Shown piece after piece: positions 1-64,000 of a stretch of DNA of 64,000 nucleotides; position 1 is the stretch's first letter, and each line of letters starts with the position of its first letter. The notes beneath the pieces are model-generated. The model was not told where the DNA came from. It did not search any database and saw only the letters and a list, made by a program, of their open reading frames with translations. Where the stretch lies: positions 107,910 to 171,909 of IMG/VR virus record IMGVR_UViG_3300022745_000018; one strand, given 5' to 3'. This DNA is from a virus. Both the position numbers and the translations under genes were made by a program.

Positions 1-441
1 GATCTTGGCAAACATCTTCTTGGGCATCTTGTACTTAAACACACCACCCTCAGCTTCAGGATTGTTAGTGTCCTTAATCACCAAGATGTTGACTGTGTAA
101 GTTTCTTTGCGTTTGCGGCCGCGAACGATCTCCTTGTTCGCTTCTACTTCAGTTTCCCAAAGTTCACGATTGGCTTCGGAGACAGGATCTGGCAGACCGA
201 TAGTTGAAGGACTATCTTCAATATACCAACGATTGGTATTGGCATCTTTGAATGCAAAAGAGAATTTGCGTTGGAATGGGATCTCGTCGATGTTCTTGTC
301 AGGCAAGATACGGATCACAGCAGAGGCATTACCAACCTTGTCAGGTGTAGGTCTCCAGTATTCTGAATCCCCTTCATTATTATCGTAGGTTTTCTTTTGT
401 GAAATTGTGTCAAATTGTTGAAGCAGTTTTGAAAAGTCCAT
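1..441 (-). CDS. 32: Single-stranded DNA-binding protein gp32, N-terminal part (truncated by window edge)
   Basis: T4 gp32 family: it coats ssDNA during replication, recombination and repair and organises the replisome. 147 codons are visible, starting at ATG 441 behind AAGGAAA; the rest lies outside the window. The N-terminal cooperativity segment is followed by the OB-fold core, with GNASAVIRILPDKN, WYIEDSPSTIG and the TVNILVIKD and GGVFKYKMPKKM strands matching T4 gp32 in order. The zinc-binding site of T4 gp32 (His64, Cys77, Cys87, Cys90) is not seen: the equivalent stretch reads DSPSTIGLPDPVSEANREL and has no cysteine. A GATAAATA element upstream (506-513) resembles a T4 late promoter box. 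Confidence 0.93.
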   Translation of the reverse strand, partial: MDFSKLLQQFDTISQKKTYDNNEGDSEYWRPTPDKVGNASAVIRILPDKNIDEIPFQRKFSFAFKDANTNRWYIEDSPSTIGLPDPVSEANRELWETEVEANKEIVRGRKRKETYTVNILVIKDTNNPEAEGGVFKYKMPKKMFAKI

Positions 442-505
442 TTTGATTTCCTTTTTGAAGTTTAGTGAATCCGATTTGTTATTGTCAGATCGGCAACTGA
501 CTATC

Positions 506-513
506 TATTTATC
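506..513 (-). promoter_or_regulatory. Possible T4-type late promoter box upstream of gp32
   Basis: On the minus strand this reads GATAAATA, 7 of 8 matches to the T4 late box TATAAATA, 65 bp before the gp32 start. A single box of this size can occur by chance, so this is only a candidate. Confidence 0.3.
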
Positions 514-530
514 TCTGTCTAGAAAGACAA

Positions 531-560
531 ATGGAGACCGCAGTATTTCGCGGTCTCCAT
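531..560 (-). terminator. Rho-independent terminator after the small HTH gene
   Basis: A perfect 11-bp inverted repeat, ATGGAGACCGC / GCGGTCTCCAT, with an 8-nt loop, followed on the minus strand by TTTGTCTTTC. It lies 14 bp after the stop of the HTH gene and before gp32, so it would separate the two units. Confidence 0.8.
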
Positions 561-574
561 TCAAGATTCTCTAG

Positions 575-766
575 TTACAGAGAATAGCAGGTCAGACCGG
601 TGCGTGTCTGACTGGTTTGGATTGCCATGCCATGTTCGTAACGCAGATCATAGATTCGAGCAGACAGACGCTGGATGCCCATCTTCTCAGCTTGAGCTTT
701 GGTCACAGAACGGCCAGCCTCGAACAGAGCAGCCAGTTTTTCCAGTTGAGTTTTGGTTTTCTTCAT
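575..766 (-). CDS. Small winged helix-turn-helix protein
   Basis: 63 aa, ATG 766 preceded by AAGGTATGAA. The protein is nearly all one small DNA-binding domain: helices around residues 4-17 (KTQLEKLAALFEAGRSVT), 20-28 and 33-40 (LSARIYDLRYEHG), then a short beta wing to the C-terminus. This is the pattern of small phage winged-helix proteins that read RLSARIYDLR in the recognition helix. It has a sigma-70-like promoter of its own at 824-851 and a terminator at 531-560, so it is a single-gene unit. A regulatory role is inferred; the target is unknown. Confidence 0.75.
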   Translation of the reverse strand: MKKTKTQLEKLAALFEAGRSVTKAQAEKMGIQRLSARIYDLRYEHGMAIQTSQTRTGLTCYSL

Positions 767-823
767 TTCATACCTTTCATGTTAAAGAAAAATGATGGTG
801 GATAACTGCACCATCTACAGTTT

Positions 824-851
824 ATTTTACACAGCAAAATCGCCATGTAAA
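824..851 (-). promoter_or_regulatory. Sigma-70-like promoter for the HTH gene
   Basis: Minus strand: AAAAATTTTACA with TTTACA at 851-846, 16-bp spacer, extended -10 TGTGTAAAAT with TAAAAT at 829-824. It has the same layout as the promoter at 3422-3449 and lies 58 bp upstream of the HTH start. Confidence 0.75.
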
Positions 852-858
852 ATTTTTC

Positions 859-1011
859 TTAGCTGAGCGCCGGTAACGTAACCAGAACCAACCCGCATAG
901 AATGATCACATCAGAATTCGGTACTTTGAAATAGACACCGACCATACCCATTCCAACCAGTGTTACGCCAGAGACAAATGAGGCAATGTTCTTCATGATA
1001 TGTTCTTTCAT
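859..1011 (-). CDS. Small membrane protein downstream of nadV
   Basis: 50 aa from ATG 1011, which overlaps the nadV stop as ATGA; an in-frame ATG at 996 would give 45 aa. Two hydrophobic segments (IASFVSGVTLVGMGMVGVYF and VIILCGLVLVTLPAL) fill almost the whole protein, so a two-pass inner-membrane hairpin is likely. It is translationally coupled to nadV. No family recognised; a part in nicotinamide/NMN supply is only a guess from position. Confidence 0.6.
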   Translation of the reverse strand: MKEHIMKNIASFVSGVTLVGMGMVGVYFKVPNSDVIILCGLVLVTLPALS

Positions 1012-2360
1012 TTTGCTACCGTATCGAACCAAGTGTTAACACCAGCGAAGGCACGTTCACGGATCTCGTCAAACGTTGGCCTGTAAAGAACCTTACCGTT
1101 TTCGTAGTAAGTAACGAAGTCAGCAGAATCTTGATTTCCGCCCTTCGATTTCTTACCAGGATCCGTGATAGGATTCTTCACTGTTTTGACAGCCTTGCCA
1201 CCAATGATCATCTCAGATGTTTTCTGAGCAAACTTGGATGTGTCACGTGTAACGGATTGCAGCAAGCCACCACCTGAGCCTAGCACGACACATTCGGGAG
1301 CATACCCGAGGTCAACCACTTTCTGCATTAGCATCAAAGCAGTGGTTGGGTTGATGCCATCGCCTTGAATGATACCGACATTGTTGATCACTTTCTTGCC
1401 TTTGCTATTGATCTTGTAACCAAACGCATTACTTTGCATTTCAAGCAGAGCAGGCACGACTTCGAACATATCACCTGAATCTGGACGGAACACGACCTTG
1501 GCTCCAGAATTCACGATCTGTTCTTTGAACGTCGTACATAGGAGAGCAGCTTCGCGGAAAGTATTGTAACCATCAATCACGATGGAAACAATAGAACCAG
1601 GTTTCGCATAGACATCAAGCATTCGCTTGAGATATTCATGTTGACCGCCTTCACCGTACGAACATTGGACGCTGTGTTCAGATGCAGGAACTGAGAATCC
1701 GATCGGACCCTTTGCTCCGTAATAGTGTTTAGCGTACTGCAGAGCAGCGACATTGTCTGTACCGCTAAAGAAAACCAAATGGCCAAGACCGCCGACACCT
1801 GAAGATTCGAACGAGGTGGCGCCACGAGAACCGAAGTCATTCAAAGCAAATGGAAGATTTCCTGGATTGTCTGATGCAATATCATAGAACCACTTCAGCG
1901 ACTTGTAGAGTTCTAGACCCTGAGATGCGATCGTGGTGGGATACCAGACAGATCGCTGCATCGCAGTCTCGATGAACGATGCCAGGGTTGGGCACTTTGG
2001 ATCCGTGGAAACAACAGACACAATTGCGGTGTTTGAAGGGACAACTTGACCCTCAGGAATACCACGAACACGAAGAGGTAGGAATCCGCCGTGTTTGTTG
2101 AGGACATGTTCCCACATCGCTCGGTCAAACGGTTCACCGTGTGGAACGATCAGTTCTTCCGCTTCGTCAATGTCAGCTTTTGTGATTGGTGTTTCCAGCC
2201 AGTCCTTGATATAGACACTTAGACCTAAGGGGACGATTCGTTTACCAGAAACACGCGGTTCAATGTACGAATACATCGATTCGGTTCCGTTTGGATAGAC
2301 TGCTAAAGTCTGACTGTATTTGTACGAATCTGCACTGAGAACTACATTTTTCTTGAACAT
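1008..2360 (-). CDS. nadV: Nicotinamide phosphoribosyltransferase (NAMPT/NadV)
   Basis: 450 aa, ATG 2360 behind AGGAG. It makes nicotinamide mononucleotide from nicotinamide and PRPP, the first step of the two-step salvage route to NAD. Family landmarks are all present: DSYKY near residue 11 (substrate-stacking Tyr region), NDFGSRG 174-180, SGTDNVAALQ with Asp202, PASEHS with His229 (equivalent of the autophosphorylated His of human NAMPT), RPDSGD 292-297 (PRPP contacts), IQGDG 331-335 and GSGGGLLQ 361-368. Length agrees with bacterial and phage NadV. It is followed by an ATGA-coupled membrane protein and preceded by the NMN adenylyltransferase gene, which supplies the second step, so the pair forms a complete nicotinamide-to-NAD route. 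Confidence 0.97.
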   Translation of the reverse strand: MFKKNVVLSADSYKYSQTLAVYPNGTESMYSYIEPRVSGKRIVPLGLSVYIKDWLETPITKADIDEAEELIVPHGEPFDRAMWEHVLNKHGGFLPLRVRGIPEGQVVPSNTAIVSVVSTDPKCPTLASFIETAMQRSVWYPTTIASQGLELYKSLKWFYDIASDNPGNLPFALNDFGSRGATSFESSGVGGLGHLVFFSGTDNVAALQYAKHYYGAKGPIGFSVPASEHSVQCSYGEGGQHEYLKRMLDVYAKPGSIVSIVIDGYNTFREAALLCTTFKEQIVNSGAKVVFRPDSGDMFEVVPALLEMQSNAFGYKINSKGKKVINNVGIIQGDGINPTTALMLMQKVVDLGYAPECVVLGSGGGLLQSVTRDTSKFAQKTSEMIIGGKAVKTVKNPITDPGKKSKGGNQDSADFVTYYENGKVLYRPTFDEIRERAFAGVNTWFDTVAK

Positions 2361-2384
2361 TTTTAACTCCTATAGATGTTCGGT

Positions 2385-3389
2385 TTAACACACTTGAGAT
2401 TTGTAAGCCGGTTCTTGAACCACACCGGTCATTACTGAGATGATGTCTTTATGATCATCAAACATAGCGATACTGTTGAGTGCTTCGGATAAAGGCACCC
2501 ATCGGCAACTAGCAGCATCATCACGCCCATTTGCTCTCGGCAGAGAACCATCCTTATCAGGTTGAATTCTAATATGAACAGCAAGGGTGCTTCTTGGGAT
2601 CCCCATGCAGCGTGTAGGATCGTCAAATAGACGCGTTCCTACAATCGAACCACGGAGAACTTTTTCTGGGACACGAACATTCGTTTCTTCATTGAGTTCG
2701 CGGATAGCGCAGTCCAAGAAGGTTTCGTCGCGATTTTTGAAGCCGCCTGGTAAAGCCATCGTTCCTGCGCCGGGTGCAAACTTTCGTTCGATCAGAAGGA
2801 TGTGGCCATTGCATTCCAAGATAGCATCACCACAATTGAAATTGAGTGTATCTGGGTATGGGTATTTAGCGAATGCAACCTTCTCACGTTCATAGAAAAG
2901 GTAATCACCTAGTACCGTTTCTGGTACAGACCGATCTCGTTCAGCAAACAACTTGTTGCGGATCGTTGTTGCATCTATAGCATGAGATGATTCTACGCTA
3001 CGGAATTCAAATTCCGGGAACCAATTCAAATAATCATTCCCGATCTTGTAATGACCGAACAGAATGACTTTTTCGTCAGGTTTTGCTAACGAACCAATCG
3101 TCATCCTAACATCGGTGAGCCATTGCCCATCCGAATAACGATAGTCGTTCAGCGGAGCAAATTCCACTCTAGAGAGATCGATTTTGCTGTTTCGCATAGC
3201 GACGATTAGTGCTTGTACACGTTCGCTATACGTCCATGGATTTTTGATCGAGCGGCATTGGTTAGCTGAACCAACCAAAACCAGTAAACGATCCACTTGA
3301 GATGCGGCTACACCCAACAAGTGCATATGGCCAGCATGCGGTTTTCCAGATTGAAACCGCCCAATAACAACTCCTACAGTTTTCTTCAC
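2385..3389 (-). CDS. nadM: Bifunctional NMN adenylyltransferase / Nudix hydrolase (NadM-Nudix)
   Basis: 334 aa, GTG start at 3389 behind GAGGAG. Residues 1-175 are an NMN adenylyltransferase: GRFQ at 10-13, HAGH at 18-21 (nucleotidyl-transferase HxGH), and the C-terminal TTIRNKL motif at 141-147. Residues 185-325 are a Nudix domain, with the box GGFKNRDETF...REL.EE between 215 and 238. The same fusion is known in cyanobacteria and in some T4-like phages. It would make NAD from the NMN produced by the neighbouring NadV; the Nudix half may hydrolyse ADP-ribose or related nucleotides. It is transcribed from the strong promoter at 3422-3449, with nadV 24 bp downstream. Confidence 0.95.
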   Translation of the reverse strand: MKKTVGVVIGRFQSGKPHAGHMHLLGVAASQVDRLLVLVGSANQCRSIKNPWTYSERVQALIVAMRNSKIDLSRVEFAPLNDYRYSDGQWLTDVRMTIGSLAKPDEKVILFGHYKIGNDYLNWFPEFEFRSVESSHAIDATTIRNKLFAERDRSVPETVLGDYLFYEREKVAFAKYPYPDTLNFNCGDAILECNGHILLIERKFAPGAGTMALPGGFKNRDETFLDCAIRELNEETNVRVPEKVLRGSIVGTRLFDDPTRCMGIPRSTLAVHIRIQPDKDGSLPRANGRDDAASCRWVPLSEALNSIAMFDDHKDIISVMTGVVQEPAYKSQVC

Positions 3390-3421
3390 CTGAACTCCTC
3401 AGATATATGATGATAGAATTT

Positions 3422-3449
3422 ATTTTACACAGACTCTAGAGAATGTAAA
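3422..3449 (-). promoter_or_regulatory. Sigma-70-like promoter of the NAD salvage operon
   Basis: Minus strand: AAAAATTTTACA (TTTACA 3449-3444), 16-bp spacer, TGTGTAAAAT (TAAAAT 3427-3422). It lies 33 bp before the nadM GTG and directly after the stop of the upstream nucleotidyltransferase gene. It gives nadM-nadV and the small membrane gene independent, probably early, expression. Confidence 0.8.
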
Positions 3450-3456
3450 ATTTTTC

Positions 3457-4503
3457 TCACAGATGTTTGTAGACATGGTCTACAAACAGTTCATGACGAT
3501 GTTTCTGCCAATGTTCGAAGTCGTCTTTGATCAACTGTTCTGTTACTTCCGCCGTTCTAGCGATAATAGCAGACTGATGATATTTTGTACCATTCGTCAG
3601 ATATCTAATGAACTCACCCAATTGCTTTCCGGATAGACCAGTCAGACGACCAACGATATCTCCATTGAATTTCTCTCTAGCCATCAATTGAAGACTATGA
3701 CGGCGATGGATCTCGAAATGATCTTGAGCAGCATGTGGGAATTCAGTGAAGATCAGACCGTTCCAGATACGCTTGTCTTCAGGGAATACATACCAATCTT
3801 TTTCTCCCAGCGATTCGCACCACTTCAAGAATGCCGTGTATGTTTTGCGCTTCTTATCACGAACGCGGGCAATTGAATTCCGATTCTCCAGTAAATAGAT
3901 GGACGGATTGAACAGATCGTTGTCGGCTACGTATTTGAACATCTCCTCGAGCGTCTGGAATCCTTCTAGATGCACTTCAGGATCGTAACCGATTAACCGC
4001 AAAGCCGCGGAGAAATCTCTCGTGACGACGATGTTTCCGATTCTGTCAGTACCTGCGTTAACTGGCATCCATAGACCGTCATGTCCAAACTTCAACCCAA
4101 GCTTATGGAAAATTCTACCAAGGAGGTTACCACAATCATTGTAGGAGAAGTACCGCAGAGCGAAGTCGTATGATTGACGAGCGATATGAATCAGATCAAC
4201 CTGTACGACACCATCATCCAAAGGAATACCCAATGAAATGATTTTAGATTTCTTGTCTGCCCAAGCAAACTGCGAATGTTCAATTGCACCAAGTTCTCTA
4301 TCAATTTGAGTCGTAGAATCCACCGTCTCGTCGAGCATCACGACAATGTCGATATCACCAAAGTCATCCTTGTCTCGGTATGCAGGAATAACATCGGCTG
4401 TATACCCCAAAGAACGGATTTTCTCTACAACATCAGCAGAGATCGTGATGAACTGTTCTTTGTTCATTCGTTTGGCTTGAAAGCCCAATGCAGTGCCACC
4501 CAT
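3457..4503 (-). CDS. Predicted nucleotidyltransferase (polymerase-beta fold)
   Basis: 348 aa, ATG 4503. The N-terminus MGGTALG and the pattern FGDIDIVVML (about residues 48-57) followed by a second acidic strand (VVQVDLIHI) are the glycine-rich loop and metal-binding DxD strands of the polymerase-beta nucleotidyltransferase fold. The C-terminal 100 residues are mainly helical, with LSGKQLGEFIRYL as in phage members of the family. Substrate cannot be read from sequence: RNA 3' ends, a protein or a small nucleotide are all possible. It is the last gene of a minus-strand run (SprT, 84 aa, 171 aa, this gene) under the AACYACAT promoter at 5813-5840, directly upstream of the NAD operon. Confidence 0.75.
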   Translation of the reverse strand: MGGTALGFQAKRMNKEQFITISADVVEKIRSLGYTADVIPAYRDKDDFGDIDIVVMLDETVDSTTQIDRELGAIEHSQFAWADKKSKIISLGIPLDDGVVQVDLIHIARQSYDFALRYFSYNDCGNLLGRIFHKLGLKFGHDGLWMPVNAGTDRIGNIVVTRDFSAALRLIGYDPEVHLEGFQTLEEMFKYVADNDLFNPSIYLLENRNSIARVRDKKRKTYTAFLKWCESLGEKDWYVFPEDKRIWNGLIFTEFPHAAQDHFEIHRRHSLQLMAREKFNGDIVGRLTGLSGKQLGEFIRYLTNGTKYHQSAIIARTAEVTEQLIKDDFEHWQKHRHELFVDHVYKHL

Positions 4504-4504
4504 A

Positions 4505-5020
4505 TCATTTCCTTACTACTGAAAGCATCATGACGATGTAGTCTGAACCACACCAATACACAGAGTGTTCTTTCCGAGGATTGAAGATAAGCGCTCTTTC
4601 ATAAAGAGCACCATAACTCTTCTTACTTGTCACTGAATCGTAATACTGAAATCTTGGTAGATCGCAGTAGATAGTTTTTGAGTTTCGCTCTTCATTGACA
4701 ACTGCAATCGGTAGTACGAAGAAATGGATTTTCGGATGAATATCATCGGTATGCGGAGTAACCGATATTGTGTGCATCTGAAATTCTACACAACCTGAAG
4801 GTATGTGATCGATGTACTTTCGATTCTTGTTGTAGTCATCACCAACCAATTCAAACCCATCATCCGACACGGACTCAATGATGAAGCATTGAAGTTCTTT
4901 CGGTAATTCAGAGAACTCCATCAAAGGGCCGCTAAATGAATTTACTTCATAAGTACATTGGTCAAATTTCGACCAAATCGACTTTGCAAAATCTTCAGAT
5001 ACAAGTGGAGAGTGAATCAT
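4505..5020 (-). CDS. Unknown protein, possible 2OG-Fe(II) oxygenase
   Basis: 171 aa. The start is set at ATG 5020, which overlaps the upstream stop (ATGA) and has GGAGA seven bases before it; a longer frame from 5065 has no such site. The pattern TPHTDDIHPKIHFFVLPI (an HxD before a hydrophobic strand) and, about 55 residues later, FNPRKEHSVYW with a downstream hydrophobic strand and Arg near the C-terminus follow the HxD...H...R layout of 2-oxoglutarate/Fe(II) oxygenases. This is pattern reading only, and the protein is short for the fold. One base before the nucleotidyltransferase start, so the two are probably co-translated. Confidence 0.5.
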   Translation of the reverse strand: MIHSPLVSEDFAKSIWSKFDQCTYEVNSFSGPLMEFSELPKELQCFIIESVSDDGFELVGDDYNKNRKYIDHIPSGCVEFQMHTISVTPHTDDIHPKIHFFVLPIAVVNEERNSKTIYCDLPRFQYYDSVTSKKSYGALYERALIFNPRKEHSVYWCGSDYIVMMLSVVRK

Positions 5021-5271
5021 AGCGATCTCCAAAACATCAAACGGCGGGCGAGGCGACGATACCATTGATCACGACGGACTTCAGTGATGCTCGCTGTCTG
5101 TCGTTTGAATTCAGAACACTGCTTCTTCCAATCACCCGGCATATAATGAACTCTGTAGTAATGGCCATGATTGATTGCACCTGGCCAAATGTAACGGCCA
5201 CCAGTCTCACACAGAATAGAATGAAACTTGGTGAAGTGCTCAGCTGGAATATTCTCAGATACTATATGCAT
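5017..5271 (-). CDS. Hypothetical protein, 84 aa
   Basis: 84 aa from ATG 5271 (GAGG seven bases upstream); a TTG four codons earlier is less likely. Begins MHIVSENIPAEHFTKFH; contains an aromatic stretch (GGRYIWPGAINHGHYYRVHY) and a basic C-terminus. No family recognised. Its start overlaps the end of the SprT gene and its stop overlaps the next start, so it is tightly coupled in the SprT-nucleotidyltransferase operon. Confidence 0.65.
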   Translation of the reverse strand: MHIVSENIPAEHFTKFHSILCETGGRYIWPGAINHGHYYRVHYMPGDWKKQCSEFKRQTASITEVRRDQWYRRLARRLMFWRSL

Positions 5272-5779
5272 GCTTATCCTCAACAGGCAAACAAAGTCTC
5301 AATGTAACGCCACAACGAAGGCAAGAATACCTCTTACCCTCAGCGATTCGTTTAGCGACGATAGGTCCAACCGGTTGAATACAGCAATGGCATTCAGCCC
5401 GCTGACGATTTGAATTAGTATTTGAACTAAACTCTCGAGAAATAAACCGAGATGGTTTACCACCAATAGACGCAACAATGCGCTTCCATTCTTTACCATG
5501 CGACTGTTTTGCTTCTGGATGTAGACAAGCAGTAATTACATGAGCGACTTCATGACGCACAATTTCGTCTAAGAACGGTTCACCGTAGAGTTTGAGTCTG
5601 GTTTCGTTGATCTGAATCTTACAGATCTTCTTATCAATCAAATGATCATCAAAGAAAGCACGACCGACTACATGTTTACGATTCATGTAAGACAGCTGAA
5701 CGGTGAAATCTGCAGTTTGAGAATAGCGCTTTAGTAATTCATTGGCTAAAGCAATACACTTGTCATGATATTGATTCAT
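5255..5779 (-). CDS. SprT-like zinc metalloprotease
   Basis: 174 aa. Residues 70-95 hold the metalloprotease core HEVAH (76-80) with a third ligand candidate His94 in SHGKEW. The C-terminal part has a zinc ribbon: cysteines at 130, 132 and 133 pair with CLRC at 153-156. This is the domain order of SprT/Spartan, proteases linked to DNA-protein crosslink repair; a phage copy could act on proteins bound to DNA. First gene after the AACYACAT promoter at 5813-5840. Confidence 0.88.
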   Translation of the reverse strand: MNQYHDKCIALANELLKRYSQTADFTVQLSYMNRKHVVGRAFFDDHLIDKKICKIQINETRLKLYGEPFLDEIVRHEVAHVITACLHPEAKQSHGKEWKRIVASIGGKPSRFISREFSSNTNSNRQRAECHCCIQPVGPIVAKRIAEGKRYSCLRCGVTLRLCLPVEDKHAYSI

Positions 5780-5812
5780 TTTGAAAACTACATTTTGTTT
5801 GTCGATGGATGA

Positions 5813-5840
5813 ATTTTATCCAACCATCGATCATGTAGTT
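5813..5840 (-). promoter_or_regulatory. AACYACAT-N14-TAAAAT promoter, copy A
   Basis: Box AACTACAT at 5840-5833, exactly 14 bp, TAAAAT at 5818-5813, followed by TTCATCCATCGACAAACAAA. Member of the eleven-copy family described in the findings. Drives the SprT gene and downstream genes. Confidence 0.75.
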
Positions 5841-6390
5841 ATTTCAATCCAATGAATTTGGATACCGATAGAAGTTTCTTGGCGATGTATCCACCGACAG
5901 TAGTTGAATCGGTCATGCTAGATATCGGTTTGTCCCAGATTGTTTCGACGGCCAATTTTGTCTCTAAGATAGATGCTTGTTTTGCGATAATTGACGAATT
6001 TTCAATTTCGGCCAATGTTGCACCTGAACCACCAGAGGTATTTACTGTCTGTGCTTGCACGGGAACAACAGATCTTATTAGAACATTGTAGGTACCCAAA
6101 GTTGGGACTAACGGATCTCCACCGCCATCAACGAATAGATTGCCGGTAATCGTCAGTGTATGCGATGCTTCCATCGGGCGAACACGCCAACCATTCTGAA
6201 GAAAGTAATACGGAGGAATTGAGATGCCACCACCCAAGTCATCACCACCCACCGTCTTGAATGCAGGTAAGTATTTAGAATTGTCGCCAATAGTTATCCA
6301 ATCAACCCACCTAGAATATATTTCAGCGGCGCTGACTGTTGCGCTATCCAAGACAATTCTTTTAGATGCTGGGTCGAAAAGAATGGCCAT
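5839..6390 (-). CDS. Virion structural protein, fibre-associated
   Basis: 183 aa from ATG 6390 (a GTG one codon earlier is also possible). It opens with AILFDPASKRIVLDS and contains YSRWVDW, GGDDLGGGISIPPYYFLQ, and GWRVRPMEASHTLTITGN. I recognise this set from phage proteins encoded beside adhesins and tail fibres; the exact role is unknown. The C-terminal third has a predicted helix (LAEIENSSIIAKQASILETK) that could trimerise. It follows the terminator at 6410-6435, so it may depend on read-through or an undetected late promoter. Confidence 0.7.
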   Translation of the reverse strand: MAILFDPASKRIVLDSATVSAAEIYSRWVDWITIGDNSKYLPAFKTVGGDDLGGGISIPPYYFLQNGWRVRPMEASHTLTITGNLFVDGGGDPLVPTLGTYNVLIRSVVPVQAQTVNTSGGSGATLAEIENSSIIAKQASILETKLAVETIWDKPISSMTDSTTVGGYIAKKLLSVSKFIGLK

Positions 6391-6409
6391 CACTAATCGT
6401 TCATGAAAA

Positions 6410-6435
6410 CAATAAAGGGATTTAACCCTCTATTG
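6410..6435 (-). terminator. Hairpin terminator after the 450-aa structural gene
   Basis: Inverted repeat CAATAGAGGG / CCCTTTATTG around TTAAAT (one mismatch in ten pairs), followed on the minus strand by TTTTC. It lies just past the stop at 6439. Confidence 0.6.
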
Positions 6436-6438
6436 TGC

Positions 6439-7791
6439 TTACGAGTAAACCCTGTCCTGCTCAGCGACTAGAGATAACGTAATTGTTTTAGATCTTGTTA
6501 GTGTTCCTGTTGTCACCACAAACTTTCCGGAACCTGGCTTAATACCAATCAGAGTAACTGCTCTATCCGTTCCACCAGTAAATCCGCCCTGCGTATTGCC
6601 ATCGTAGTCATATGTAAACGAGATAGAACCTGAAGAAATTGTACCAGTGATAGGTGTACCGGATGCATCATTAACTGTGATTGCACCGGATTCGCCGTAA
6701 TCATTACCAGTGCCGGGAGGAGATGTGAACATCAGACGATATGACGAACCTGCACCAATCAGAGGTGAATTAGCACTAATCACACCAGAAGAACTGTATG
6801 GGTTAGTGCGCTTTGTATTTGAATCGTCGTAGAACTCAACTCTGTTACTATCAGCAGAGGCAACGTTATCAATGTAGACCGATTGGCTAGTGACCAACGT
6901 ATCACCAACGAATGTTAGCAAGTCTGGTTGAATCTTACCAATCTTTGCACCAGCTGTACCGGAAGAATTGATATCTGATGACTGTCTCAGCAGATACTGA
7001 ATCTTCGTGTAAATCTGTTCCAAAGATGCACCATTGCCATTGATGATGATCTTGAAATTATACGAAGTACCACCAATCGTCCTTGATTGGTTTGCCGTGT
7101 AATATGACACAGTGATACCTGAATACGGTGAACCCGTCATTGCCCCGTCGGCAGCTTGAATCTTCAAGTCATCTTCGTTGGCGATCAAGAAGTTAACTTT
7201 GTAAGCACCTGTACCAGTCGCACCGGTATCAGCCAAGATAGATGACTTGTACTTTTTACCATATTCACGAACGAATGTCTTGGCGTATGTTCGTTTATCT
7301 AGGTTGCCGTTCGTTGCATCACCAAACACTTGAACACCGACGTTGAATTGGTCAGTGAATGGGAAGTTGATTGGGGAATCAGTGGCACCTAGGTGGTAAT
7401 ACGGTTGAGCACCAACGTTGATAGAACCCAAGCCAATGAAACCGGCATATTGACGTTGCAGCAAACCAGCAGACGAATACTCTGACCAACCACCATCACG
7501 TAACATATTGCGAGTGGTATCATCAAACCAAGTCCAACCTGAATACGTTGCACCATCAGTACCCAACTGAAACTGACCTGACAATGCGTCAATCGCATAC
7601 ATCGGGAACGGTGAATCTTGATACGTTACAGTCGCCCACGAGTCCACCAATTTCGAATAGACGGCCTGCAGTGTAACGCCGTCTTTCGCAACCAAGTTGC
7701 CAGTTGCGACTAATCTAATCGTCTTTGCAGTTTCGTCGATGATGATCTCTGTGCCGACGTTTAGCAGGGACTTATTTGTAATTTTTGCCAT
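6439..7791 (-). CDS. Virion structural protein (fibre/adhesin type)
   Basis: 450 aa, ATG 7791 behind GAGGATTGAAAC. Rich in Gly, Ser, Thr, Asn with few charged runs, as expected for an extracellular beta-structured protein. The N-terminus (KTIRLVATGNLVAKDGVTLQ) recalls the KRIVLDSATVSAAEI start of the next gene downstream, which suggests a shared attachment domain. C-terminal residues 340-445 look like an Ig-like beta sandwich. Encoded between two other fibre-type genes; receptor binding or decoration is inferred. Confidence 0.7.
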   Translation of the reverse strand: MAKITNKSLLNVGTEIIIDETAKTIRLVATGNLVAKDGVTLQAVYSKLVDSWATVTYQDSPFPMYAIDALSGQFQLGTDGATYSGWTWFDDTTRNMLRDGGWSEYSSAGLLQRQYAGFIGLGSINVGAQPYYHLGATDSPINFPFTDQFNVGVQVFGDATNGNLDKRTYAKTFVREYGKKYKSSILADTGATGTGAYKVNFLIANEDDLKIQAADGAMTGSPYSGITVSYYTANQSRTIGGTSYNFKIIINGNGASLEQIYTKIQYLLRQSSDINSSGTAGAKIGKIQPDLLTFVGDTLVTSQSVYIDNVASADSNRVEFYDDSNTKRTNPYSSSGVISANSPLIGAGSSYRLMFTSPPGTGNDYGESGAITVNDASGTPITGTISSGSISFTYDYDGNTQGGFTGGTDRAVTLIGIKPGSGKFVVTTGTLTRSKTITLSLVAEQDRVYS

Positions 7792-7813
7792 GTTTCAATC
7801 CTCTAATTTCAAG

Positions 7814-7821
7814 TATTTATT
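7814..7821 (-). promoter_or_regulatory. Possible late promoter box before the 450-aa structural gene
   Basis: Minus strand AATAAATA, 7 of 8 to T4 TATAAATA, 23 bp before the start of a virion gene and overlapping the stop of the one upstream. Candidate only. Confidence 0.3.
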
Positions 7822-10616
7822 TACGAATAGTTTCTATCGACAACTAAACTAACTGGTATCGTTGAATTTGTTGTCGTGAGGGCCAGGTTGCGAATATAGT
7901 AAGGTACATACCCGGCTTTAATGAAACCTACATCGATGTTCTGAGTACCAGAATATGTATATGTATACGAAGACGTTGAATTTGCATCCACGCTCGCAAG
8001 AATTGTTGTCGTGCCACTTGATAAGATCACGACATCGCACCCAGTTGGTAAACCAGTGAACGTTACTGTGTTGGAGTCAAGCGCATAGTAATTAGCTTGC
8101 GCGGTTGCCGTTGAAATGGTATTGACATAGAACGATGTGATCGCCGTGGTATTGGTGACGGTCGTTGTTATCTTTAGACGCAACTTCACGCCTTTTGTTG
8201 GATCTAATACACCCAAGCCGTTGAGTGCTGTACCAAGTGTCGTTGCTGTGTAGTTGGCTGTAGTCATTGTTGACCAACCAACGCCATCGTTTTTATCTAC
8301 AGAGAAGTTGTAGTTATAGTTAGTTGCAGTACCACCAGCCATGACCGCTGCTGAGTTGGTGAATTGTGTATGACCGAGGGCATAGTACAGCATTTCAAAG
8401 GTTGCAGTTTGCCCGATGGTTGGCATGTATAGACCGCCAGCTGCAGTGAACGCAGAACCATTTGTCAACGCAACTTGCGAAGCAGTCGCCGTTGTCGCCT
8501 CATTCATTAGAATCGCAATTCTACCAGTTGTGGTTGCGGTGAAATGATCAAACCAATGTGTCCCGTACACGGCAGTTTGTGCAGCGTATGTAGGTGTAGA
8601 ACCACAACCGCGCGTCGTCATATTCAACATACTATTAACCGGGGCATCAGCATAATCACCCATACAATTATCCGAGAAGATAAATGTTGATGAGTTGTCA
8701 CCAGAATATAAATTCGTCCTCGTCCCTGAACAGAACAACCTTTGCATATAGATATATGAAGCAGCGGCACCAGCGCCGATGGCGCAAACAGTACCAGTCT
8801 GATTCACAGAACCCAAAGATAATTGAGACAATGGGGAAGTCCCAATATTGCGTAATTTGATCCTAGTGCAACCAGCAGCGTTGATTGATAGAATGGCGGT
8901 ATAAGGATGAGCATCAGCTAAACCACCGAAAGTTAAGCCATCAAACATGCAATCTGACGTAGCTAAGGCAGTCTCCCATACTGACATTGGGTTTGTTATT
9001 GCTGTTGCTACACCGGAATCGTAATACACTGCATTAGTGAACTTTAGATTATTACATGCCGTTAATAGATATCTTCCATGACCTATCACTGGCTTCGTCC
9101 AAGTGCACGATCCCACACGAGTTAGCGTTGCGCAACCAGTCGTCGCATTGGCTCTAATGACAAATGAGAATTCTTTACACGAATTGAAGTTAAACCCCGT
9201 CATGTCGGATAAGGATGACACGTATCTACCAGCAAGTGCAAGTGTAGCTGACGTGAAGACGCAGCCATTAAAATCACCACCAGCGAAACACAGAGACATC
9301 AGTAAACCGAATTGAGCATTAGCTGCTTCTTGTCCAACAGCAACACGATATATCTTCATTGGCTGAGCGATCTCAGATAGAGACAATTGTGTAGCCACTG
9401 CAGCAAATCTCATCTCTACTGAGTACGACTGGCTGAATGACGGATACCAATTCAATAGTACCTTGTTCATCTTAGTCACTCCACCACCGGTAGTAGTAAA
9501 GTCAAATCGCGTCGCTAATGTTGCGTTCGGTAAAACGTTAGCGGTTCTAGCAGCCGTCGTATTATTTGCCGTAATGATGTTAGGGATTCTAACTCTTCTA
9601 CCCGATGTAGGTACATAACCAACAGTGTTTGTACCGTCGGAACCAAATCTCAGAACGCCAGCGGTAGATACCCAACAGACTTTTCCACGAACCGCATCCG
9701 TTGGTGTAGACGCAGCAGCCAAAAGAGAACCTGCACATGGGTATGCTTCAGGCACAACAGCTGAACCGCCGGAAACATATGTGCCTGGATTTGCACTGGT
9801 GACGGTGAATGATGTAGATGTCACTGCGGTGATTTCTAAATCAGCTACGTTGTACCCAGATGGTGAAGCACCAGTCACGGTGACTTCGTCTCCGACTAAG
9901 AATGTGTTGCTTGAACACTGGTATGTGATGGAACCACCGGAATATGAAGCACCAGTGATAGTGACCACATCTGAATCGACATAGACGGCTGGGTAATACT
10001 GAATACCACCGTTAGTCGGTAATTGATATGTTGTTGTTGATAGACCAGATGTCGTACCGGCTGAATACCATGCACCATAGATCTCAACTGAACCGAGGCG
10101 GTTCACTATGAACCCAGCCGACTCATCACCATTTACTTCAATGAATCCAATTGTGGGTGCACCAGAAATAGTGAATGTGAAACCTGCCTGTGTGAATGTG
10201 CCACTTGATGGCAATGTGCCAGAAACATTGGTGACTTTAAGGAAACCTGTTGCCACACCTGTTAAAACTGGAGCAACGTTGACGGCTGAATATAAACCGA
10301 TTGTGTTTGCAGTTGTCGTGGATAAAGTAATTGGCGCACCTGCGGTCAATGAACCAGAACCAGCAGTGAATGGGATCAACCAGACCTTCGTTGCATCGAT
10401 GATAAACTTACCACCCTTTGATGCATTGATGGTAATGTTCCCCCATGTTGTTGAAGTAGTGCCGCCTAAACCATACCGGCTATCCTGATCTTGAGTGACA
10501 GTCCAACCGTTCGTATCAATAGTGTCACCGCCAGTTCTAGCAGTAGCGACACCCCAAATTGCGGCATTACCTACATCTCGTAGGGTACCGTTGCCGGCCA
10601 TGGTAAAAGCAGTCAT
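7821..10616 (-). CDS. Large adhesin / tail fibre-like protein, 931 aa
   Basis: The largest gene of the 5.8-12.4 kb block. It starts MTAFTMAGNGTLRDVG and continues with WTVTQDQDSRYGLGG and ITINASKGGKFIIDATKV, an N-terminal signature I associate with phage host-recognition proteins. The body is low in charge and rich in Thr, Ser, Gly, Ala, with repeated short strands (for example TITGASYSGGSITYQCSS and VTVTGASPSGYNVADLEITA), consistent with a beta-helix or stacked beta domains. The last 100 residues look like an Ig-type or carbohydrate-binding tail. Probably mounted on the tail; the receptor is not readable. Confidence 0.75.
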   Translation of the reverse strand: MTAFTMAGNGTLRDVGNAAIWGVATARTGGDTIDTNGWTVTQDQDSRYGLGGTTSTTWGNITINASKGGKFIIDATKVWLIPFTAGSGSLTAGAPITLSTTTANTIGLYSAVNVAPVLTGVATGFLKVTNVSGTLPSSGTFTQAGFTFTISGAPTIGFIEVNGDESAGFIVNRLGSVEIYGAWYSAGTTSGLSTTTYQLPTNGGIQYYPAVYVDSDVVTITGASYSGGSITYQCSSNTFLVGDEVTVTGASPSGYNVADLEITAVTSTSFTVTSANPGTYVSGGSAVVPEAYPCAGSLLAAASTPTDAVRGKVCWVSTAGVLRFGSDGTNTVGYVPTSGRRVRIPNIITANNTTAARTANVLPNATLATRFDFTTTGGGVTKMNKVLLNWYPSFSQSYSVEMRFAAVATQLSLSEIAQPMKIYRVAVGQEAANAQFGLLMSLCFAGGDFNGCVFTSATLALAGRYVSSLSDMTGFNFNSCKEFSFVIRANATTGCATLTRVGSCTWTKPVIGHGRYLLTACNNLKFTNAVYYDSGVATAITNPMSVWETALATSDCMFDGLTFGGLADAHPYTAILSINAAGCTRIKLRNIGTSPLSQLSLGSVNQTGTVCAIGAGAAASYIYMQRLFCSGTRTNLYSGDNSSTFIFSDNCMGDYADAPVNSMLNMTTRGCGSTPTYAAQTAVYGTHWFDHFTATTTGRIAILMNEATTATASQVALTNGSAFTAAGGLYMPTIGQTATFEMLYYALGHTQFTNSAAVMAGGTATNYNYNFSVDKNDGVGWSTMTTANYTATTLGTALNGLGVLDPTKGVKLRLKITTTVTNTTAITSFYVNTISTATAQANYYALDSNTVTFTGLPTGCDVVILSSGTTTILASVDANSTSSYTYTYSGTQNIDVGFIKAGYVPYYIRNLALTTTNSTIPVSLVVDRNYS

Positions 10617-10620
10617 CTAA

Positions 10621-10848
10621 TTAACCTAAAAGAATCGCGAAATTTTGATCTATGAGTTTAGCATCAATAAGTATAGCAGATTGGTCGATCAAAGACAGTT
10701 CCTTTAAGAACTCTTCGATGTATGAGAACTGACTCGTCTGAATCCAATTATTGACATTCGTCTCGTTCATATCAGTGATGCTTGATGTGATATACGACCA
10801 ATCCAATTGAATCCAACCGTCTGGAAAAACTAACAGAATGTCACTCAT
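10621..10848 (-). CDS. Hypothetical small protein, 75 aa
   Basis: 75 aa, acidic, with many Ile and Leu. Its start overlaps the stop of the upstream 65-aa gene (ATGA). Lies between the adhesin and the 244-aa structural gene, so it is probably a virion accessory or assembly factor. No family recognised. Confidence 0.55.
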   Translation of the reverse strand: MSDILLVFPDGWIQLDWSYITSSITDMNETNVNNWIQTSQFSYIEEFLKELSLIDQSAILIDAKLIDQNFAILLG

Positions 10849-11042
10849 TTCTCAACCCTCGCATAAATGCCATACGAACGCAGCTCAGTGAGCAGCAGTG
10901 AATCTGGATTTTCCAGAGATAGAGAAAGTTCTACACCCTTTGCAGTCGACTTGTACTTTATTGATGTTACCCCAGGAAGCACCTTACCTTTCCAGTAAAA
11001 ATACTTCCCAACTATTGCATAATTATTACTTACAATGTTCAT
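10845..11042 (-). CDS. Hypothetical small protein, 65 aa
   Basis: 65 aa, ATG 11042 behind a strong site, GGGAGGTTGA. Predicted mostly beta: YAIVGKYFYWKGKVLPGV, VTSIKYKSTAKGVELSLSLE. ATGA-coupled to the 75-aa gene. No family recognised. Confidence 0.6.
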   Translation of the reverse strand: MNIVSNNYAIVGKYFYWKGKVLPGVTSIKYKSTAKGVELSLSLENPDSLLLTELRSYGIYARVEK

Positions 11043-11082
11043 TCAACCTCCCTGTTGATTACAATTGAATTTAATCAAGGGA

Positions 11083-11817
11083 TTATGAATATGTGTACGA
11101 CGATCTATCGGTCCAACGGCATAAGAAGTCAGATGAGCCGTTCGCCCATGTTTCTGTTACATCACCTTCGGCATTTATCAGGATTTTGCGAATTCTCCAT
11201 GAAGGGGAACCCTCGGCTGTTCCGGGAGCAGCTTCTCCTTTATAAAGCAGTTCGTCGCTCACAGTATCAATTCTCTTTGAATATAACATTTCTTCCTCTG
11301 ATGTAGATGATCCTGGTGTTTGGTAGATGAACTTTCGTTTAGATGACGACCAGACCAAAGTCTGACCGTCCATTGGATTACCTACAACATCATCCATTCG
11401 TGTGATCTGGACTTCACCAGAACCTACACCGGATATCATGGTGGGTATCGACTTCACGTCTCGTTCAATCATCTGAAGTTGACGGCGAAGAACCTCAAGT
11501 TCATCCTTCAGTTTCTTTACACTATCGTTGGCGATAGCATCGGTTTCATTGGCTGTCTTTTCAAGTTTTTCCTGAACATCCGCGACAGCTTCTTCAAGTT
11601 GAGATTCTAGAGTTTTTACTAATTCGACAACAGTTTCTTTACCAATTGGTTTAGAAGCTTCTTTTACTTTCTTGGCTTCTTTTACTGTATCAAATAACTC
11701 AGATAGTAAAGGACCTACACTTTCTTTCTTCCGCTCTAATTCCGCTGCTTCTTTTGCAGCTTTTTCTTCATTTGCTTTTTTGATTAAAGCAGCGAAATCT
11801 TTTAACTTTTCTGTCAT
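11083..11817 (-). CDS. Virion protein with long coiled coil and beta tip
   Basis: 244 aa. Residues 1-130 are Glu/Lys/Ala-rich heptads (for example KKANEEKAAKEAAELERKKE and KLKDELEVLRRQLQMIERDV), a parallel coiled coil. Residues 130-244 are a beta domain beginning GVGSGEVQITRMDDVVG and DGQTLVWSSSKRKF, a segment common in phage fibre proteins. The architecture suits a trimeric short fibre, whisker or connector. It lies three bases from the ClpP-like gene, with which it is probably co-transcribed. Confidence 0.65.
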   Translation of the reverse strand: MTEKLKDFAALIKKANEEKAAKEAAELERKKESVGPLLSELFDTVKEAKKVKEASKPIGKETVVELVKTLESQLEEAVADVQEKLEKTANETDAIANDSVKKLKDELEVLRRQLQMIERDVKSIPTMISGVGSGEVQITRMDDVVGNPMDGQTLVWSSSKRKFIYQTPGSSTSEEEMLYSKRIDTVSDELLYKGEAAPGTAEGSPSWRIRKILINAEGDVTETWANGSSDFLCRWTDRSSYTYS

Positions 11818-11819
11818 AG

Positions 11820-12434
11820 TTATTCGTTAAGGATAAAGGTTGTTGAATCTAACGGTTCAGCAATTCCCTTATTCATTTTTCTGTATTCTATCAAAGACTT
11901 CATTCTTGATTTAGTTTCTTCTGCCGAAAACCAAATCTCTACACCTTTACTAATATCAGCAAGCTCTTCGTCTGTTAGAAAACCAGAATAAGTCTTTCTT
12001 TCGATGTTTCTCCAGATTTCATGAAAACTATTGGCATTCTTCTTTACATTAGTCACATGACTAACCGGTGGACTGTAATGAGCAGAATGACACATTATCG
12101 CTGCAGAGTCAGTAATAGTCACTTTGTCTGAATTCAACATTATCAATGTACCAGCTGACATACATTCGCCTTCGATGATAGAATGAATTTTGGCTTTAGA
12201 CCTATTCATTGCCTCAATGATACCCAAAGCAGCATATACATTGCCACCTTCTGTATTGATGTAGAAAATGACCTCATCATTTTCTGTGGCGGTGTTCAAT
12301 AGATGCTTCAGCTGTCTGTAATGGCTGGCTCCGACGATCGGTTCGTCCAGAAAGACATGATACTGCTTATTGACGTTTTCATGGATTTCGATGTACCCAT
12401 CAGTGGATTCTTCGTCTTCGTACTCTTCTGCCAT
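11820..12434 (-). CDS. ClpP-like serine protease
   Basis: 204 aa, ATG 12434 behind AGGAGTTGAACG. Crotonase/ClpP fold markers: INTEGGNVYAALGI (residues 59-72, oxyanion region), CMSAGT with the nucleophile Ser93, and AIMCHSAHY with catalytic His116. An Asp/Glu for the triad should lie in the helical C-terminal part. Phage ClpP-like enzymes are often prohead proteases, but no capsid genes are near; here it precedes fibre-type genes. It may process a tail or fibre precursor or have a different target. Acidic first 15 residues are unusual. Confidence 0.85.
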   Translation of the reverse strand: MAEEYEDEESTDGYIEIHENVNKQYHVFLDEPIVGASHYRQLKHLLNTATENDEVIFYINTEGGNVYAALGIIEAMNRSKAKIHSIIEGECMSAGTLIMLNSDKVTITDSAAIMCHSAHYSPPVSHVTNVKKNANSFHEIWRNIERKTYSGFLTDEELADISKGVEIWFSAEETKSRMKSLIEYRKMNKGIAEPLDSTTFILNE

Positions 12435-12978
12435 CGTTCAACTCCTAGTCCATGAATTTAATCACATCCAGCATCATCAAATCATGAAAATATTTGTAAC
12501 TAAGTGTAACAAACTATCATCAAAATCATCCAAAGCCATATCCAGATTCACTTTCGATGCTCGCTAAAAAAATTTTACATTTCTTGAAGCACTCGTTATA
12601 ATATTCATATAGAAGCCCTAAAAGTGATCTATTTTCGCTGCGCTCAAAGAGATCGTGTTCTAAATCTATGAGACTTGAATGATATCTAGAACTGTACTAG
12701 ATGTCGTAATAGACCTATAACTAATGAAATTGCATGCGTAGCATGCAAATGTGCGTAGCACATTCATAGATCTCATCTGTAATTATGAATATCTTAAAGA
12801 ATATCTAGACGCGTACATGCATGCGCGTAGAGAATCAACGATCCAGTGTTTCCAGACACTCCAGAAGATCATACCAATGGTATCCAACAGACAAGTACTA
12901 TTGAAGTGAATCCAGATGCATCCAGATGTTACTACAGTCCATATCATCTGATAGTATGGATGTAGATTAAATTTATTC
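12435..12978 (+). other. Gene-free 544-bp region: promoter and structured leader of gp4
   Basis: No credible reading frame on either strand; all frames carry frequent stops. It holds a strong plus-strand promoter (12574-12602), then about 370 bp of leader with several hairpins: TTGCATGC-GTA-GCATGCAA (12730-12748), immediately AATGTGC-GTA-GCACATT (12748-12764), and ACGCG/CGCGT (12809-12828). The short word ATCCAGA recurs. No tRNA fold was recognised. It could be a regulatory 5' leader or encode a small RNA. Confidence 0.5.
12574..12602 (+). promoter_or_regulatory. Sigma-70-like promoter upstream of gp4
   Basis: AAAAAAATTTTACAT: TTTACA at 12574-12579 with an A/T-rich UP-like tract, 17-bp spacer, perfect TATAAT at 12597-12602. 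Nearly the same sequence as the promoter at 14084-14112. Confidence 0.85.
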
Positions 12979-13455
12979 ATGAAATCCGTCAAACGAAAGT
13001 CCAGATACAAACAAGGTGTCTATAATCCAAAGTACCCAGAAAAGTATCAAGGTACAGTACCAATCATCTACAGATCATCCTGGGAGAAACGGTTCATGGT
13101 TTACTTAGACTTAGAACCATCAGTCATTCTATGGGCATCTGAGTCATTAGTAGTTCCATACATCAGTCCAGTAGATAACAGACCACATCGTTATTTCGTT
13201 GACTTTTTGGCTCAAATGAAAAGAAAAGATGGTTCAGTGAAAAATTATGCAATTGAATTGAAACCTAAAAAAGAAATGATGGAACCAAAGCAACCAAAAA
13301 AGATTCCCAGAGATGCAAAGAAGATTGAACGTTTGATCACAGAAGCAAATACCTATTCAGTCAATAAAGCAAAATGGGAAGCTGCTGACGAATATTGCAG
13401 AAAAAGAAACGTGACTTTCATTGTCCTAAATGAAGAAGATATTGGAATAGTATGA
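12979..13455 (+). CDS. 4: Head completion nuclease-fold protein gp4/gp50
   Basis: 158 aa. Matches the T4 gp4 (gp50) head completion family: basic start KSVKRKSRYKQG, then YRSSWEKRFMVYLD (about residues 31-44), VVPYISPVDNRPHRYFVDFL and YAIELKPKKE. The E..., DF and ExK elements are those of a PD-(D/E)xK nuclease fold. In T4 it acts after packaging, before tail joining. The nearest ribosome-binding site is poor. The gp4 stop overlaps the next start (ATGA). Confidence 0.88.
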   Translation: MKSVKRKSRYKQGVYNPKYPEKYQGTVPIIYRSSWEKRFMVYLDLEPSVILWASESLVVPYISPVDNRPHRYFVDFLAQMKRKDGSVKNYAIELKPKKEMMEPKQPKKIPRDAKKIERLITEANTYSVNKAKWEAADEYCRKRNVTFIVLNEEDIGIV

Positions 13456-14075
13456 ATCAGCAAAACAGAAACCAGTCGATCTTTGAACAGATTAAGCAGA
13501 ATCCAGATTTTCATCAGAAGAATGCCATCAATTGGTTTAAGAAGATCATCAAAGAATTGGGTGATTACGATAAAGCAGCTTTACTTAGGACTACGAAAGA
13601 CATTCAGACATCCAGACTTTTTCCTGGTGCAATGAACTTTTATGTATATGATCCAAAGACAAAAGAGAAATTGCCCTATTATGACAAATTCCCGTTGGTT
13701 CTGATAATTGGGATTACTGATAAGGGATTCTCTGGTATCAATTTCCATTACTTACCAATACCAATCAGAATCAAATTGTATGAAAAGATTGATGCTCTGT
13801 CGAAGATGAAGAAGTATTCTCAGCAAAGGATTCTTCAATTGACTTGGGAAACCTTATTGAATGCGTCGAGATTCCCTGAGGTTAGACCGGCAATCAAACA
13901 GTACTTGTTTGGTCACATCAGATCACGAATCATCAAAGTTCCGTTAGAAGACTGGAAGACAGCTCTGATGTTGCCTAACGAGGACTTCGCTAAAGTATCC
14001 ACCGCTACAGTTCATCGCATCTCTGCTGCATCATTGTCAAGAAGACCATCGAGACGTGCTAAAGGTAGACTGTGA
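13452..14075 (+). CDS. Conserved T4-like morphogenesis protein of unknown function
   Basis: 207 aa, ATGA-coupled to gp4. The motifs TSRLFPGAMNFYVYDPK, LPYYDKFPLVL and GFSGINFHYLPIPIR are characteristic of a protein conserved in T4-like phages that lies near head and neck genes; I do not know a firm function. The C-terminal 40 residues are very basic (SLSRRPSRRAKGRL), suggesting contact with DNA. A role in head completion or DNA stabilisation with gp4 is inferred from the operon. Confidence 0.65.
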   Translation: MNQQNRNQSIFEQIKQNPDFHQKNAINWFKKIIKELGDYDKAALLRTTKDIQTSRLFPGAMNFYVYDPKTKEKLPYYDKFPLVLIIGITDKGFSGINFHYLPIPIRIKLYEKIDALSKMKKYSQQRILQLTWETLLNASRFPEVRPAIKQYLFGHIRSRIIKVPLEDWKTALMLPNEDFAKVSTATVHRISAASLSRRPSRRAKGRL

Positions 14076-14083
14076 ACTAAAAT

Positions 14084-14112
14084 TTTACATTTGAATTTGT
14101 GGTAGTTATAAT
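14084..14112 (+). promoter_or_regulatory. Sigma-70-like promoter of the gp55-gp47-gp46 operon
   Basis: TAAAATTTTACAT: TTTACA at 14084-14089, 17-bp spacer, TATAAT at 14107-14112. It starts right after the stop of the upstream gene and lies 26 bp before the gp55 ATG. Confidence 0.85.
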
Positions 14113-14138
14113 TGAATTATTTGTGAAACTCTTTATCA

Positions 14139-14765
14139 ATGTCGTACGTAAAAAACAAAGATCTATATGAAGCTTATGTTGCATTCAAACGCGACATTAA
14201 AGAAGCTGAATCAAACGGCGAACCTCTACCACCAATTCCAAGATTCATTGCTGAATCGTTCACGAAGATTGCGACCAAGCTATCGCATAGTTACAATTTC
14301 GTGAACTATCCATATAGGGATGAGATGATTGCTGAGGCGGTCTTGAAGTGCGTCAAGAAGGCATACAAGTTTGATCCAGATGCTTCACAGAATCCATTTG
14401 CGTACTATATGCAGACATGCTGGAACGAATTTCTTGTAGTGATCAAGCGAGAGCAAAAAGAGACATCAATCAAAGCAAAGATGCTCCGCAATACGGATAT
14501 GTCAGTCTATGCAGAGCATGCTCAACATGATGATGAGGGTGGTAATGCATTCGTCGAGTTCCTGAAGGAAAACGATGTCTATGTCGATTACATTGAACAA
14601 TCGAAGCAGAATAGAGCTGAAAAGAATTCCACTGGTCAACTCCATCCGTCTTTGCGCCATCGTAACCTAACTCCTTATAAAAAGAAGGAAGCTGTTGTTA
14701 CTGAAGTAGTTCCTCCGGTTATTGACGATGATGACATTGTTGATCTATGGGGGAGTGATGAATGA
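14139..14765 (+). CDS. 55: Late transcription sigma factor gp55
   Basis: 208 aa. The central region (NYPYRDEMIAEAVLKCVKKA, then FDPDASQNPFAYYMQTCWNE) is the sigma-70 region-2-like core of T4 gp55. The extreme C-terminus is acidic with a hydrophobic tip, DDDDIVDLWGSDE, placed like the T4 gp55 sliding-clamp-binding motif. It directs host RNA polymerase to late promoters, helped by the clamp. ATGA overlap with gp47. It is expressed from the promoter at 14084. Confidence 0.95.
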   Translation: MSYVKNKDLYEAYVAFKRDIKEAESNGEPLPPIPRFIAESFTKIATKLSHSYNFVNYPYRDEMIAEAVLKCVKKAYKFDPDASQNPFAYYMQTCWNEFLVVIKREQKETSIKAKMLRNTDMSVYAEHAQHDDEGGNAFVEFLKENDVYVDYIEQSKQNRAEKNSTGQLHPSLRHRNLTPYKKKEAVVTEVVPPVIDDDDIVDLWGSDE

Positions 14766-15820
14766 CGAAAGCTATCGTTCTGGGTGACACTCATTGGGGT
14801 GCGAACAACGATTCAACTGTGATGCACTCCCATTTTGAGAAGTTCTACAAAGAACTTTTTGAATATGTTGATCTCCACAAAATCAAACACGTCATTCAAA
14901 CCGGTGATCTGTTTGACAAACGCAAAGCAGTCAATTTCTTGACATTGCAGAGATCGAACGAACAGTTCTTTAAACCCTTGCAAGATAGGGGCATGTCACT
15001 TTATGTGATTGCTGGTAATCACGATTGTACATATAAGAATACCAATTCAATCAATTCGGTGAATCTGCTGGTCAACAAACCTCAGATGTACGCTGTTACT
15101 CAATATCCAGCGACGCTTATGGTTGGAGATCAAATGGTTGATTTCTTTCCATGGGTGAATGAATCGAACATCAAAGAAACGCTTGAGAAGGCATCGTCGC
15201 CATCATCGAAGATTGCTGTTGGACATTTCGAATTCTCATCGTTCCCAATGTATCCCGGTATCATGGCCGATGCTGGTATGAACCACAAACTGTTTGAGAA
15301 ATACACTTCGGTTTATTCTGGTCATTATCATACAATTTCCACTAAGGACAACATTGTCTACACCGGGATTCCGTATGAATTGACTTGGGGTGATTACGAC
15401 GATCCTAAGGGCTTCTGGGTGGTTGACTTGGCGAAGCCCAAGAACAAACCGAAATTCATTGAGAATAAGAATACTCTGTTCGTCAAAATTCAGTATGACG
15501 ATTCTATTGAGAACGGAGTACCAGATGTCGATGTTGAGAACAAATATGTAAAAGTCTATGTCGTCTCAAAGAACGACCAATATCAGTTCGATAGTTACAT
15601 CGCGAACCTTTCAGCAAAGAAGCCCTATAACATCCAAGTTATAGATGTTGATGTAGCCAATGCAGTTCAAGATGCTCTTGCTGCAAAGGCTGAATTCAAA
15701 TCAACGATTGACATGATAAACCATGTTGTGGATCAGATGGATATGAATGTGGACAAACAGAAATTGAAAACGATGATCACAGAAGTGTATAGTGAAGCCA
15801 TGGAGATGGTGTCTCTATGA
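14762..15820 (+). CDS. 47: Recombination endonuclease subunit gp47 (Mre11/SbcD family)
   Basis: 352 aa. Metallophosphoesterase motifs in order: GDTHWG (8-13), GDLFDKR (48-54), GNHD (85-88), then VGHFEFSSFP and SGHYH further on. Partner of gp46: the complex resects DNA ends for recombination-dependent replication. Overlaps the gp55 stop and the gp46 start by ATGA. Confidence 0.97.
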   Translation: MTKAIVLGDTHWGANNDSTVMHSHFEKFYKELFEYVDLHKIKHVIQTGDLFDKRKAVNFLTLQRSNEQFFKPLQDRGMSLYVIAGNHDCTYKNTNSINSVNLLVNKPQMYAVTQYPATLMVGDQMVDFFPWVNESNIKETLEKASSPSSKIAVGHFEFSSFPMYPGIMADAGMNHKLFEKYTSVYSGHYHTISTKDNIVYTGIPYELTWGDYDDPKGFWVVDLAKPKNKPKFIENKNTLFVKIQYDDSIENGVPDVDVENKYVKVYVVSKNDQYQFDSYIANLSAKKPYNIQVIDVDVANAVQDALAAKAEFKSTIDMINHVVDQMDMNVDKQKLKTMITEVYSEAMEMVSL

Positions 15821-17541
15821 TCTTAAAGAAAGTGCGTGGCAAGAACTTTTTCAACATCGGCAATGCCTTTCTTGAATTTGATATCGCAAAACATCATACA
15901 GCGGTCGTTGGTGGCAAGAACGGATCTGGTAAAAGTTCTTTGGTGAACATGATCACGTTTGCTCTATTCAATCAGACAATCAAGAATGTTACGAAACCAC
16001 AAATCGTTAATTCAGTAAATGGTAAGAACTGTTTAGTTGAGATTGAATTCAGTGCCAATGGTAAAGAATATTTAGTTCGCCGTGGGGTGAAGCCAAACGT
16101 CTTTGAGATCATTGAAGATGGTGTTGCACTGAATCAATCTGCTGCTACTGATTTTCAAGAGATGTTGGAGAAGACGATCCTGAAGACAAACTTCAAGACA
16201 TTCTCTCAGACTTCCGTTCTATCAGTTGAGAATTACAAACCGTTCATGTCAATGCGAGCTTATGAGCGTCGCCAATTTGTTGAAGATATTCTGGACATCC
16301 GCGTCTTCACATTCATGAATCAGATTGTGAAACAAAGATTGACGAAGTCTAAAGAAGAACTGAAAATCTTGGACATCAAGCTAACCTCTTCAAAAGAAAA
16401 GGCAATGCTGCAGAAGAAACATTTAGACCGTTTGCAGAACTTGGTAGATGAATCAACTGCAGAACAGAGTTCCAAGTTGCAAGAACTAACTACTCAACGA
16501 GATTCAAAAGCAGCATTAGTCCTTAGTATGTCCAGTGAAGTTGACGTGTCAGCCAAGGAACTTAGCAGCCTTTCGTCGCGGGCATCTGAAATCAACAATA
16601 CTCAGACGAAGATCAATAAGATTGTTGGTGCAATTGAGAAAATTTCTAGCGACATTGAATCTCTTCACGAAACGGGCAACTGTCCTACATGCAAACAGGA
16701 CATTTCCGATGCCCCAATCTTCGAAGAAATGGAGAACAATCGTAGTCGTCTGAAGCGGATGATGTCTGATCTATCTGAAACGATCAAGGATGGCGACGAC
16801 GTGTTTGCTAGAGTGAAGACTCTATCAGAAGTCATCTCATCTACCGAATCTAAAATCTTCTTAAACCAAGAGGCCGTCATTTCATTAGACGAAGAGATTC
16901 AGAAACTATTGGATACCGATTCATCCAAGATCAATTCAAAAATCAACGAAATTGCTGAACTGAAATCGGATCTGAGAATCGTTGCTAAAGAAGTGTTAGA
17001 TCTTAGAGCAAGACAGTCCGAAATCAAGACGGACTTTGATTATTTGGACACGATGATTGAACTGTTTAAGGACACTGGCGTGAAATCCAAAATCGTTTCA
17101 CAGTACATCCCTATCATCAATCAGACTATCAACGAATACTTGGACAAATTAGACTTCTTCGTCTCGTTTGAACTCGATGAGAATTTTTCTGAGGTCATTA
17201 AGTCGCGCCATCGTGATAACTTCTCATATGATAGCTTTTCAGCTGGTGAGAAACAGCGCATCGATTTGGCCCTGATGTTTACATTTAGGAAACTTGCGGC
17301 CATCCGCAATTCCATTCAATGCAACATGCTGTTTTTAGACGAACTGATGGATGCATCGATGGATGCCGCTGGAATCGAATCTATGCTAAAGATATTTGAT
17401 GCCCCAGAACTCCGGCAGTCAAACATTATAGTTATATCACATAGGAATCGCGATGTGCTAGAGGATGCATTCGAGGGCTCCTACGAGGTATATCGTGAGC
17501 AAGGCTTCTCGCAGATTCGAGATGTCAACGAATCTAAGTGA
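15817..17541 (+). CDS. 46: Recombination endonuclease subunit gp46 (Rad50/SbcC family)
   Basis: 574 aa. Walker A GGKNGSGKS at 32-40; two long coiled-coil arms with the zinc hook CPTC at 292-295; then the ABC signature SFSAGEKQR and Walker B MLFLDELMD near the C-terminus, followed by the His-switch region VISHRNRD. ATPase partner of gp47. Convergent with the next minus-strand gene, 11 bp apart, with no clear terminator between them. Confidence 0.97.
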   Translation: MILKKVRGKNFFNIGNAFLEFDIAKHHTAVVGGKNGSGKSSLVNMITFALFNQTIKNVTKPQIVNSVNGKNCLVEIEFSANGKEYLVRRGVKPNVFEIIEDGVALNQSAATDFQEMLEKTILKTNFKTFSQTSVLSVENYKPFMSMRAYERRQFVEDILDIRVFTFMNQIVKQRLTKSKEELKILDIKLTSSKEKAMLQKKHLDRLQNLVDESTAEQSSKLQELTTQRDSKAALVLSMSSEVDVSAKELSSLSSRASEINNTQTKINKIVGAIEKISSDIESLHETGNCPTCKQDISDAPIFEEMENNRSRLKRMMSDLSETIKDGDDVFARVKTLSEVISSTESKIFLNQEAVISLDEEIQKLLDTDSSKINSKINEIAELKSDLRIVAKEVLDLRARQSEIKTDFDYLDTMIELFKDTGVKSKIVSQYIPIINQTINEYLDKLDFFVSFELDENFSEVIKSRHRDNFSYDSFSAGEKQRIDLALMFTFRKLAAIRNSIQCNMLFLDELMDASMDAAGIESMLKIFDAPELRQSNIIVISHRNRDVLEDAFEGSYEVYREQGFSQIRDVNESK

Positions 17542-17552
17542 TCGATTACGGT

Positions 17553-19007
17553 TTATGCCGTCTTTGACCAATAGTCCTGCATCTGGACTTTGGAGAATGA
17601 AGATTCGTTGTTTCTGACCATCAGAATACCATCTGGTTGACTTGATGATCCGTTAGATCCAACGATAGTTGGTGGACTAGACACGATGATCGGTTGTTGA
17701 TTCTGAGTGGCTGGTCTCATGACAACTGAATCTCTTTGTTGGTTCAGGTTATCAATAGACTGGACAAAGTTTCCTTTTGATGGAGTGATTGCTTTTTGTC
17801 CAGCATCTTCATTAAGCAGATCGTAGATAGCTCCACCAAATGTATTCTGTCTGCCAGACACCACTGACGACAGTGCATCCAACCCTGGTGCTACAACACT
17901 AGATCCTAGACCAAAGCCAGCCATTCCAGCGGCACCTAAACCGATTGCTGGGATCTGAGCTATTGATGATAGAGTGCTCATTATTCCACCCACCATCGTT
18001 GACCCCTCTGCTGCAGCAATACCGGTTTCAGCCGTCCCTTTCGGTAGCAACTTCTCTAGAGTTTTTGCGACGGTAGAGTCGACGACATCTGAACCAAACG
18101 TTCTTGCGGGTTTGATCATGCTATCGTTGACCATATCAATTGATCTGTCCACGATGGCTTTACCGGCGGAATAGGTTTTCGTCCCTTTCGCCTTCGTCTT
18201 TATTAACGAAACGATTTTATCAACGAATGTTGGTTTGTCGTCTTTCTTTGGTTGCTTCTCAACCACATCCGTGACGTCATTTTTATTTGTTCGAGACGCC
18301 AGCGTCTTTAAGACTTCGTCTTGTTTTCCAAACAAACCAGATTCAATTTTCTCTCTTTGATGTTCATAACGCAATTCTGGGTTGCGCTCTTCGATGGTAT
18401 CATCCATCTCAATCATCAACTGATCTAACTGTTGCAGTTGACCTGACATCGTCTTCAGAGTTAGCGATGCTTCTTTAGTGTTCGTCGCGATACTAGTCAG
18501 TTGCTTCAGTTCGGCTTGACCGGTTGCACTTTGTGTCTGTTGAATTTGTTTTACGGATAGACCATCGCGCTTTAGGAAAGCATCGTACTTTTCATAGACT
18601 TCCTTGTGCTGCTCTCGATGTGCCGCAAAGTCTTTTGCATTCATCTTCCTACCAGAACTGAGGATCTTAACGATCTCGGATTTTCGTTCGTTTGCTTTTT
18701 CTGGTGTAGACGATTTTGTCTCGGTATCTGCAAACCGAGACTCTTTTGCTAAAGCTCTGTAGTTTTCTAGAATCTGAGCGGCAAGATCTCCCAAGACTGG
18801 TGATCTATCTGCTATGGAGTTCACTAGTCTGTCACCAAGCGGCGACATCATTAGAGATTTGAATGCACTCTCTAATGTAGGTTTCTTGATGATATCTTCA
18901 ATCGTGCCCTTTGTACCAGCCAGTTTTTCGCTGAACAGTTCTTTATGGGAATTGAAGATGTTTTTAGCGGTTAGACTAAGTGCTTCCCTAATCAGTGCTG
19001 CACTCAT
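17553..19007 (-). CDS. Probable virion protein with helical N-terminus and hydrophobic core
   Basis: 484 aa, no family recognised. Residues 1-260 are helical and charged (long stretches of Lys, Glu, Gln); residues about 325-375 are Gly/Ala-rich and hydrophobic (GIMSTLSSIAQIPAIGLGAA, GMAGFGLGSSVVAPGL); the last 80 are Ser/Pro/Gln-rich. This could be an internal or membrane-interacting virion protein, or a tail-associated scaffold. It closes the baseplate gene block. Confidence 0.6.
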   Translation of the reverse strand: MSAALIREALSLTAKNIFNSHKELFSEKLAGTKGTIEDIIKKPTLESAFKSLMMSPLGDRLVNSIADRSPVLGDLAAQILENYRALAKESRFADTETKSSTPEKANERKSEIVKILSSGRKMNAKDFAAHREQHKEVYEKYDAFLKRDGLSVKQIQQTQSATGQAELKQLTSIATNTKEASLTLKTMSGQLQQLDQLMIEMDDTIEERNPELRYEHQREKIESGLFGKQDEVLKTLASRTNKNDVTDVVEKQPKKDDKPTFVDKIVSLIKTKAKGTKTYSAGKAIVDRSIDMVNDSMIKPARTFGSDVVDSTVAKTLEKLLPKGTAETGIAAAEGSTMVGGIMSTLSSIAQIPAIGLGAAGMAGFGLGSSVVAPGLDALSSVVSGRQNTFGGAIYDLLNEDAGQKAITPSKGNFVQSIDNLNQQRDSVVMRPATQNQQPIIVSSPPTIVGSNGSSSQPDGILMVRNNESSFSKVQMQDYWSKTA

Positions 19008-19019
19008 TTGAATCCAATC

Positions 19020-19346
19020 TTAAATTGGGTACAACATGTACGAAGCTAATACATCAACTGAGGCTGCTACGGATGATTTTACTTTAAGTGAATCGCCAGA
19101 CTCCAAAACCAATTTCTGATCTGCCCCCGATGGTACAACAGATCTACCAGGAAGTAGATCTGTACCTTTTAGCAAATAGTAATCGGTACCGGCTCTAGTG
19201 ATGTAAACGTCAACTAAGATGATGCCGTTTGTTATGTTGGATACAGTCAGTCCGATGATGGTTGTTGAATTACCAGCAGTGCCATCCAAGACACTTACTC
19301 CAGATGTCCCGATAGAACCTGTTGGTTTTAGTTTGAATGCTGTCAT
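19020..19346 (-). CDS. Small virion structural protein, 108 aa
   Basis: 108 aa, beta-rich, no Cys. STTIIGLTVSNITNGIILVD, then KGTDLLPGRSVV, QKLVLESGDSLKVKS and SVDVLASYML match a small conserved phage structural protein type often found with tail fibre genes. Follows two other small genes in the same operon; exact place in the particle unknown. Confidence 0.65.
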   Translation of the reverse strand: MTAFKLKPTGSIGTSGVSVLDGTAGNSTTIIGLTVSNITNGIILVDVYITRAGTDYYLLKGTDLLPGRSVVPSGADQKLVLESGDSLKVKSSVAASVDVLASYMLYPI

Positions 19347-19355
19347 TTATTTTCC

Positions 19356-19568
19356 TTAACTAAGAGCTACCGCTAAAGCCAAGGCATTGTCAGCCAATGT
19401 CGTTGCAGTCGTCGAGAACGTTGTCATAGTTACTCGAGTTTGGATATCGTCGTTGATGCTCTTCAGATTGGCATCAAATTCGGCATTCGTCAACGGCAAA
19501 CCCTTCACCGCATCTGGTGCAGGTGGAGTCGTCCCGGAATTCGTTTCTCTGTATAGAATGTTAGCCAT
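19356..19568 (-). CDS. Small fibre-associated protein, 70 aa
   Basis: 70 aa. MANILYRETNSGTTPPAPDA followed by KGLPLTNAEFDANLKSIND is the short N-terminal segment seen on many phage fibre proteins, here standing alone; the C-terminus is Thr/Ala-rich helix. Possibly an adaptor or a remnant of a longer fibre gene. Confidence 0.6.
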   Translation of the reverse strand: MANILYRETNSGTTPPAPDAVKGLPLTNAEFDANLKSINDDIQTRVTMTTFSTTATTLADNALALAVALS

Positions 19569-19569
19569 C

Positions 19570-19794
19570 TTAGACCTTATTGATCAATGCTTGCAACATT
19601 GATTCTATTTTTGTTAATCTATCATCCAATTTATTCACTTTGGAATGCAGTTCTTGTTGTTGGATTGCTTTAGCCATTTTGATGTCATGGGTGTATCTAG
19701 CATGATCGTCGTCTACCACCACCAACCCGGTATCTGTTCTGAAATGACCTGGGATTGGTACTCCATCTAAGCCAACAACTTTTACTGTTTTCAT
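19570..19794 (-). CDS. Hypothetical protein with short coiled coil, 74 aa
   Basis: 74 aa. Beta N-terminus (KTVKVVGLDGVPIPGHF), then heptad helices (AKAIQQQELHSKVNKLDDRL, then TKIESMLQALINKV). Its start overlaps the stop of the 733-aa gene by one base. Probably a small virion or assembly protein. Confidence 0.6.
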   Translation of the reverse strand: MKTVKVVGLDGVPIPGHFRTDTGLVVVDDDHARYTHDIKMAKAIQQQELHSKVNKLDDRLTKIESMLQALINKV

Positions 19795-21995
19795 TAGCTT
19801 AACATGATTGCTCTGTAATCAGATATGATTGGTGGATCATATTGAGTATCTGACGTGAGAACGAACTTGATAGTGAATGTATCGAATTCAGAAATATCAT
19901 CCAAGTAGAATTCGTACTCTTTAAATTCACCCTTCTTGGTTGATCTATTTCGTGTCACATCACAGTTCATCTTCTGCCAAGCAAATGTATTGTGAATCGT
20001 TCCAGTACTTGAATTGGATGTTCTCAAGTAGATATCGAATCCAGAAGAACTGTTGCTATATGCAGTCGCGATGATCCGTGCACCTTTTGATGTCTGACTT
20101 AGTGTTTCTTGCTTAGTGACGTATCTGGATTCGGCTTTCTTGACTGTCGCTGATGTATCTGATGTCAATTCAGTAGAACCTACATCGGTGCTATTGTTGA
20201 TGTAATTTGCAATGAATAGACCGCGTGAATGGTTGAAGTCAATCACAGGACTGACATTTGGATTATGCTGCGCTGCTGTATCGGCGAACGTAACTTCAAG
20301 TGCAGTTGCTGCGGAACCAGCCAATAGAGTCGTTTCGTTTGCACGTGATACTAACATCAGATCGTCGTCAATCTGATTGTCCTTCTTCAAGTCTACGCTG
20401 TATGTTTTACCTGGGCTATAGTCTGTCTTGGTTGTTGACAGATATGCGTTCACGTTCGTTCCTGGTGGTGTTAACACAGAAACAGATGGGTTGAACCTAT
20501 GATAGAGTCTATTCGTTGAGATGGTGAATTTCTCGTCAGTCAGCACGTAGAATGTAGCAGATCCTGATACGGTAACCGCGGGTGCGCTTGTATAACCGGA
20601 ACCATGATTTGTGACGATGACATCAACAATCTTTCCACCGGATACAACTGCAGTCACTGTTGCTTGGACACCACTGCTGGGTGGTGAAACGATTAGCGTT
20701 GGTGCCACTGCATATCCGCTACCACCGTCTTTTACTTGGATGTCTACGACGCGGCCACCAGTCACGATAGACCCTGTAGATGTCGCTGAAGCGCCGATGA
20801 CGTTGAGATCCACAGTATAATCGTCTATGACTGAGTTGACCGTTAGAACGACATTGTGAATAAGTGAACCGGTGATACCGTTATATGTAGCGCTGGGATC
20901 ACATGCAATTTGTACTCTTGAGTTGCCGTCCAAAGAATGTTTGAAAGGTAACTTGGCGCGGATGACACTTGATCCAGTCGTTGTGCTAATTGTGTTGCAG
21001 TTGATAGCAACGGGAGATGCAGCCATAGCGATATTTAGCACTGGTGCAGTTTGTGGATCAACGAAGACTGCTTTGTTTAGTGTGAACTTGATATCTTCAT
21101 TTTGCTCAGCAGTCCAAGTCATGTTGTTTTCTGACTTAAACAATGAACCGGAATATGGTTGATCGAAAACGACCTTACCAGTTTCTTTAGCGACTTCGCC
21201 CATTCGTGAAGTCCATAGACTGTACTTGTCTGAGTTTGATCTGACGACGAAGCAGTAGTCACTATCTTGTTTCAGATAGATTGGGCTGCTGAATTGGAAT
21301 TTTGTTGCTACCGCTCCCGTCGAAGATGTATTTACATTCGCTGCTGGTAAACTAAGCACTGCATTCGGTGCAACGAATTTCTTCGACGGATACCCATTCT
21401 CCATTTCGCGGACTTCCACCCACACTGGCATATTAGTTGCGGTGTCTTTGGTCGCGAAATACAGATCAAGTGAAGTAATGAAACAGCCACCCTGAACGCC
21501 GTAAGTGAAGAACGACTGAGCTAAAGGATCTCCACCGCCATCCGGTGCAACGAACACTGGATAAGGTACTTCAATCCGCACATTCTGTTCGATGGTCGTG
21601 GACGATACGTTAGAGACTGTTGTCTGATACCGCTCAGTGATTCCAGTTGCAGAGAAATTCGCCACGGCATACACATCAGTATTACCTAATGTATCGATGA
21701 CTACATATTCGCTGCTTTGCTGAAGAACGAATTTCTTAGTACCAACGGTAAATGTTTTACCAGGGATCGTAAATGTACCATTCACCGTCCCTGAAGAATT
21801 GGTGATGAGTGCCCCACCCAAGACTCCACCTGATGGAGTCACGAATCTATCGACATTCACGCCATCAAAGAAAGCATGAAGTGTTGTGTTCGGTTTTAGG
21901 TTTGTTGCTCTGAATGAAATCGTCAGCGGGCGCATGAAAGTCGCCGCTGACTTGTCAATCAGTTGTGTAGTTCTATCTATTCTTTGTGTAGCCAT
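19794..21995 (-). CDS. Large baseplate/tail structural protein, 733 aa
   Basis: 733 aa. Motifs LKPNTTLHAFFDGVNVD and GDPLAQSFFTYGVQGGCFIT with a later FYLDDISEFDTFTIKFVLTS region are those of a large structural protein of T4-like phages, encoded next to the DUF4815-type protein. Around residues 390-480 it has Gly-rich repeats (VKDGGSGYAVAPTLIVSPP, VTNHGSGYTSAPAVTV), a motif shared with the gp8-like gene in this window. Peripheral baseplate or fibre-bearing role inferred. Confidence 0.7.
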   Translation of the reverse strand: MATQRIDRTTQLIDKSAATFMRPLTISFRATNLKPNTTLHAFFDGVNVDRFVTPSGGVLGGALITNSSGTVNGTFTIPGKTFTVGTKKFVLQQSSEYVVIDTLGNTDVYAVANFSATGITERYQTTVSNVSSTTIEQNVRIEVPYPVFVAPDGGGDPLAQSFFTYGVQGGCFITSLDLYFATKDTATNMPVWVEVREMENGYPSKKFVAPNAVLSLPAANVNTSSTGAVATKFQFSSPIYLKQDSDYCFVVRSNSDKYSLWTSRMGEVAKETGKVVFDQPYSGSLFKSENNMTWTAEQNEDIKFTLNKAVFVDPQTAPVLNIAMAASPVAINCNTISTTTGSSVIRAKLPFKHSLDGNSRVQIACDPSATYNGITGSLIHNVVLTVNSVIDDYTVDLNVIGASATSTGSIVTGGRVVDIQVKDGGSGYAVAPTLIVSPPSSGVQATVTAVVSGGKIVDVIVTNHGSGYTSAPAVTVSGSATFYVLTDEKFTISTNRLYHRFNPSVSVLTPPGTNVNAYLSTTKTDYSPGKTYSVDLKKDNQIDDDLMLVSRANETTLLAGSAATALEVTFADTAAQHNPNVSPVIDFNHSRGLFIANYINNSTDVGSTELTSDTSATVKKAESRYVTKQETLSQTSKGARIIATAYSNSSSGFDIYLRTSNSSTGTIHNTFAWQKMNCDVTRNRSTKKGEFKEYEFYLDDISEFDTFTIKFVLTSDTQYDPPIISDYRAIMLS

Positions 21996-22016
21996 GTTTT
22001 GATTTATTGACTCGTA

Positions 22017-25000
22017 TTAGGTTGGGGAAACCCAGACACCGGTCTGGTTTACACTAAGAACAGTCTGTTGAACGGACGTAATGTTCGTCACCGATGGTGA
22101 AATTGCTGGGGCAGATGTAAACCATTCCCACCAATTCGACGTGTTGTATGGAACAGGTACTCTCTGTTGGTGGATAACAGTTACTGTCTCGGAAACATTT
22201 CTAGCGATTTCCGGTAGCATCTCCGCATCAACGAAGTTGTCGACCGCAGGTGTCATTGTCATTTCACCACGCCATGAGAAGACCAAGAATGGGTTCAAAT
22301 TGGTCGTTCTTGTTGATAGCGGTTGGTTGATTAGAGGAGTTTCTGTGTAATCCAACATCACTTTACCGTCGATGATTTTGTAACCACTGCTCGGTGTCAA
22401 TAGAGCCAATTCAGTGTCATGCGGATCCACTGCGGAAGACATGTTCCGTTCGGTAAAACTGACGGTATTCTGTGCATTGTAGTAGTCACAGATTGTTGTA
22501 GGATTCTCAAAGTTATCAACCAGATATCCAGTTTTGAATCTATTCAGACCGGTTGCTGCGTCAATGACTTCGTATTGGAGAAGACTGTTCTCAACTGCAT
22601 TGAGTGTCGAAAAGTATTCCACATTGGAGATTCTATCAGCCAACTTATGGATATCTGCCATCGTATATCGCTGATTCTTCTCAGCAATTTGGATCACAGT
22701 GTCTAAATTGGACGTGTATGGTGGCAGAGTCACATGATGCAATGGCAGCACGTCATCGGGGACAGAGACCTTGACTGGATTCAATGAAGGGATGCCTTTA
22801 GCAACAAGTACTTCACCAGACTTGTTCAAGTAGACGGTATCAACCCTACCCATGTAGTATTTGATGGACGAGGTTATGATGTTATCAATGACAGCCGATC
22901 CAGAATACAATCCAGCGGTAGTAGTGAAACCACCCACGGTTTTCTTCGGTCTGAAATCAAGAACTTGAGATAACTTAATGGCTTGGTTGGAGTTGCTTGG
23001 TGTGTATGAAGGAATCTGCTGCAGATACGAAGCACCCAGCGTCGTGTAACTATCTACAGAGAAATAGTCAGAAGAACCTGAATGGTCGAAGTAAGAGAAC
23101 TGCACCGAAATTGATGTCGTTCCGACTGGTAGAGCAGCGGATCTTGAAATTGACCCGATGTCATAATAGAAGTCTCGCTGTCCATTGTCCAATGTGTATA
23201 GTGAAGTTACATCTGCACCAGCATTGGTTGTGACTGAGATCAACTTGTAGATATCTGCTTGTGCTAAACTGACGGTCGTTCCTACTCCAAGACCAGAAGT
23301 TGTTGTGGTCACTAGAGTTTTCGTTTTCGCGGGCTGGGTGCTTCGCTTAACTTGAGCCAATACAGTTACCGTCGTGGACACGATGGGTGAACCAGAGATG
23401 CTTAGAACGTTATTAGACGGTCTTGTCAAGTACTGCAAGAAGTTGTGGCCAGCAGAATCCAATGCAACAACGGTTCCGGCTTCTGGAACCACGAATTCTC
23501 CGATTGATGTAGTTACTGAACCGGCTCCAGCACCATCTAACGTAATTGTGTAGACATCCCAGATTGTGTATTCGATATCCGCAGTCCCACCGGCATTCTT
23601 CACAGAAGCAACGACTTCAGCTGGAATTTGGAACAGAGGGATGCCAGAAGATGTTTTGCCGTTTGTAGTCCCAGACACAATCGCTGTACCAGATGCCGCA
23701 GTGACGATATCACCAGTCTTCGGTACATACTTAGCCGCATTGCTTCTGTAAATGAACAGATCACCGGTTGCGATGTAGTGTTTCCAAACCGTCGCCTCTC
23801 GATTGCCTGTACCGGACAGCACATCACCAGATGTTAGAGTATTTGAAGCATTGTACGTACTCAGTCTCGTTAGCACTTTCGATGAGAAAGATGTACCAGT
23901 GACCGTCTTCGCCATCGAAATTGATTGTCCAACAGTGAGGTTCAGATCATGATAATACAACTTATAGATTGTAGTGTTGTCTGTTGTATCACCGGAATGG
24001 TAATCCAGCGCAATTGCGTTGCATGTACCGATGGTTACGTTTGACGGGTCTTTTAGTTGAACTTGTTCATGTAATTTGAACGAAGGTAATCCATGAACAT
24101 CAGTGATGTAAATGTAGTTGGCATAATCGGTATAGTGTGACATCGATGTCACCGCGATATGCTCAGGAGTTCTTGCTTTGTCTACGTCGATTCGTTTATC
24201 AGAGATCGTCTCTACTTCAAATCCTTGAATGTATGCTTTACCGGGAGAAACTGTATAAGTGATCTTATCTTCGTCACCGTTGGTATATAGACCGTTATTC
24301 CAAGCAGTCTTGAGATTTTCGTTTAGTGAAAGAGCAAGACCATCGACTCTGTAGTTACCAGATTCGTCATGCGTTCTTCTTGCTAGCGACTTCTCCAATT
24401 CAGAGTACTTAGAATATCTCGAATATTCCAATAGAGTACCGGAATCAAACTTCATTAGATCGATGTAGTCTTCGCTGACTGCATCGCTAGCAGATCTTTT
24501 AACCAAAGTCAGAGTGATCTTTACACGATCTGCACCCGGGGCTCCGTAGTTGTATGAGCCTTGTGCCGGATCCAATAGAGTATCGTCTTCGTTATAATCA
24601 ATGACAGTCTCATCAATCTTCAGAGAGACAATACATGTAGGTGTGCTAGTGTATTTTGAAGCAACGACTGATTGCTTCGCGACTTCGACGAATGTCCCAC
24701 TGACATAGTAGACACCCACATTAACGTATGCAAGTGAACCGAACCCAGAATGAGAAGACGAAATTGTGGTGGCTCTTAATGAACTATTGTCAAGAGCATA
24801 GAATTCGGTGTTGGCATCGATGATGTCTGAACCACCAGCCGAGCCAGAAATGTACGTTAAGTACAATGTGATTGGGTCGGAATCCTCAGCATTGGCTGTC
24901 TTCTTCACAACGGCTTTGACTGAACCGGCAACGATCGTTTTACCTTCAAATGCCGCGGCTGAAACTGGCAAACCATCAAATGTAGCATTAACTTTGATGT

Positions 25001-25217
25001 ATGGAACTTTCAGTTCGTAGTAACTATTTCCTGGGATTACAACTGAACCATGTTTGAAGATATGATTACCAAACTTCGCAATCTGATCTCGCAGAATCGT
25101 CTGGAGTTGAGTCAACTCTCGTGACTGAACGGCCAACCCTGGATTGAACAGAATTTGATGATAGTTCTTAGACGAATCGAAATCATCATTCCAAGGTGTT
25201 TTGTTGTAATTTTTCAT
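22017..25217 (-). CDS. DUF4815-type large baseplate/tail protein, 1066 aa
   Basis: The longest gene in the window. The N-terminus WNDDFDSSKNYHQILFNPG, then AVQSRELTQLQTILRDQIAK and HIFKHGSVVIPGN, is the conserved start of the DUF4815 family of T4-like phage tail proteins. A further conserved block reads YTVSPGKAYIQGFEVET near residue 330. The C-terminal part (KNQRYTMADIHKLADRISNV) also occurs in this family. It probably sits on the baseplate periphery. Confidence 0.8.
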   Translation of the reverse strand: MKNYNKTPWNDDFDSSKNYHQILFNPGLAVQSRELTQLQTILRDQIAKFGNHIFKHGSVVIPGNSYYELKVPYIKVNATFDGLPVSAAAFEGKTIVAGSVKAVVKKTANAEDSDPITLYLTYISGSAGGSDIIDANTEFYALDNSSLRATTISSSHSGFGSLAYVNVGVYYVSGTFVEVAKQSVVASKYTSTPTCIVSLKIDETVIDYNEDDTLLDPAQGSYNYGAPGADRVKITLTLVKRSASDAVSEDYIDLMKFDSGTLLEYSRYSKYSELEKSLARRTHDESGNYRVDGLALSLNENLKTAWNNGLYTNGDEDKITYTVSPGKAYIQGFEVETISDKRIDVDKARTPEHIAVTSMSHYTDYANYIYITDVHGLPSFKLHEQVQLKDPSNVTIGTCNAIALDYHSGDTTDNTTIYKLYYHDLNLTVGQSISMAKTVTGTSFSSKVLTRLSTYNASNTLTSGDVLSGTGNREATVWKHYIATGDLFIYRSNAAKYVPKTGDIVTAASGTAIVSGTTNGKTSSGIPLFQIPAEVVASVKNAGGTADIEYTIWDVYTITLDGAGAGSVTTSIGEFVVPEAGTVVALDSAGHNFLQYLTRPSNNVLSISGSPIVSTTVTVLAQVKRSTQPAKTKTLVTTTTSGLGVGTTVSLAQADIYKLISVTTNAGADVTSLYTLDNGQRDFYYDIGSISRSAALPVGTTSISVQFSYFDHSGSSDYFSVDSYTTLGASYLQQIPSYTPSNSNQAIKLSQVLDFRPKKTVGGFTTTAGLYSGSAVIDNIITSSIKYYMGRVDTVYLNKSGEVLVAKGIPSLNPVKVSVPDDVLPLHHVTLPPYTSNLDTVIQIAEKNQRYTMADIHKLADRISNVEYFSTLNAVENSLLQYEVIDAATGLNRFKTGYLVDNFENPTTICDYYNAQNTVSFTERNMSSAVDPHDTELALLTPSSGYKIIDGKVMLDYTETPLINQPLSTRTTNLNPFLVFSWRGEMTMTPAVDNFVDAEMLPEIARNVSETVTVIHQQRVPVPYNTSNWWEWFTSAPAISPSVTNITSVQQTVLSVNQTGVWVSPT

Positions 25218-25222
25218 GTTCT

Positions 25223-25969
25223 TCAGAATTTGATGTAGGTCTTGATGACGATTGCTTGTTCGTCAGTGAAAACGAAAGGATCTTCGTTCGAGACATATAG
25301 GAGTTTCCCAGAGTATTTATCAACGGTTGGCTGAGAAATGATCTGATGTACAGTGTAAGTTCTTGATGGCGATGCAATTGCTTGCAGTGTACCTGTTGGT
25401 GGTGTAGGGTTAATGGAAAGACTTTGTAGTTTCACATTAAGACCGCTAACATCCACAACTCTGAATCTGATGTTCTCCACGGATAGAATTTCGTCCTCAA
25501 TCAACCCAGTCGTATCATAGAAAGTCACGTTATGGGTAATTAGTTGCGAATTTTCTTTGAAGACATCCTTCGTGATGATGTGTCGTGGATTGTTTAGCAA
25601 CCCGAACTGTCTATAATCTTGTCCTAAGCCATTGATCGTATAATCAGATTTCAAGTAACTATTGATGGACAGCGTGTCGGCATACAATTCAGATACTGCA
25701 TCTGCACCGTGACCACCAACTGGAGGCATAATCGGCGTCGCTTGAAAATCGATTGCCCCCGCGGTGATTCTACCGGGACATGATACCGAAACAGTCGCAT
25801 GAGTGTATCCCTGGCCAGGTGTTAGCACATTCAGTTTGATGATCTTACCAGATACAACAATTGGTTCAACCGTGCAACCAGAACCATCGCCAGTGACGGT
25901 GACCACCGTGTTCGTTGGAGCCATTAAAGTGTTGGACAAGTAGTTTGTACCAGCTTCTTGATATTCCAT
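25223..25969 (-). CDS. 8: Baseplate wedge gp8-like, C-terminal half (separate reading frame)
   Basis: 248 aa from ATG 25969, with GGTGAG eight bases upstream. It continues the repeat pattern of the upstream frame: TVVTVTGDGSGCTVEPIVV and VLTPGQGYTHATV here match TTITVTGDGTGAILRPVVY and VESSGEGYTTANAIVV there. Then come PPVGGHGADAVSELYADTL and DYRQFGLLNNPRH, which belong to the C-terminal half of gp8-type wedge proteins. The two frames overlap by 46 bp and differ by -1. So this is either a gene split into two chains or an artefact; see findings. Confidence 0.7.
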   Translation of the reverse strand: MEYQEAGTNYLSNTLMAPTNTVVTVTGDGSGCTVEPIVVSGKIIKLNVLTPGQGYTHATVSVSCPGRITAGAIDFQATPIMPPVGGHGADAVSELYADTLSINSYLKSDYTINGLGQDYRQFGLLNNPRHIITKDVFKENSQLITHNVTFYDTTGLIEDEILSVENIRFRVVDVSGLNVKLQSLSINPTPPTGTLQAIASPSRTYTVHQIISQPTVDKYSGKLLYVSNEDPFVFTDEQAIVIKTYIKF

Positions 25970-27327
25970 GCATGGATCTCACCAGGAACGGCTACCTGTT
26001 CGACTGTAGACTGATTTGATTTGAAATCGTTTTCAGAAAAGTTGACTGAAACTGTTGCATTTGAACCAGACCCAACGACGATAGCATTTGCTGTCGTGTA
26101 TCCTTCACCACTAGATTCAACATAGACGTCAATGATTCTTCCACCGTAAACAACTGGACGAAGAATCGCACCTGTGCCATCACCAGTGACGGTGATTGTT
26201 GTTGTTCCTGAGTACGGATAGTTGATGCCAGGATCGATGATCGCCGCAGTAACCAATTGCCCGTTATGAAACAAACCGCTAAAGACCGCGGTTGCATTTC
26301 CATATTTTCCTGTTCCTGGTGTTTGCCCCACACCAACACCGACCATCAATGTGCATGCACCAGTGTAACCAACGCCAGCATTCGCGATCGTCAACTTCTC
26401 AATAGAACCTGTTGTGGAATTGACAGATGGAATCACGACAGCTCCACCGACGCTGAATGATAGTGTATCACCAATGCTATAACCTACACCACCCGCAACG
26501 ATCGTTAGACCAGTTACTACACCAGCAGTCCTTGTTGCCGTAATTGATGCTCCGACTCCAGTACCAGAAACTACACCAACGTTTACACCCAGTGTGTAAC
26601 CGGTTCCACCTGAACCAATCGTTAGACCAGTGATAGCTCCGTTGATGTTGACTGCTGAAACCGTTGCTGTTGCACCGGATCCTGTTGTTGTCCCAATCAC
26701 ATTGACGATGGTGGCTGAATCGCTAGAGTAACCTGTACCATTAGAGATGACTGTTGCACCAGTGATAACACCAGTGCCATAGAAACTATCTGATAGAGAT
26801 TTCTGTACTGGGATGTAGACCGAATTCGCGAATCGTGAATATTTGAACGATGGGATGTCGTACATGAATTTCCACAGATATCCATCAGCCGTTCTAACAG
26901 CACTCAGACTCTTTCCAGCGGGCTTGACTGTGGAGAGTGGTATATTACCGTCGTATGTTTTACCGTTATCCAGACACTTATAGACACTGTATTCGCCGCT
27001 ATTGTTCACGACACAATAGAAGTTAGATGCAGACATCTGAGCCGAGTCATCCCATCTGTCCCACTGCTGCCCAGTAACCCAGTCGTGTCTAGTTGTCACT
27101 AGCGACACATCGTTTTGATTGATCTTCTTGCAATAGACCGCGTTACTACGAATCAGTAAATCTTGGTTTGGAGAGTCTGCTTGAATTGTACCGGGTGCAG
27201 TATCAGCACCACCCCAAGACTCGATCTTACCAATAAAGTAATAGAGGTTGGATCTTCTGAACTGAATGTCGCTTACAACAGTCGATGCCAGGTCTGTATG
27301 AAAATCTTTACGAATTGCTTGTGTCAT
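25924..27327 (-). CDS. 8: Baseplate wedge gp8-like, N-terminal half
   Basis: 467 aa. The N-terminus (RRSNLYYFIGKIESWGG, VTTRHDWVTGQQWDRWDD, NFYCVVNNSGEYSVYKCLDN, YLWKFMYDIPSF) matches the gp8 wedge family of T4-like marine-type phages. Residues 185-440 are inserted Gly-rich beta repeats of the kind GxTIGSGGTGYT. The frame ends with 17 residues after the likely shift point (GEIHA), where the natural continuation is in the -1 frame. gp8 forms part of the six wedges around the hub. Confidence 0.75.
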   Translation of the reverse strand: MTQAIRKDFHTDLASTVVSDIQFRRSNLYYFIGKIESWGGADTAPGTIQADSPNQDLLIRSNAVYCKKINQNDVSLVTTRHDWVTGQQWDRWDDSAQMSASNFYCVVNNSGEYSVYKCLDNGKTYDGNIPLSTVKPAGKSLSAVRTADGYLWKFMYDIPSFKYSRFANSVYIPVQKSLSDSFYGTGVITGATVISNGTGYSSDSATIVNVIGTTTGSGATATVSAVNINGAITGLTIGSGGTGYTLGVNVGVVSGTGVGASITATRTAGVVTGLTIVAGGVGYSIGDTLSFSVGGAVVIPSVNSTTGSIEKLTIANAGVGYTGACTLMVGVGVGQTPGTGKYGNATAVFSGLFHNGQLVTAAIIDPGINYPYSGTTTITVTGDGTGAILRPVVYGGRIIDVYVESSGEGYTTANAIVVGSGSNATVSVNFSENDFKSNQSTVEQVAVPGEIHAWNIKKLVQTTCPTL

Positions 27328-27328
27328 T

Positions 27329-27763
27329 TTAGTTTATCTTGATTTTCCATTGGATTGTGACCGTGTCGGCTACCGACTTTTCGAAGGCTGGAAAAATTGT
27401 TCGTGCCAACATGGTACCACCTGTACTGGCATTGAACAGACCGGCTTCAGTTAGATCTCCAGTACCGATGCCTGGTGCAAATGTCGCGGTATAGACGACT
27501 TCGTTGGTATTGTTGTATGTAGTGACGACGGTTGTTCTACCGACTTGAGAAGCCAATGCAGTGTTTGTTGATGACGGAGCGGTTTGGTCGATACCGACAC
27601 CCATATGTGAAATGACGGTGCCATAACCAGCCAATCTAGCCGCAATAAGATTGGTCCCGGTCGTTACAACAAGATTTTTGCCTTCATATTCATGAGTGAT
27701 GACGCCATCACGCAATCTTCTGATTTGTAGTTCACCAGTAACTTTTACACTATCCGTTAACAT
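27329..27763 (-). CDS. Structural protein, 144 aa
   Basis: 144 aa, ATG 27763 behind AAGGAGACTTGA. The sequence reads GELQIRRLRDGVITHEYEGK, NLVVTTGTNLIAARLAG and GDLTEAGLFNASTGGTMLAR and ends VTIQWKIKIN. Proteins with this opening and ending occur beside baseplate and fibre genes in many myophages; precise function unknown. An ATTAAATT-like element lies just upstream. Confidence 0.7.
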   Translation of the reverse strand: MLTDSVKVTGELQIRRLRDGVITHEYEGKNLVVTTGTNLIAARLAGYGTVISHMGVGIDQTAPSSTNTALASQVGRTTVVTTYNNTNEVVYTATFAPGIGTGDLTEAGLFNASTGGTMLARTIFPAFEKSVADTVTIQWKIKIN

Positions 27764-27783
27764 TCAAGTCTCCTTGATTGAAT

Positions 27784-29193
27784 TTAACCAACAGATACTT
27801 CAGTTGATGTTGTGTATGAAAGTGTATCTGTGAACGTCTTGTTGAGATTGACGAATCGTTTCGTGCCGGCTGGATGCAATACATTCAGAGTAGCCGTGTA
27901 GTTTCCAATACTAACCGTCGTATCAATTAAGTACGAGAACGCTTGGTAGTAGAAGTTATCCTGCAAACGGATACTTTGATGAGAGATCAAACCGTCTTCT
28001 GTCTTGTAATATCCCTTTGTTTTCACAATGACTTGGTTCTCTAAAGTCAGGTTCATTAGAGAATCTCGCCATTCTTCAATGGTCAATCCGTAGTCGATGT
28101 TCGCAATCTGGACGTCGAATGTCTGAGATGCGTTTGAGATGACTTTGTACCCCAGATAACCAAGAACGAGATAATCTGTCTCAAAGTATGCAGTACCTTC
28201 ACCGTACTTTTGCCACTTATAGCCGAGAATCTCTTCCGATGTAAAGTTTGTACCATCAGTGATAGTCATATCAAAGTCATAGACTAAAGGAGATTCAGAT
28301 ACGATGTTGGTCACCAATTGAGTCGTGGTGCCTGGCGGCTTGCCGCGGTGTGGGCTAACCACGAATGTACAGTTCTCTTGCATGAACCAGCCATATGCAA
28401 TGATCTCTGCGCTTGAACAGACACCACCAGGGTCTACAGCAGTAACTTTGCATAACGTATCTACATTGCTACCGATTAGTCTGAAGATTTGACCAAGTTT
28501 CCAATTCATACCACCATCGGTGATCTTGATTTTGGATGGCACGGATCTTGCTTGTCCGCCGAAGATCGCCTCATCATTGTTATTGTAGATGACGATTTCT
28601 TGGTTCGCGGAGATTTTGATTTTAGATGATGATGCGAAGAAAAATCTTACATGAGTGGAGTCCAAGATTTCAACCGAATCCACACGGACTTCATAGTCGA
28701 TGTCTTCTGATTCAACGATCATCGAAAAAGGTGCAGATGGTATTGACGCTGTTGTGAATGCACCAGTCGCCTCAACAGAAACGAAGCTCTGCTGAACCCA
28801 TCTACCATCAGATGATCTCAGAACTCGTTCACCAGGATATGAGATGTCGATCTCTTCGCCAAATAGTCCTCTGAATAGCAATCTGTATGCTTTAGCAGTT
28901 CCCTTAGCATCGTAGATCTGATTAAGAAGTTTCAGAAATTTCCTACGGTCCATTGCGATGTCAACTGGAATCTTGTCACCATGCATCGCATAGAACTTAT
29001 TGATGTATTCTGGTAACGTTCTATCGATGTCTAAGTTGGCTTCATGATTGAAGATCAATCCACCACCCTTGGTTCTCTGATCTACATATTCATAGTACGT
29101 TTCCAAAAAGTCAGGTAAAAGACTACCTGACTCAAGCACATGTTGAGGTAATTGTGAAGGGACGAATTGACTAACAGTTGTTACTTGAGACAT
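27784..29193 (-). CDS. 7: Baseplate wedge gp7-like protein
   Basis: 469 aa. LPDFLETYYEYVDQ near residue 26, DIDRTLPEYINKFYAMHGD near 55, and RKFLKLLNQIYDAKGTAKAY followed by LLFRGLFGEE near 85-110 match the gp7-type wedge protein of T4-like phages. It is far shorter than T4 gp7 (1032 aa), as in cyanophage-type members. Encoded directly after gp6 with a one-base overlap, as expected for partners in the wedge. Confidence 0.75.
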   Translation of the reverse strand: MSQVTTVSQFVPSQLPQHVLESGSLLPDFLETYYEYVDQRTKGGGLIFNHEANLDIDRTLPEYINKFYAMHGDKIPVDIAMDRRKFLKLLNQIYDAKGTAKAYRLLFRGLFGEEIDISYPGERVLRSSDGRWVQQSFVSVEATGAFTTASIPSAPFSMIVESEDIDYEVRVDSVEILDSTHVRFFFASSSKIKISANQEIVIYNNNDEAIFGGQARSVPSKIKITDGGMNWKLGQIFRLIGSNVDTLCKVTAVDPGGVCSSAEIIAYGWFMQENCTFVVSPHRGKPPGTTTQLVTNIVSESPLVYDFDMTITDGTNFTSEEILGYKWQKYGEGTAYFETDYLVLGYLGYKVISNASQTFDVQIANIDYGLTIEEWRDSLMNLTLENQVIVKTKGYYKTEDGLISHQSIRLQDNFYYQAFSYLIDTTVSIGNYTATLNVLHPAGTKRFVNLNKTFTDTLSYTTSTEVSVG

Positions 29194-30977
29194 TAGACCA
29201 ATTCCAGTGTTACTTCGTTAGAATCAGATAGAGCAATAACTGAATCGCTACCAACATCACTCAAACGAATGATCTGATTTCTAGACATTTCGATGTCTGG
29301 ATTCTGTAGGTAGCATCTAATCGCAACGAATCTGTTCGTAGAAAGATATCTAGACACATTCAGATTCACATTGATTTTGCCGGTTGAATATTCAACTGTA
29401 CCGATTGATTGAACGAGCGTGGATGTCTGTACATCGTAGATACCAAGTTCATTTGTGCTGGGGATCTCTTTGATTTGGACAATGCGCTCAGTTGAGCCAT
29501 CCAAGATAGCAAACTTGGTTGATGAGATGCTGCCCTTGACGATGCCGTTACTCAATGTTCTGATGTAATTTGTGTCTACACCAACCAACGGAGTCAGGTC
29601 AATACCGACATTCTTCGTGATGTAAACTGAAGTAATGCCTGGGTCTAAATCAGCGATCAAACGAATGAGATCGGATTCAACATATTGCTCATTGAATTCG
29701 GAAATCGATTCTGTGTAATTCACGATAGCGGTTCTAATCATACCGACTACAGTGGAAGCAGATGTGTTCGTTAGACTCTGTTTGAACTTGATCTGTGTCC
29801 TATACTCAACATTCACATATTCAGGATCGACGAACTCTGGTTTGATCGTCATCATGTTCATTGATCTGATATAAGGCAATAGCACATCTGTCTTGACTGT
29901 ATCAGATACGGTTAGACCAGAAACTGGTTGCGGTGAAATGAATACTTTACCGTACTGAGGAGGATCGTTATCTTCACCACCCCAGACAGCAACCGACTTA
30001 ATGAAAGGGAAACCTTCCTTCAACAGATATTCGTAATCTGAATCACTAACTGCCCTACGTTTTGATGTGTTAGATAGTTTGGCATTTGCTCTGATGGAAT
30101 CAAGCGATTCTCGATCTTCACCACCGAAAGAAACTTGAGTTGTTGTGATACCGAATGTAGTTCCTGCCCCGAACGATCCGTTGTACGAGAATAGACGGCA
30201 TTCGTTTGCGATCGTTGGGTCATCTGCCACGACTACATATGAAATTTCCACCACATTGCCGTCTGACGGTTCCAAACCAATCAGATTATCACCGAACACG
30301 ATCTGGTAGTATCCATCATACGATTCTTCTAAGTAAAACACCGCCGAGTCGTACTTATAGTCGTATGAATTGAAGCCTCTAATGAATGTCCTTTTATTTA
30401 GAGATGAACCGGATTCTCTAACAGTGACTTCAAGTGTAGTGATGTCAATGTTCTTGTTAGGGATCTTTAGAATACCGGATGGGTTGAGTGTAGAATTGAC
30501 GGTATATGTGTTCGATGCCATCTTACCAGCAACAATCTTCATGGATGAGAATGTTGTCTGTGTACCAGAAGGAACCGATAGAGTTTCTGCAACCAAAACG
30601 AAGTTGTGAGCTCCGCTATCATTACTTGACGTGAACTCGGTTCCTCTTGACATCTGTAGGATAGTACCAGCCGTTAGACCAGATACTGTCAGATTGATGT
30701 ATGCAGTCGATCCAACCATGGAATGTGGTACATACCCAAGCTCTTTCGCTCTCGACACGACCGATGCTCTTTTCTGAGCAGTATCCAAGAAGCTTTCGTT
30801 GTGTAGCATATTGGCATAGTACGCGGTGTTATGTGCATTGTATGCCAAGATATCCATGATGCCGTTTAGAGCAGAACCTTCAAAGTTGTAATCGGTGAAG
30901 GTTGGATTCGTTTTGATGTGAGCAATCAGTTCTGCCTTAAGGGCATCAAAATCTAACTGAGTTACTGGTGTCGTCAT
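29193..30977 (-). CDS. 6: Baseplate wedge protein gp6
   Basis: 594 aa. FDALKAELIAHIKTNPTFTD, NFEGSALNGIMDILAYNAHN and AYYANMLHNESFLDTAQKRA at the N-terminus, and RRAVSDSDYEYLLKEGFPFI centrally, are diagnostic for gp6 (J-like). It forms the inner ring of the baseplate that joins wedges. Followed by gp7-like and preceded by gp25, the usual order. Confidence 0.95.
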   Translation of the reverse strand: MTTPVTQLDFDALKAELIAHIKTNPTFTDYNFEGSALNGIMDILAYNAHNTAYYANMLHNESFLDTAQKRASVVSRAKELGYVPHSMVGSTAYINLTVSGLTAGTILQMSRGTEFTSSNDSGAHNFVLVAETLSVPSGTQTTFSSMKIVAGKMASNTYTVNSTLNPSGILKIPNKNIDITTLEVTVRESGSSLNKRTFIRGFNSYDYKYDSAVFYLEESYDGYYQIVFGDNLIGLEPSDGNVVEISYVVVADDPTIANECRLFSYNGSFGAGTTFGITTTQVSFGGEDRESLDSIRANAKLSNTSKRRAVSDSDYEYLLKEGFPFIKSVAVWGGEDNDPPQYGKVFISPQPVSGLTVSDTVKTDVLLPYIRSMNMMTIKPEFVDPEYVNVEYRTQIKFKQSLTNTSASTVVGMIRTAIVNYTESISEFNEQYVESDLIRLIADLDPGITSVYITKNVGIDLTPLVGVDTNYIRTLSNGIVKGSISSTKFAILDGSTERIVQIKEIPSTNELGIYDVQTSTLVQSIGTVEYSTGKINVNLNVSRYLSTNRFVAIRCYLQNPDIEMSRNQIIRLSDVGSDSVIALSDSNEVTLELV

Positions 30978-30987
30978 GTTTGTTCCG

Positions 30988-31392
30988 TTATCTTATTCTG
31001 TTCACGAAATACACAATCGTGAATGGTTCTGTTGTATTGACCAATGTACCTTCCAATTCACATTTAATGGTGTGAGCATCTGGGAATGAAACGGTGACAT
31101 TCGTCACGACATATCTTGGCTCGTTTGCACTAATGTACTTTTCCACTTCGGATTCAAGAATCATCCTGATCGCTGGTGTACTAAGTTCAAACAGATAATC
31201 GTAGATTGGTGACGAGATCTCTGGGTGGAAGGGTTTGTCCCATTTTCTCAATTGAAGCAGATTCAGGACGGATTGCTTTACGGCATTCTGCTTCTTCTTG
31301 AGCATTACGTTGCCTGTCTCTGGGTGTCTGGTGAACATCTGGTCGATGTCTACAAATTCTCTTGATGGTAACTGAACGATAATCTCAGCCAT
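30988..31392 (-). CDS. 25: Baseplate wedge protein gp25
   Basis: 134 aa, ATG 31392 behind AGAGGCATAAC. RKWDKPFHPEISSPIYDYLF is the signature of the GPW/gp25 family. It nucleates sheath assembly on the baseplate. Same length as T4 gp25 (132 aa). Confidence 0.96.
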   Translation of the reverse strand: MAEIIVQLPSREFVDIDQMFTRHPETGNVMLKKKQNAVKQSVLNLLQLRKWDKPFHPEISSPIYDYLFELSTPAIRMILESEVEKYISANEPRYVVTNVTVSFPDAHTIKCELEGTLVNTTEPFTIVYFVNRIR

Positions 31393-31393
31393 G

Positions 31394-33919
31394 TTATGCC
31401 TCTAGTTTATGCAAACCGTCACCGAACTTTCTATGATTCATATAAGTCAGGACTTTATTGTTGTTTCCGCCATAGACAAAGGAAATATGAATCCATGGCT
31501 GTCTTGTTTCCGTAGTTTTGTATTCCAAGATGAGTTTGTCGAATGGGACGTTATCACGAATCCATTGAGCGATCTCAAAGTATTCGGATTTAGTTCTTCC
31601 TGGGAACTGCATATCCGCAGCTTGACCCAGTGTATGCTGTGAAGAATTGTTTCCTGCTCTGAACCCAGATGTAACAATCATCTCTGGATATTGAGCTTTG
31701 ATCTTATCCAAACAATTCTCAGCCAAGCTCTTCAGGTTGCATGCGATCTCGGAATCTGTTAGATTGTTATTGTCAATGATCCTGTACTTCGAAACGATCG
31801 CTTTCGACGATAGCATATCCAAACTGTAATACTTCGAAATCTGTAGGGTATCATTGATATTACCTTTGACGAACATCGCACACGATTTCGCAATTTCAGA
31901 TTTAGAGAATGCTTCTTTGGTATCCGTTTCTATAGATGAGGCTGCTTTCCCTTCGTCGATTTCACGCTGAGTGATGGTGCCTGAACTGATTGCTTTCGAG
32001 ATACCTTCAGCTGCTTCTGACTCATCCAAACCATCAAGTTCGAGTGTGGTGGCTCCCAAGAAGTTTTCCGGTATCTGCTTCTCGAAGTCAATACCACTTG
32101 CATATCGCTTGGAATTCCCTATAGCCGTAGACAAACCGGAATTCCAATGGACCTGTGATCCGTCCAATGAAATGAGGTTATCGGATCTAACAGATACACC
32201 CTCGGCAGTATCAACCAACAGTTTCCCACCGGATTTCAACATGATGTCGCCACCAGCATCCACGGTCATATGACCATCGACTTCCATGTTGACGTTGCCA
32301 CCAACTACAAGATCGCAATCTCCACCGATCGTCACTCTTGCTTTACCTGCGATAGAGATGTACCCATTCCTATCAACGATTGTGTATCCGTCACCAATGA
32401 TCTTGGTAACTTTGTTCCCAAAACGATCCGTTTCTTCGTATCCGCCCTTTGTATGAAAGAAATGAATACGTTCATTCCCTGGTGTGTCATCTAACTCAAT
32501 TGTATGACCAGATTCAGTTGTCTTAACTAGATTGTACGGATATTTGGCATTGTATGCAGGTTGGGGCTCGTCAAATGTACCTCCAATCGTCCGGATACCC
32601 ACGGTACGATTATCCATTCGTTTCTCTATCGCAGTGTTTCTAGTGTTCCTTCTAGACAATCTGTTGGTATCCTGTTCGCCAAGATATTCCTCCAACGGAT
32701 AGACTCCGTTTGGATCTGCGAAACCGTCACGAGTCGCTGTTCTCTGAGAATTGATTTCTTCAGCTGACTTGGATGAGTTGATTCTGTTAGACGGATCTAC
32801 TGGATTCTTGGCAGTTTCGTTAGCAATCTTCGTCGCCGCTACACCATCCTCATCGGCGATCTTGCACATACTAGCGAACGATCTAACCTTTGAGATGTCT
32901 ATAGAATACCCATTTGGATTGATCTTCTTCGTGATTGCTGATAGTGCATCTTCAAGTGTAGCGAATTTGAGACGATTGGCTCCACCAAAACGAATGATGA
33001 TGTATTGGATCGCTGCTTTCACAGCGACATCCGCTTCGAGGATTCTATCAGGAGATGTCGCCAAGTCTACACCAACTTGTTTACCAATAGTCAAGTAATT
33101 GTTCTTGAAAGAGATCTGTAACAGACCTCCTCCACGATATTTCCAACCATCACCGGAATCAACTGACCCATTACCCATCGTTCCAGCATAGACGAAGTTC
33201 GCCAATTTCTCTGGTTGATTGACATATAGGATTGCTTGTTCGTCTGGCATTGAACCGAATTTTGAACTGAAGACTGTACGTAATCTAGCAACAGATGAAT
33301 AGTTCATCGATTCTCTGATTGACTCGAACCCGGATTCTTTAGCAATGTTAGATAGAATTGCGATGATAGCATAAGGATCTTTGATGCCATAATCGCAGCA
33401 GGTTTTACAGACCAAATCTACTGTGGAGCCATATCTATTAGACAGTTCAGATGCATCTACTCCAGAACAACATCCGGTGATTGTCTCCGTGGCTGTTTCT
33501 GTGGTGATCGGTTTGCCGTAATTGTCAAGTAGAGTATCTTCATTCGCTGATGCAACCAACGAATATGACTGAGCACTGACATTTGCCGCCAAGATTGCTT
33601 GCAGATCCGCGGCAAAAGAACTCTTTGCGATTGGGTATCCATGAGCAGAGCCGATGATCACTGGGCACTGTTTCGATTCACCGTCATGAAAGAAAAGGAA
33701 TACCAATGACCCTTCAAGGTATTTTGCACCAGACGTACCAATGCCAGACAATGAAGGTGAATCTGCTGGTTGAAGGCAAATTGCCCACGGGAGATCCTCA
33801 GTTGGCACGTCTTCTTTGAATTCGGGATGAACCCCGAACACTCTAACTTGAACTCTACCAAGTAGTAGAGGATCCATCCTCGATTCTACGATACCAACAT
33901 AAAAACTTGATTGGTTCAT
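31394..33919 (-). CDS. 5: Baseplate hub/spike protein gp5 with GH19 and M15 cell-wall hydrolase domains
   Basis: 841 aa (T4 gp5 is 575). Domain order: OB-fold 1-100 (YVGIVESRMDPLLLGRVQVR, VFLFFHDGESKQCPVIIG); a GH19 chitinase/muramidase domain about 155-345 (AKESGFESIRESMNYS with candidate catalytic Glu195, SGDGWKYRGGGLLQIS, NNYLTIGK); linker; beta-helix spike about 500-590 with VxGG-type octads (ARVTIGGDCDLVVGGNVNM); and a C-terminal peptidase M15 domain about 690-840 (TSGFRAGNNSSQHTLGQAA with His762 and Asp769, WIHISF with His811). T4 gp5 carries a lysozyme (GH24) and no peptidase. ATGA-coupled to gp27. Confidence 0.93.
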   Translation of the reverse strand: MNQSSFYVGIVESRMDPLLLGRVQVRVFGVHPEFKEDVPTEDLPWAICLQPADSPSLSGIGTSGAKYLEGSLVFLFFHDGESKQCPVIIGSAHGYPIAKSSFAADLQAILAANVSAQSYSLVASANEDTLLDNYGKPITTETATETITGCCSGVDASELSNRYGSTVDLVCKTCCDYGIKDPYAIIAILSNIAKESGFESIRESMNYSSVARLRTVFSSKFGSMPDEQAILYVNQPEKLANFVYAGTMGNGSVDSGDGWKYRGGGLLQISFKNNYLTIGKQVGVDLATSPDRILEADVAVKAAIQYIIIRFGGANRLKFATLEDALSAITKKINPNGYSIDISKVRSFASMCKIADEDGVAATKIANETAKNPVDPSNRINSSKSAEEINSQRTATRDGFADPNGVYPLEEYLGEQDTNRLSRRNTRNTAIEKRMDNRTVGIRTIGGTFDEPQPAYNAKYPYNLVKTTESGHTIELDDTPGNERIHFFHTKGGYEETDRFGNKVTKIIGDGYTIVDRNGYISIAGKARVTIGGDCDLVVGGNVNMEVDGHMTVDAGGDIMLKSGGKLLVDTAEGVSVRSDNLISLDGSQVHWNSGLSTAIGNSKRYASGIDFEKQIPENFLGATTLELDGLDESEAAEGISKAISSGTITQREIDEGKAASSIETDTKEAFSKSEIAKSCAMFVKGNINDTLQISKYYSLDMLSSKAIVSKYRIIDNNNLTDSEIACNLKSLAENCLDKIKAQYPEMIVTSGFRAGNNSSQHTLGQAADMQFPGRTKSEYFEIAQWIRDNVPFDKLILEYKTTETRQPWIHISFVYGGNNNKVLTYMNHRKFGDGLHKLEA

Positions 33920-35166
33920 TCTATTCTTGTGTTAAAACTGTCGTTCACCAATTCCATGTGCATAGAGTGTTGGTTGAATTTGAATTGGTGCCTAATTGCC
34001 GTGACTAAGTATCTACCAGAGTAGTAATCAGATTTCACATCCGATAAGATAGATTCTTTACCTATCTGTCTATTATCAGGTATCGAAAATTTAACAACGT
34101 CACCAACTTTCATGTCCGTTCTACCATATGTCTTGACATTGATCTTGACGGTATTCAGTAGAGACACTATAGCAGCCCGCTTCAAATATCCGGAATCGAA
34201 TGGTGTCTTGACTGGTCTACCGGATACATATTCATTCTTCAGTACGAAGTTGAAATTTGATTTCTTTGATCGTTTCAACTCAGATGATCTCAATGGATAT
34301 TTGTTCAGGTGGCTGCTTGAATCGAAATCATTTAGATAGTCGAATTCATGTAGAGCAGCTGCTCTAGTGGTTACATCAAATGTGTATAGGTAACTGGCGT
34401 TTGCTCCAGCTGATTGAATGCGCATATAATCAAATGTTGTCTGGTCTTCCACTAATTCAACAACACGATATTTCTGTTCGTAGTCGCCATTAGGACCAAA
34501 AGAAGTTGCGGAATCAACATCGCCAAATACGTAATCGCGTTTCGTCTCACCCTTCAATAGAGATGAGATCGTTCTGAAGTTGTACTTTTCGCGATCTTGA
34601 TAGAAGATGAAGTCAGTATCACCTGCTACGGATACAGCCCTTGTTGAAAGCCAATTGATCGTTTCAAGCGGCGACCAATAAGGTGCAATGAACTTGATGT
34701 TGTTCTTTGTTCTCTCGGTGTATAGTGTCTTGTCTGAACCTAGATACCTTTCATCCTTGAAGATGGATGAGACCAAAGTAGATGCTTCGCCATTGAAACT
34801 TTTCGCGATTGTGTTATTGAGCGAATTGATCTGTTCAGTGGAACAGAAATTCAATGAATATGCTGCAGAACGAAACTTCCTAGAAAGAACGGTCATCTTG
34901 TAGATGTAGAACGTATGGACGATTCTTTCAGATAGAGTCGGCGTTCTATATGAAACTGATAGCAATTCCTGACCGATCATCGGTAGACTATCGATCAAAC
35001 CAACTGCATCGTTGATCACGATATACCCAGATGATGTTGTAGCAAACATGTCCTCAAAAATAACGACATCCTCAGCCAACCCAGACACATCAATCTCTTT
35101 CCCAGAATGAGAAATAATTTTGATCGTATCTACAAAGACTTCACCCGGGAATTTCAGACTTTCCAT
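33916..35166 (-). CDS. 27: Baseplate hub protein gp27
   Basis: 416 aa (T4 391). The N-terminal tube-like barrel (VFVDTIKIISHSGKEIDVSG, VVIFEDMFATTSSGYIVIND) and central YWSPLETINWLSTRAV fit the gp27 hub family. It forms the trimeric ring to which gp5 attaches, linking the tube to the spike. The gp53 stop and gp27 start touch; the gp5 start overlaps the gp27 stop. Confidence 0.85.
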   Translation of the reverse strand: MESLKFPGEVFVDTIKIISHSGKEIDVSGLAEDVVIFEDMFATTSSGYIVINDAVGLIDSLPMIGQELLSVSYRTPTLSERIVHTFYIYKMTVLSRKFRSAAYSLNFCSTEQINSLNNTIAKSFNGEASTLVSSIFKDERYLGSDKTLYTERTKNNIKFIAPYWSPLETINWLSTRAVSVAGDTDFIFYQDREKYNFRTISSLLKGETKRDYVFGDVDSATSFGPNGDYEQKYRVVELVEDQTTFDYMRIQSAGANASYLYTFDVTTRAAALHEFDYLNDFDSSSHLNKYPLRSSELKRSKKSNFNFVLKNEYVSGRPVKTPFDSGYLKRAAIVSLLNTVKINVKTYGRTDMKVGDVVKFSIPDNRQIGKESILSDVKSDYYSGRYLVTAIRHQFKFNQHSMHMELVNDSFNTRIE

Positions 35167-35750
35167 TAAGCACCACCAATTGATTGCTCAAACTGAGTCA
35201 CGAATTCATTTAGCATTTCGGGTCTAAGCAGTCTGATTAGACGTTTCTGTTCATTCAGTGCAAACTCGTGTTCATAGAATGTGACTGGTAGAGCAGTGAT
35301 GTCTGTGTTTGTTGGTGGTACCCATGTAGAGATGTTGTAACATTCTCTGAATTCACCAACCACAATATCGTCCTTCTTGTAATACCAAACCTTGTTCATA
35401 TTGGGTACTTCTTCAGTTTCGCCGTCTGGTACAAATGTACCAGGGTATTGAATTTTACAGAAGTCATATAGCATCTGATCTGTCATTGGCCAATCGGTGT
35501 ATGAAGAATGAAGTTCATTGAACAACATCACGACCCAAAACAACTTCGGTGAACCGTAGATGGCAGCCGCAACTGACTCTGGACTATCGCCTGACTTGAT
35601 TGTGTAAGGTAGATAGACATCTGAATAGTTCTTTACATTTGAGATGAACTTTGATCGACGTAGGATGCCACGGACGACATCCATTCTTCTCTGTCTACCT
35701 ATCACGGTGACATATGTACCAAATGGCATTGATGCGAAGTAGCCGTTCAT
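35166..35750 (-). CDS. 53: Baseplate wedge protein gp53
   Basis: 194 aa. The LysM-like pattern LPYTIKSGDSPESVAAAIYG followed by SPKLFWVVMLFNELHSSYTD is diagnostic for gp53. It clamps the wedges to the hub at the end of wedge assembly. Same size as T4 gp53 (196 aa). Confidence 0.94.
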   Translation of the reverse strand: MNGYFASMPFGTYVTVIGRQRRMDVVRGILRRSKFISNVKNYSDVYLPYTIKSGDSPESVAAAIYGSPKLFWVVMLFNELHSSYTDWPMTDQMLYDFCKIQYPGTFVPDGETEEVPNMNKVWYYKKDDIVVGEFRECYNISTWVPPTNTDITALPVTFYEHEFALNEQKRLIRLLRPEMLNEFVTQFEQSIGGA

Positions 35751-36710
35751 TTAGAATCCAGAAATAATAGGTTGATCTTTTGTGTAGACACGACGTCTAT
35801 CAATGAGTTCAAGTTCCTTGAATGTAAGACTTAATGTCTTGACGACAGGTGAACCATCTGGTAAAGTTGCCCACTGCCCCATCGGACTGTAGTTGGTCGA
35901 AACGTTCGTGCATGCACAGGTTGCAATTCTGGGAACGTTTGGGTTATCTTTACTACCATGAATGAAACTGATTTCAAATTCACCAGGGAACAGATAGAAC
36001 ATCCTATTTGCCTCAAGTTCGGGTAGCGAATAGAAACGGAATGTCTCAATGATTCGATTGACTGCTTCCGATTCTTGCTGCGATTTTGGGGCTAACATGA
36101 ATCTAAAGTTGAATGTCCTTCTAGAGAAACCGTTATAAAGCAGTTCCTTCTTGGGATTCACGATGTTTCTGTTTGCAGCCAATAGATCTCTCGACGACGT
36201 TATCTGACCTGCGCCTACTGCTCCACCAACAGCATTGAACCCTTTCTGCTGCAGATCGTAGATGATGGACTTGGCCAAACCACCAACAGTATTCCCAACA
36301 CCAACGTTGGCGGTATCCGCGAATTTTGTTAGAGCAGATTGATCGTGTTCCTGATACTCGATGTTAGTCTCAACCGAATGGTCTTCTGGCATCGGTAGAA
36401 TGATGGATTTTTCGACACGGACCATTTCCTTCTGTTGCACCCATCGTGTCGCGATTACTGAATTTGTGTCATATTTCTCTAAGACTGTTTTATCAGCGGG
36501 CATTCTATATGTAGGCACTGACGAAATACCAGTACCCAAACGTTCCGTCGTAACGAATACTGGTTGCTCACTAGTATCATCCCTCAACTTGGATGCCGAT
36601 GTAGTATTGTTAATTTTGAATAGCACATACTGAGCTGGATTGCCGACTGTGTCAATGTCAGAATGTCCTAGTGTCAGTGGATAGCTTAGGATTTTGGAAG
36701 TGTTAGTCAT
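35751..36710 (-). CDS. 48: Baseplate-tail tube protein gp48
   Basis: 319 aa. NPKKELLYNGFSRRTFNFRF and a tube-protein beta sandwich toward the C-terminus (FEISFIHGSKDNPNVPRI, VKTLSLTFKELELIDRR) match the gp48 baseplate-tube family. It caps the hub and starts the tail tube with gp54, which is encoded divergently next door; both would be needed at the same time. Confidence 0.85.
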   Translation of the reverse strand: MTNTSKILSYPLTLGHSDIDTVGNPAQYVLFKINNTTSASKLRDDTSEQPVFVTTERLGTGISSVPTYRMPADKTVLEKYDTNSVIATRWVQQKEMVRVEKSIILPMPEDHSVETNIEYQEHDQSALTKFADTANVGVGNTVGGLAKSIIYDLQQKGFNAVGGAVGAGQITSSRDLLAANRNIVNPKKELLYNGFSRRTFNFRFMLAPKSQQESEAVNRIIETFRFYSLPELEANRMFYLFPGEFEISFIHGSKDNPNVPRIATCACTNVSTNYSPMGQWATLPDGSPVVKTLSLTFKELELIDRRRVYTKDQPIISGF

Positions 36711-36759
36711 TATTGACCATTAAATTTTGTTATAGTACTATAGAGAATTTAATAGGATC

Positions 36760-37401
36760 ATGTCAAGTTTCAAAGAATTTCGAGCTGAATTGTCGAAGCG
36801 CAATGTAGCTCGGTTGAATCAATATGAGGTTGTGATCAATCCACCTCCAGGGTTTGCGGTAGATTCTGACATCCTGAAGTTGATCAATATGTGGTGTTCG
36901 TTTGCGTCTACCCCACAGACCAGCATCTTCACAAATGATTCGTATGTTGAAGCTGGTAATCGTCGGAAGTTTGCATATAACCATGATACGAATAATCTCT
37001 TCTTGCACTTCTATGGCGATCAAGACAACAAGATCAAAGACTTTTTCAACCAATGGATTGATTCAATTACTCCAAGGAATCGCAGATTTGCATGGCCAGA
37101 TTCATATACGTCTGACTCAATCGTTGTCTATGTTCTAAACCGCGAAAGCGAAAGAGTCTATCAGTACAAATATGCTCGTTGTTTTCCGAAGATGATCACA
37201 TCCGTTGAATTCGGTCACGGATCAAACAATCATGCATTGCAGTTCGGTGTGGAGTTTGTCTTTGAATGGGTCGAATGCAATGACATGGGTCCGAAAGATC
37301 TTCTACCGAGAACGATGCCGAGTAAATCAGAAAACATCGAAGTCCAGCAGACTCAACCGATGCCAGATTATCGTGACTATAACTATCTAAATGGAGCTTA
37401 A
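36760..37401 (+). CDS. 54: Baseplate tail tube initiator gp54
   Basis: 213 aa, ATG 36760 behind AGGATC. Tail-tube fold: RLNQYEVVINPPPGF, MWCSFASTPQTSIFTNDSY, LFLHFYGDQDNKIKDFFNQW, then YARCFPKMITSVEFGHGSN. It matches gp54, a gp19-like protein, but is shorter than T4 gp54 (320 aa). First gene of a short plus-strand island; 49 bp separate it from the divergent gp48. Confidence 0.85.
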   Translation: MSSFKEFRAELSKRNVARLNQYEVVINPPPGFAVDSDILKLINMWCSFASTPQTSIFTNDSYVEAGNRRKFAYNHDTNNLFLHFYGDQDNKIKDFFNQWIDSITPRNRRFAWPDSYTSDSIVVYVLNRESERVYQYKYARCFPKMITSVEFGHGSNNHALQFGVEFVFEWVECNDMGPKDLLPRTMPSKSENIEVQQTQPMPDYRDYNYLNGA

Positions 37402-37405
37402 GTGA

Positions 37406-38095
37406 ATGACCAAGATTATTCAACCGACATACGTGACAACTCAACCATCGACTGGTAAGAAGATTCAATATAGACCTTATACCATCAAAGAAGAGAAGGC
37501 TCTACTATATGCTTTGCAAGACGGCTCTCTAGATGCCATCGTTGCCGCCATCAAGAATACCGTAAATGCTTGCACTGAGGGTGCACTGGATCCATCTATT
37601 GCGCCTTACTACGACGCTGAATATGTATTCCTGCAGATCAGATCAAAGTCAGTTGGCGAAGTGGTGGACCTGAAGGGTGGATGTGACGAAGGTAAACCCG
37701 GCGAAACGGATTTCACGGTCGACATTCAAGATATCGTGATTGAACCTAAACCGGAAAGTCATATCGTCATCAAGATTCCACAATCGAACTACACCGTCAA
37801 GTTCAGACATCCAACAATTGACGAATTTGCTAGCATCTATGAATCTGGTGGTGAAAATGCTAGTGATGTCATTGCATCATGTTTGGTATCTGTTTATACC
37901 GACGACGAATCGTTCGACTGGTCCACTCAAGAGAAGATTGATTTTGTGGATTCCATGAATCCGATCCAGCAGAAACAGATCGCCGCTTGGATGGCGAACA
38001 TGCCGAAGATCAAACTGACTGGGTCTTACACATGTAAGGGTTGCGGCAAACTACACACAAAAACGGTTTCTGGATTCCAGAATTTTTTCGTCTAA
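37406..38095 (+). CDS. 26: Baseplate hub assembly protein gp26 (T4_baseplate family)
   Basis: 229 aa, GGAG upstream of ATG 37406. Family pattern: YRPYTIKEEKALLYALQDG, EYVFLQIRSKSVGEVVDL, FRHPTIDEFASIYESGG and a C-terminal CKGC zinc-finger-like end. Needed for hub assembly in T4. The last codons, AAT TTT TTC GTC TAA, contain a slippery run beside a -1 frame that stays open for another 62 codons. Confidence 0.88.
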   Translation: MTKIIQPTYVTTQPSTGKKIQYRPYTIKEEKALLYALQDGSLDAIVAAIKNTVNACTEGALDPSIAPYYDAEYVFLQIRSKSVGEVVDLKGGCDEGKPGETDFTVDIQDIVIEPKPESHIVIKIPQSNYTVKFRHPTIDEFASIYESGGENASDVIASCLVSVYTDDESFDWSTQEKIDFVDSMNPIQQKQIAAWMANMPKIKLTGSYTCKGCGKLHTKTVSGFQNFFV

Positions 38096-38130
38096 CGGTT
38101 GATAGAATTTCTTTGAGTGATAGTCTATCA
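38083..38130 (+). promoter_or_regulatory. Candidate programmed -1 frameshift site
   Basis: Heptamer T TTT TTC at 38083-38089 in the gp26 frame, four codons before its stop (counting the two slipped codons). Ten bases later comes a 7-bp stem, TGATAGA (38100-38106) with TCTATCA (38124-38130), loop 17 nt. A slippery run, a short spacer and a stem are the elements of bacterial and phage -1 frameshifting. Confidence 0.55.
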
Positions 38131-38277
38131 GCCGCTCACATCTTACGTTATCACTTCAAGTATGATGGTCAGACAATTGACCAGATGCTGCCATGGGAAA
38201 TGGATGTGGAACTGTCCATGATTCATAGATCATTGAAACAAGAATTAGCTGCTCGTGGTGTTGGTGTAGACGGTTGA
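38083..38277 (+). CDS. -1 frame extension of gp26 (likely frameshift product; gp51-like position)
   Basis: Open in the -1 frame relative to gp26, from the slippery heptamer to the stop at 38277: FFRLTVDRISLSDSLSAAHI ... YDGQTIDQMLPWEMDVELSM ... VGVDG. It lacks a convincing start of its own: the only ATG (38041) lies inside gp26 and without a ribosome-binding site. The segment with the MLPWE word is like the small frame found after gp26 in other T4-like phages, by memory. Best read as the C-terminal part of a gp26-frameshift fusion of about 290 aa. Confidence 0.6.
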   Translation, partial: FFRLTVDRISLSDSLSAAHILRYHFKYDGQTIDQMLPWEMDVELSMIHRSLKQELAARGVGVDG

Positions 38278-38383
38278 TAGAGACATCCAGAATCTCACCA
38301 GATCACATCCAGAATTCTGTATGATAGATACCATCGGTACAATTCGTGAGCCTCTAGAACTCATCTAGAAAAAGCAAAAAAAA

Positions 38384-38409
38384 AACGGAGTCAGTTTCCC
38401 AACTCCGTT
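38384..38409 (-). terminator. Strong rho-independent terminator after the AAA+ ATPase gene
   Basis: AACGGAGT / ACTCCGTT, 8 bp, followed on the minus strand by ten T (38385-38376). A second small hairpin, GCCAG/CTGGC, lies between it and the gene (38414-38429). It ends the long minus-strand accessory transcript before the convergent gp26 genes. The rest of 38278-38445 holds no gene. Confidence 0.9.
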
Positions 38410-38445
38410 AAAGGCCAGTTTTACCTGGCATCGACAACTAACAAC

Positions 38446-39372
38446 TCATTCGTTCGTCAGAACGTAATCCACCATCGATTCAAAGTCTGGGTGCTTCTCA
38501 TATGTTTGAGCGATTCGCACGACTTGAATCAAAGAACGCAGCGACAGATCCTTGACATTGTCCTTGTATTTGTATTTGTATAGAACATCCAGAGCAAGTT
38601 TCTTGATATTCTGATCGGCTTCCGGCATGAAGTCTTGTTCGTAAGCAATCTTGGTCATCCGGATCATCTTCTCTTCAGTTGTCATAGACACATCGATGAC
38701 GATAGACCGAGTACGGAGAGCTTGCGAAAGCTTGCGTTTGTCCATGTTCGTGATAAAGATGATGCCGCCAGTGAATCGGAACGAACGTGGCAGATCATCA
38801 CCGAAGATTGATTCTGCATTCCACGAAACGATACGTTCGTCACAAGAATCGCATACGGCTTTCAGAAGATTGGAAGCAGTTTCGTCGCGGAGAACAGAAT
38901 CACAATCATCGAATAGAAGAATGGAATCTTTGTTTTCGTAGAGAGTGCGATAGAGTGCTTTTGCAGTTGAATGTCCTTTCACTGCACGGAAACGTTTGTG
39001 TGGAAGACGTTCACCTGCATTAAACGATTCGGTGTTAGAAACATCTGTCAGACCAGCAGCTTTCAGTGCTTTTATGACGGTGACTGATTTTCCGAGACCA
39101 CCGGGTCCTGCGATGATGACGGACGGTTGACTCTTATCGGCAACCATCGTAACGAAGTTGGTGATGAATTGGAAGCGGAGGTTGACATCATATTTGTTGG
39201 ATGTCATGTCTTCCTCAAAGCTTTCCTTTGAAGCTTGGACCGTTTCACCGGATCCGTCAATCTGACTTGCTCGCCATGTGATGTACGATTCACGTTTAGA
39301 CGAATAGCGTTTGCCGTTAGGAGCAACGCAGAACCATTCGCCGGTTTTGTTATCAAATTGAACTTTAGCCAT
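38446..39372 (-). CDS. AAA+ ATPase
   Basis: 308 aa, ATG 39372 behind AAGGAATTGCAAA. Walker A GPGGLGKS at 89-96, Walker B ILLFDD at 151-156, sensor 1 FITNMD near 206-211 and arginine-finger candidates R220/R222. A short N-terminal domain (GEWFCVAPNGKRYSSK) precedes the core. A single AAA+ module this small may remodel DNA or protein complexes; the partner is unknown. It is the first gene after promoter copy B, with its own terminator, so it forms a single-gene unit. Confidence 0.85.
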   Translation of the reverse strand: MAKVQFDNKTGEWFCVAPNGKRYSSKRESYITWRASQIDGSGETVQASKESFEEDMTSNKYDVNLRFQFITNFVTMVADKSQPSVIIAGPGGLGKSVTVIKALKAAGLTDVSNTESFNAGERLPHKRFRAVKGHSTAKALYRTLYENKDSILLFDDCDSVLRDETASNLLKAVCDSCDERIVSWNAESIFGDDLPRSFRFTGGIIFITNMDKRKLSQALRTRSIVIDVSMTTEEKMIRMTKIAYEQDFMPEADQNIKKLALDVLYKYKYKDNVKDLSLRSLIQVVRIAQTYEKHPDFESMVDYVLTNE

Positions 39373-39405
39373 TTTGCAATTCCTTGTTTGTTTGTCGATA
39401 GGTGA

Positions 39406-39433
39406 ATTGTATATTGACTATCTTTATGTAGTT
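39406..39433 (-). promoter_or_regulatory. AACYACAT-N14 promoter, copy B
   Basis: AACTACAT at 39433-39426, 14 bp, TACAAT at 39411-39406, then TCACCTATCGACAAACAAAC. Drives the AAA+ ATPase. Confidence 0.75.
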
Positions 39434-39434
39434 G

Positions 39435-39677
39435 TTATGTTCGATGGTTCCACTTTTCTACGCACTCAGCTTCGGTATCTCCATTCATCTGTGCACCACA
39501 TCCACCATGAATTTCCAAACAATTCATTGTATAGCACCATTGTTCTTTTGGTGCATCTCTAAACGAAACATATTCACGGCCGTTAGAGTTCTCGATCCAA
39601 CCGACACCCGAAGGATGCAGGGTGTCTCTGTCGGTCATGTCGTCTGGTTCTTTACCGCAGAATGGGCAATTTTTCAT
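39435..39677 (-). CDS. Small zinc-finger protein, Lar restriction-alleviation-like
   Basis: 80 aa from ATG 39677, overlapping the upstream stop as ATGA. MKNCPFCGKEPDD at the start, a second Cys pair (CLEIHGGCGAQ) and the end EAECVEKWNHR follow the layout of Lar-type restriction alleviation proteins: CPFCG, CxxCG, then E..A...WN.R. Lar proteins modulate type I restriction. Many phage proteins with this fold are untested. Confidence 0.7.
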   Translation of the reverse strand: MKNCPFCGKEPDDMTDRDTLHPSGVGWIENSNGREYVSFRDAPKEQWCYTMNCLEIHGGCGAQMNGDTEAECVEKWNHRT

Positions 39678-40033
39678 TTCAGCAGAATCTTTGCGTTGTT
39701 TGCAACTGCACCGCATGTAATTGCATTGGCGATCAAGCGGCTCTCATCGTTCACTTTGTCTGATGCTAGAGCCCAAGCGATCGCGGCTTTAAATGCAACG
39801 AAAACACCAAAGCCGTGAGACATCAAACCTTTCATTAGAGGATTACCCTCTACACCAACTCCAGAAGAAATTGCTAATTTGGTGGTGATCACGTCAGCTG
39901 CTTGGCATCCAACTGCAGCTTCTTTGCTACCGCCAATTCTAACAACTGATTGAGTTAGTGTTTCGTTTGGTGGTACACTCCCACAGCCAAACAAGAATAG
40001 GGATAGTAAGATGACTGTGATAACTTTTTTCAT
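39674..40033 (-). CDS. Predicted lipoprotein with membrane segment
   Basis: 119 aa from ATG 40033 (GGAGG upstream). Signal peptide KKVITVILLSLFLFGC with lipobox LFGC, so lipidation at Cys18 or so is expected. The mature part has EGNPLMKGLMSHG and a hydrophobic helix (FGVFVAFKAAIAWALA), recalling DUF5658-like membrane proteins. Possible roles are superinfection exclusion or envelope modification; unproven. Confidence 0.7.
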   Translation of the reverse strand: MKKVITVILLSLFLFGCGSVPPNETLTQSVVRIGGSKEAAVGCQAADVITTKLAISSGVGVEGNPLMKGLMSHGFGVFVAFKAAIAWALASDKVNDESRLIANAITCGAVANNAKILLK

Positions 40034-40059
40034 TTGATGCCTCCGATCACGAAATTTAA

Positions 40060-40488
40060 TCAGTCTCGTAGCCAAACATTCCAGTTATCACCATCGTCAT
40101 CGTCCTCATCGTATTCTGAAGAATCATCAATGTAGATTTCATTCCCAAATTCGATTTTACTGGCTCGGACAAGTTCAAAGTCTTCCTTGAATTCGTAGAC
40201 GGTCCCATATGAATTTAGATCACCAAAATCATCGCATGCATCCCATTCTTTCAAATCATCGAACAAGATGCAGCCAATGGAACCAGAATCAACTGCGAAA
40301 CGAATCCCCAAATTTGATACATAGAGTCCATCACCGTTTTGTGTAGAAACCATCGCGAATTTGCGACCATCCGGCAATTCATATTCATTGTTTTCATTCT
40401 GCTTGAGGAAGAACGTCCCATGAACAGCATCCCACCCGGTAGGGAAAACATAACAGAGATCACCAACGAAATATTTACCAGCTTTCAT
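40060..40488 (-). CDS. Conserved small phage protein, 142 aa
   Basis: 142 aa, AGGAG before ATG 40488. GKYFVGDLCYVF at the start and FAMVSTQNGDGLYVSNLGIR in the middle occur in a common small phage protein type of unknown function. The C-terminus is strongly acidic (DSSEYDEDDDDGDNWN), a DNA-mimic-like tail. Confidence 0.65.
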   Translation of the reverse strand: MKAGKYFVGDLCYVFPTGWDAVHGTFFLKQNENNEYELPDGRKFAMVSTQNGDGLYVSNLGIRFAVDSGSIGCILFDDLKEWDACDDFGDLNSYGTVYEFKEDFELVRASKIEFGNEIYIDDSSEYDEDDDDGDNWNVWLRD

Positions 40489-40490
40489 TT

Positions 40491-40997
40491 TCAGACTCCT
40501 TTGGAAAAATCAACGGGCGAAACTTCAATTCTTGGCGTCTGATTGACGATCTTCACCAATGCTTCTATTTTAGTATCAGAGGCATAGAAGTTGGTCCAAC
40601 TATCGAACATCTCATCATCAAGTTGAGCTTCAAATTCTTGCTGACGTAAGATGGTCGCTTTTTCTTTGTTCGTGTACTTGACGCCATGAATGAATTCTGC
40701 GAAAGTGAACTGATCTTGTTCATGCTTCTTGATTTCCGCAATTACTTTATGTGAGAATTTGAATAGACGAACATTCATCAAATCATCAACATACATCCAA
40801 CCACCGAACTTACTCTTGTTGGAACCAGCACACACTTTCCATCCGTGGTTGTGACATTTCTTGTCATAGTACGGTTTGCCGAAAACATCAACGATTTCAT
40901 ACCAGTAATGACCGCGGTAGTTGACGACACAGCGAATGTATTTACCAGCCTTGAGAGTTTTTTGCGTTACTGGTTTCAAGTATTTTGGTTTAGACAT
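40491..40997 (-). CDS. Hypothetical protein, 168 aa
   Basis: 168 aa, AAGGAG before ATG 40997. N-terminal half is beta-rich and basic (LKAGKYIRCVVNYRGHYWYE, HNHGWKVCAGSNKSKFGGWM); C-terminal half is helical. No family recognised. Overlaps the 74-aa gene upstream by eight bases. Confidence 0.65.
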   Translation of the reverse strand: MSKPKYLKPVTQKTLKAGKYIRCVVNYRGHYWYEIVDVFGKPYYDKKCHNHGWKVCAGSNKSKFGGWMYVDDLMNVRLFKFSHKVIAEIKKHEQDQFTFAEFIHGVKYTNKEKATILRQQEFEAQLDDEMFDSWTNFYASDTKIEALVKIVNQTPRIEVSPVDFSKGV

Positions 40998-41214
40998 TTT
41001 GAACTCCTTGGGAAACCTTCAAGCAATCTTCGCATGAACACGGAATGACTTCCGCTTTGATTGCTGCACGCATTTCTGACTCGGTATCAAATCCGCGAGT
41101 GTGTACGACTTCGTCGCTGAAACGAAACCCGCGAGGTAGATTCAAGATGATTGAACCCGGCTCGTCTGTATCAACATCACGAGCGAAATTCAGTTTGTAC
41201 TTTGGGGCTTTCAT
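40990..41214 (-). CDS. Conserved small phage protein with CxC..C motif, 74 aa
   Basis: 74 aa, first gene after promoter copy C. LPRGFRFSDEVVHTRGFDTE and IPCSCEDCLK are shared with a widespread small phage protein of unknown function; the Cys cluster may bind metal. Confidence 0.7.
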   Translation of the reverse strand: MKAPKYKLNFARDVDTDEPGSIILNLPRGFRFSDEVVHTRGFDTESEMRAAIKAEVIPCSCEDCLKVSQGVQNV

Positions 41215-41241
41215 AATTCAATCCTTGTTGTCGATGATTGA

Positions 41242-41269
41242 ATTATATTTAGTCTTAGATTATGTAGTT
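41242..41269 (-). promoter_or_regulatory. AACYACAT-N14 promoter, copy C
   Basis: AACTACAT at 41269-41262, 14 bp, perfect TATAAT at 41247-41242, then TCAATCATCGACAACAAGG. The box overlaps the stop of the upstream gene. Confidence 0.8.
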
Positions 41270-41538
41270 GTTTGAGGAGCCGCCTTCACCATCGCCATGT
41301 AAATGATTGTAGCTCGTGTACCTTTGGATGGTACTGAATCAAGATTCTTCATTTCCGGCTCTTCTTTCAACCAATCTGGAATTTGACGGCCGCAAAGGCG
41401 AAGGTGCTCAAAGAGATTTCGTGGAGTCTTCTTGCCACCGCCTTCGTACATGTCCATCCACATGACGATGTCTCTAGCAAGCCCACCCCATCGTTCTTCG
41501 GTTGGGGCGATCGGTACGAGTTTCATTTCATTAGACAT
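41260..41538 (-). CDS. Conserved small phage protein, 92 aa
   Basis: 92 aa. GLARDIVMWMDM, PRNLFEHLRLCGRQIPDWLK and SKGTRATIIYMAMVKA form a pattern found in many phages of Proteobacteria; function unknown. Overlaps the next gene upstream. Confidence 0.7.
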   Translation of the reverse strand: MSNEMKLVPIAPTEERWGGLARDIVMWMDMYEGGGKKTPRNLFEHLRLCGRQIPDWLKEEPEMKNLDSVPSKGTRATIIYMAMVKAAPQTTT

Positions 41539-41798
41539 TTTGGTGTATATCCGTTCTTCAGTTTGCCGGTTGTTTTATCGATGTTTTCGTGAATTCCTAG
41601 AATGTCACTTCTAAATGTCTTTGAATCAGAATTCAATAGACCTTCAAGATCTAACTTGGAACCATTGCAATGGCATGCTTCGATGGCCATCATTAGTCCC
41701 AATTTACTGATACTTGATACATACTCACGGCAGTTCCTATCCACTATTTTGTTGATAATCACTGCTTCCACCTCGGTTGCTTCAAAACGAACTGTCAT
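41523..41798 (-). CDS. DUF6874-like small protein, paralogue of 62247-62528
   Basis: 91 aa from ATG 41798 (GGGAAG upstream; an upstream GTG at 41807 is less likely). The central LMMAIEACHCNGSKLDLEGL and the closing GKLKNGYTP resemble the protein at 62247-62528, which reads HTMNLVACHANGNPLDLDAL and GKLMNCFLPR. Both fit a small phage family I know as DUF6874 (name from memory). Confidence 0.65.
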   Translation of the reverse strand: MTVRFEATEVEAVIINKIVDRNCREYVSSISKLGLMMAIEACHCNGSKLDLEGLLNSDSKTFRSDILGIHENIDKTTGKLKNGYTPKCLMK

Positions 41799-41803
41799 TC
41801 TAA

Positions 41804-42319
41804 TCACTTCCCGAGTACTTTTGGTTCGGCTGCTTTCTCAAAATCGTCGTGTAATTTGTTCACTATACCAGCGATCGCTTCTTGTCTACCGAGTTTTCGC
41901 GCACCACGAACGGTGTTTGTAATATATTCACCGAAGTTTTCGTTCGTCAAATTGAACGTATCCCAACCACACCATGTACGAGCTTTTTCTAGACTCTCTT
42001 GAGCCCAACTCATAACAGAGATCATGTTCATGTTGATCTCAGATGCAGTTTTGTGCTGTTGAATGGATTGGATGATCGAGTGATAGATGTCACAGAGTTT
42101 TGGATTTGTCGCAGCTTTTTCGCCATCAAGAGCAACCGCGATCTCTTTCACCATTCGATCGATGTCTTCTGCTTTATACCAACGTCCTTCACTGATTTCG
42201 TCAAGTTCATCACTACGAATATCTACAGCGAACTTAAGCAGCTGTTCTTCAGTCATGACATAGATCGGTTGTCCACCCACAAGTTGTGACTTTGGTGCAT
42301 GTTTAAGATAGTCTGTCAT
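41804..42319 (-). CDS. Hypothetical protein, 171 aa
   Basis: 171 aa, AAGGAA before ATG 42319. Helical, with EMISEGRWYKAEDID-like central part (DEISEGRWYKAEDIDRMVKE) and a C-terminal NTVRGARKLGRQEAIAGIVN helix. No family recognised. Confidence 0.6.
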   Translation of the reverse strand: MTDYLKHAPKSQLVGGQPIYVMTEEQLLKFAVDIRSDELDEISEGRWYKAEDIDRMVKEIAVALDGEKAATNPKLCDIYHSIIQSIQQHKTASEINMNMISVMSWAQESLEKARTWCGWDTFNLTNENFGEYITNTVRGARKLGRQEAIAGIVNKLHDDFEKAAEPKVLGK

Positions 42320-42747
42320 TTCAGTTCCTTATTTTCTATTTGTGCTGCTGAATGTTTTGATCTGATGGCATCAACCAAATCAGCAGCGGCAGCAAGCTTC
42401 TTTAGATTCCGTTCACGAAGTTTTCTTTCAATTGCATTGAGATTGTCTCGCATGAAATCGATTGTCGGTAGTTCGCTGTTGTCTTGAGCTTCACCATCAT
42501 CCATGTATGGCTTGTTTGCCGTCGCCACACAGAGCATTCTACGAAGACGTTTCTCTCGAGCAACTTGATCGGCCATCAGAATTTCTAATTTTTCGATAGC
42601 ATCAGCTGCTTCACGGACAAGAGCAACATTGAATTCATAGCTGGGTTGAGCAACTTTACCACCTAGATCTTGCAGAAACACGACATCGTACTCGCAAGAT
42701 TTGAGAGCATCCACCACAACACCAATCAGTTTTTCTGCTTCTTTCAT
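42316..42747 (-). CDS. Hypothetical helical protein, 143 aa
   Basis: 143 aa, AAGGAA before ATG 42747; ATGA overlap with the next gene. Almost all helix, with a charged C-terminal coiled coil (NAIERKLRERNLKKLAAAAD). No family recognised. Confidence 0.6.
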   Translation of the reverse strand: MKEAEKLIGVVVDALKSCEYDVVFLQDLGGKVAQPSYEFNVALVREAADAIEKLEILMADQVAREKRLRRMLCVATANKPYMDDGEAQDNSELPTIDFMRDNLNAIERKLRERNLKKLAAAADLVDAIRSKHSAAQIENKELK

Positions 42748-43151
42748 TCCAGTTCCTTCAATTGTTTTTCCAACGAAACGATCAATTCACCATATCGTTT
42801 CACTTCATCGTTAGCCTTTTGGAGACACCGTGCAGCAACACCACGTTGTTCTTGAAGTGAATAGATTTCCGCGGCTTTAATCGGATCATCTGCAATAATG
42901 ACTGAAATCGGGACGTACATTGAATTGGACGAATAACAACCGCGAACGAAGTACGAAGTATCAATAAGAACTTCATTGTCACCGATTTCAATGGCAACTA
43001 CAGTATCACTACAGATACGTGGTTCACCGAGAGCACGCAAGACATCATCAATTCTGTTAATCCACTCACCGATATCAGGATATCTGTATTTGGCTACTTG
43101 ATCTGCTGCCTCTCTAGTCAGTTCGTATAAAGTTTTAGTTTCTGATGTCAT
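42744..43151 (-). CDS. Hypothetical protein, 135 aa
   Basis: 135 aa, GGGGAT before ATG 43151. Helical N-terminus, a beta middle (VVAIEIGDNEVLIDTSYFVR) and a C-terminal helix. ATGA-linked on both sides. No family recognised. Confidence 0.6.
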   Translation of the reverse strand: MTSETKTLYELTREAADQVAKYRYPDIGEWINRIDDVLRALGEPRICSDTVVAIEIGDNEVLIDTSYFVRGCYSSNSMYVPISVIIADDPIKAAEIYSLQEQRGVAARCLQKANDEVKRYGELIVSLEKQLKELE

Positions 43152-43531
43152 TTTGATCCCCGAGCAGAGAGTGAATAACCATGACCGTCTTTAGTCAGAC
43201 CAGATGATGACATCAGCCACCCAGCCTCTCGCAAAATCAGCACAACTTCTGGCAATACTTTACGCTCAAGACGAACAAACAATTTGCATCTGGAAAGGCA
43301 TTCTTGAATTTGGTCGACTTGGGTTCTAATAAGTGCGTCGTAAAATTCTTTGGGGCTGATGATTTTCGTTGGAGATTCTTTTGTTGTAGACTCTCCACGA
43401 GCTGACTCTACACCCGCCTTAAATGCATCACAATACAAATCATCAAGTACTTGTAATTGAATGATGGCTGTGTTTACATTAGCTATCTCAGCTTGAGCTG
43501 CTAAGATACGATCAATTCTTTCTTGACTCAT
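43148..43531 (-). CDS. Hypothetical protein, 127 aa
   Basis: 127 aa, first gene after promoter copy D. N-terminal coiled coil (RILAAQAEIANVNTAIIQLQ), central FYDALIRTQVDQIQECLSRC and a winged-helix-like end (EVVLILREAGWLMSSSGLTK). No family recognised. Confidence 0.6.
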   Translation of the reverse strand: MSQERIDRILAAQAEIANVNTAIIQLQVLDDLYCDAFKAGVESARGESTTKESPTKIISPKEFYDALIRTQVDQIQECLSRCKLFVRLERKVLPEVVLILREAGWLMSSSGLTKDGHGYSLSARGSK

Positions 43532-43556
43532 TTCGTACTTTCGTTGACATGAATGA

Positions 43557-43584
43557 ATTTTATTTCATTCATCAACATGTGGTT
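43557..43584 (-). promoter_or_regulatory. AACYACAT-N14 promoter, copy D
   Basis: AACCACAT at 43584-43577, 14 bp, TAAAAT at 43562-43557. It overlaps the 3' end of the 65-aa gene upstream. Confidence 0.75.
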
Positions 43585-43762
43585 GAATCTCACCACTCTT
43601 AAACTTGTCTATGCGCCGATCCAATTCAGCATCAATATGATCTTTCAGCGCCGCCAACAAATCAAACTTTGCCAATTGGAGGCTTCTTTCGGTGACTGTA
43701 ATGGCAAAGCTGATCTCATCCGTCCACGAATCGTCGGTGCCAATTAGCATATATGTTCGCAT
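43565..43762 (-). CDS. Hypothetical protein, 65 aa
   Basis: 65 aa from ATG 43762, overlapping the upstream stop (TGATG). MRTYMLIGTDDSWTDEISFA starts a beta part, followed by a charged helix. Its last codons overlap promoter copy D. No family recognised. Confidence 0.6.
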   Translation of the reverse strand: MRTYMLIGTDDSWTDEISFAITVTERSLQLAKFDLLAALKDHIDAELDRRIDKFKSGEIQPHVDE

Positions 43763-44181
43763 CAAACCTCAACCCATTTTTCATTCACCACTTTGCGAGC
43801 AACGACTCTACACACATCAACGATTTCTGGAGAAGACTCTTCAGATGAGATTCTGTGTGTGATTTTCCGGTGCTCGTTAGTTGGTTTGTGAAGCACTACA
43901 GTTTCACCTCTTCGTTCCCTACCAACATTGCTGTAATGAAACCAGGGACCTTCGTTGACGATTTCAATGGAATCTGACTCAGCCTCGTAAAGAGTGACGA
44001 TGTCGTCTTCTGCAATATCAGAATGAGTCACTTCTTGATTGTTGGTGAATCCGTTCTTCTTCAAGAACTCATCAATAACTCTTGAAGCAAAAACATCGGC
44101 AAATTCTCGAATACCGCACATCCCAGAGTCAATTAGTTCTATTTCCTCTGGTGTTAGATGGATGAATTTAGTCATAGTCAT
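43762..44181 (-). CDS. Hypothetical protein, 139 aa
   Basis: 139 aa; start at ATG 44181 or the in-frame ATG two codons later. Starts KFIHLTPEEIELIDSGMCGI; an acidic middle (EEDDIVTLYEAESDSIEIV-like) and a C-terminal IVDVCRVVARKVVNEKWVEV. Overlaps the end of the 252-aa gene. No family recognised. Confidence 0.6.
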   Translation of the reverse strand: MTMTKFIHLTPEEIELIDSGMCGIREFADVFASRVIDEFLKKNGFTNNQEVTHSDIAEDDIVTLYEAESDSIEIVNEGPWFHYSNVGRERRGETVVLHKPTNEHRKITHRISSEESSPEIVDVCRVVARKVVNEKWVEV

Positions 44182-44926
44182 TTAGCGATCTGATGATGGC
44201 GAGGAATGTACCGCGAGTGAGTGCCACTGCTTGAGCACTAGGACGAGTCTCAAAGAACTTTGATGCATCGCCCAATTCGCGTTGTTGTAGTTCCGTTAAG
44301 CGATTTATTAGAGGCCAATAATCCACAATTGCGGTGAATGAACCATCATCGTTCTTCTCGACTTTAACCACCGGTACACTAGTGGATCTGGTTATCATAC
44401 CATCTTCATATCTACATTCTACCCATATTTCTGGTAAATTTTCGGAATCAACGATGCGTAAAACCGCAGAATCTGCGATTTGTTTGACGAGTTCGTGGTG
44501 CTTAAATTCCCAAAACTCAGCTCGTTCTTTCCAGAAATCAGTTTGAGATTGCGGTTTCTTGCTCTTGATCTGCTCGAGTTCTTCAAGTTCGTCTTCGATC
44601 CTAGCAGCTAACAAGAATCCTTCTCGTTTCTTTGGTTGTGCCTCTAAATTGCAAAACTCCAGAATGGCATTCTTTGCCGAAGTTAATGCATCGATGATCG
44701 TCTCGATTTTTGGACCATCCCCGTTAACATCATCGGTAATGACTTTATTGATTTTACCGCGGCTGATATTCGCTTGGGATTTCACAAAGTCAAATGCACC
44801 ATCCAACCCAGTGTTTTTGCAATGAGCACTATCTGCTTCATTGATCCAAAGTAGAGTTTCTGTTAATAGATCTATATTGAGTTTCATTTGAATCCGATCA
44901 TGAAGTGATATGCGAGAATTAGACAT
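44168..44926 (-). CDS. Hypothetical protein, 252 aa
   Basis: 252 aa. Helical first half with a charged coiled coil (AARIEDELEELEQIKSKKPQ), then beta strands (PEIWVECRYEDGMITRSTSV) and a helical end TRGTFLAIIRSLND. No family recognised; the poor ribosome-binding site makes the exact start less certain. Confidence 0.6.
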   Translation of the reverse strand: MSNSRISLHDRIQMKLNIDLLTETLLWINEADSAHCKNTGLDGAFDFVKSQANISRGKINKVITDDVNGDGPKIETIIDALTSAKNAILEFCNLEAQPKKREGFLLAARIEDELEELEQIKSKKPQSQTDFWKERAEFWEFKHHELVKQIADSAVLRIVDSENLPEIWVECRYEDGMITRSTSVPVVKVEKNDDGSFTAIVDYWPLINRLTELQQRELGDASKFFETRPSAQAVALTRGTFLAIIRSLNDYD

Positions 44927-44988
44927 GTCAGGTGTACTGCTTGATCAACACCAATAACAACGAAAAACCAATGGCGCTCATTTGATAA

Positions 44989-45228
44989 CTAGAGCTTCTT
45001 AGATACACGGCTAGTGCACCAGTCTGTGATGAAATGCAGTACCATATTGACCAGAGCAAAAGTCAATCCAGCCCACAGAAAGCATAGACTATAGAGTGCT
45101 ACATGTAAAGAGAGCGCTTGGTTGTCGGAACTTTTCGCTAAAGCGATCTCATCAGACTGAAGAATGAAGTCTGCAAACCAATGAACCCAAACCAACAGCA
45201 TCAAGACAATGATGGCATTCACTTGCAT
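44989..45228 (-). CDS. DUF3307-like membrane protein
   Basis: 79 aa, three hydrophobic segments. VHWFADFILQSDEIALAKS, then HVALYSLCF and HFITDWCTSR reproduce the spaced His/Asp pattern (HxxADFxLQ, H, HxxxD) of DUF3307 inner-membrane proteins. Overlaps the lipoprotein gene upstream. Function unknown. Confidence 0.7.
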   Translation of the reverse strand: MQVNAIIVLMLLVWVHWFADFILQSDEIALAKSSDNQALSLHVALYSLCFLWAGLTFALVNMVLHFITDWCTSRVSKKL

Positions 45229-45461
45229 CCATCCTCGATCGTGCTAGCCAAGCGAAGGCTAGCATAGTAAGCTTGACTTGAACACTGCTTAACGACTTCC
45301 GCCCAATCGCTCTGTCCGGTAACCACTGGTCCAGTCGGTACGGCTTTCAAGCATTCATTGAACTGTTCTCGACGTAGGCATTGATCAACAACAGTGACAT
45401 TTTGGTTTACATTGCATGCTGAGAGCAGTGCAGCGACCAAGATGATGAGGATAGTTTTCAT
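45219..45461 (-). CDS. Predicted lipoprotein, 80 aa
   Basis: 80 aa from ATG 45461 (AAGAGAATTCAGA upstream). KTILIILVAALLSAC is a signal peptide with lipobox LSAC. The mature part, with QCLRREQFNECLKAVPTGP and SDWAEVVKQCSSQAYYASLR, has four cysteines and resembles small lipoproteins seen in other phages, sometimes near spanin genes. An o-spanin role is possible, but no i-spanin or lysis genes are seen nearby. Confidence 0.65.
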   Translation of the reverse strand: MKTILIILVAALLSACNVNQNVTVVDQCLRREQFNECLKAVPTGPVVTGQSDWAEVVKQCSSQAYYASLRLASTIEDGCK

Positions 45462-45856
45462 TCTGAATTCTCTTTCTTGACAATGACGAGATCTTTGTTC
45501 TTCGCCCAAACACATTCATTCATGATGATGCCATTAGAGACGGTGCCTTCAGATAGAATGCGAAATAGACTTTTGACGGTGATCTCAAATTCAACACCAC
45601 GCGGATCCATGACTCTGAACAATTTGTTGCCTCTTTCACGGCTCACTGTGTTAACTAATTTGAACCCAGACAGAGGAACGTTGTCCCAAATTCGCGGTGC
45701 ATACTTCGGATCCAATGGTCTTTCCCAGACTACCTTCGGTGTTGTATACCAGCCATCGGTACACTTTGACCACCATTCACCGTTTTCTTTTTGCCAGACT
45801 TTAAAAGCTGACCTGCCGTAAGCCCAATCCGTCTGAGTCTTTTTTACGGTTTGCAT
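45458..45856 (-). CDS. Hypothetical protein, 132 aa
   Basis: 132 aa from ATG 45856; a longer frame opens with TTG at 45934 but has no ribosome-binding site. Trp-rich start (TDWAYGRSAFKVWQKENGEW), then a beta-rich body. ATGA overlap with the lipoprotein. 45857-45961 upstream holds no clear gene. Confidence 0.6.
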   Translation of the reverse strand: MQTVKKTQTDWAYGRSAFKVWQKENGEWWSKCTDGWYTTPKVVWERPLDPKYAPRIWDNVPLSGFKLVNTVSRERGNKLFRVMDPRGVEFEITVKSLFRILSEGTVSNGIIMNECVWAKNKDLVIVKKENSE

Positions 45857-45961
45857 CAGAAGACTGCTTCGGCTGATGCGGATGCAGAAAACCCAAATCG
45901 ACGTCATGAGACCATTGAGCTTTTCGCACAACAACGAAGAGTTGTTTCGGAATTGCAGCCA

Positions 45962-46222
45962 TCACGCTACCCAGCGGTTAACGACGTTCTTCTTGACGCC
46001 ATGAGTCTTGAACAGGCCATTGCGACCAACCAAATTGGTGCAATAGTACCCACGATTGACGCGCTTACGAACATTCTTTCCACGAGTGAAATCGTAGACG
46101 GTTTCAAACTCGTCGTAATTGCGGCCATTGAGTTCAACAATGAATCGTTGAATTTCACCAAAAGAGCGACCGTAGAGACCACCTTCTTTAATGAAACCGA
46201 GAATTTGTTTAGTCTTTGTCAT
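45962..46222 (-). CDS. Small basic protein, 86 aa
   Basis: 86 aa, AAAGGAAATCCTC before ATG 46222; first gene after promoter copy E. GLYGRSFGEIQRFIVELNGR then RGKNVRKRVNRGYYCTNLVG suggests a winged-helix DNA-binding protein: two helices and a basic wing. No family recognised. Confidence 0.6.
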   Translation of the reverse strand: MTKTKQILGFIKEGGLYGRSFGEIQRFIVELNGRNYDEFETVYDFTRGKNVRKRVNRGYYCTNLVGRNGLFKTHGVKKNVVNRWVA

Positions 46223-46246
46223 GAGGATTTCCTTTCAATTTGAGTT

Positions 46247-46274
46247 ATTCTATATCCGTGACGATCATGTGGTT
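46247..46274 (-). promoter_or_regulatory. AACYACAT-N14 promoter, copy E
   Basis: AACCACAT at 46274-46267, 14 bp, TAGAAT at 46252-46247. Drives the 86-aa basic protein and genes beyond. Confidence 0.7.
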
Positions 46275-46540
46275 ATTTTAGACTCCAAAGTATCCAGGAT
46301 GTTATCAATGGCTCTTAGTGCACTACCGTCACCACCATTGTACCATTGAGCATGCCGTTCCCATATACAGGTCTTCTTGACTTCTTTCATGATAGATGCC
46401 GCGGATGGTTCTTCGTTCCGAATGAGTTCAACGAATTTCACCAAACTATCTAAAGAGAACACCGCCTCACCGCAGACTTCGCCGCCACCAGCTCTTACCA
46501 AATCAACGATTCTATCGGCATCCATTTTATGCTTTTTCAT
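46265..46540 (-). CDS. Hypothetical protein, 91 aa
   Basis: 91 aa, AAGGAACGAC before ATG 46540. Helical, with a Gly-rich GGGDGSALRAIDNILDTLES-like end and CIWERHAQWYNGGDGSA. No family recognised; overlaps the 230-aa gene by 14 bases. Confidence 0.6.
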   Translation of the reverse strand: MKKHKMDADRIVDLVRAGGGEVCGEAVFSLDSLVKFVELIRNEEPSAASIMKEVKKTCIWERHAQWYNGGDGSALRAIDNILDTLESKITT

Positions 46541-47219
46541 GTCGTTCCTTGATGTAGTCGATCACTGCGTTCAGAGCAGATGATCTGACAGCCAATTCAC
46601 CAATCTGTTGCTCGAATACTGGCGGCAATCTCGTGTCATTCATTTCAGCCATTAACAATTCAGCTTCTATCATTGAGATACACCGAATGATTAAGAGGGC
46701 TTCAGATGGCTCATCACTTTCTTTTCTTGACTGTTTCGACCGAGTGGATATAAATCCTTCAAGAGCTTCTTTACTCCAAGCACCAATCCAGCCATCTGGT
46801 GTATCTACCATCCATCGCACGATGCAATTAGTTGAACCAGCGTCATTTGGTGGATAGATCTCAAATTCCGAGTTTTGTGATTTCGCGATGTGTTGGCGCT
46901 CACGGATGAAAGCCATCACGTCTCGTAATGTATCGCCATCAGCTTCAAACATCAAAGCCGTTCTGGCATCATTAGACATTCTATCAAGTAGAGATTGTAA
47001 TCTCGAAACCAATTCATGTTCATGTGTCATGTTAGTATCCTTTGAAATAAGATTCAGGTCATCATCGAAGAAAATCTTCAGAGCATCGGCGATCCGCTGT
47101 ACCTCAAGAGCATCAAATGATTTCCAAGGGCCTAGGGATGGTATTTCACGCCGCACAGCTTCGTACACGGTCTGTGCCATAGCTGCTCGTAGAGTAACGT
47201 TGATTACGACGTTATTCAT
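46527..47219 (-). CDS. Hypothetical protein, 230 aa
   Basis: 230 aa, largely helical; central part has FEIYPPNDAGSTNCIVRWMV and DTPDGWIGAWSKEALEGFIS, a beta segment found in small phage proteins. No family assigned. Overlaps neighbours at both ends. Confidence 0.6.
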   Translation of the reverse strand: MNNVVINVTLRAAMAQTVYEAVRREIPSLGPWKSFDALEVQRIADALKIFFDDDLNLISKDTNMTHEHELVSRLQSLLDRMSNDARTALMFEADGDTLRDVMAFIRERQHIAKSQNSEFEIYPPNDAGSTNCIVRWMVDTPDGWIGAWSKEALEGFISTRSKQSRKESDEPSEALLIIRCISMIEAELLMAEMNDTRLPPVFEQQIGELAVRSSALNAVIDYIKERHEKA

Positions 47220-47439
47220 GATAACGCTCTGGTGTAGGTGACCCTAACGCACAGGCTAGATTATACCAAAAGTCCCATCCCTCTTTGGTACCAATCCAAG
47301 CAGTGAAGTTCCAAACTGCAGCTGTTGGAGTCGCGTACTTAACGTAAGTTATTGCCTGATCCGCCATCGATTTGGAAACGTCTTCGCTCAACCCAAGTTC
47401 TTGGAGATGTTCGATGTATTCTGCTTCAGTCATTCTCAT
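47212..47439 (-). CDS. Hypothetical protein, 75 aa
   Basis: 75 aa. EAEYIEHLQELGLSEDVSKS then KYATPTAAVWNFTAWIGTKE, amphipathic; may associate with membrane. Start and stop overlap neighbouring genes. No family recognised. Confidence 0.55.
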   Translation of the reverse strand: MRMTEAEYIEHLQELGLSEDVSKSMADQAITYVKYATPTAAVWNFTAWIGTKEGWDFWYNLACALGSPTPERYHE

Positions 47440-47834
47440 CCTTCTCTAGTGATTTCATGTGTATGTTGGTCAAGAAACGGGTTCAACTTTTCCTGCAACT
47501 TTTTGATGTGTCTTTCTTGAGCTTCGACCAATTCCCAGACGCTACTTACTTGATAGTAGTTAAACAAATCCAAGAAACGTTTGGCTTCACGCAAATGGTT
47601 AGCACTGATAGCATCGTAGATCATCAAATCTTCGGGTGTCGCCTCTAAAGACGGTAATGGAGTTACACGAGGTGGTTTGTCAGCCTCACAATCAAGATCT
47701 TTCCTGAATATTGTGGTTGGTTTGCACTGCCCTTGTCTGTTTGGATTGTCTTTTGAATATTTTGGAGGTGTACCGTCGTACTCAAATGCAGACCAATCAA
47801 AACGATGCTCCCCAATTGTTTTCTGTTCGTTCAT
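47436..47834 (-). CDS. Hypothetical protein, 132 aa
   Basis: 132 aa, GAGGAA before ATG 47834. N-terminal half is polar (FDWSAFEYDGTPPKYSKDNP); C-terminal half is a helix pair with a coiled coil (WELVEAQERHIKKLQEKLNP). No family recognised. Confidence 0.6.
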   Translation of the reverse strand: MNEQKTIGEHRFDWSAFEYDGTPPKYSKDNPNRQGQCKPTTIFRKDLDCEADKPPRVTPLPSLEATPEDLMIYDAISANHLREAKRFLDLFNYYQVSSVWELVEAQERHIKKLQEKLNPFLDQHTHEITREG

Positions 47835-47845
47835 GATAAGCTTCC

Positions 47846-48070
47846 TCAGAATCCAGTAAATTCAAGAAGTTCATTAAATTCTTGTTCACTCAAGTAAACA
47901 TCCTTTGTCATGTAATTCGTATCCTCACCATCTGTTTCGTGAAACTTACGGACCTCTTGTGGTTTCATTACACAATGCGTGCCGTCCAAACTGATGCGTA
48001 CATATTGCTTACGTGGATTGCCATGTTTATCAAACATCAATCCATTTGATTGGCAGATTTGTTCATTCAT
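47846..48070 (-). CDS. Hypothetical protein, 74 aa
   Basis: 74 aa. QYVRISLDGTHCVMKPQEVR followed by DVYLSEQEFNELLEFTGF; small alpha/beta. No family recognised. 48071-48109 upstream is noncoding with no clear signal. Confidence 0.6.
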   Translation of the reverse strand: MNEQICQSNGLMFDKHGNPRKQYVRISLDGTHCVMKPQEVRKFHETDGEDTNYMTKDVYLSEQEFNELLEFTGF

Positions 48071-48109
48071 GATTCAGATTCTCTATTCGTTCAATTGAGG
48101 ATTACACGG

Positions 48110-48337
48110 TCATGCAAGTACGGTAACCGTGTATTCAAGTTTGGAGTCATCGAGCCCTAGCGAGACCTTATTGGCGGGGATTCCGTGCTCACGGAGATAC
48201 TTAATCACATATTCGTCTGATCCAACCTCGACTCCATAAGAGAGGCCATATAAGCATCTATCGCAATGAGCATCCGCTTGCTCTTGAGAGTAAGGGACTC
48301 TATAACGATTCGGTCCTATTTGTTCAATGATGCTCAT
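48110..48337 (-). CDS. Hypothetical protein, 75 aa
   Basis: 75 aa, GAGGCACCAA before ATG 48337; ATGA overlap with the upstream gene. HCDRCLYGLSYGVEVGSDEY contains a CxxC. No family recognised. Confidence 0.6.
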   Translation of the reverse strand: MSIIEQIGPNRYRVPYSQEQADAHCDRCLYGLSYGVEVGSDEYVIKYLREHGIPANKVSLGLDDSKLEYTVTVLA

Positions 48338-48729
48338 TTGGTGCCTCTTGCACGAATGATGTTGATTAGATTTCCTTCTGGGTTGATTATGTTCAATTGA
48401 ATTAAGTGGTTTATCACCGCATCGCGTTCTCTCAGCACGGCGGCTGCTAGTTGGTCGGTGGTGTAGATTTTTGCGTCTGTCGTGATTGCGACATAACCCA
48501 AAAAGGTAGTTATATGAACGCCGATGTCGTTGACGTGCGACCAGCCAAAGTTAGCCACTGGCTCCCCACTCCCCGCAAGAAGCTCTGCTCGGTAGTCGTC
48601 TCGCATGAGTTGGGCGAAGGTTTGCAATTGATCTTCGTCGGTAGTCCAATACGGATCAGCAATCTCCAGAATGTTGGTGCAGTCACCAAATGCAATGTTT
48701 GCAAATTCAATTACTTTTTGTTTATCCAT
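48334..48729 (-). CDS. Hypothetical protein, 131 aa
   Basis: 131 aa from ATG 48729 (GGGGAGAAAAGCG upstream). A longer frame from 48813 overlaps the neighbouring membrane gene fully and is rejected. DKQKVIEFANIAFGDCTNIL, WSHVNDIGVHITTFLGYVAI. No family recognised. Confidence 0.65.
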   Translation of the reverse strand: MDKQKVIEFANIAFGDCTNILEIADPYWTTDEDQLQTFAQLMRDDYRAELLAGSGEPVANFGWSHVNDIGVHITTFLGYVAITTDAKIYTTDQLAAAVLRERDAVINHLIQLNIINPEGNLINIIRARGTK

Positions 48730-48907
48730 CGCTTTTCTCCCCAATTTTGCACTCAAATACTTTCTCACCAACATAGAATGTCCCCAGTTTTTCGCAGTCT
48801 TCAACAACTGCACCGCGAGCGTATGCCCAGCTAAACACCCACACCACGGTAGCGATAACCGTGGCGGCTAAAGTTGCCAATACGATCCCCAGTGTGTCTT
48901 TATCCAT
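48722..48907 (-). CDS. Small single-pass membrane protein, 61 aa
   Basis: 61 aa, AAGGAACTGAATC before ATG 48907. One membrane helix (GIVLATLAATVIATVVWVFS), then a short soluble part with two Cys. Signal-anchor topology likely. Confidence 0.65.
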   Translation of the reverse strand: MDKDTLGIVLATLAATVIATVVWVFSWAYARGAVVEDCEKLGTFYVGEKVFECKIGEKSDG

Positions 48908-49094
48908 GATTCAGTTCCTTCAAATCTTCTTTTGTCGTTTGTCTGATAGCATGCGCCCTACCATGAAGCACCTCCATAGCATCTCTAAAACGATACCAAA
49001 ACGAAAACGCACAGTCCGCTAACGCGGGTTCCCAGTGTTTTCCATCTAGAGACGAAGAAATTGGACTTTGAATTAAGTCTTTAACGGTCAGCAT
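48900..49094 (-). CDS. Conserved small phage protein, 64 aa
   Basis: 64 aa, GGAGCTGAATA before ATG 49094. ISSSLDGKHWEPALADCAFS and DAMEVLHGRAHAIRQTTKED form a pattern recalling small proteins in phages of Beta- and Gammaproteobacteria. Function unknown. Confidence 0.65.
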   Translation of the reverse strand: MLTVKDLIQSPISSSLDGKHWEPALADCAFSFWYRFRDAMEVLHGRAHAIRQTTKEDLKELNHG

Positions 49095-49878
49095 TATTCA
49101 GCTCCTTGAGTTTGGATTCGATGGCGCGGAATGCCACCGGCACATTTGGCGGCTTCAGGTGATACCTGTCAGCAACTTCTTTCATTTCGTCAGTTGTCAG
49201 CCCAACCCACTCACGTTTAGGCGCTGGTTCGATACTCGTATCAAACGTGTAGGTCTTCTCAAAAATCTCGCGCCCAATTGGGTATTCTTCGCCAGAGACG
49301 CCTCGCATGATTAAGTCATCCGGCTTCACTGGTGTAATACCCTCTCTGGTTGAAACGTGTTTTTCACCCTCGCGCTGGTTTCTTACGTGGACAACCACTG
49401 GCAACTTCATGCACGGAGTCCATTCGCTTCCAAGTTGGGTGCATTTTGGCGCTGGTTCGCTGGCTTGCGCTTTGGCGATGGCTGCGCGGGCATGTTCCCA
49501 AGGTGAAAGTTCAACCTCGCCACACCACTGCATCTCTCCGCATTGCTGCGTATCATCGATCAGCCTTAACAACGCATCCAGCAACTCGTCCCGCTGCACC
49601 TCAAGTGCCTGCAGCTTCTTCGCCAATTCCTCGGCTTGTGAGTAAAACTGGCTCACGCCTTGGCCTTTGGCGCGCTCACTCGTCAAGGCTACAGCGGCTT
49701 TTGCACCAAGATCGAAGGCAATCCAACGGTGTCTAACTGCAATTGCGTTGAGTCTGTATTGTGGGTTGTTTTCAGACAATTCCAACAAACCAATGTCTGA
49801 TGGATATAGTTTAGCAAACGCGGCTCTAACCTGCGCATCAAAGTTCTCATCGGACTGTTTGGTTTGTTCTTCTTTCAT
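49081..49878 (-). CDS. Hypothetical mosaic protein, 265 aa, GC-richer than its surroundings
   Basis: 265 aa. Helical N-terminal half (AEELAKKLQALEVQRDELLD, LSPWEHARAAIAKAQASEPA) and C-terminal modules VHVRNQREGEKHVSTREGIT, LIMRGVSGEEYPIGREIFEK and KREWVGLTTDEMKEVADRY, the last common in betaproteobacterial phage proteins. The segment around 49440-49690 has visibly more G+C than its neighbours and long frames on the opposite strand, which points to transfer. Confidence 0.65.
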   Translation of the reverse strand: MKEEQTKQSDENFDAQVRAAFAKLYPSDIGLLELSENNPQYRLNAIAVRHRWIAFDLGAKAAVALTSERAKGQGVSQFYSQAEELAKKLQALEVQRDELLDALLRLIDDTQQCGEMQWCGEVELSPWEHARAAIAKAQASEPAPKCTQLGSEWTPCMKLPVVVHVRNQREGEKHVSTREGITPVKPDDLIMRGVSGEEYPIGREIFEKTYTFDTSIEPAPKREWVGLTTDEMKEVADRYHLKPPNVPVAFRAIESKLKELNNADR

Positions 49879-49907
49879 TGTATGCTCTTGTGTAATTTTG
49901 TATTCAA

Positions 49908-50075
49908 TTAGTGTGATGAATCTTCTTTGGGGATTTGTTTTTCAGCGAGCTTCCACAGATCATTGAAATCTTTGACTTGTCTACTTTCGATACCCATTCG
50001 CATAATACGTTCCACGATTCTACCGCGAGCACGTGCTCGCTCTTCGCTGAGACGTTTGACTGATTCTTCTTTCAT
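49908..50075 (-). CDS. Small basic helical protein, 55 aa
   Basis: 55 aa, ATG 50075. KEESVKRLSEERARARGRIV then ERIMRMGIESRQVKDFNDLW; highly charged helix. Its frame fills the gap between two other genes. No family recognised. Confidence 0.5.
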   Translation of the reverse strand: MKEESVKRLSEERARARGRIVERIMRMGIESRQVKDFNDLWKLAEKQIPKEDSSH

Positions 50076-50079
50076 TTCT

Positions 50080-50310
50080 TCACTCTAGTGTTGGTTTCGT
50101 ATTTCCGTGCCCGATATCAATCACTGTGTAAGTAAATGCACAGTGATTGATAGATAGGATCGCATCAGCGAACGATAGAACCGCTGCTCTTTGCACTGGT
50201 CCAATCTCAGACCATTCTTTTAGACGCTCGCATCCTTCGCTATTAAGTAACGTCAAGATATCCTTTTCGGATGCGGTTGATGATGGTCTTTTATGACATG
50301 AGTCATTCAT
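50080..50310 (-). CDS. Hypothetical protein, 76 aa
   Basis: 76 aa from ATG 50310, overlapping the end of the 52-aa gene. SEKDILTLLNSEGCERLKEW, then a beta hairpin at the C-terminus. No family recognised. Confidence 0.55.
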   Translation of the reverse strand: MNDSCHKRPSSTASEKDILTLLNSEGCERLKEWSEIGPVQRAAVLSFADAILSINHCAFTYTVIDIGHGNTKPTLE

Positions 50311-50461
50311 ACAACTTCTCCACGTCGATTCCAATCGGTTCACTGATTACTTCGTCAACAGACTTGAAGATATCTTCGAACATCCTATCACGAACCACGT
50401 ATGCGTCTTCGTAGCTCTCTGCTTCAATCTCTACACTAAATGAAACTGTGTAAATGGGCAT
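50303..50461 (-). CDS. Small protein, 52 aa
   Basis: 52 aa, strong site AAGGAG before ATG 50461. MPIYTVSFSVEIEAESYEDA, acidic, beta-alpha; overlaps the next start by eight bases. No family recognised. 50462-50524 upstream shows no clear promoter. Confidence 0.65.
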   Translation of the reverse strand: MPIYTVSFSVEIEAESYEDAYVVRDRMFEDIFKSVDEVISEPIGIDVEKLYE

Positions 50462-50524
50462 ATCATTCACTCCTTAATATCGAGGTATCTAGGGCTTGTC
50501 TAAGAGTACTAATGTTCATTGATA

Positions 50525-50854
50525 TCACCAGTGAATGTGAATGCCGAAGTTTTGGTGTTGAGGACCGTTGCCATCTAAATCTTTGAGACCCATTGGGATG
50601 TATGGATCGCCGTATGGTTTGATCTCAGCACGATAACCCAAACCAAGTAATTTTTGAACAACTGCTTTCTGAAGAGGTTTAACCTCACCCTGAAAATGTC
50701 CAATGGTCCGGAAAGTACCTAAGTAAACAATGACGGAAAGCTTACCTTCTTTTGCTGCCGCAGTGACTTTGGGTTCGACTTCAGTCTTCAGAAAGACTTC
50801 TGATTGATGACCAGAATCATCATACAGTTTCTTTGCTTCTTGTGCAGTGATCAT
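50525..50854 (-). CDS. Hypothetical protein, 109 aa
   Basis: 109 aa, CGGAGCAAGAATC before ATG 50854. SVIVYLGTFRTIGHFQGEVK, GLGYRAEIKPYGDPYIPMG and the C-terminal NFGIHIHW; a compact alpha/beta protein. No family recognised. Confidence 0.65.
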   Translation of the reverse strand: MITAQEAKKLYDDSGHQSEVFLKTEVEPKVTAAAKEGKLSVIVYLGTFRTIGHFQGEVKPLQKAVVQKLLGLGYRAEIKPYGDPYIPMGLKDLDGNGPQHQNFGIHIHW

Positions 50855-51072
50855 TTTGATTCTTGCTCCGCGTAGGGATGAACATACAGGGCTCTGATTT
50901 CGTACACAGGACGCCCATCATATTCAAATGAACGAATCTCTGCAAGCCGACTTTCAATGTTTGGATGATCACGTAATGTAACCGTCTTCCACCCAGAATC
51001 ACTCGATCTTACAAATTTTCTTGGTGTACGATTCAGACATCGATATTCATACTTTACTGGTTTTTGTCCCAT
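50851..51072 (-). CDS. Hypothetical protein, 73 aa
   Basis: 73 aa from ATG 51072 (AGGGAATTGTTC upstream). VKYEYRCLNRTPRKFVRSSD, VYEIRALYVHPYAEQESK; beta-rich and basic. ATGA overlap downstream. No family recognised. Confidence 0.6.
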   Translation of the reverse strand: MGQKPVKYEYRCLNRTPRKFVRSSDSGWKTVTLRDHPNIESRLAEIRSFEYDGRPVYEIRALYVHPYAEQESK

Positions 51073-51320
51073 GAACAATTCCCTAAAACGATGACTTTCG
51101 ACCGACGGCTATTCACGCACTGAGGCTGGTACATCATCCGCACCGCGTCACGTGCATCCGTTTCACATGAAAACTCCGTAGAATATGATCGAAACACACT
51201 CCAGAAGTCAGCTTCTTTAACCAAGTACATCCAATCAAAAAAGAAAAACGAAAACTTTCTAACATAGAACTTGTCTTTGTATGTAATGATGTGTGGTTTG
51301 AATGGATTGTAAAATTTCAT
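51054..51320 (-). CDS. Hypothetical protein, 88 aa
   Basis: 88 aa, GGAGATCAGAA before ATG 51320. Very rich in Phe and Tyr near the N-terminus (YVRKFSFFFFDWMYLVKEAD). No family recognised. Confidence 0.6.
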   Translation of the reverse strand: MKFYNPFKPHIITYKDKFYVRKFSFFFFDWMYLVKEADFWSVFRSYSTEFSCETDARDAVRMMYQPQCVNSRRSKVIVLGNCSWDKNQ

Positions 51321-51730
51321 TTCTGATCTCCGGACATTGCTTTAAAAGCCACCAAGTAAGCTTCGGCCCCTTCTTTTGTAGCATGGATGAAACCAAGTTG
51401 TAGGAGCCAATGAAGATTCAGGTTTTTGTCGGTTGCACTGCGAATAGATACGATATCTGAAATGAAGACTTGCACGATAAACATGTCTTCGCCGACTAAT
51501 GGCCATTCTTTCAATGGCTCTGGGTACTCGTAGTTGACATCATTGACTGTCACTTTGATCGTCTTTGGTTTGCGACGATAAGAGATATCATCCTCCCACT
51601 CTGGCTGTGACGCTAATTGAATCCATCCAACACCGCGTAGATACCATTCCCATCGTTTCCAGGGTTCGCTAGTCTCTAATGCATCTTCTGCATAGAGACG
51701 CATATTTTCTGCATGTACATGAGCTGGCAT
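51317..51730 (-). CDS. Paralogue pair member 1, 137 aa
   Basis: 137 aa, GGAAGG before ATG 51730. The first 27 residues (HVHAENMRLYAEDALETSEP then WKRW) are almost identical to those of 61836-62246, and YRRKPKTIKVTVNDV and the layout of the rest also match. Small WG-type domain pattern: charged helix, Trp-rich strands, then RRKPKTIKV. Function unknown. First gene after promoter copy K. Confidence 0.7.
   Translation of the reverse strand: MPAHVHAENMRLYAEDALETSEPWKRWEWYLRGVGWIQLASQPEWEDDISYRRKPKTIKVTVNDVNYEYPEPLKEWPLVGEDMFIVQVFISDIVSIRSATDKNLNLHWLLQLGFIHATKEGAEAYLVAFKAMSGDQK
51651..51730. repeat. 80-bp near-identical repeat, copy 1 (copy 2 at 62167-62246)
   Basis: The 5' ends of the two paralogous genes are 77/80 identical at DNA level by direct reading, while the rest of the genes differ strongly. 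Mismatches are at two positions in the middle and one in codon 2. Confidence 0.9.
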
Positions 51731-51759
51731 TTTCGAACCTTCCGTTTAATTATGAATTG

Positions 51760-51787
51760 ATTGTACATTCTATTTGAATTTGTGGTT
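51760..51787 (-). promoter_or_regulatory. AACYACAT-N14 promoter, copy K (one mismatch in box)
   Basis: AACCACAA at 51787-51780, 14 bp, TACAAT at 51765-51760. The box differs from the family at its last base only. Drives the paralogue gene at 51730. Confidence 0.6.
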
Positions 51788-52135
51788 GATTGAATGTGTC
51801 CAAATTGCAGCTGCTACTCTAACAATCGCAAAACGTGTCGCTGCTTCTTTATCTCCATCATGTTTCAAAACACACTCTTCGAATCGGCACGATTCATTGT
51901 ATGGGTAGAACCTAACAACTGCGGTTGGTTCCGCATCTGGGAAGAAGACGTGGAGACCTAATTTTGCAGCCAAACAGAATGCATCGTGGTTGCTTCTGAC
52001 GGGATCCCACGTGTAAGTTCGCATTGGGTTTTCCCAAGCGGCTAACCCTAGAGAACCATCATAGTCTTCGGTTGGTTTGATGTAAGGTAATCCAATTGCC
52101 TGTGCTGCAAATTCAAGAAGTTCTATAATGTTCAT
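51770..52135 (-). CDS. Hypothetical protein, 121 aa
   Basis: 121 aa, GAGGA before ATG 52135. LEFAAQAIGLPYIKPTEDYD, RSNHDAFCLAAKLGLHVFFP, then EAATRFAIVRVAAAIWTHSI. This is the layout of a common small phage protein (helix, WNP/WDP-type middle with D..D....A..L, then A.R.AI...A..I). The gene split at 61248-61590 looks like a relative. Confidence 0.65.
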   Translation of the reverse strand: MNIIELLEFAAQAIGLPYIKPTEDYDGSLGLAAWENPMRTYTWDPVRSNHDAFCLAAKLGLHVFFPDAEPTAVVRFYPYNESCRFEECVLKHDGDKEAATRFAIVRVAAAIWTHSINHKFK

Positions 52136-52136
52136 T

Positions 52137-52259
52137 CTATATCCTCGTGCTATGTTTAAAGAAGTTGAATTTCCTGTAAGCCAATGAATAACCGATCAAA
52201 AAGCCAATGCCTACTCCAGTGCAATAGACGAGAACGGTCCAAATCAGATTAGCGATCAT
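52137..52259 (-). CDS. Small single-pass membrane protein, 40 aa
   Basis: 40 aa from ATG 52259, overlapping the stop of the 64-aa gene. IANLIWTVLVYCTGVGIGFL is a membrane helix, followed by a basic tail (YRKFNFFKHSTRI). No family recognised. Confidence 0.5.
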   Translation of the reverse strand: MIANLIWTVLVYCTGVGIGFLIGYSLAYRKFNFFKHSTRI

Positions 52260-52443
52260 GTGCTTCACTTATCTGTGTATCGTTCGTTTGATTCATCATT
52301 TTAGAAATTTGCTCTATCCATGCACCGTTGCATGCAGCTTGAATAGCACGAAGATCTGCAGTTGACACATAACCATATCCCTCAATGAATGACGATCCTT
52401 GATCTGGTCTATCCTTTGGGTTCGTTAATTCGACTGGTTTCAT
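52249..52443 (-). CDS. Hypothetical protein, 64 aa
   Basis: 64 aa, ATGA overlap with the upstream gene. ELTNPKDRPDQGSSFIEGYG then STADLRAIQAACNGAWIEQI. No family recognised. Confidence 0.55.
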   Translation of the reverse strand: MKPVELTNPKDRPDQGSSFIEGYGYVSTADLRAIQAACNGAWIEQISKMMNQTNDTQISEAHDR

Positions 52444-52913
52444 TTGTCAACACGTTCGATGTAATCGAAATCGATTGTCTTGAATTTACACCAGACAGTC
52501 CCCGGATCCTCTTCAAGAACGAACACATGGTAACAAACATCTATACCAACATGACCCTTATAGATGAGCGGTTTCGGGAAATATTTCCAACGATAGACAC
52601 CACCCACTTCAAGTTCAGTTTCTTTTTCTGGAATGATGACGATGTTGGCTTTGAGGATTTCACCAAGAAGCTGGACCGCCTGCGATTGGGTGCACTTAAG
52701 CTGTCTGCCATCATACTTGAATCCGAGTTGCGTGCAACGATCCCACCAAGTCCTTCCAGATATTTCTTTGTCGATAGCAATGTCCAGAGACTCAAGTGCT
52801 TCACAGACCAATTCGTATGGATTCCGTTCATTTGAGCGATACCCGAAAGTATTGCCGAAAGCTTTCATGCGGGCGAGAGCCGATCGCCACTTAATCATTT
52901 CAGTGATGTTCAT
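52440..52913 (-). CDS. Hypothetical protein, 157 aa
   Basis: 157 aa, AAGGAAACGAA before ATG 52913. Helical N-terminal half, then beta strands (LEVGGVYRWKYFPKPLIYKG, CYHVFVLEEDPGTVWCKFKT). No family recognised. ATGA overlaps on both sides. Confidence 0.65.
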   Translation of the reverse strand: MNITEMIKWRSALARMKAFGNTFGYRSNERNPYELVCEALESLDIAIDKEISGRTWWDRCTQLGFKYDGRQLKCTQSQAVQLLGEILKANIVIIPEKETELEVGGVYRWKYFPKPLIYKGHVGIDVCYHVFVLEEDPGTVWCKFKTIDFDYIERVDK

Positions 52914-53209
52914 TTCGTTTCCTTGATGGCTTTGTACGTGATTCCATTGATCGTGACTTTATTTTCAACCGGATCATTTGAAGACGATGTTACTGACATT
53001 TGCCTACCATCCACCACAGCAGTGGTACTATTCGGACATCTAGCAATAGTCATGCCAGTTCCGCTGGAATTCGTCAGCCTATAAAATTTGCAATCTTTCA
53101 GCTCTATTGGAACCATCGGGAAATTGATCTGCGTGTATGAAGCGTCACTGCATCCAGCCATCACAACACCGATAATCGCAAACACTCCAAGTGTAACTTG
53201 ACGAATCAT
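52910..53209 (-). CDS. Predicted lipoprotein, 99 aa
   Basis: 99 aa. RQVTLGVFAIIGVVMAGC is a signal peptide with an MAGC lipobox; the mature part is beta-rich with C..FYR and CPNSTTAVVDGRQ. First gene after promoter copy F. Envelope location inferred; function unknown. Confidence 0.65.
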   Translation of the reverse strand: MIRQVTLGVFAIIGVVMAGCSDASYTQINFPMVPIELKDCKFYRLTNSSGTGMTIARCPNSTTAVVDGRQMSVTSSSNDPVENKVTINGITYKAIKETK

Positions 53210-53222
53210 GATATTTTACCTT

Positions 53223-53768
53223 TCATGGTTTGGATTTTACAACACTATGCATGATGTGGTTGTTTAGTTGAGCTTCGATGGCTGTATCAATGAACTGGCA
53301 TTCAAATTCATTTAAGAATCGAATTTGACAACCATCTTCAGTTGACAATTCCCACAATGGAGGTATGTTTGGGAAGACGTGTTTCTTACGAACGCGTCGC
53401 CAATCTGGTAATTTGAATTCAGTGATTGGTTTTGGAATTCCGACATCAACTGCGAATCCACCAAGGTTTGCTGCCCATTCGTCAATGGCGATTCTAAATG
53501 CAGCCATCGCCACATCTCGTTTGGTGTCACTGGAGAACACCATCGAACCAGATCTAGATTCTTCTTGGTATTTTGCACCAAGCAACCACAACCGTTCGGT
53601 TTGGATGTCCATCCGCGATCTTGAGATTACCTCATACCCATTACTTGCAGTGAACTTGAAATAGTCACCGTCGTCTTCACCTCTAAAAATCGTGTTTGGA
53701 GATTGCCAGATGATATCAAATGTCAATCGACGAGTGGTTGGTATCAGTCTATATTCTAAGAGTTTCAT
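53223..53768 (-). CDS. Hypothetical protein, 181 aa
   Basis: 181 aa, start overlaps the stop of a 36-aa gene (ATGA). KRDVAMAAFRIAIDEWAANL and FLNEFECQFIDTAIEAQLNN are helical; the N-terminal half is beta-rich. No family recognised. Its 3' end contains promoter copy F. Confidence 0.65.
   Translation of the reverse strand: MKLLEYRLIPTTRRLTFDIIWQSPNTIFRGEDDGDYFKFTASNGYEVISRSRMDIQTERLWLLGAKYQEESRSGSMVFSSDTKRDVAMAAFRIAIDEWAANLGGFAVDVGIPKPITEFKLPDWRRVRKKHVFPNIPPLWELSTEDGCQIRFLNEFECQFIDTAIEAQLNNHIMHSVVKSKP
53234..53261 (-). promoter_or_regulatory. AACYACAT-N14 promoter, copy F
   Basis: AACCACAT at 53261-53254, 14 bp, TAAAAT at 53239-53234. Drives the lipoprotein gene at 53209. Confidence 0.75.
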
Positions 53769-53875
53769 TTTCGATCACATCTGTCCCACACCAAAGCTTG
53801 TGTGTACGCATCTCCAGGTTCAGGTTGCTTGGAGCATGACAGCATATTACACCACTTAGCAAATTGAAATTGCAT
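53765..53875 (-). CDS. Small protein, 36 aa
   Basis: 36 aa, excellent site GGGGAGGTTTGACT before ATG 53875; ATGA overlap with the 181-aa gene. MQFQFAKWCNMLSCSKQPEP; three Cys. No family recognised; may act mainly by translational coupling. Confidence 0.55.
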   Translation of the reverse strand: MQFQFAKWCNMLSCSKQPEPGDAYTQALVWDRCDRK

Positions 53876-53891
53876 AGTCAAACCTCCCCAA

Positions 53892-54215
53892 TCATTCGTA
53901 CTCAATCACTGCGGTTGATGGTGTGTATGTGATGGACTTGATCTTGACTTGAACATTCCCATTACATAATTCCGCAAATCTCATTGGTGTAACTGAAGCA
54001 TATGCACCGAACTGTGGGTAAATAGATCGCATATCACCAATAGAACACAAACCATCTCTATAGGAACATGAGCATGATTTTCCAGTGACGGTGACAGCGT
54101 AGTACTCGGATGTTGGTGATTTCGACCCATTCATTAAAACGGCATACGCTATTACACTTGAGAAGCAAGATGAACATGCTAATGCAAACAAAAACCCGAT
54201 TAAAATTTTTCTCAT
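53892..54215 (-). CDS. Exported protein, 107 aa
   Basis: 107 aa, AGGATTGTTTCG before ATG 54215. N-terminal signal or anchor segment KILIGFLFALACSSC then VIAYAVLM; the lipobox is not canonical. Cys-rich mature part (GKSCSCSYRDGLCSIGDMRS) suggests disulphides in the periplasm. No family recognised. Confidence 0.6.
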   Translation of the reverse strand: MRKILIGFLFALACSSCFSSVIAYAVLMNGSKSPTSEYYAVTVTGKSCSCSYRDGLCSIGDMRSIYPQFGAYASVTPMRFAELCNGNVQVKIKSITYTPSTAVIEYE

Positions 54216-54230
54216 CGAAACAATCCTACA

Positions 54231-54371
54231 TCAAGCAGAGCTGCATGAAGTGATAATTAGACAGACAGCAACGAAGCCCCAACCTGAACCATCTTTACCC
54301 TTGATGTGCATCCATACGCTAAGGGTGGCTAAAGCAACACCCATTGCACCAGTGACGATGGCTTTTGTCAT
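54231..54371 (-). CDS. Small membrane protein, 46 aa
   Basis: 46 aa from ATG 54371, overlapping the stop of the 112-aa gene. Two hydrophobic stretches (IVTGAMGVALATLSVWMHI and GWGFVAVCLIITSC). No family recognised. Confidence 0.5.
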   Translation of the reverse strand: MTKAIVTGAMGVALATLSVWMHIKGKDGSGWGFVAVCLIITSCSSA

Positions 54372-54706
54372 TTCTTACCTTTCTTACTTTTGCGCCCTTC
54401 GGCACCATAGAAACAATATTCAATCATATTCAGAATGAACCTATTGGCTTTTATCAATTGAGATTCCGTGTAGACATCATAACATCCGTCATCGGAAGCT
54501 GCACCCAAGTCTATGAAACCATCACGAGCTAAAGGATAATAGATATCGTATTCCCATCCAGAATCACCGAATGGACGTTTTCCAGAAAAGCCTTCACCTT
54601 CAATCCAAAGAGTCTTTAGCAGATCATGCAAATAATCGCGAATCGTTGATTTAGATCCGATTTCTACATTCAGAGCATCTTCATATGACTTGTGTTCTGG
54701 TTTCAT
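54368..54706 (-). CDS. Hypothetical protein, 112 aa
   Basis: 112 aa, ATGA overlap with the lipoprotein upstream. TIRDYLHDLLKTLWIEGEGF, SGKRPFGDSGWEYDIYYPLA, then helix; ends in a Lys-rich tail. The middle word GKRPFGDSGWEYD occurs in small phage proteins. Function unknown. Confidence 0.65.
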   Translation of the reverse strand: MKPEHKSYEDALNVEIGSKSTIRDYLHDLLKTLWIEGEGFSGKRPFGDSGWEYDIYYPLARDGFIDLGAASDDGCYDVYTESQLIKANRFILNMIEYCFYGAEGRKSKKGKK

Positions 54707-54972
54707 TTGCCGCTTTCATCGACAGTTGTGATACGAACGTGACGTGTACATCCTTTACCGCAACTTTCTGTGTGTTGAGTTTCGGTCACTGCTTGTTTCT
54801 GACAACGTACCCAATGAACATATGATCCATCAGTTGTTCTAGTCAAGAACACTGTACAGTCTTCATGTTTAGCTACAACACTTGTTGGTGCACTTTCGGT
54901 GGTATATGTAGTACCACGACCACAAGCAGTCACTAACAAAATCAACGGAATGACAACTAACAGTTTCTTCAT
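54703..54972 (-). CDS. Predicted lipoprotein, 89 aa
   Basis: 89 aa, AAGGAAGAAC before ATG 54972. KKLLVVIPLILLVTACG has a textbook lipobox VTAC. The mature part has four more Cys (HEDCTVF, VRCQK, ESCGKGC). Function unknown; with three other lipoprotein genes it suggests envelope modification. Confidence 0.7.
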   Translation of the reverse strand: MKKLLVVIPLILLVTACGRGTTYTTESAPTSVVAKHEDCTVFLTRTTDGSYVHWVRCQKQAVTETQHTESCGKGCTRHVRITTVDESGK

Positions 54973-55403
54973 GTTCTTCCTTTCAAATCATCTAGGTGAA
55001 TCCCGTATAACCGAGCGATGGGTTCTCGGAGAGCCGATTTAAGCATAAACAATTCATGCTCAAGAGATGCAATACGAGCATCCTTCTCAGTCAAACCTTC
55101 GTCAATCATTGTTAGAACGGCGCTGTATGTTCCGTCATCCATGTATGAAAGATCACCCGCCCCGCTAACAGAGTATCCGATCAATTGACATAGCTGGAGC
55201 CAATCATCGATATGTTCGCGTTCAAAGTATTTTCCAGCCAATTCGTTTAGACCAAATCCATGTTTCTGACCATGTTCCAATAGAGCAGCAACCAAGATAT
55301 TGCTTTTGAACCTGAGAACCCCGTGCTTGTCTCTCACGACGGGTTGAATTGGGTTTCGTGGAACTGCAGGACGAACCTCGCAGTTTTCATCTTCTGTTGC
55401 CAT
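54969..55403 (-). CDS. Hypothetical protein, 144 aa
   Basis: 144 aa from ATG 55403 (GAGAGAAAAGATT upstream; the ATG at 55427 lacks a site). RFKSNILVAALLEHGQKHGF followed by GLNELAGKYFEREHIDDWLQ and LCQLIGYSVSGAGDL is a phage protein pattern I have seen in many accessory regions. C-terminal helix. Function unknown. Confidence 0.7.
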   Translation of the reverse strand: MATEDENCEVRPAVPRNPIQPVVRDKHGVLRFKSNILVAALLEHGQKHGFGLNELAGKYFEREHIDDWLQLCQLIGYSVSGAGDLSYMDDGTYSAVLTMIDEGLTEKDARIASLEHELFMLKSALREPIARLYGIHLDDLKGRT

Positions 55404-55483
55404 AATCTTTTCTCTCAATGATTTCATAAATGTACTTAGAATGCTGTTTCTTAATCAGACGATAGATACAATGTACTCACGAA

Positions 55484-55804
55484 TCAAGATGATTCTAGAG
55501 AGCATCCAACATCCCTATCACCATTATGTTCCGATACCAAAACTTCGACTGCCGCCAACATCTCCAATTCTGTTTTTGGTAACCGAACTTTAGTGATGTG
55601 GTACAGAGCCCATCTATCAAACTCTTCATACGTATCACCACATTCCAACATCTCAAAGCAATTCACTCGCCACATTCTACCATGACCACGAAGATAGAAC
55701 CATGCATCTTTTTGACGAGTATCTTGACCCCGAGGGTGCGGTTTGAGTTTCGCCTTTCGACACCAATGTTTCCAAGACTTTGGTAGTTTCACTTCACTTT
55801 CCAT
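55484..55804 (-). CDS. Hypothetical protein, 106 aa
   Basis: 106 aa, GGGAAATCAAG before ATG 55804. DAWFYLRGHGRMWRVNCFEM and LECGDTYEEFDRWALYHITK; small alpha/beta. The N-terminus is basic. No family recognised. Confidence 0.65.
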   Translation of the reverse strand: MESEVKLPKSWKHWCRKAKLKPHPRGQDTRQKDAWFYLRGHGRMWRVNCFEMLECGDTYEEFDRWALYHITKVRLPKTELEMLAAVEVLVSEHNGDRDVGCSLESS

Positions 55805-55982
55805 CTTGATTTCCCTTTAGTGGGTATTTGAACTGACGCAGTTCAATGTTTGCCTTTTCGAGATCATTCATGAGTTCTCGGTTTAGATCTTGAGAGTTCT
55901 TCAACCGAAGCTCAAGACTATGAACTTGCAACTGCAATTGAGCATAGAACACCTCATCTCCGGCTTCGTATTTGCTACTCAC
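55794..55982 (-). CDS. Coiled-coil protein, 62 aa
   Basis: 62 aa. Nearly all one coiled coil (LQLQVHSLELRLKNSQDLNR). Overlaps both neighbours. No family recognised. Confidence 0.6.
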   Translation of the reverse strand: MSSKYEAGDEVFYAQLQLQVHSLELRLKNSQDLNRELMNDLEKANIELRQFKYPLKGNQDGK

Positions 55983-56251
55983 TTCAGACTCCGCAGAACT
56001 TGGAGAAATTCGTCGTATCGCTTTTCAGCAGCGATCTCTTCCTCAGTCGCCTCACGCCCCAGATCCCAATCACCGCCGTTGTGACCACCATAATAGTGGA
56101 TTCGCCAACACCCATCGAATCCGTCAATGTAAGAATCCCAACAGAACGGACGAGGATTCTTCTCTTTATAGAGTTTCAGAACCGCATCAATCAATTCAGA
56201 ATTGGAAACTTCAACGGTGACGGATTCTTTTCTAGTTGCTGCAATTAGCAT
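55979..56251 (-). CDS. Hypothetical protein, 90 aa
   Basis: 90 aa from ATG 56251 (GGAACAGAAGC upstream; a TTG at 56278 is less likely). FCWDSYIDGFDGCWRIHYYG, then GGDWDLGREATEEEIAAEKR. Compact acidic protein; no family recognised. Confidence 0.65.
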   Translation of the reverse strand: MLIAATRKESVTVEVSNSELIDAVLKLYKEKNPRPFCWDSYIDGFDGCWRIHYYGGHNGGDWDLGREATEEEIAAEKRYDEFLQVLRSLK

Positions 56252-56514
56252 GCTTCTGTTCCTTTGTCGCTTAACCAATCAATGATTCGATCGTGCAGAG
56301 AAGTCGGTAGATTTCTGCATTCATTTTGCGTATGGAATAACACTTCTTCTCCACCTGTGCGGAAAGTGATTGCGAAACATGTCCACGTTCGGGTGTCAAT
56401 ATGAGGATCAATGTACTTCACATGACGGCCGTGTGTATTGTTGCAAAAAGAATGGTGCTTCTTGATGTGATTCAGTAGAGAAGGCAGTTCTACCATTGTC
56501 ATTGGTTTGCTCAT
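56245..56514 (-). CDS. Hypothetical protein, 89 aa
   Basis: 89 aa, GGAGAATTGGC before ATG 56514. LNHIKKHHSFCNNTHGRHVK, then TCFAITFRTGGEEVLFHTQN; many His and four Cys. ATGA overlap upstream. No family recognised. Confidence 0.65.
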   Translation of the reverse strand: MSKPMTMVELPSLLNHIKKHHSFCNNTHGRHVKYIDPHIDTRTWTCFAITFRTGGEEVLFHTQNECRNLPTSLHDRIIDWLSDKGTEAC

Positions 56515-56774
56515 GCCAATTCTCCAGCCTTTGCGATGATAACTCCACCTGCTACTAGAGGACGCATTCCAATGTTCATGCCAGGTATGAAATTGGTTAT
56601 CACGCGCTTCGGATCTTGGTAGGTGATAGCGTCTGAGTGGTTGTCGCGGATATGCTTGTGCATACTGGTTAGCGTTTTTGTTGTGTAGGTATGACCTTCA
56701 GTAATAACTTTTCCAGTATGCACACCCTTGCGTTTCTTGATGCTTTGACTCCAGACGGTGACGTATGTACTCAT
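56511..56774 (-). CDS. Hypothetical protein, 87 aa
   Basis: 87 aa from ATG 56774 (GGAGAAAACAAA upstream). VTVWSQSIKKRKGVHTGKVI, MHKHIRDNHSDAITYQDPKR; basic. No family recognised. Confidence 0.65.
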   Translation of the reverse strand: MSTYVTVWSQSIKKRKGVHTGKVITEGHTYTTKTLTSMHKHIRDNHSDAITYQDPKRVITNFIPGMNIGMRPLVAGGVIIAKAGELA

Positions 56775-56787
56775 TTTGTTTTCTCCA

Positions 56788-56994
56788 TTACAATCCAAGC
56801 ATGCGCTGAGACTGTTCCTCAGCTTCTTTCCAATTCGCTACCCATTTGAATGGAAGAGTTTCCATTCGATAAGCAACGACTTCACCTTTGTACCCGATAG
56901 CGAAAGTGAAATTCCGCTCCTTGTTGTCACGCGTAACTTTCACCCAATCGCCGTTTTGGCTGCGGAATGTTTTGTCGGTGAATCTGGTTGTCAT
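56788..56994 (-). CDS. Hypothetical protein, 68 aa
   Basis: 68 aa, GGAGCTACATC before ATG 56994; first gene after promoter copy G. WVKVTRDNKERNFTFAIGYK: small beta sheet with a C-terminal helix (EAEEQSQRMLGL). No family recognised. Confidence 0.65.
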   Translation of the reverse strand: MTTRFTDKTFRSQNGDWVKVTRDNKERNFTFAIGYKGEVVAYRMETLPFKWVANWKEAEEQSQRMLGL

Positions 56995-56997
56995 GAT

Positions 56998-57058
56998 GTA
57001 GCTCCAGTTTGTATGTCGATGGTTGAATTTTATCTGAAGTTAGATCATGTGGTTATTT
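56998..57058. repeat. Duplicated promoter-leader cassette, copy 1 (copy 2 at 57480-57540)
   Basis: About 60 bp with the order SD (CTGGAGCTAC), leader (CAAAC, ATCGACA), TAAAAT and AACYACAT box on the minus strand, closely similar to 57480-57540 base by base. The gene at 57063-57476 lies between the copies, as if a promoter-plus-gene unit had been duplicated. Confidence 0.75.
57027..57054 (-). promoter_or_regulatory. AACYACAT-N14 promoter, copy G
   Basis: AACCACAT at 57054-57047, 14 bp, TAAAAT at 57032-57027, then TCAACCATCGACATACAAAC. Drives 56994 and downstream genes. Confidence 0.8.
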
Positions 57059-57062
57059 GTAT

Positions 57063-57476
57063 TCAGAAAGAAGGATCGAAGTATTGGTCACGTTCACCAA
57101 TGCGAACACCCTTAGCAATCTTAGAAACTTTCCAGCGACCAGTTTCTGTACTGATGTAACCCTGAACCCATTCTTCATTTTTGCGATTGTATCTGAAGAT
57201 GTAGACACGACCATCTGGATCGGGTGTGTATTCGTACTCAGCGGAACCATCGTGCTGAGAACCAGCAATTACCTTTACGTCATCTTCTCTGATGACGATT
57301 TCATACAACCAAACTTTGCTACCACCGATCTCGATGACTTTGGTGATCGTTCCTGCATAGCGATCTGACCAAGACAGAACAGTAGCACCCATGCCAACTG
57401 TTGGTTTTGGTTGATCGATCGTCATACGGCTGTAGAGGTGATTGATGACGCTTCCTGTTTGAATTCCGAGTTTCAT
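57063..57476 (-). CDS. Conserved phage protein, 137 aa
   Basis: 137 aa, GGAGCTACAAA before ATG 57476; single gene between promoter copies H and G. GSVINHLYSRMTIDQPKPTV, VGMGATVLSWSDRYAGTITK and VSKIAKGVRIGERDQYFDPS form a pattern I know from many phage genomes. Beta-rich; function unknown. Strong conservation and private promoters suggest a steady demand. Confidence 0.75.
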   Translation of the reverse strand: MKLGIQTGSVINHLYSRMTIDQPKPTVGMGATVLSWSDRYAGTITKVIEIGGSKVWLYEIVIREDDVKVIAGSQHDGSAEYEYTPDPDGRVYIFRYNRKNEEWVQGYISTETGRWKVSKIAKGVRIGERDQYFDPSF

Positions 57477-57508
57477 TTTGTAGCTCCAGTTTGTTTGTCG
57501 ATGGTTGA

Positions 57509-57536
57509 ATTTTATCTGGAGCTAGATCATGTAGTT
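57509..57536 (-). promoter_or_regulatory. AACYACAT-N14 promoter, copy H
   Basis: AACTACAT at 57536-57529, 14 bp, TAAAAT at 57514-57509, then TCAACCATCGACAAACAAAC. Near-copy of G. Confidence 0.8.
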
Positions 57537-57549
57537 GTTTCACCAATAC

Positions 57550-58017
57550 TCAGATCTTTAGATTAAGAGTTGGTTCGCAGGAGGTCTTTGATAATTCAAC
57601 ATGCGCACATCTTGTAGAATGATTACCAACGATAGACAAATTGTATAACGGAGGCATCTGTCGTCCAGCGTTAAGGATCACTACGGAATCTCTTCCATCA
57701 ACATGCATCTTAGAACCGTCAAATGAACAGCTATGAATAATACCAGTCTTGGGGATATCGAAGTTGGCGTACCCAGTCACGTCGACATAACTAACTTCAG
57801 ATTCATCACCTAGTAGGAAGATGGTTGGTTTGTCCAATCGTTCTCTAGAGAATGTCTTGAAGTCAGGTACTCTAACGATATAGAACCCACCACGATCTTC
57901 AATCCAATCCTTATGAGTCTTAGCGATTGCAATTTCTGGCTCAATGAATTTACCGATTGCCACGCCACCAATCAGCATAGTGGCGATCTGTAGGAATCCT
58001 CGTCTAGCGATATTCAT
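57550..58017 (-). CDS. Exported protein with Tat-type leader, 155 aa
   Basis: 155 aa, ATG 58017 overlapping the upstream stop. The N-terminus NIARRGFLQIATMLIGGVAI has the twin-arginine pattern RRGFLQ followed by a moderate hydrophobic stretch, as in Tat signal peptides. The mature domain is beta-rich (GGFYIVRVPDFKTFS, VSYVDVTGYANFDIPKTG, HSCSFDGSKMHVDGRDSVVI). Transport of a folded protein to the periplasm would be unusual for a phage accessory protein. No family recognised. Confidence 0.65.
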   Translation of the reverse strand: MNIARRGFLQIATMLIGGVAIGKFIEPEIAIAKTHKDWIEDRGGFYIVRVPDFKTFSRERLDKPTIFLLGDESEVSYVDVTGYANFDIPKTGIIHSCSFDGSKMHVDGRDSVVILNAGRQMPPLYNLSIVGNHSTRCAHVELSKTSCEPTLNLKI

Positions 58018-58238
58018 TCTGACACCAACTCAGTTACTTGGAAGATTCGCCATTCTTTTGATGAGTCATATTTTCGAGCATATCCCAGATATCGTTTGGC
58101 GTCTTCTAATGTACCGCGATGGACGACACCAAAGTAATTATAGAACCCAACAGCTGCGGAATCCTTCCAGCGTGGCCTATTGCATAGTTGAATTTCTCTA
58201 TCATCGTGCATCTCAATAATAGTTAGGACATGCTTCAC
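58014..58238 (-). CDS. Hypothetical protein, 74 aa (or 65)
   Basis: 74 aa from GTG 58238, or 65 aa from ATG 58211; neither has a strong ribosome-binding site. VGFYNYFGVVHRGTLEDAKR; ATGA overlap with the Tat-type gene. No family recognised. 58239-58291 upstream is noncoding. Confidence 0.55.
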   Translation of the reverse strand: MKHVLTIIEMHDDREIQLCNRPRWKDSAAVGFYNYFGVVHRGTLEDAKRYLGYARKYDSSKEWRIFQVTELVSE

Positions 58239-58291
58239 ATGGTTGCATTGGTTGTGTCATTACACATTCAACGCATGACAACCAAAATACT

Positions 58292-58552
58292 TTACTTTGC
58301 ATATCCGATCTCCACATCGCGTTTCATTGGCCGCAGTTTTTCTAAGTAGTACTGTGGTAGGAATCTACGACGACCAGCGACTGACACTCGATACCCCGCA
58401 TCCATGATGCCGTTTGGTGTCCATCGGCGAGGAGAGAAGGTCAAGGGTTTCAGCAGACCACTGACCTTAATTGAATAGAGCTTCTGTTCTTTCAAATTCC
58501 AGAAATATCCTGGAAATTTCGTTGTGACAAATTCTTGAGGCAAGTGAATCAT
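58292..58552 (-). CDS. Small phage protein, 86 aa
   Basis: 86 aa, AAAGGATTGACTG before ATG 58552. FVTTKFPGYFWNLKEQKLYS, KVSGLLKPLTFSPRR, GYRVSVAGRRRFLPQYYLEK: a small beta domain of the type found beside NUMOD/AP2 elements or as a stand-alone phage protein. Probably binds nucleic acid; function unknown. Confidence 0.65.
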   Translation of the reverse strand: MIHLPQEFVTTKFPGYFWNLKEQKLYSIKVSGLLKPLTFSPRRWTPNGIMDAGYRVSVAGRRRFLPQYYLEKLRPMKRDVEIGYAK

Positions 58553-58896
58553 CAGTCAATCCTTTTGACGTAAACTTTGAGGTTTTTGCGTGTTGCTGTT
58601 TCGATCATGTTTTTAGTTCCTCTGGATTTACCGTCCCAGATGGCGACCAAACATTCGGCATTCTCCGCCATTGTAGAGTTTCGAATGTAGCCAGCTGACT
58701 TCCCATACAAATCCCATTGAGGTAGAAATGTGTCAACTTGGATATTTTTCGATTCTGCATAACGTTCACCTAGTGTATCGACTCCTCTAGCTCCACCAGA
58801 CACTACAGTAGTGACATCGAATCCAGATTCTTCAATTGCAGCTAGAACGACATCGTAATTGTTGATACCACGGCTGCCAGCAATGATTACTCTCAT
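58552..58896 (-). CDS. SLOG-domain protein (DUF2493, YspA type)
   Basis: 114 aa, AAAGGTGAGCA before ATG 58896. Motifs RVIIAGSRGINNYD (1-15), VVSGGARGVDTLGERYA (31-47), GKSAGYIRNSTM (66-77) and DGKSRGTKNMIETA (87-100) define the DUF2493/YspA group of the SLOG superfamily, Rossmann-like proteins that bind nucleotides and NAD-derived ligands. One base overlap with the small gene after it. Ligand unknown. Its presence with an NAD salvage pathway is noted in the findings. Confidence 0.88.
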   Translation of the reverse strand: MRVIIAGSRGINNYDVVLAAIEESGFDVTTVVSGGARGVDTLGERYAESKNIQVDTFLPQWDLYGKSAGYIRNSTMAENAECLVAIWDGKSRGTKNMIETATRKNLKVYVKRID

Positions 58897-59285
58897 TGCT
58901 CACCTTTCAACTCAGCTAGCTTTTTCTCTAACTTCTCAACCTCAGACTGCGCAAACTCATACTGATGTTTGTGATCATCTGCCAATTCTCTGTTCCACTT
59001 TAGGAATCGCTCGTATTTCACAATTTCCGCTTCTTTGATTGAATCTTCTGCATCAACAATCGAATACCCAATCAGCATTTTCTGATGCCAATCATCAGTG
59101 TAACCGCGGATGGCTACATATCTTTCTATTTCTAGAAATTCAATGCCGCTCAGCTCCACAAATGGACGAAGCCCATTGATATGCTTCTGAATCCCATTCA
59201 ACTCAGAAAGGAGACTGGGATCGATTGGTCGCGCCGCATCTAGATCTTCCTTAGCCTTCATCAGTTTATCGCGTAGTGGTGTCAT
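58893..59285 (-). CDS. Coiled-coil protein, tandem paralogue 1, 130 aa
   Basis: 130 aa from ATG 59285 (AAGGAAATGTGG upstream). It starts MTPLRDKLMKAKEDL, has IVDAEDSIKEAEI at about residue 77 and ends in a coiled coil (AQSEVEKLEKKLAELK). The next gene upstream has the same three landmarks in the same order. Function unknown. Confidence 0.65.
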   Translation of the reverse strand: MTPLRDKLMKAKEDLDAARPIDPSLLSELNGIQKHINGLRPFVELSGIEFLEIERYVAIRGYTDDWHQKMLIGYSIVDAEDSIKEAEIVKYERFLKWNRELADDHKHQYEFAQSEVEKLEKKLAELKGEQ

Positions 59286-59667
59286 CCACATTTCCTTCAA
59301 GTTTATGTAGTTCCACTTGGAGACTAGCGAGTTCGTTCAAGTTGTCTCTGTAGTTCTTCAGGATGTTGAAGATTACGTCTTCCCGTACAGTGATGAGACG
59401 TTTCAAAGTATCGATTCTCGCGGTTTTGAAGGGATCTTCTGCATCAATGACCGAGAAGTCAAGGAAAAGAATCCGCGACCATTTTGGATCATCTAATGAA
59501 GCAGTGATTTGTACTGAATCTGATAAGAACTCTACACCAGTGATACCAACGACTTTACCACAGGATCCGCTCAGCTCGGCAATTGTTTGCACCGTTGCAG
59601 GTTCTATTCCATGATGCCACAAAATAGCATCCTTTGCATTCATTAGCGCTTGACGTAGTGGTGTCAT
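59266..59667 (-). CDS. Coiled-coil protein, tandem paralogue 2, 133 aa
   Basis: 133 aa from ATG 59667 (AAGGAATGATC upstream). Starts MTPLRQALMNAKDAI, then IAELSG...ITGVEFL, VIDAEDPFKTARI and a C-terminal coiled coil (LNELASLQVELHKLEG). It shares this plan with the downstream neighbour (MTPLR, LSGIEFL, IVDAED), so they arose by tandem duplication. First gene after promoter copy I. Confidence 0.65.
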   Translation of the reverse strand: MTPLRQALMNAKDAILWHHGIEPATVQTIAELSGSCGKVVGITGVEFLSDSVQITASLDDPKWSRILFLDFSVIDAEDPFKTARIDTLKRLITVREDVIFNILKNYRDNLNELASLQVELHKLEGNVDDTTTR

Positions 59668-59692
59668 GATCATTCCTTGTATTGATGATTGA

Positions 59693-59720
59693 ATTTTACA
59701 ACACCACCAATCATGTAGTT
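59693..59720 (-). promoter_or_regulatory. AACYACAT-N14 promoter, copy I
   Basis: AACTACAT at 59720-59713, 14 bp, TAAAAT at 59698-59693. Drives the tandem paralogues, the SLOG gene and genes beyond. Confidence 0.75.
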
Positions 59721-59724
59721 GATA

Positions 59725-59916
59725 TCATCGGATATTGAGCGAATGATTGCAAGCTGGACAATCAATGTATCGAACAACATCGCGGCCACCAGTGTAATCA
59801 GTTTCAACACGTTCTTTCACATCTTTAGGAACGTATTCAAGAACTGCGCCACAATGATAGCAGATTTTCTGCTTTACAACTGATGGGTGGCTATGCCCAA
59901 TTACTGTTACTGTCAT
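59725..59916 (-). CDS. Zinc-ribbon protein, 63 aa
   Basis: 63 aa, AAGGACTCAAA before ATG 59916. CYHC near residue 19 and CPAC near residue 54 form a two-knuckle zinc ribbon. No family recognised. Confidence 0.7.
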   Translation of the reverse strand: MTVTVIGHSHPSVVKQKICYHCGAVLEYVPKDVKERVETDYTGGRDVVRYIDCPACNHSLNIR

Positions 59917-60212
59917 TTTGAGTCCTTCAAAGTTTCGAAGATTAGGATGTCATCTTCAAAGTAAATCTTACAAAGAATTGGTGAATCTTTCGTTGGTTTG
60001 ATATCTTTGATGTGATAGAAAAATGTGTCAGAGAATTCTGTTTCAGCGATGGTCCATCTATCGGTGGTCATATCGTAACCAACTGCTTTGCTGTATTTCC
60101 AATAGAAGAAATCCAAAGGAAATAGAATTGCATAAAGAACCATCATGTGTGTTGGTAGAACCTGAGCATGATGGTACTTAGATCTGAAGTATTTCCAGAT
60201 TTTACGGCGCAT
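59913..60212 (-). CDS. Membrane-associated protein, 99 aa
   Basis: 99 aa from ATG 60212 (GAGGAATGATC upstream). Basic start (MRRKIWKYFRSKYHHA), one hydrophobic segment (MMVLYAILFPLDFFYW), then an acidic beta domain. ATGA-type overlap downstream. No family recognised. Confidence 0.6.
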   Translation of the reverse strand: MRRKIWKYFRSKYHHAQVLPTHMMVLYAILFPLDFFYWKYSKAVGYDMTTDRWTIAETEFSDTFFYHIKDIKPTKDSPILCKIYFEDDILIFETLKDSK

Positions 60213-60214
60213 GA

Positions 60215-60436
60215 TCATTCCTCTCCAGTATCAATGTATCTCTGTGTGCATGTTCTGCTAGTGCGGATACACGTCAAGAATCGACTCCACTTCTTCGCAT
60301 CTTCATGAGTGCAATACACAGTACCTGCAGCTATTGCATCATCCAGAGCATATTGCGATACTGCTAGAATTGTGGGGATACCGTCAAGACGGAGACCCCA
60401 ATAATTTCGATGTGCCGAGTATCGGCTTTTTGGCAC
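60215..60436 (-). pseudogene. C-terminal frame of a likely frameshifted gene
   Basis: 73 codons opening at GTG 60436 with no ATG or ribosome-binding site. Contains YWGLRLDGIPTILAVSQYAL and AAGTVYCTHEDAKKWSRFL, the C-terminal half of a common phage protein type that ends in a THEDA..W...L motif. Its N-terminal half is the overlapping frame 60364-60624. The break is at the run CCAAAAAGCC (about 60427-60433). Confidence 0.55.
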
Positions 60437-60624
60437 GGTTTAGGCAACTCATAGCCCATGACATGAACCGTTTCTTCTAGTGCAATTCTATAAGTATTAC
60501 CAGGGTACCAAAGTGGCGTGTCCACATTCACCCATTTCCCATATACTCCATCGAATATCTGGATTGGTTTGCCTTCTGCCCAAGCGATGATGCATTCGTA
60601 ATGTTCGTGTCTTTGAGTTTTCAT
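60364..60624 (-). CDS. N-terminal frame of a likely frameshifted phage protein, 86 aa
   Basis: 86 aa. RHEHYECIIAWAEGKPIQIF and PLWYPGNTYRI are the usual N-terminal domain of a widespread small phage protein; GYELPKP normally leads into a second domain. Here the frame runs on for 20 unrelated residues and stops, while the second domain is open in the -1 frame. Confidence 0.65.
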   Translation of the reverse strand: MKTQRHEHYECIIAWAEGKPIQIFDGVYGKWVNVDTPLWYPGNTYRIALEETVHVMGYELPKPCQKADTRHIEIIGVSVLTVSPQF

Positions 60625-60878
60625 GATTGTTTATCCACGGCGGCGTAATAACGAGGAGATGTTTCTTCAGATAGTTTCTTGCTATCGGCCGCCGCCTTCA
60701 ACCCAAGCAAATAACCACCAACAAATAATGATTGTGTTACTGCATAGAAGATCAATCCGACGACAAGAGTGGAGATCTTCGTAACCACCAATCCACCGAA
60801 GAAGGAGATTAGAAATGCGGCAAATAAGCCAGCAATCAACAATAAACCAGTTTTGCGGGGTACTTTCAGATCATGCAT
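60621..60878 (-). CDS. Membrane protein, 85 aa
   Basis: 85 aa from ATG 60878 (GAGGTTCATT upstream). Two membrane helices (TGLLLIAGLFAAFLISFFGG and LVVGLIFYAVTQSLFVGGYL) and a polar C-terminus. No family recognised. Confidence 0.65.
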   Translation of the reverse strand: MHDLKVPRKTGLLLIAGLFAAFLISFFGGLVVTKISTLVVGLIFYAVTQSLFVGGYLLGLKAAADSKKLSEETSPRYYAAVDKQS

Positions 60879-60886
60879 AATGAACC

Positions 60887-61261
60887 TCAATAGGATAGAT
60901 TGGTGCGACCAAAGGAATCTTTCTTTCTCACCTTTGCGTTAATGAAGATGACGTTCTTGACAAGCCAACCACCAGAATCAACATCCTTTTCGGTGACGAA
61001 TTGATCATAATCCCAATGGTTGTATTTTCTGTAATCTTTTCGTAGGGTGGCGAGTTCTTCGGCATTTGGTTGATATGCAACCGGAGACCCATCTTCTACA
61101 CGCGTCATCTTAACGTACGAATCGAAACTCAATTTCGTCAATGTAGATGGAACCAAGGTCTTATCGATGTCCATCCAATCTTGGGCGAGTCCGTTCCACA
61201 ATAAGATGTCTGGATCACCTTCAATAGAATTTAGAATCTCGATGAGTTTAGACTTTTTCAT
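60887..61261 (-). CDS. Conserved phage protein, 124 aa
   Basis: 124 aa, AAGGGACGAA before ATG 61261. KLIEILNSIEGDPDILLWNG, LAQDWMDIDKTLVPSTLTK then a basic C-terminal half is a pattern shared by accessory proteins in phages of Proteobacteria. Function unknown. Confidence 0.7.
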   Translation of the reverse strand: MKKSKLIEILNSIEGDPDILLWNGLAQDWMDIDKTLVPSTLTKLSFDSYVKMTRVEDGSPVAYQPNAEELATLRKDYRKYNHWDYDQFVTEKDVDSGGWLVKNVIFINAKVRKKDSFGRTNLSY

Positions 61262-61529
61262 TTCGTCCCTTGATCGCGATAACCGCCTTACAAATTGCTT
61301 GCCTAGTAGCCGCTAACTTATCACCATTGACAACGAGTACTTTATTCTGAATGCTCCATAACCCGCTTAGACTATAATGATATGCTAATGCTTCAGTTTC
61401 GCCACAGGTATGAACGATGTTTTGATCCACAGACAACCGCATAGCGTCACCATCGTCTGCGAGTGGATTCCACCATCGACGCACCCCCCAAATTATCGAG
61501 AATTTGTAATCCCAAAAAATCATGAGCAT
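61248..61529 (-). pseudogene. C-terminal frame of a likely frameshifted phage protein
   Basis: Only the part after about 61487 looks native: RRWWNPLADDGDAMRLSVD..., the middle of a common phage protein (WNP..DDGDA.RLA). It continues for about 70 residues and ends IKGRNEKV. Upstream, the natural N-terminus is in the other frame (61447-61590). The shift point is the GGGGGG run in AATTTGGGGGGTGCG. Confidence 0.6.
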
Positions 61530-61590
61530 TGATGACTGTGTAGCCGAGAAATGTTGCTAGTTCTCGCAACATTGAATGATCATTTTTCAT
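61447..61590 (-). pseudogene. N-terminal frame of a likely frameshifted phage protein
   Basis: 47 aa from ATG 61590 (AAGGGACGCA upstream). KNDHSMLRELATFLGYTVIN is the usual helical start; after DNLGG the frame goes on for 14 codons and stops. Joined to 61248-61529 by a one-base shift at the G run it would give a normal protein of about 110 aa. Confidence 0.6.
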
Positions 61591-61834
61591 TGCGTCCCTT
61601 TGCCTTACGAGTTTTCTTCTCAGCACGCTTGCGGTCAATTTCTTTGTTGCGTTCTTTCTCTTCGTCTGTCAACCCTTGAAGCGGTTTGTTGTAGTGCTTA
61701 CGAGCAAGCTGCCTTGGAGGCAGAACACCAAATGCTCGCTTTACATCATTGGATGCCATGCAAAGAACTTCTGGGTTTGATAGAACATACCCCTGTGCTG
61801 CGGCTAACAATAAACCCAAATCAGTTTTGTTCAT
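61580..61834 (-). CDS. Hypothetical protein, 84 aa
   Basis: 84 aa. Helical start (DLGLLLAAAQGYVLSNPEVL) and a very basic C-terminal helix (KEIDRKRAEKKTRKAKGRNE). Probably binds nucleic acid. No family recognised. Confidence 0.6.
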   Translation of the reverse strand: MNKTDLGLLLAAAQGYVLSNPEVLCMASNDVKRAFGVLPPRQLARKHYNKPLQGLTDEEKERNKEIDRKRAEKKTRKAKGRNEK

Positions 61835-61835
61835 T

Positions 61836-62246
61836 TTAGATACCCATTACAATTTTGAGTGCTTCGGAGTGTGCTTTAGCAGATTCTTCAGTGAGATGGA
61901 TGTAATAATCGTTAATAGACGTGGAGCCATCACTGAAGTACCCGGTGCACCAAGCGAGGACGTTGGATAGAGACCCAACGTGGATTACCCATATCGGTGT
62001 ATCATTCCGAGGTGGCAATTTCTTAAGTGGTTCATTGAACTTAATTACACGATCACCAACGATAACTTTGATCGTCTTTGGTTTGCGACAGTACAATATG
62101 TTTGGCGACCACCCACACGCGGCCTCTAGATTAACCCAACAACCCAAAAAGGCATTCCAACGCTGCCATCGTTTCCAGGGTTCGCTGGTCTCTAGTGCAT
62201 CTTCTGCATAGAGACGCATATTTTCTGCATGTACATGAGCTGACAT
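61836..62246 (-). CDS. Paralogue pair member 2, 136 aa
   Basis: 136 aa. HVHAENMRLYAEDALETSEP then WKRW as in 51317-51730, followed by CRKPKTIKVIVGD at the same place. C-terminal halves diverge. See the repeat entries. Function unknown. Confidence 0.7.
   Translation of the reverse strand: MSAHVHAENMRLYAEDALETSEPWKRWQRWNAFLGCWVNLEAACGWSPNILYCRKPKTIKVIVGDRVIKFNEPLKKLPPRNDTPIWVIHVGSLSNVLAWCTGYFSDGSTSINDYYIHLTEESAKAHSEALKIVMGI
62167..62246. repeat. 80-bp near-identical repeat, copy 2 (copy 1 at 51651-51730)
   Basis: 77/80 identical to 51651-51730 by direct reading; covers the first 27 codons of the paralogue. Confidence 0.9.
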
Positions 62247-62528
62247 TTAGTCTACTTTCAGTGAGCTGCGTGGAAGAAAACAGTTCATCAGTTTCCCGTT
62301 TTCACGATTCAGATGATGGTTGATTCCAATCAAATCATGAAAGAAATCCAAAACACCGAATTCGTAAAGAGCATCGAGATCTAGTGGATTCCCATTAGCA
62401 TGACATGCCACAAGATTCATCGTATGATGCAAGCGGTATTCATTTGGAATCAAAAAGATACTGACGGCTCTATCAATGATCTTCTCGATCTTTTCGTGAT
62501 CTGATTTTTCAATCTTGAATGAAATCAT
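62247..62528 (-). CDS. DUF6874-like small protein, paralogue of 41523-41798
   Basis: 93 aa from ATG 62528 (TGGAAACTTAT upstream; an earlier frame start at 62567 has no site). HEKIEKIIDRAVSIF, HTMNLVACHANGNPLDLDAL, FFHDLIGINHHLNRENGKLM and FLPRSSLK give the full pattern of the small family. First gene after promoter copy J. Function unknown. Confidence 0.7.
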   Translation of the reverse strand: MISFKIEKSDHEKIEKIIDRAVSIFLIPNEYRLHHTMNLVACHANGNPLDLDALYEFGVLDFFHDLIGINHHLNRENGKLMNCFLPRSSLKVD

Positions 62529-62554
62529 ATAAGTTTCCAACAATGTATGGATGA

Positions 62555-62582
62555 ATTTTATACACACAATGTTTATGTGGTC
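62555..62582 (-). promoter_or_regulatory. AACYACAT-N14 promoter, copy J
   Basis: GACCACAT at 62582-62575 (first base differs), 14 bp, TAAAAT at 62560-62555. Overlaps the stop of the upstream gene. Confidence 0.7.
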
Positions 62583-62973
62583 ATTTCAGAAGATTATCCG
62601 GAATTTCAACGTATTCACCGAACACCTTCTTTACATAACAACGCATAGCAGCCTCCATCGGGCTTTCGCCTCGGGCATGGATGGCCAACTCGTTCTCATC
62701 GTATTGGTGCATCGCTCTCCAATTATTTGCAGGGAAAGAATGTCTTTCCTTTCCGATTCGATAGATCTTCGGTGATATTACAGAGATCTTCTCACGTTCG
62801 GTGATGATTCCGCACTGATGACGATCTGTAGATGGTCTAAACGACGGCGACGGGAACACCGGGTAGGACAGATCATCGTGGTTGAATGGTTGCTTTAAAC
62901 CGCGGAGAGCTTCCGCTTTACCAACAGCATAATCAAGAACGCGATTCTCTAATGTGTCTGTATTGACTTTCAA
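62581..62973 (-). CDS. DUF2591 (NinX-like) phage protein, 130 aa
   Basis: 130 aa with a TTG start at 62973 behind GGAGATTCAGA; no ATG fits. TLENRVLDYAVGKAEAL, then HQCGIITEREKISV, NWRAMHQ and ESPMEAAMRCYVKKVFGEYV follow the DUF2591 layout (start LDWAV, middle IIERE, end AAMRCYV). Function unknown in all members I know. Confidence 0.8.
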   Translation of the reverse strand: MKVNTDTLENRVLDYAVGKAEALRGLKQPFNHDDLSYPVFPSPSFRPSTDRHQCGIITEREKISVISPKIYRIGKERHSFPANNWRAMHQYDENELAIHARGESPMEAAMRCYVKKVFGEYVEIPDNLLK

Positions 62974-63002
62974 TCTGAATCTCCAAGCATCTAGATTCCT
63001 TT

Positions 63003-64000
63003 CTAGTCATTGATAGGAGTTACTGATTCAACCAACTTGATTGCATCATTCAGCACACTTTTCGTGAGTTCGTGATCACTTTGATGCTTTTGGTATACTG
63101 ACAATCCAGATAGTAATCGTTCAACGTTTTTCAGCTTCTGAACGATCTCACCTTGCGTCTTTGCAGTCGGAGCAAATTCAGTAAAGCTAGAAATCCATTG
63201 CTTAACAATCTTCCTGATGGTATTTTTCGTTTGCGTGTGTTTCGTCTTGACTTCATCGAAACTTCCATTGAACACTCGGATTCCATTGGAATCACCTTCA
63301 TACTTCTTCAGGTATGGGATGGCGATAGTCAAGTATGTGAATTTCCATCCACCTGCTTCCGAATAGAGAATCTTTCCATCTCGAATCCCAGTCGGTTGAA
63401 TATGAAACGATTTCGTCGCATCCAAGGGCACATAAAACAAACTGGTTCGTGTAAAGTCTCGAGATTCATACCCATTCTCTTCCAAGACTTCTTTGACGAT
63501 AGAAGCGACGTGCTGCGAAATACGATACTGATAGACCGTGCTCGTCAAATCACCAGAGATCTTTCGGATCGGCTCAACGAATTCCAAGGGTGCATGCAAA
63601 TTACCAACGATATCAATTGTTATTGGTCGATACTCAATCACCGTTTCAATGCGAGGTAACCAGAGATCAACAAATTTCTCATATTTGTGACGGCTTTCAA
63701 TGTCTCGCCAAACAGTGTCACCATCATCGTCATTGAAAGCACGATGCAGTCGCATATCTCTCAGTGTGTTATCATACTCAGATGGTGATATGAATTTTGT
63801 CTGGTCTTCACGAGATCGGTAATCCGCAATAATTCGGTTCTCGACGACATCTTCAATCTTGTTGTTTTCATGGAAGACGACACCGTGGTCATTGTAATCA
63901 ATTTTCTTGATCGTTTCACCATTGATTCTAATGATCCCACGGATCTCTTTTGAATATAGTAGGTCACCTTCTTGACGGTATGCTTTACAGACTTTTATTT
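63003..64000 (-). CDS. Unknown protein, C-terminal 331 aa (truncated by window edge)
   Basis: The frame stays open from the stop at 63003 to the window edge; a start at 63755 is not needed, because the 81 codons before it continue the same coding pattern (LLYSKEIRGIIRINGETIKK, YNDHGVVFHENNKIEDVVEN). No motif recognised. The middle has GWKFTYLTIAIPYLKKYEGD; the C-terminal 80 residues are helical with a possible coiled coil. Starts outside the window. Confidence 0.7.
   Translation of the reverse strand, partial: IKVCKAYRQEGDLLYSKEIRGIIRINGETIKKIDYNDHGVVFHENNKIEDVVENRIIADYRSREDQTKFISPSEYDNTLRDMRLHRAFNDDDGDTVWRDIESRHKYEKFVDLWLPRIETVIEYRPITIDIVGNLHAPLEFVEPIRKISGDLTSTVYQYRISQHVASIVKEVLEENGYESRDFTRTSLFYVPLDATKSFHIQPTGIRDGKILYSEAGGWKFTYLTIAIPYLKKYEGDSNGIRVFNGSFDEVKTKHTQTKNTIRKIVKQWISSFTEFAPTAKTQGEIVQKLKNVERLLSGLSVYQKHQSDHELTKSVLNDAIKLVESVTPIND

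What the first reader, a model, noticed from the sequence alone, without database searches (positions are those of the whole stretch)
37406..38277. Likely programmed -1 frameshift joining gp26 to a downstream frame
gp26 ends in AAT TTT TTC GTC TAA. The heptamer T TTT TTC, a 10-nt spacer and a 7-bp stem-loop are followed by a 62-codon open -1 frame with no start of its own, overlapping the gp26 end. Tail assembly chaperones of many phages (lambda G/GT, P2 E/E') use -1 frameshifts; T4 instead has separate genes 26 and 51. This would extend the rule to the T4 hub-assembly genes.
Basis: partly seen in the sequence, partly recalled or inferred. Interest (0 to 1): 0.72.

Follow-up and report, generated by a model that had tools for sequence, protein, structure and literature searches.

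The report
Conserved −1 frameshift in gp26/gp51
A T4-like virus makes a short and a long version of one tail-assembly helper protein by letting some ribosomes slip back one base near the end of gene 26; the slip signal is kept in nearly all T4-like phages except those, like T4 itself, that carry the two versions as separate genes, and the principle has already been reported.

Summary
Window gp26 (37406-38095) ends AAT TTT TTC GTC TAA. That frame matches the gp51 family (PHROG 634).

All 92 distinct gp26 junctions compared (13 named phages, 78 environmental contigs, the window) carry in-frame U_UUU_UUN followed by a homologous −1 extension. The codon before the run changed at least 28 times on a tree and always ends in T. 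Many relatives add an SD-like GAGGG 9 nt upstream.

T4 gp51 is not only the downstream piece. It aligns with the whole frameshift product across the junction. Genomes carrying two copies (T4, Acinetobacter) lack the heptamer.

So gp26/gp26-51 are the short and long tail assembly chaperones, like lambda G/GT. Vladimirov et al. 2022 (not held; read through two citing papers) assigned T4-like TACs to these genes and described the separate short and long genes. This is a new member of a known kind. Frameshift efficiency is untested. Ackermannviridae keep the −1 frame without the heptamer, which is unexplained.

The parts
37406..38095 (+). gp26, the short tail assembly chaperone form (TAC-N), 229 aa
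   Evidence: PF12322 T4_baseplate E 2.3e-50; PHROG 150 baseplate hub 9.6e-48; tblastn hits in 621 phage records
38083..38089 (+). Slippery heptamer U_UUU_UUC: zero-frame codons UUU UUC re-pair as UUU UUU after −1 slip
   Evidence: Read directly; in-frame UUUUUUN in 92/92 distinct junctions; codon-choice statistics
38093..38095 (+). Zero-frame stop TAA, one codon after the heptamer
   Evidence: A 0-1 codon gap is kept in 88/92
38096..38134 (+). Downstream stem-loop, arms 38096-38106 and 38124-38134, 11 bp, 6-nt spacer: probable frameshift stimulator
   Evidence: MFE -17.8 kcal/mol, z -3.2 to -5.4; downstream regions of relatives fold better than control regions of the same genes, p=1.5e-12
38089..38277 (+). 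−1 frame extension (gp51-like TAC-C), 62 codons plus stop, probably expressed only as the gp26-51 fusion (290 aa)
   Evidence: PHROG 634 E 2.1e-7; homologous extension in 92/92, 57-75 aa including FF in the 91 not cut by a contig end; aligns with the C-terminal part of T4 gp51
36760..37401 (+). Tail tube initiator-like protein (gp54 position), directly upstream of gp26
   Evidence: PHROG 45 tail tube 1.4e-24, PF06841 1.6e-5; order 54-26-51 also annotated in Mosig and phiM9
35751..36710 (-). gp48-like tail tube cap protein, neighbouring tail gene
   Evidence: PF11091 T4_tail_cap 2.6e-7
35166..35750 (-). gp53-like baseplate wedge protein, neighbouring tail gene
   Evidence: PF11246 Phage_gp53 2.3e-11

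Best explanation
This is a programmed −1 ribosomal frameshift that makes two tail assembly chaperone isoforms from one gene. Most ribosomes stop at 38093-38095 and make gp26 (TAC-N, 229 aa). A minority, paused by the 11-bp stem, slip back one base on U_UUU_UUC and make a 290-aa gp26-51 fusion (TAC-NC). By analogy with lambda G/GT, the shared domain would coat the tape measure or hub complex and the C-terminal extension would recruit tail tube subunits; both would leave before the tail is finished. Shown here: the anatomy, its conservation, homology of the fusion to T4 gp51, and absence of the heptamer in the duplicated lineages examined. Inferred: that slippage happens in the host, its efficiency, and the binding partners.
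For: (a) 92/92 distinct junctions have in-frame UUUUUUN and a homologous −1 extension. (b) The codon before the run is AGT, GAT, TCT, AAT, GCT, ACT, CAT or GGT, always NNT (expected 62%); it changed at least 28 times on the tree and always ended in T, so the nucleotide, not the amino acid, is selected. (c) Residues between the slip site and the first usual start codon are conserved in most relatives (FFRLxLSHxxLxNYYxxNF). (d) The window has an 11-bp stem 6 nt downstream, and relatives fold better than control regions. (e) An SD-like GAGGG lies 9 nt upstream in 55% of relatives against 0.6% background; GAG:GAA is 51:16 there against 16:40 before other Gly codons. (f) T4 gp51 matches PF12322 and PHROG 634 and aligns with the window fusion across the junction, profile E 1.4e-14, BLASTP 1.9e-5. 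(g) Phages with two PF12322 copies (T4, AB-Navy97) lack the heptamer; T4 gp26 still ends GLKEFFELL but writes FF as TTC TTT after GAG. (h) The gp26 model (pLDDT 91.7) gives HK97 tail assembly chaperone 2OB9 as the PDB match with the highest probability.
Against: No expression data exist. The fold match to 2OB9 is weak (E 0.57, probability 0.60). The window lacks the SD-like element that many relatives have. Ackermannviridae and related Vibrio phages have the −1 frame without a canonical heptamer, with a single PF12322 copy in the three records scanned, so the heptamer is not universal. In the window the next gene is convergent on the other strand, not a tape measure gene.
Confidence: 0.93

Rival explanations
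1. The downstream frame is a separate gene (gp51) translated from its own start or by re-initiation at the gp26 stop.
For: Public records annotate short separate gp51 genes; 12/92 relatives have an ATG overlapping the gp26 stop; some Ackermannviridae have TAATG.
Against: The window has no ATG before 38185 and no SD before its TTG; conserved residues lie upstream of the annotated internal starts in many relatives; all 12 relatives with the overlapping ATG also keep the heptamer; T4 gp51 is the full-length fused form.
Confidence: 0.04
2. Transcriptional slippage on the T-run, rather than ribosomal slippage, makes the −1 message.
For: The site is a T-run; 22/92 have seven or more T.
Against: 70/92, the window included, stop at six T followed by another base, short for polymerase slippage (general knowledge); SD-like and stem-loop elements sit at ribosomal-frameshift spacing; the phase of the run relative to codons is fixed in 92/92.
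Confidence: 0.02
3. A sequencing error or recent mutation broke a single longer gene.
For: A homopolymer is a common place for indel errors.
Against: The same junction occurs in 92 distinct sequences, in both isolate genomes and metagenomes.
Confidence: 0.01

Closest known systems
T4-like tail assembly chaperones gp26/gp51 (Vladimirov, Gautam, Davidson 2022, Virology 566:9; not held, content taken from PMC10885494 and PMC12846349)
   Same: Same gene family. PMC10885494: some T4-like phages carry a short gene and a long fused gene instead of frameshifting. PMC12846349: poly-T slippery signals are known in TAC-N genes of T4-like phages.
   Different: The window uses one gene with a frameshift, not T4's two genes. 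Whether that paper describes the SD-like element or the stem-loop could not be checked.
Phage lambda gpG/gpGT (Atkins et al. 2016, PMC5009743)
   Same: Low-level −1 slip near the 3' end of a tail chaperone gene makes a long minor form; short and long forms share the N-terminal domain.
   Different: No sequence similarity was looked for or shown. The review states the rule holds 'except T4'.
Phage P2 E/E' and contractile-tail relatives (for example Vandenendeviridae, PMC12846349, conserved GTTTTT)
   Same: −1 slip joining two tail genes in contractile-tailed phages.
   Different: Different slippery motif; sequence relation not tested here.
HK97 gp13 tail assembly chaperone (PDB 2OB9)
   Same: Highest-probability solved structure for the gp26 model.
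   Different: Covers only about 87-91 alignment columns; E 0.57.

Membership tests
Programmed −1 frameshift of the X_XXY_YYZ class | In-frame slippery heptamer before the zero-frame stop | tested here: met
   U_UUU_UUC at 38083-38089, stop one codon later
Programmed −1 frameshift of the X_XXY_YYZ class | Downstream stimulatory structure at about 5-9 nt | tested here: met
   11-bp stem after 6 nt, z -3.2 to -5.4; that it stimulates is not tested
Programmed −1 frameshift of the X_XXY_YYZ class | Site conserved beyond what the protein requires | tested here: met
   NNT before the run in 92/92; at least 28 codon changes on the tree
Programmed −1 frameshift of the X_XXY_YYZ class | Fusion product made in vivo | not testable with these tools
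   Needs reporter assay or mass spectrometry
Long-tailed phage tail assembly chaperone (TAC-N/TAC-NC) | Short and long forms share the N-terminal domain | tested here: met
   gp26 and gp26-51; separate T4 gp26 and gp51 both match PF12322
Long-tailed phage tail assembly chaperone (TAC-N/TAC-NC) | TAC fold | tested here: inconclusive
   HK97 gp13 2OB9 has the highest probability among PDB matches (0.60) but E 0.57
Long-tailed phage tail assembly chaperone (TAC-N/TAC-NC) | Usual but not defining: gene lies just upstream of the tape measure gene | tested here: not met
   Next window gene is 38446-39372 on the other strand; in Caulobacter phage Cr30 a gene annotated as tape measure follows closely. 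T4's own genes 26 and 51 are followed by 25 and 27, not by the tape measure gene.
Long-tailed phage tail assembly chaperone (TAC-N/TAC-NC) | Binds tape measure and tube protein, absent from the virion | not testable with these tools
   Needs biochemistry
T4_baseplate family PF12322 | Profile match over the curated cut-off | tested here: met
   171.8 bits against cut-off 24.5

The most novel reading that the evidence does not exclude
A three-part frameshift cassette (SD-like GAGGG, U_UUU_UUN, downstream stem) is ancestral to T4-like phages. It was replaced at least once by tandem duplication into long and short genes: Pseudotevenvirus EC-F2 still has long-then-short in tandem after gp54, before T4's divergent arrangement. 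Ackermannviridae lost the heptamer but kept the −1 frame and use another route, such as AUN re-initiation or non-canonical slippage.
Probability: 0.35. Interest if true: 0.5.

Novelty: new member of a known kind. Interest (0 to 1): 0.33.

Why it matters
[quoted passage not shown] The pattern here would explain both. T4 belongs to a lineage in which a frameshift was replaced by two genes, and gp51 is the long chaperone form. That gives a clean natural comparison of two ways to fix a protein ratio. It also means many T4-like genomes carry a truncated or missing gp51 annotation. As a principle it was already published for T4-like phages, so this case adds support and detail rather than a new idea.

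Tried and rejected
Sequence search of the PDB with the gp26 profile: no match. Pfam scan of 31 extension proteins: only scattered chance-level hits, no tail assembly chaperone family. Structure search of gp26 against the PDB: only a weak HK97 gp13 hit. A canonical heptamer in Ackermannviridae was looked for and not found. Re-initiation, transcriptional slippage and sequencing error were considered and rejected for the window. The key prior paper is not in the library.

Full report
OBSERVATION. The window is part of a 171,909-base virus record. gp26 runs 37406-38095 and ends AAT TTT TTC GTC TAA. The heptamer T_TTT_TTC is at 38083-38089 and is read as TTT TTC in the zero frame; after a −1 slip it reads TTT TTT and continues CGT CTA ACG ... 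for 62 codons to TGA at 38275-38277. The −1 frame has no ATG before 38185; the only earlier candidate after the slip is a TTG at 38113 with no SD-like sequence. The open frame alone would occur by chance with P about 0.03, so it is not what carries the case.

WHAT THE TWO PIECES ARE. The zero-frame product is PF12322 T4_baseplate (E 2.3e-50) and PHROG 150. The −1 extension matches PHROG 634 'baseplate hub assembly catalyst', the gp51 family, at 2.1e-7. The upstream gene is a tube protein in the gp54 position, and gp48 and gp53 homologues lie next to it on the other strand.

CONSERVATION. 80 relatives from IMG/VR and 13 named phages gave 92 distinct junctions, window included. All 92 have in-frame UUUUUUN (second codon UUC 67, UUU 22, UUG 2, UUA 1), 88 have the stop 0 or 1 codon later, and all have a homologous −1 extension; the 91 not cut by a contig end are 57-75 aa long. 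They include Kyanoviridae, Pelagibacter phage Mosig, Caulobacter Cr30, Stenotrophomonas DLP6 and Mendera, Pootjesviridae, and the Straboviridae phages phiAS5 and phi-Grn1. The codon before the run is one of eight, always ending in T; 62% is expected from codon usage in the same genes. It changed at least 28 times on a gp26 tree built without these columns, so even counting only those changes the chance is about 0.62^28, near 1e-6. This is selection on the nucleotides. The tree is a FastTree tree with some poorly resolved branches, so 28 is approximate.

STIMULATORS. Nine nt upstream of the heptamer, 55% of relatives have GAGGG against 0.6% in control stretches of the same genes. Where the residue is Glu, GAG:GAA is 51:16 against 29% GAG elsewhere (p=4e-15), and 16:40 before other Gly codons. 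From general knowledge, an internal SD sequence about 10 nt upstream stimulates −1 slippage in dnaX. The window has TCTGGA there, so it lacks this element. The 70 nt downstream of the site fold better than control regions (mean z −1.58 against −0.19, p=1.5e-12), and several relatives have 7-11 bp stems starting 4-7 nt after the heptamer.

T4 AND THE TWO-GENE SOLUTION. T4 gp51 (249 aa) matches PF12322 over residues 1-201 (3.9e-52) and PHROG 634 over 147-246 (1.2e-23). It aligns with the window fusion over 15-246 / 21-275, across the junction, at profile E 1.4e-14; single-sequence BLASTP gives 1.9e-5. So gp51 is the long form and gp26 the short form. Of 16 phage records scanned, only T4 and Acinetobacter AB-Navy97 have two PF12322 copies, and neither has the heptamer; T4 gp26 still encodes FF at the place but as GAG TTC TTT. 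Aeromonas Aes508 also has both genes. Pseudotevenvirus EC-F2 has the long gene directly after gp54 and the short gene next, in tandem, which looks like an intermediate. T4 gp51 relatives are found by tblastn in 1339 phage records, some of which may be matches to the short gene.

EXCEPTIONS. Ackermannviridae and related Vibrio phages have one copy in the three records scanned and a homologous −1 frame, but GAR ATT TTC ATT TAA or similar at the junction. At the codon overlapping the stop they have ATG (Dickeya/Shigella-type and Vibrio phages), ATT (most Salmonella and Klebsiella phages) or ATA (Erwinia Bue1). How the extension is made there is open.

FUNCTION. Lambda G/GT is the working model: G coats the tape measure, T recruits tube subunits (PMC5009743). 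The gp26 model (pLDDT 91.7) gives HK97 tail assembly chaperone as the PDB match with the highest probability, but E is 0.57, so this is only suggestive. In T4, gp26 and gp51 are listed as hub assembly chaperones, gp51 being absent from the virion (PMC3004832).

PRIOR WORK. Vladimirov, Gautam and Davidson 2022 is not in the library. PMC10885494 states from it that some T4-like phages carry one short gene and one long fused gene instead of frameshifting. PMC12846349 states from it that poly-T sequences are known −1 signals in TAC-N genes of T4-like phages. The main idea is therefore already published, and this finding is a new member.

VERDICT. The mechanism is well supported by comparison but not shown by experiment. 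Interest is modest because the kind is known; the loose end in Ackermannviridae and the SD-like element are the parts most worth following.

Noticed in passing
L016, L018, L100-L117, L118-L121 (gp26 3' ends): Ackermannviridae and related Vibrio phages keep a homologous −1 extension after gp26 but have no canonical heptamer. The codon overlapping the stop is ATG, ATT or ATA depending on the group, so either unusual starts or non-canonical slippage is used.
   Followed up: partly
L124:1501-2794 (Enterobacter phage EC-F2): Pseudotevenvirus with long (gp51-type) and short (gp26-type) genes in tandem after gp54: a likely intermediate between the frameshift gene and T4's divergent pair.
   Followed up: partly
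L003:1564-1701, L004:1564-1695, L009:1935-2069, L014:1980-2102: Annotated 'baseplate hub assembly catalyst' genes in public phage records start internally and cut off the conserved first part of the extension; they are probably annotation artefacts of the frameshift.
   Followed up: yes
L009:1174-1905 and the gp26 end of L022: Two relatives (Mosig and one contig) lack the early stop, so the zero frame runs 8-9 codons past the heptamer, yet the heptamer and −1 frame remain.
   Followed up: no
window 38380-38420: Short hairpin (ACGGAGT...ACTCCGT) preceded by an A-run between the converging gp26-51 and 38446-39372 genes; looks like a transcription terminator, at least for the minus-strand gene.
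   Followed up: no
window 1008-3389: Nicotinamide phosphoribosyltransferase and a cytidyltransferase/NUDIX gene side by side on the minus strand: probably an NAD salvage pair.
   Followed up: no
window 7821-10616, 6439-7791 and 17553-19007: Large reading frames (931, 450 and 484 aa) with no PHROG match at 0.001.
   Followed up: no
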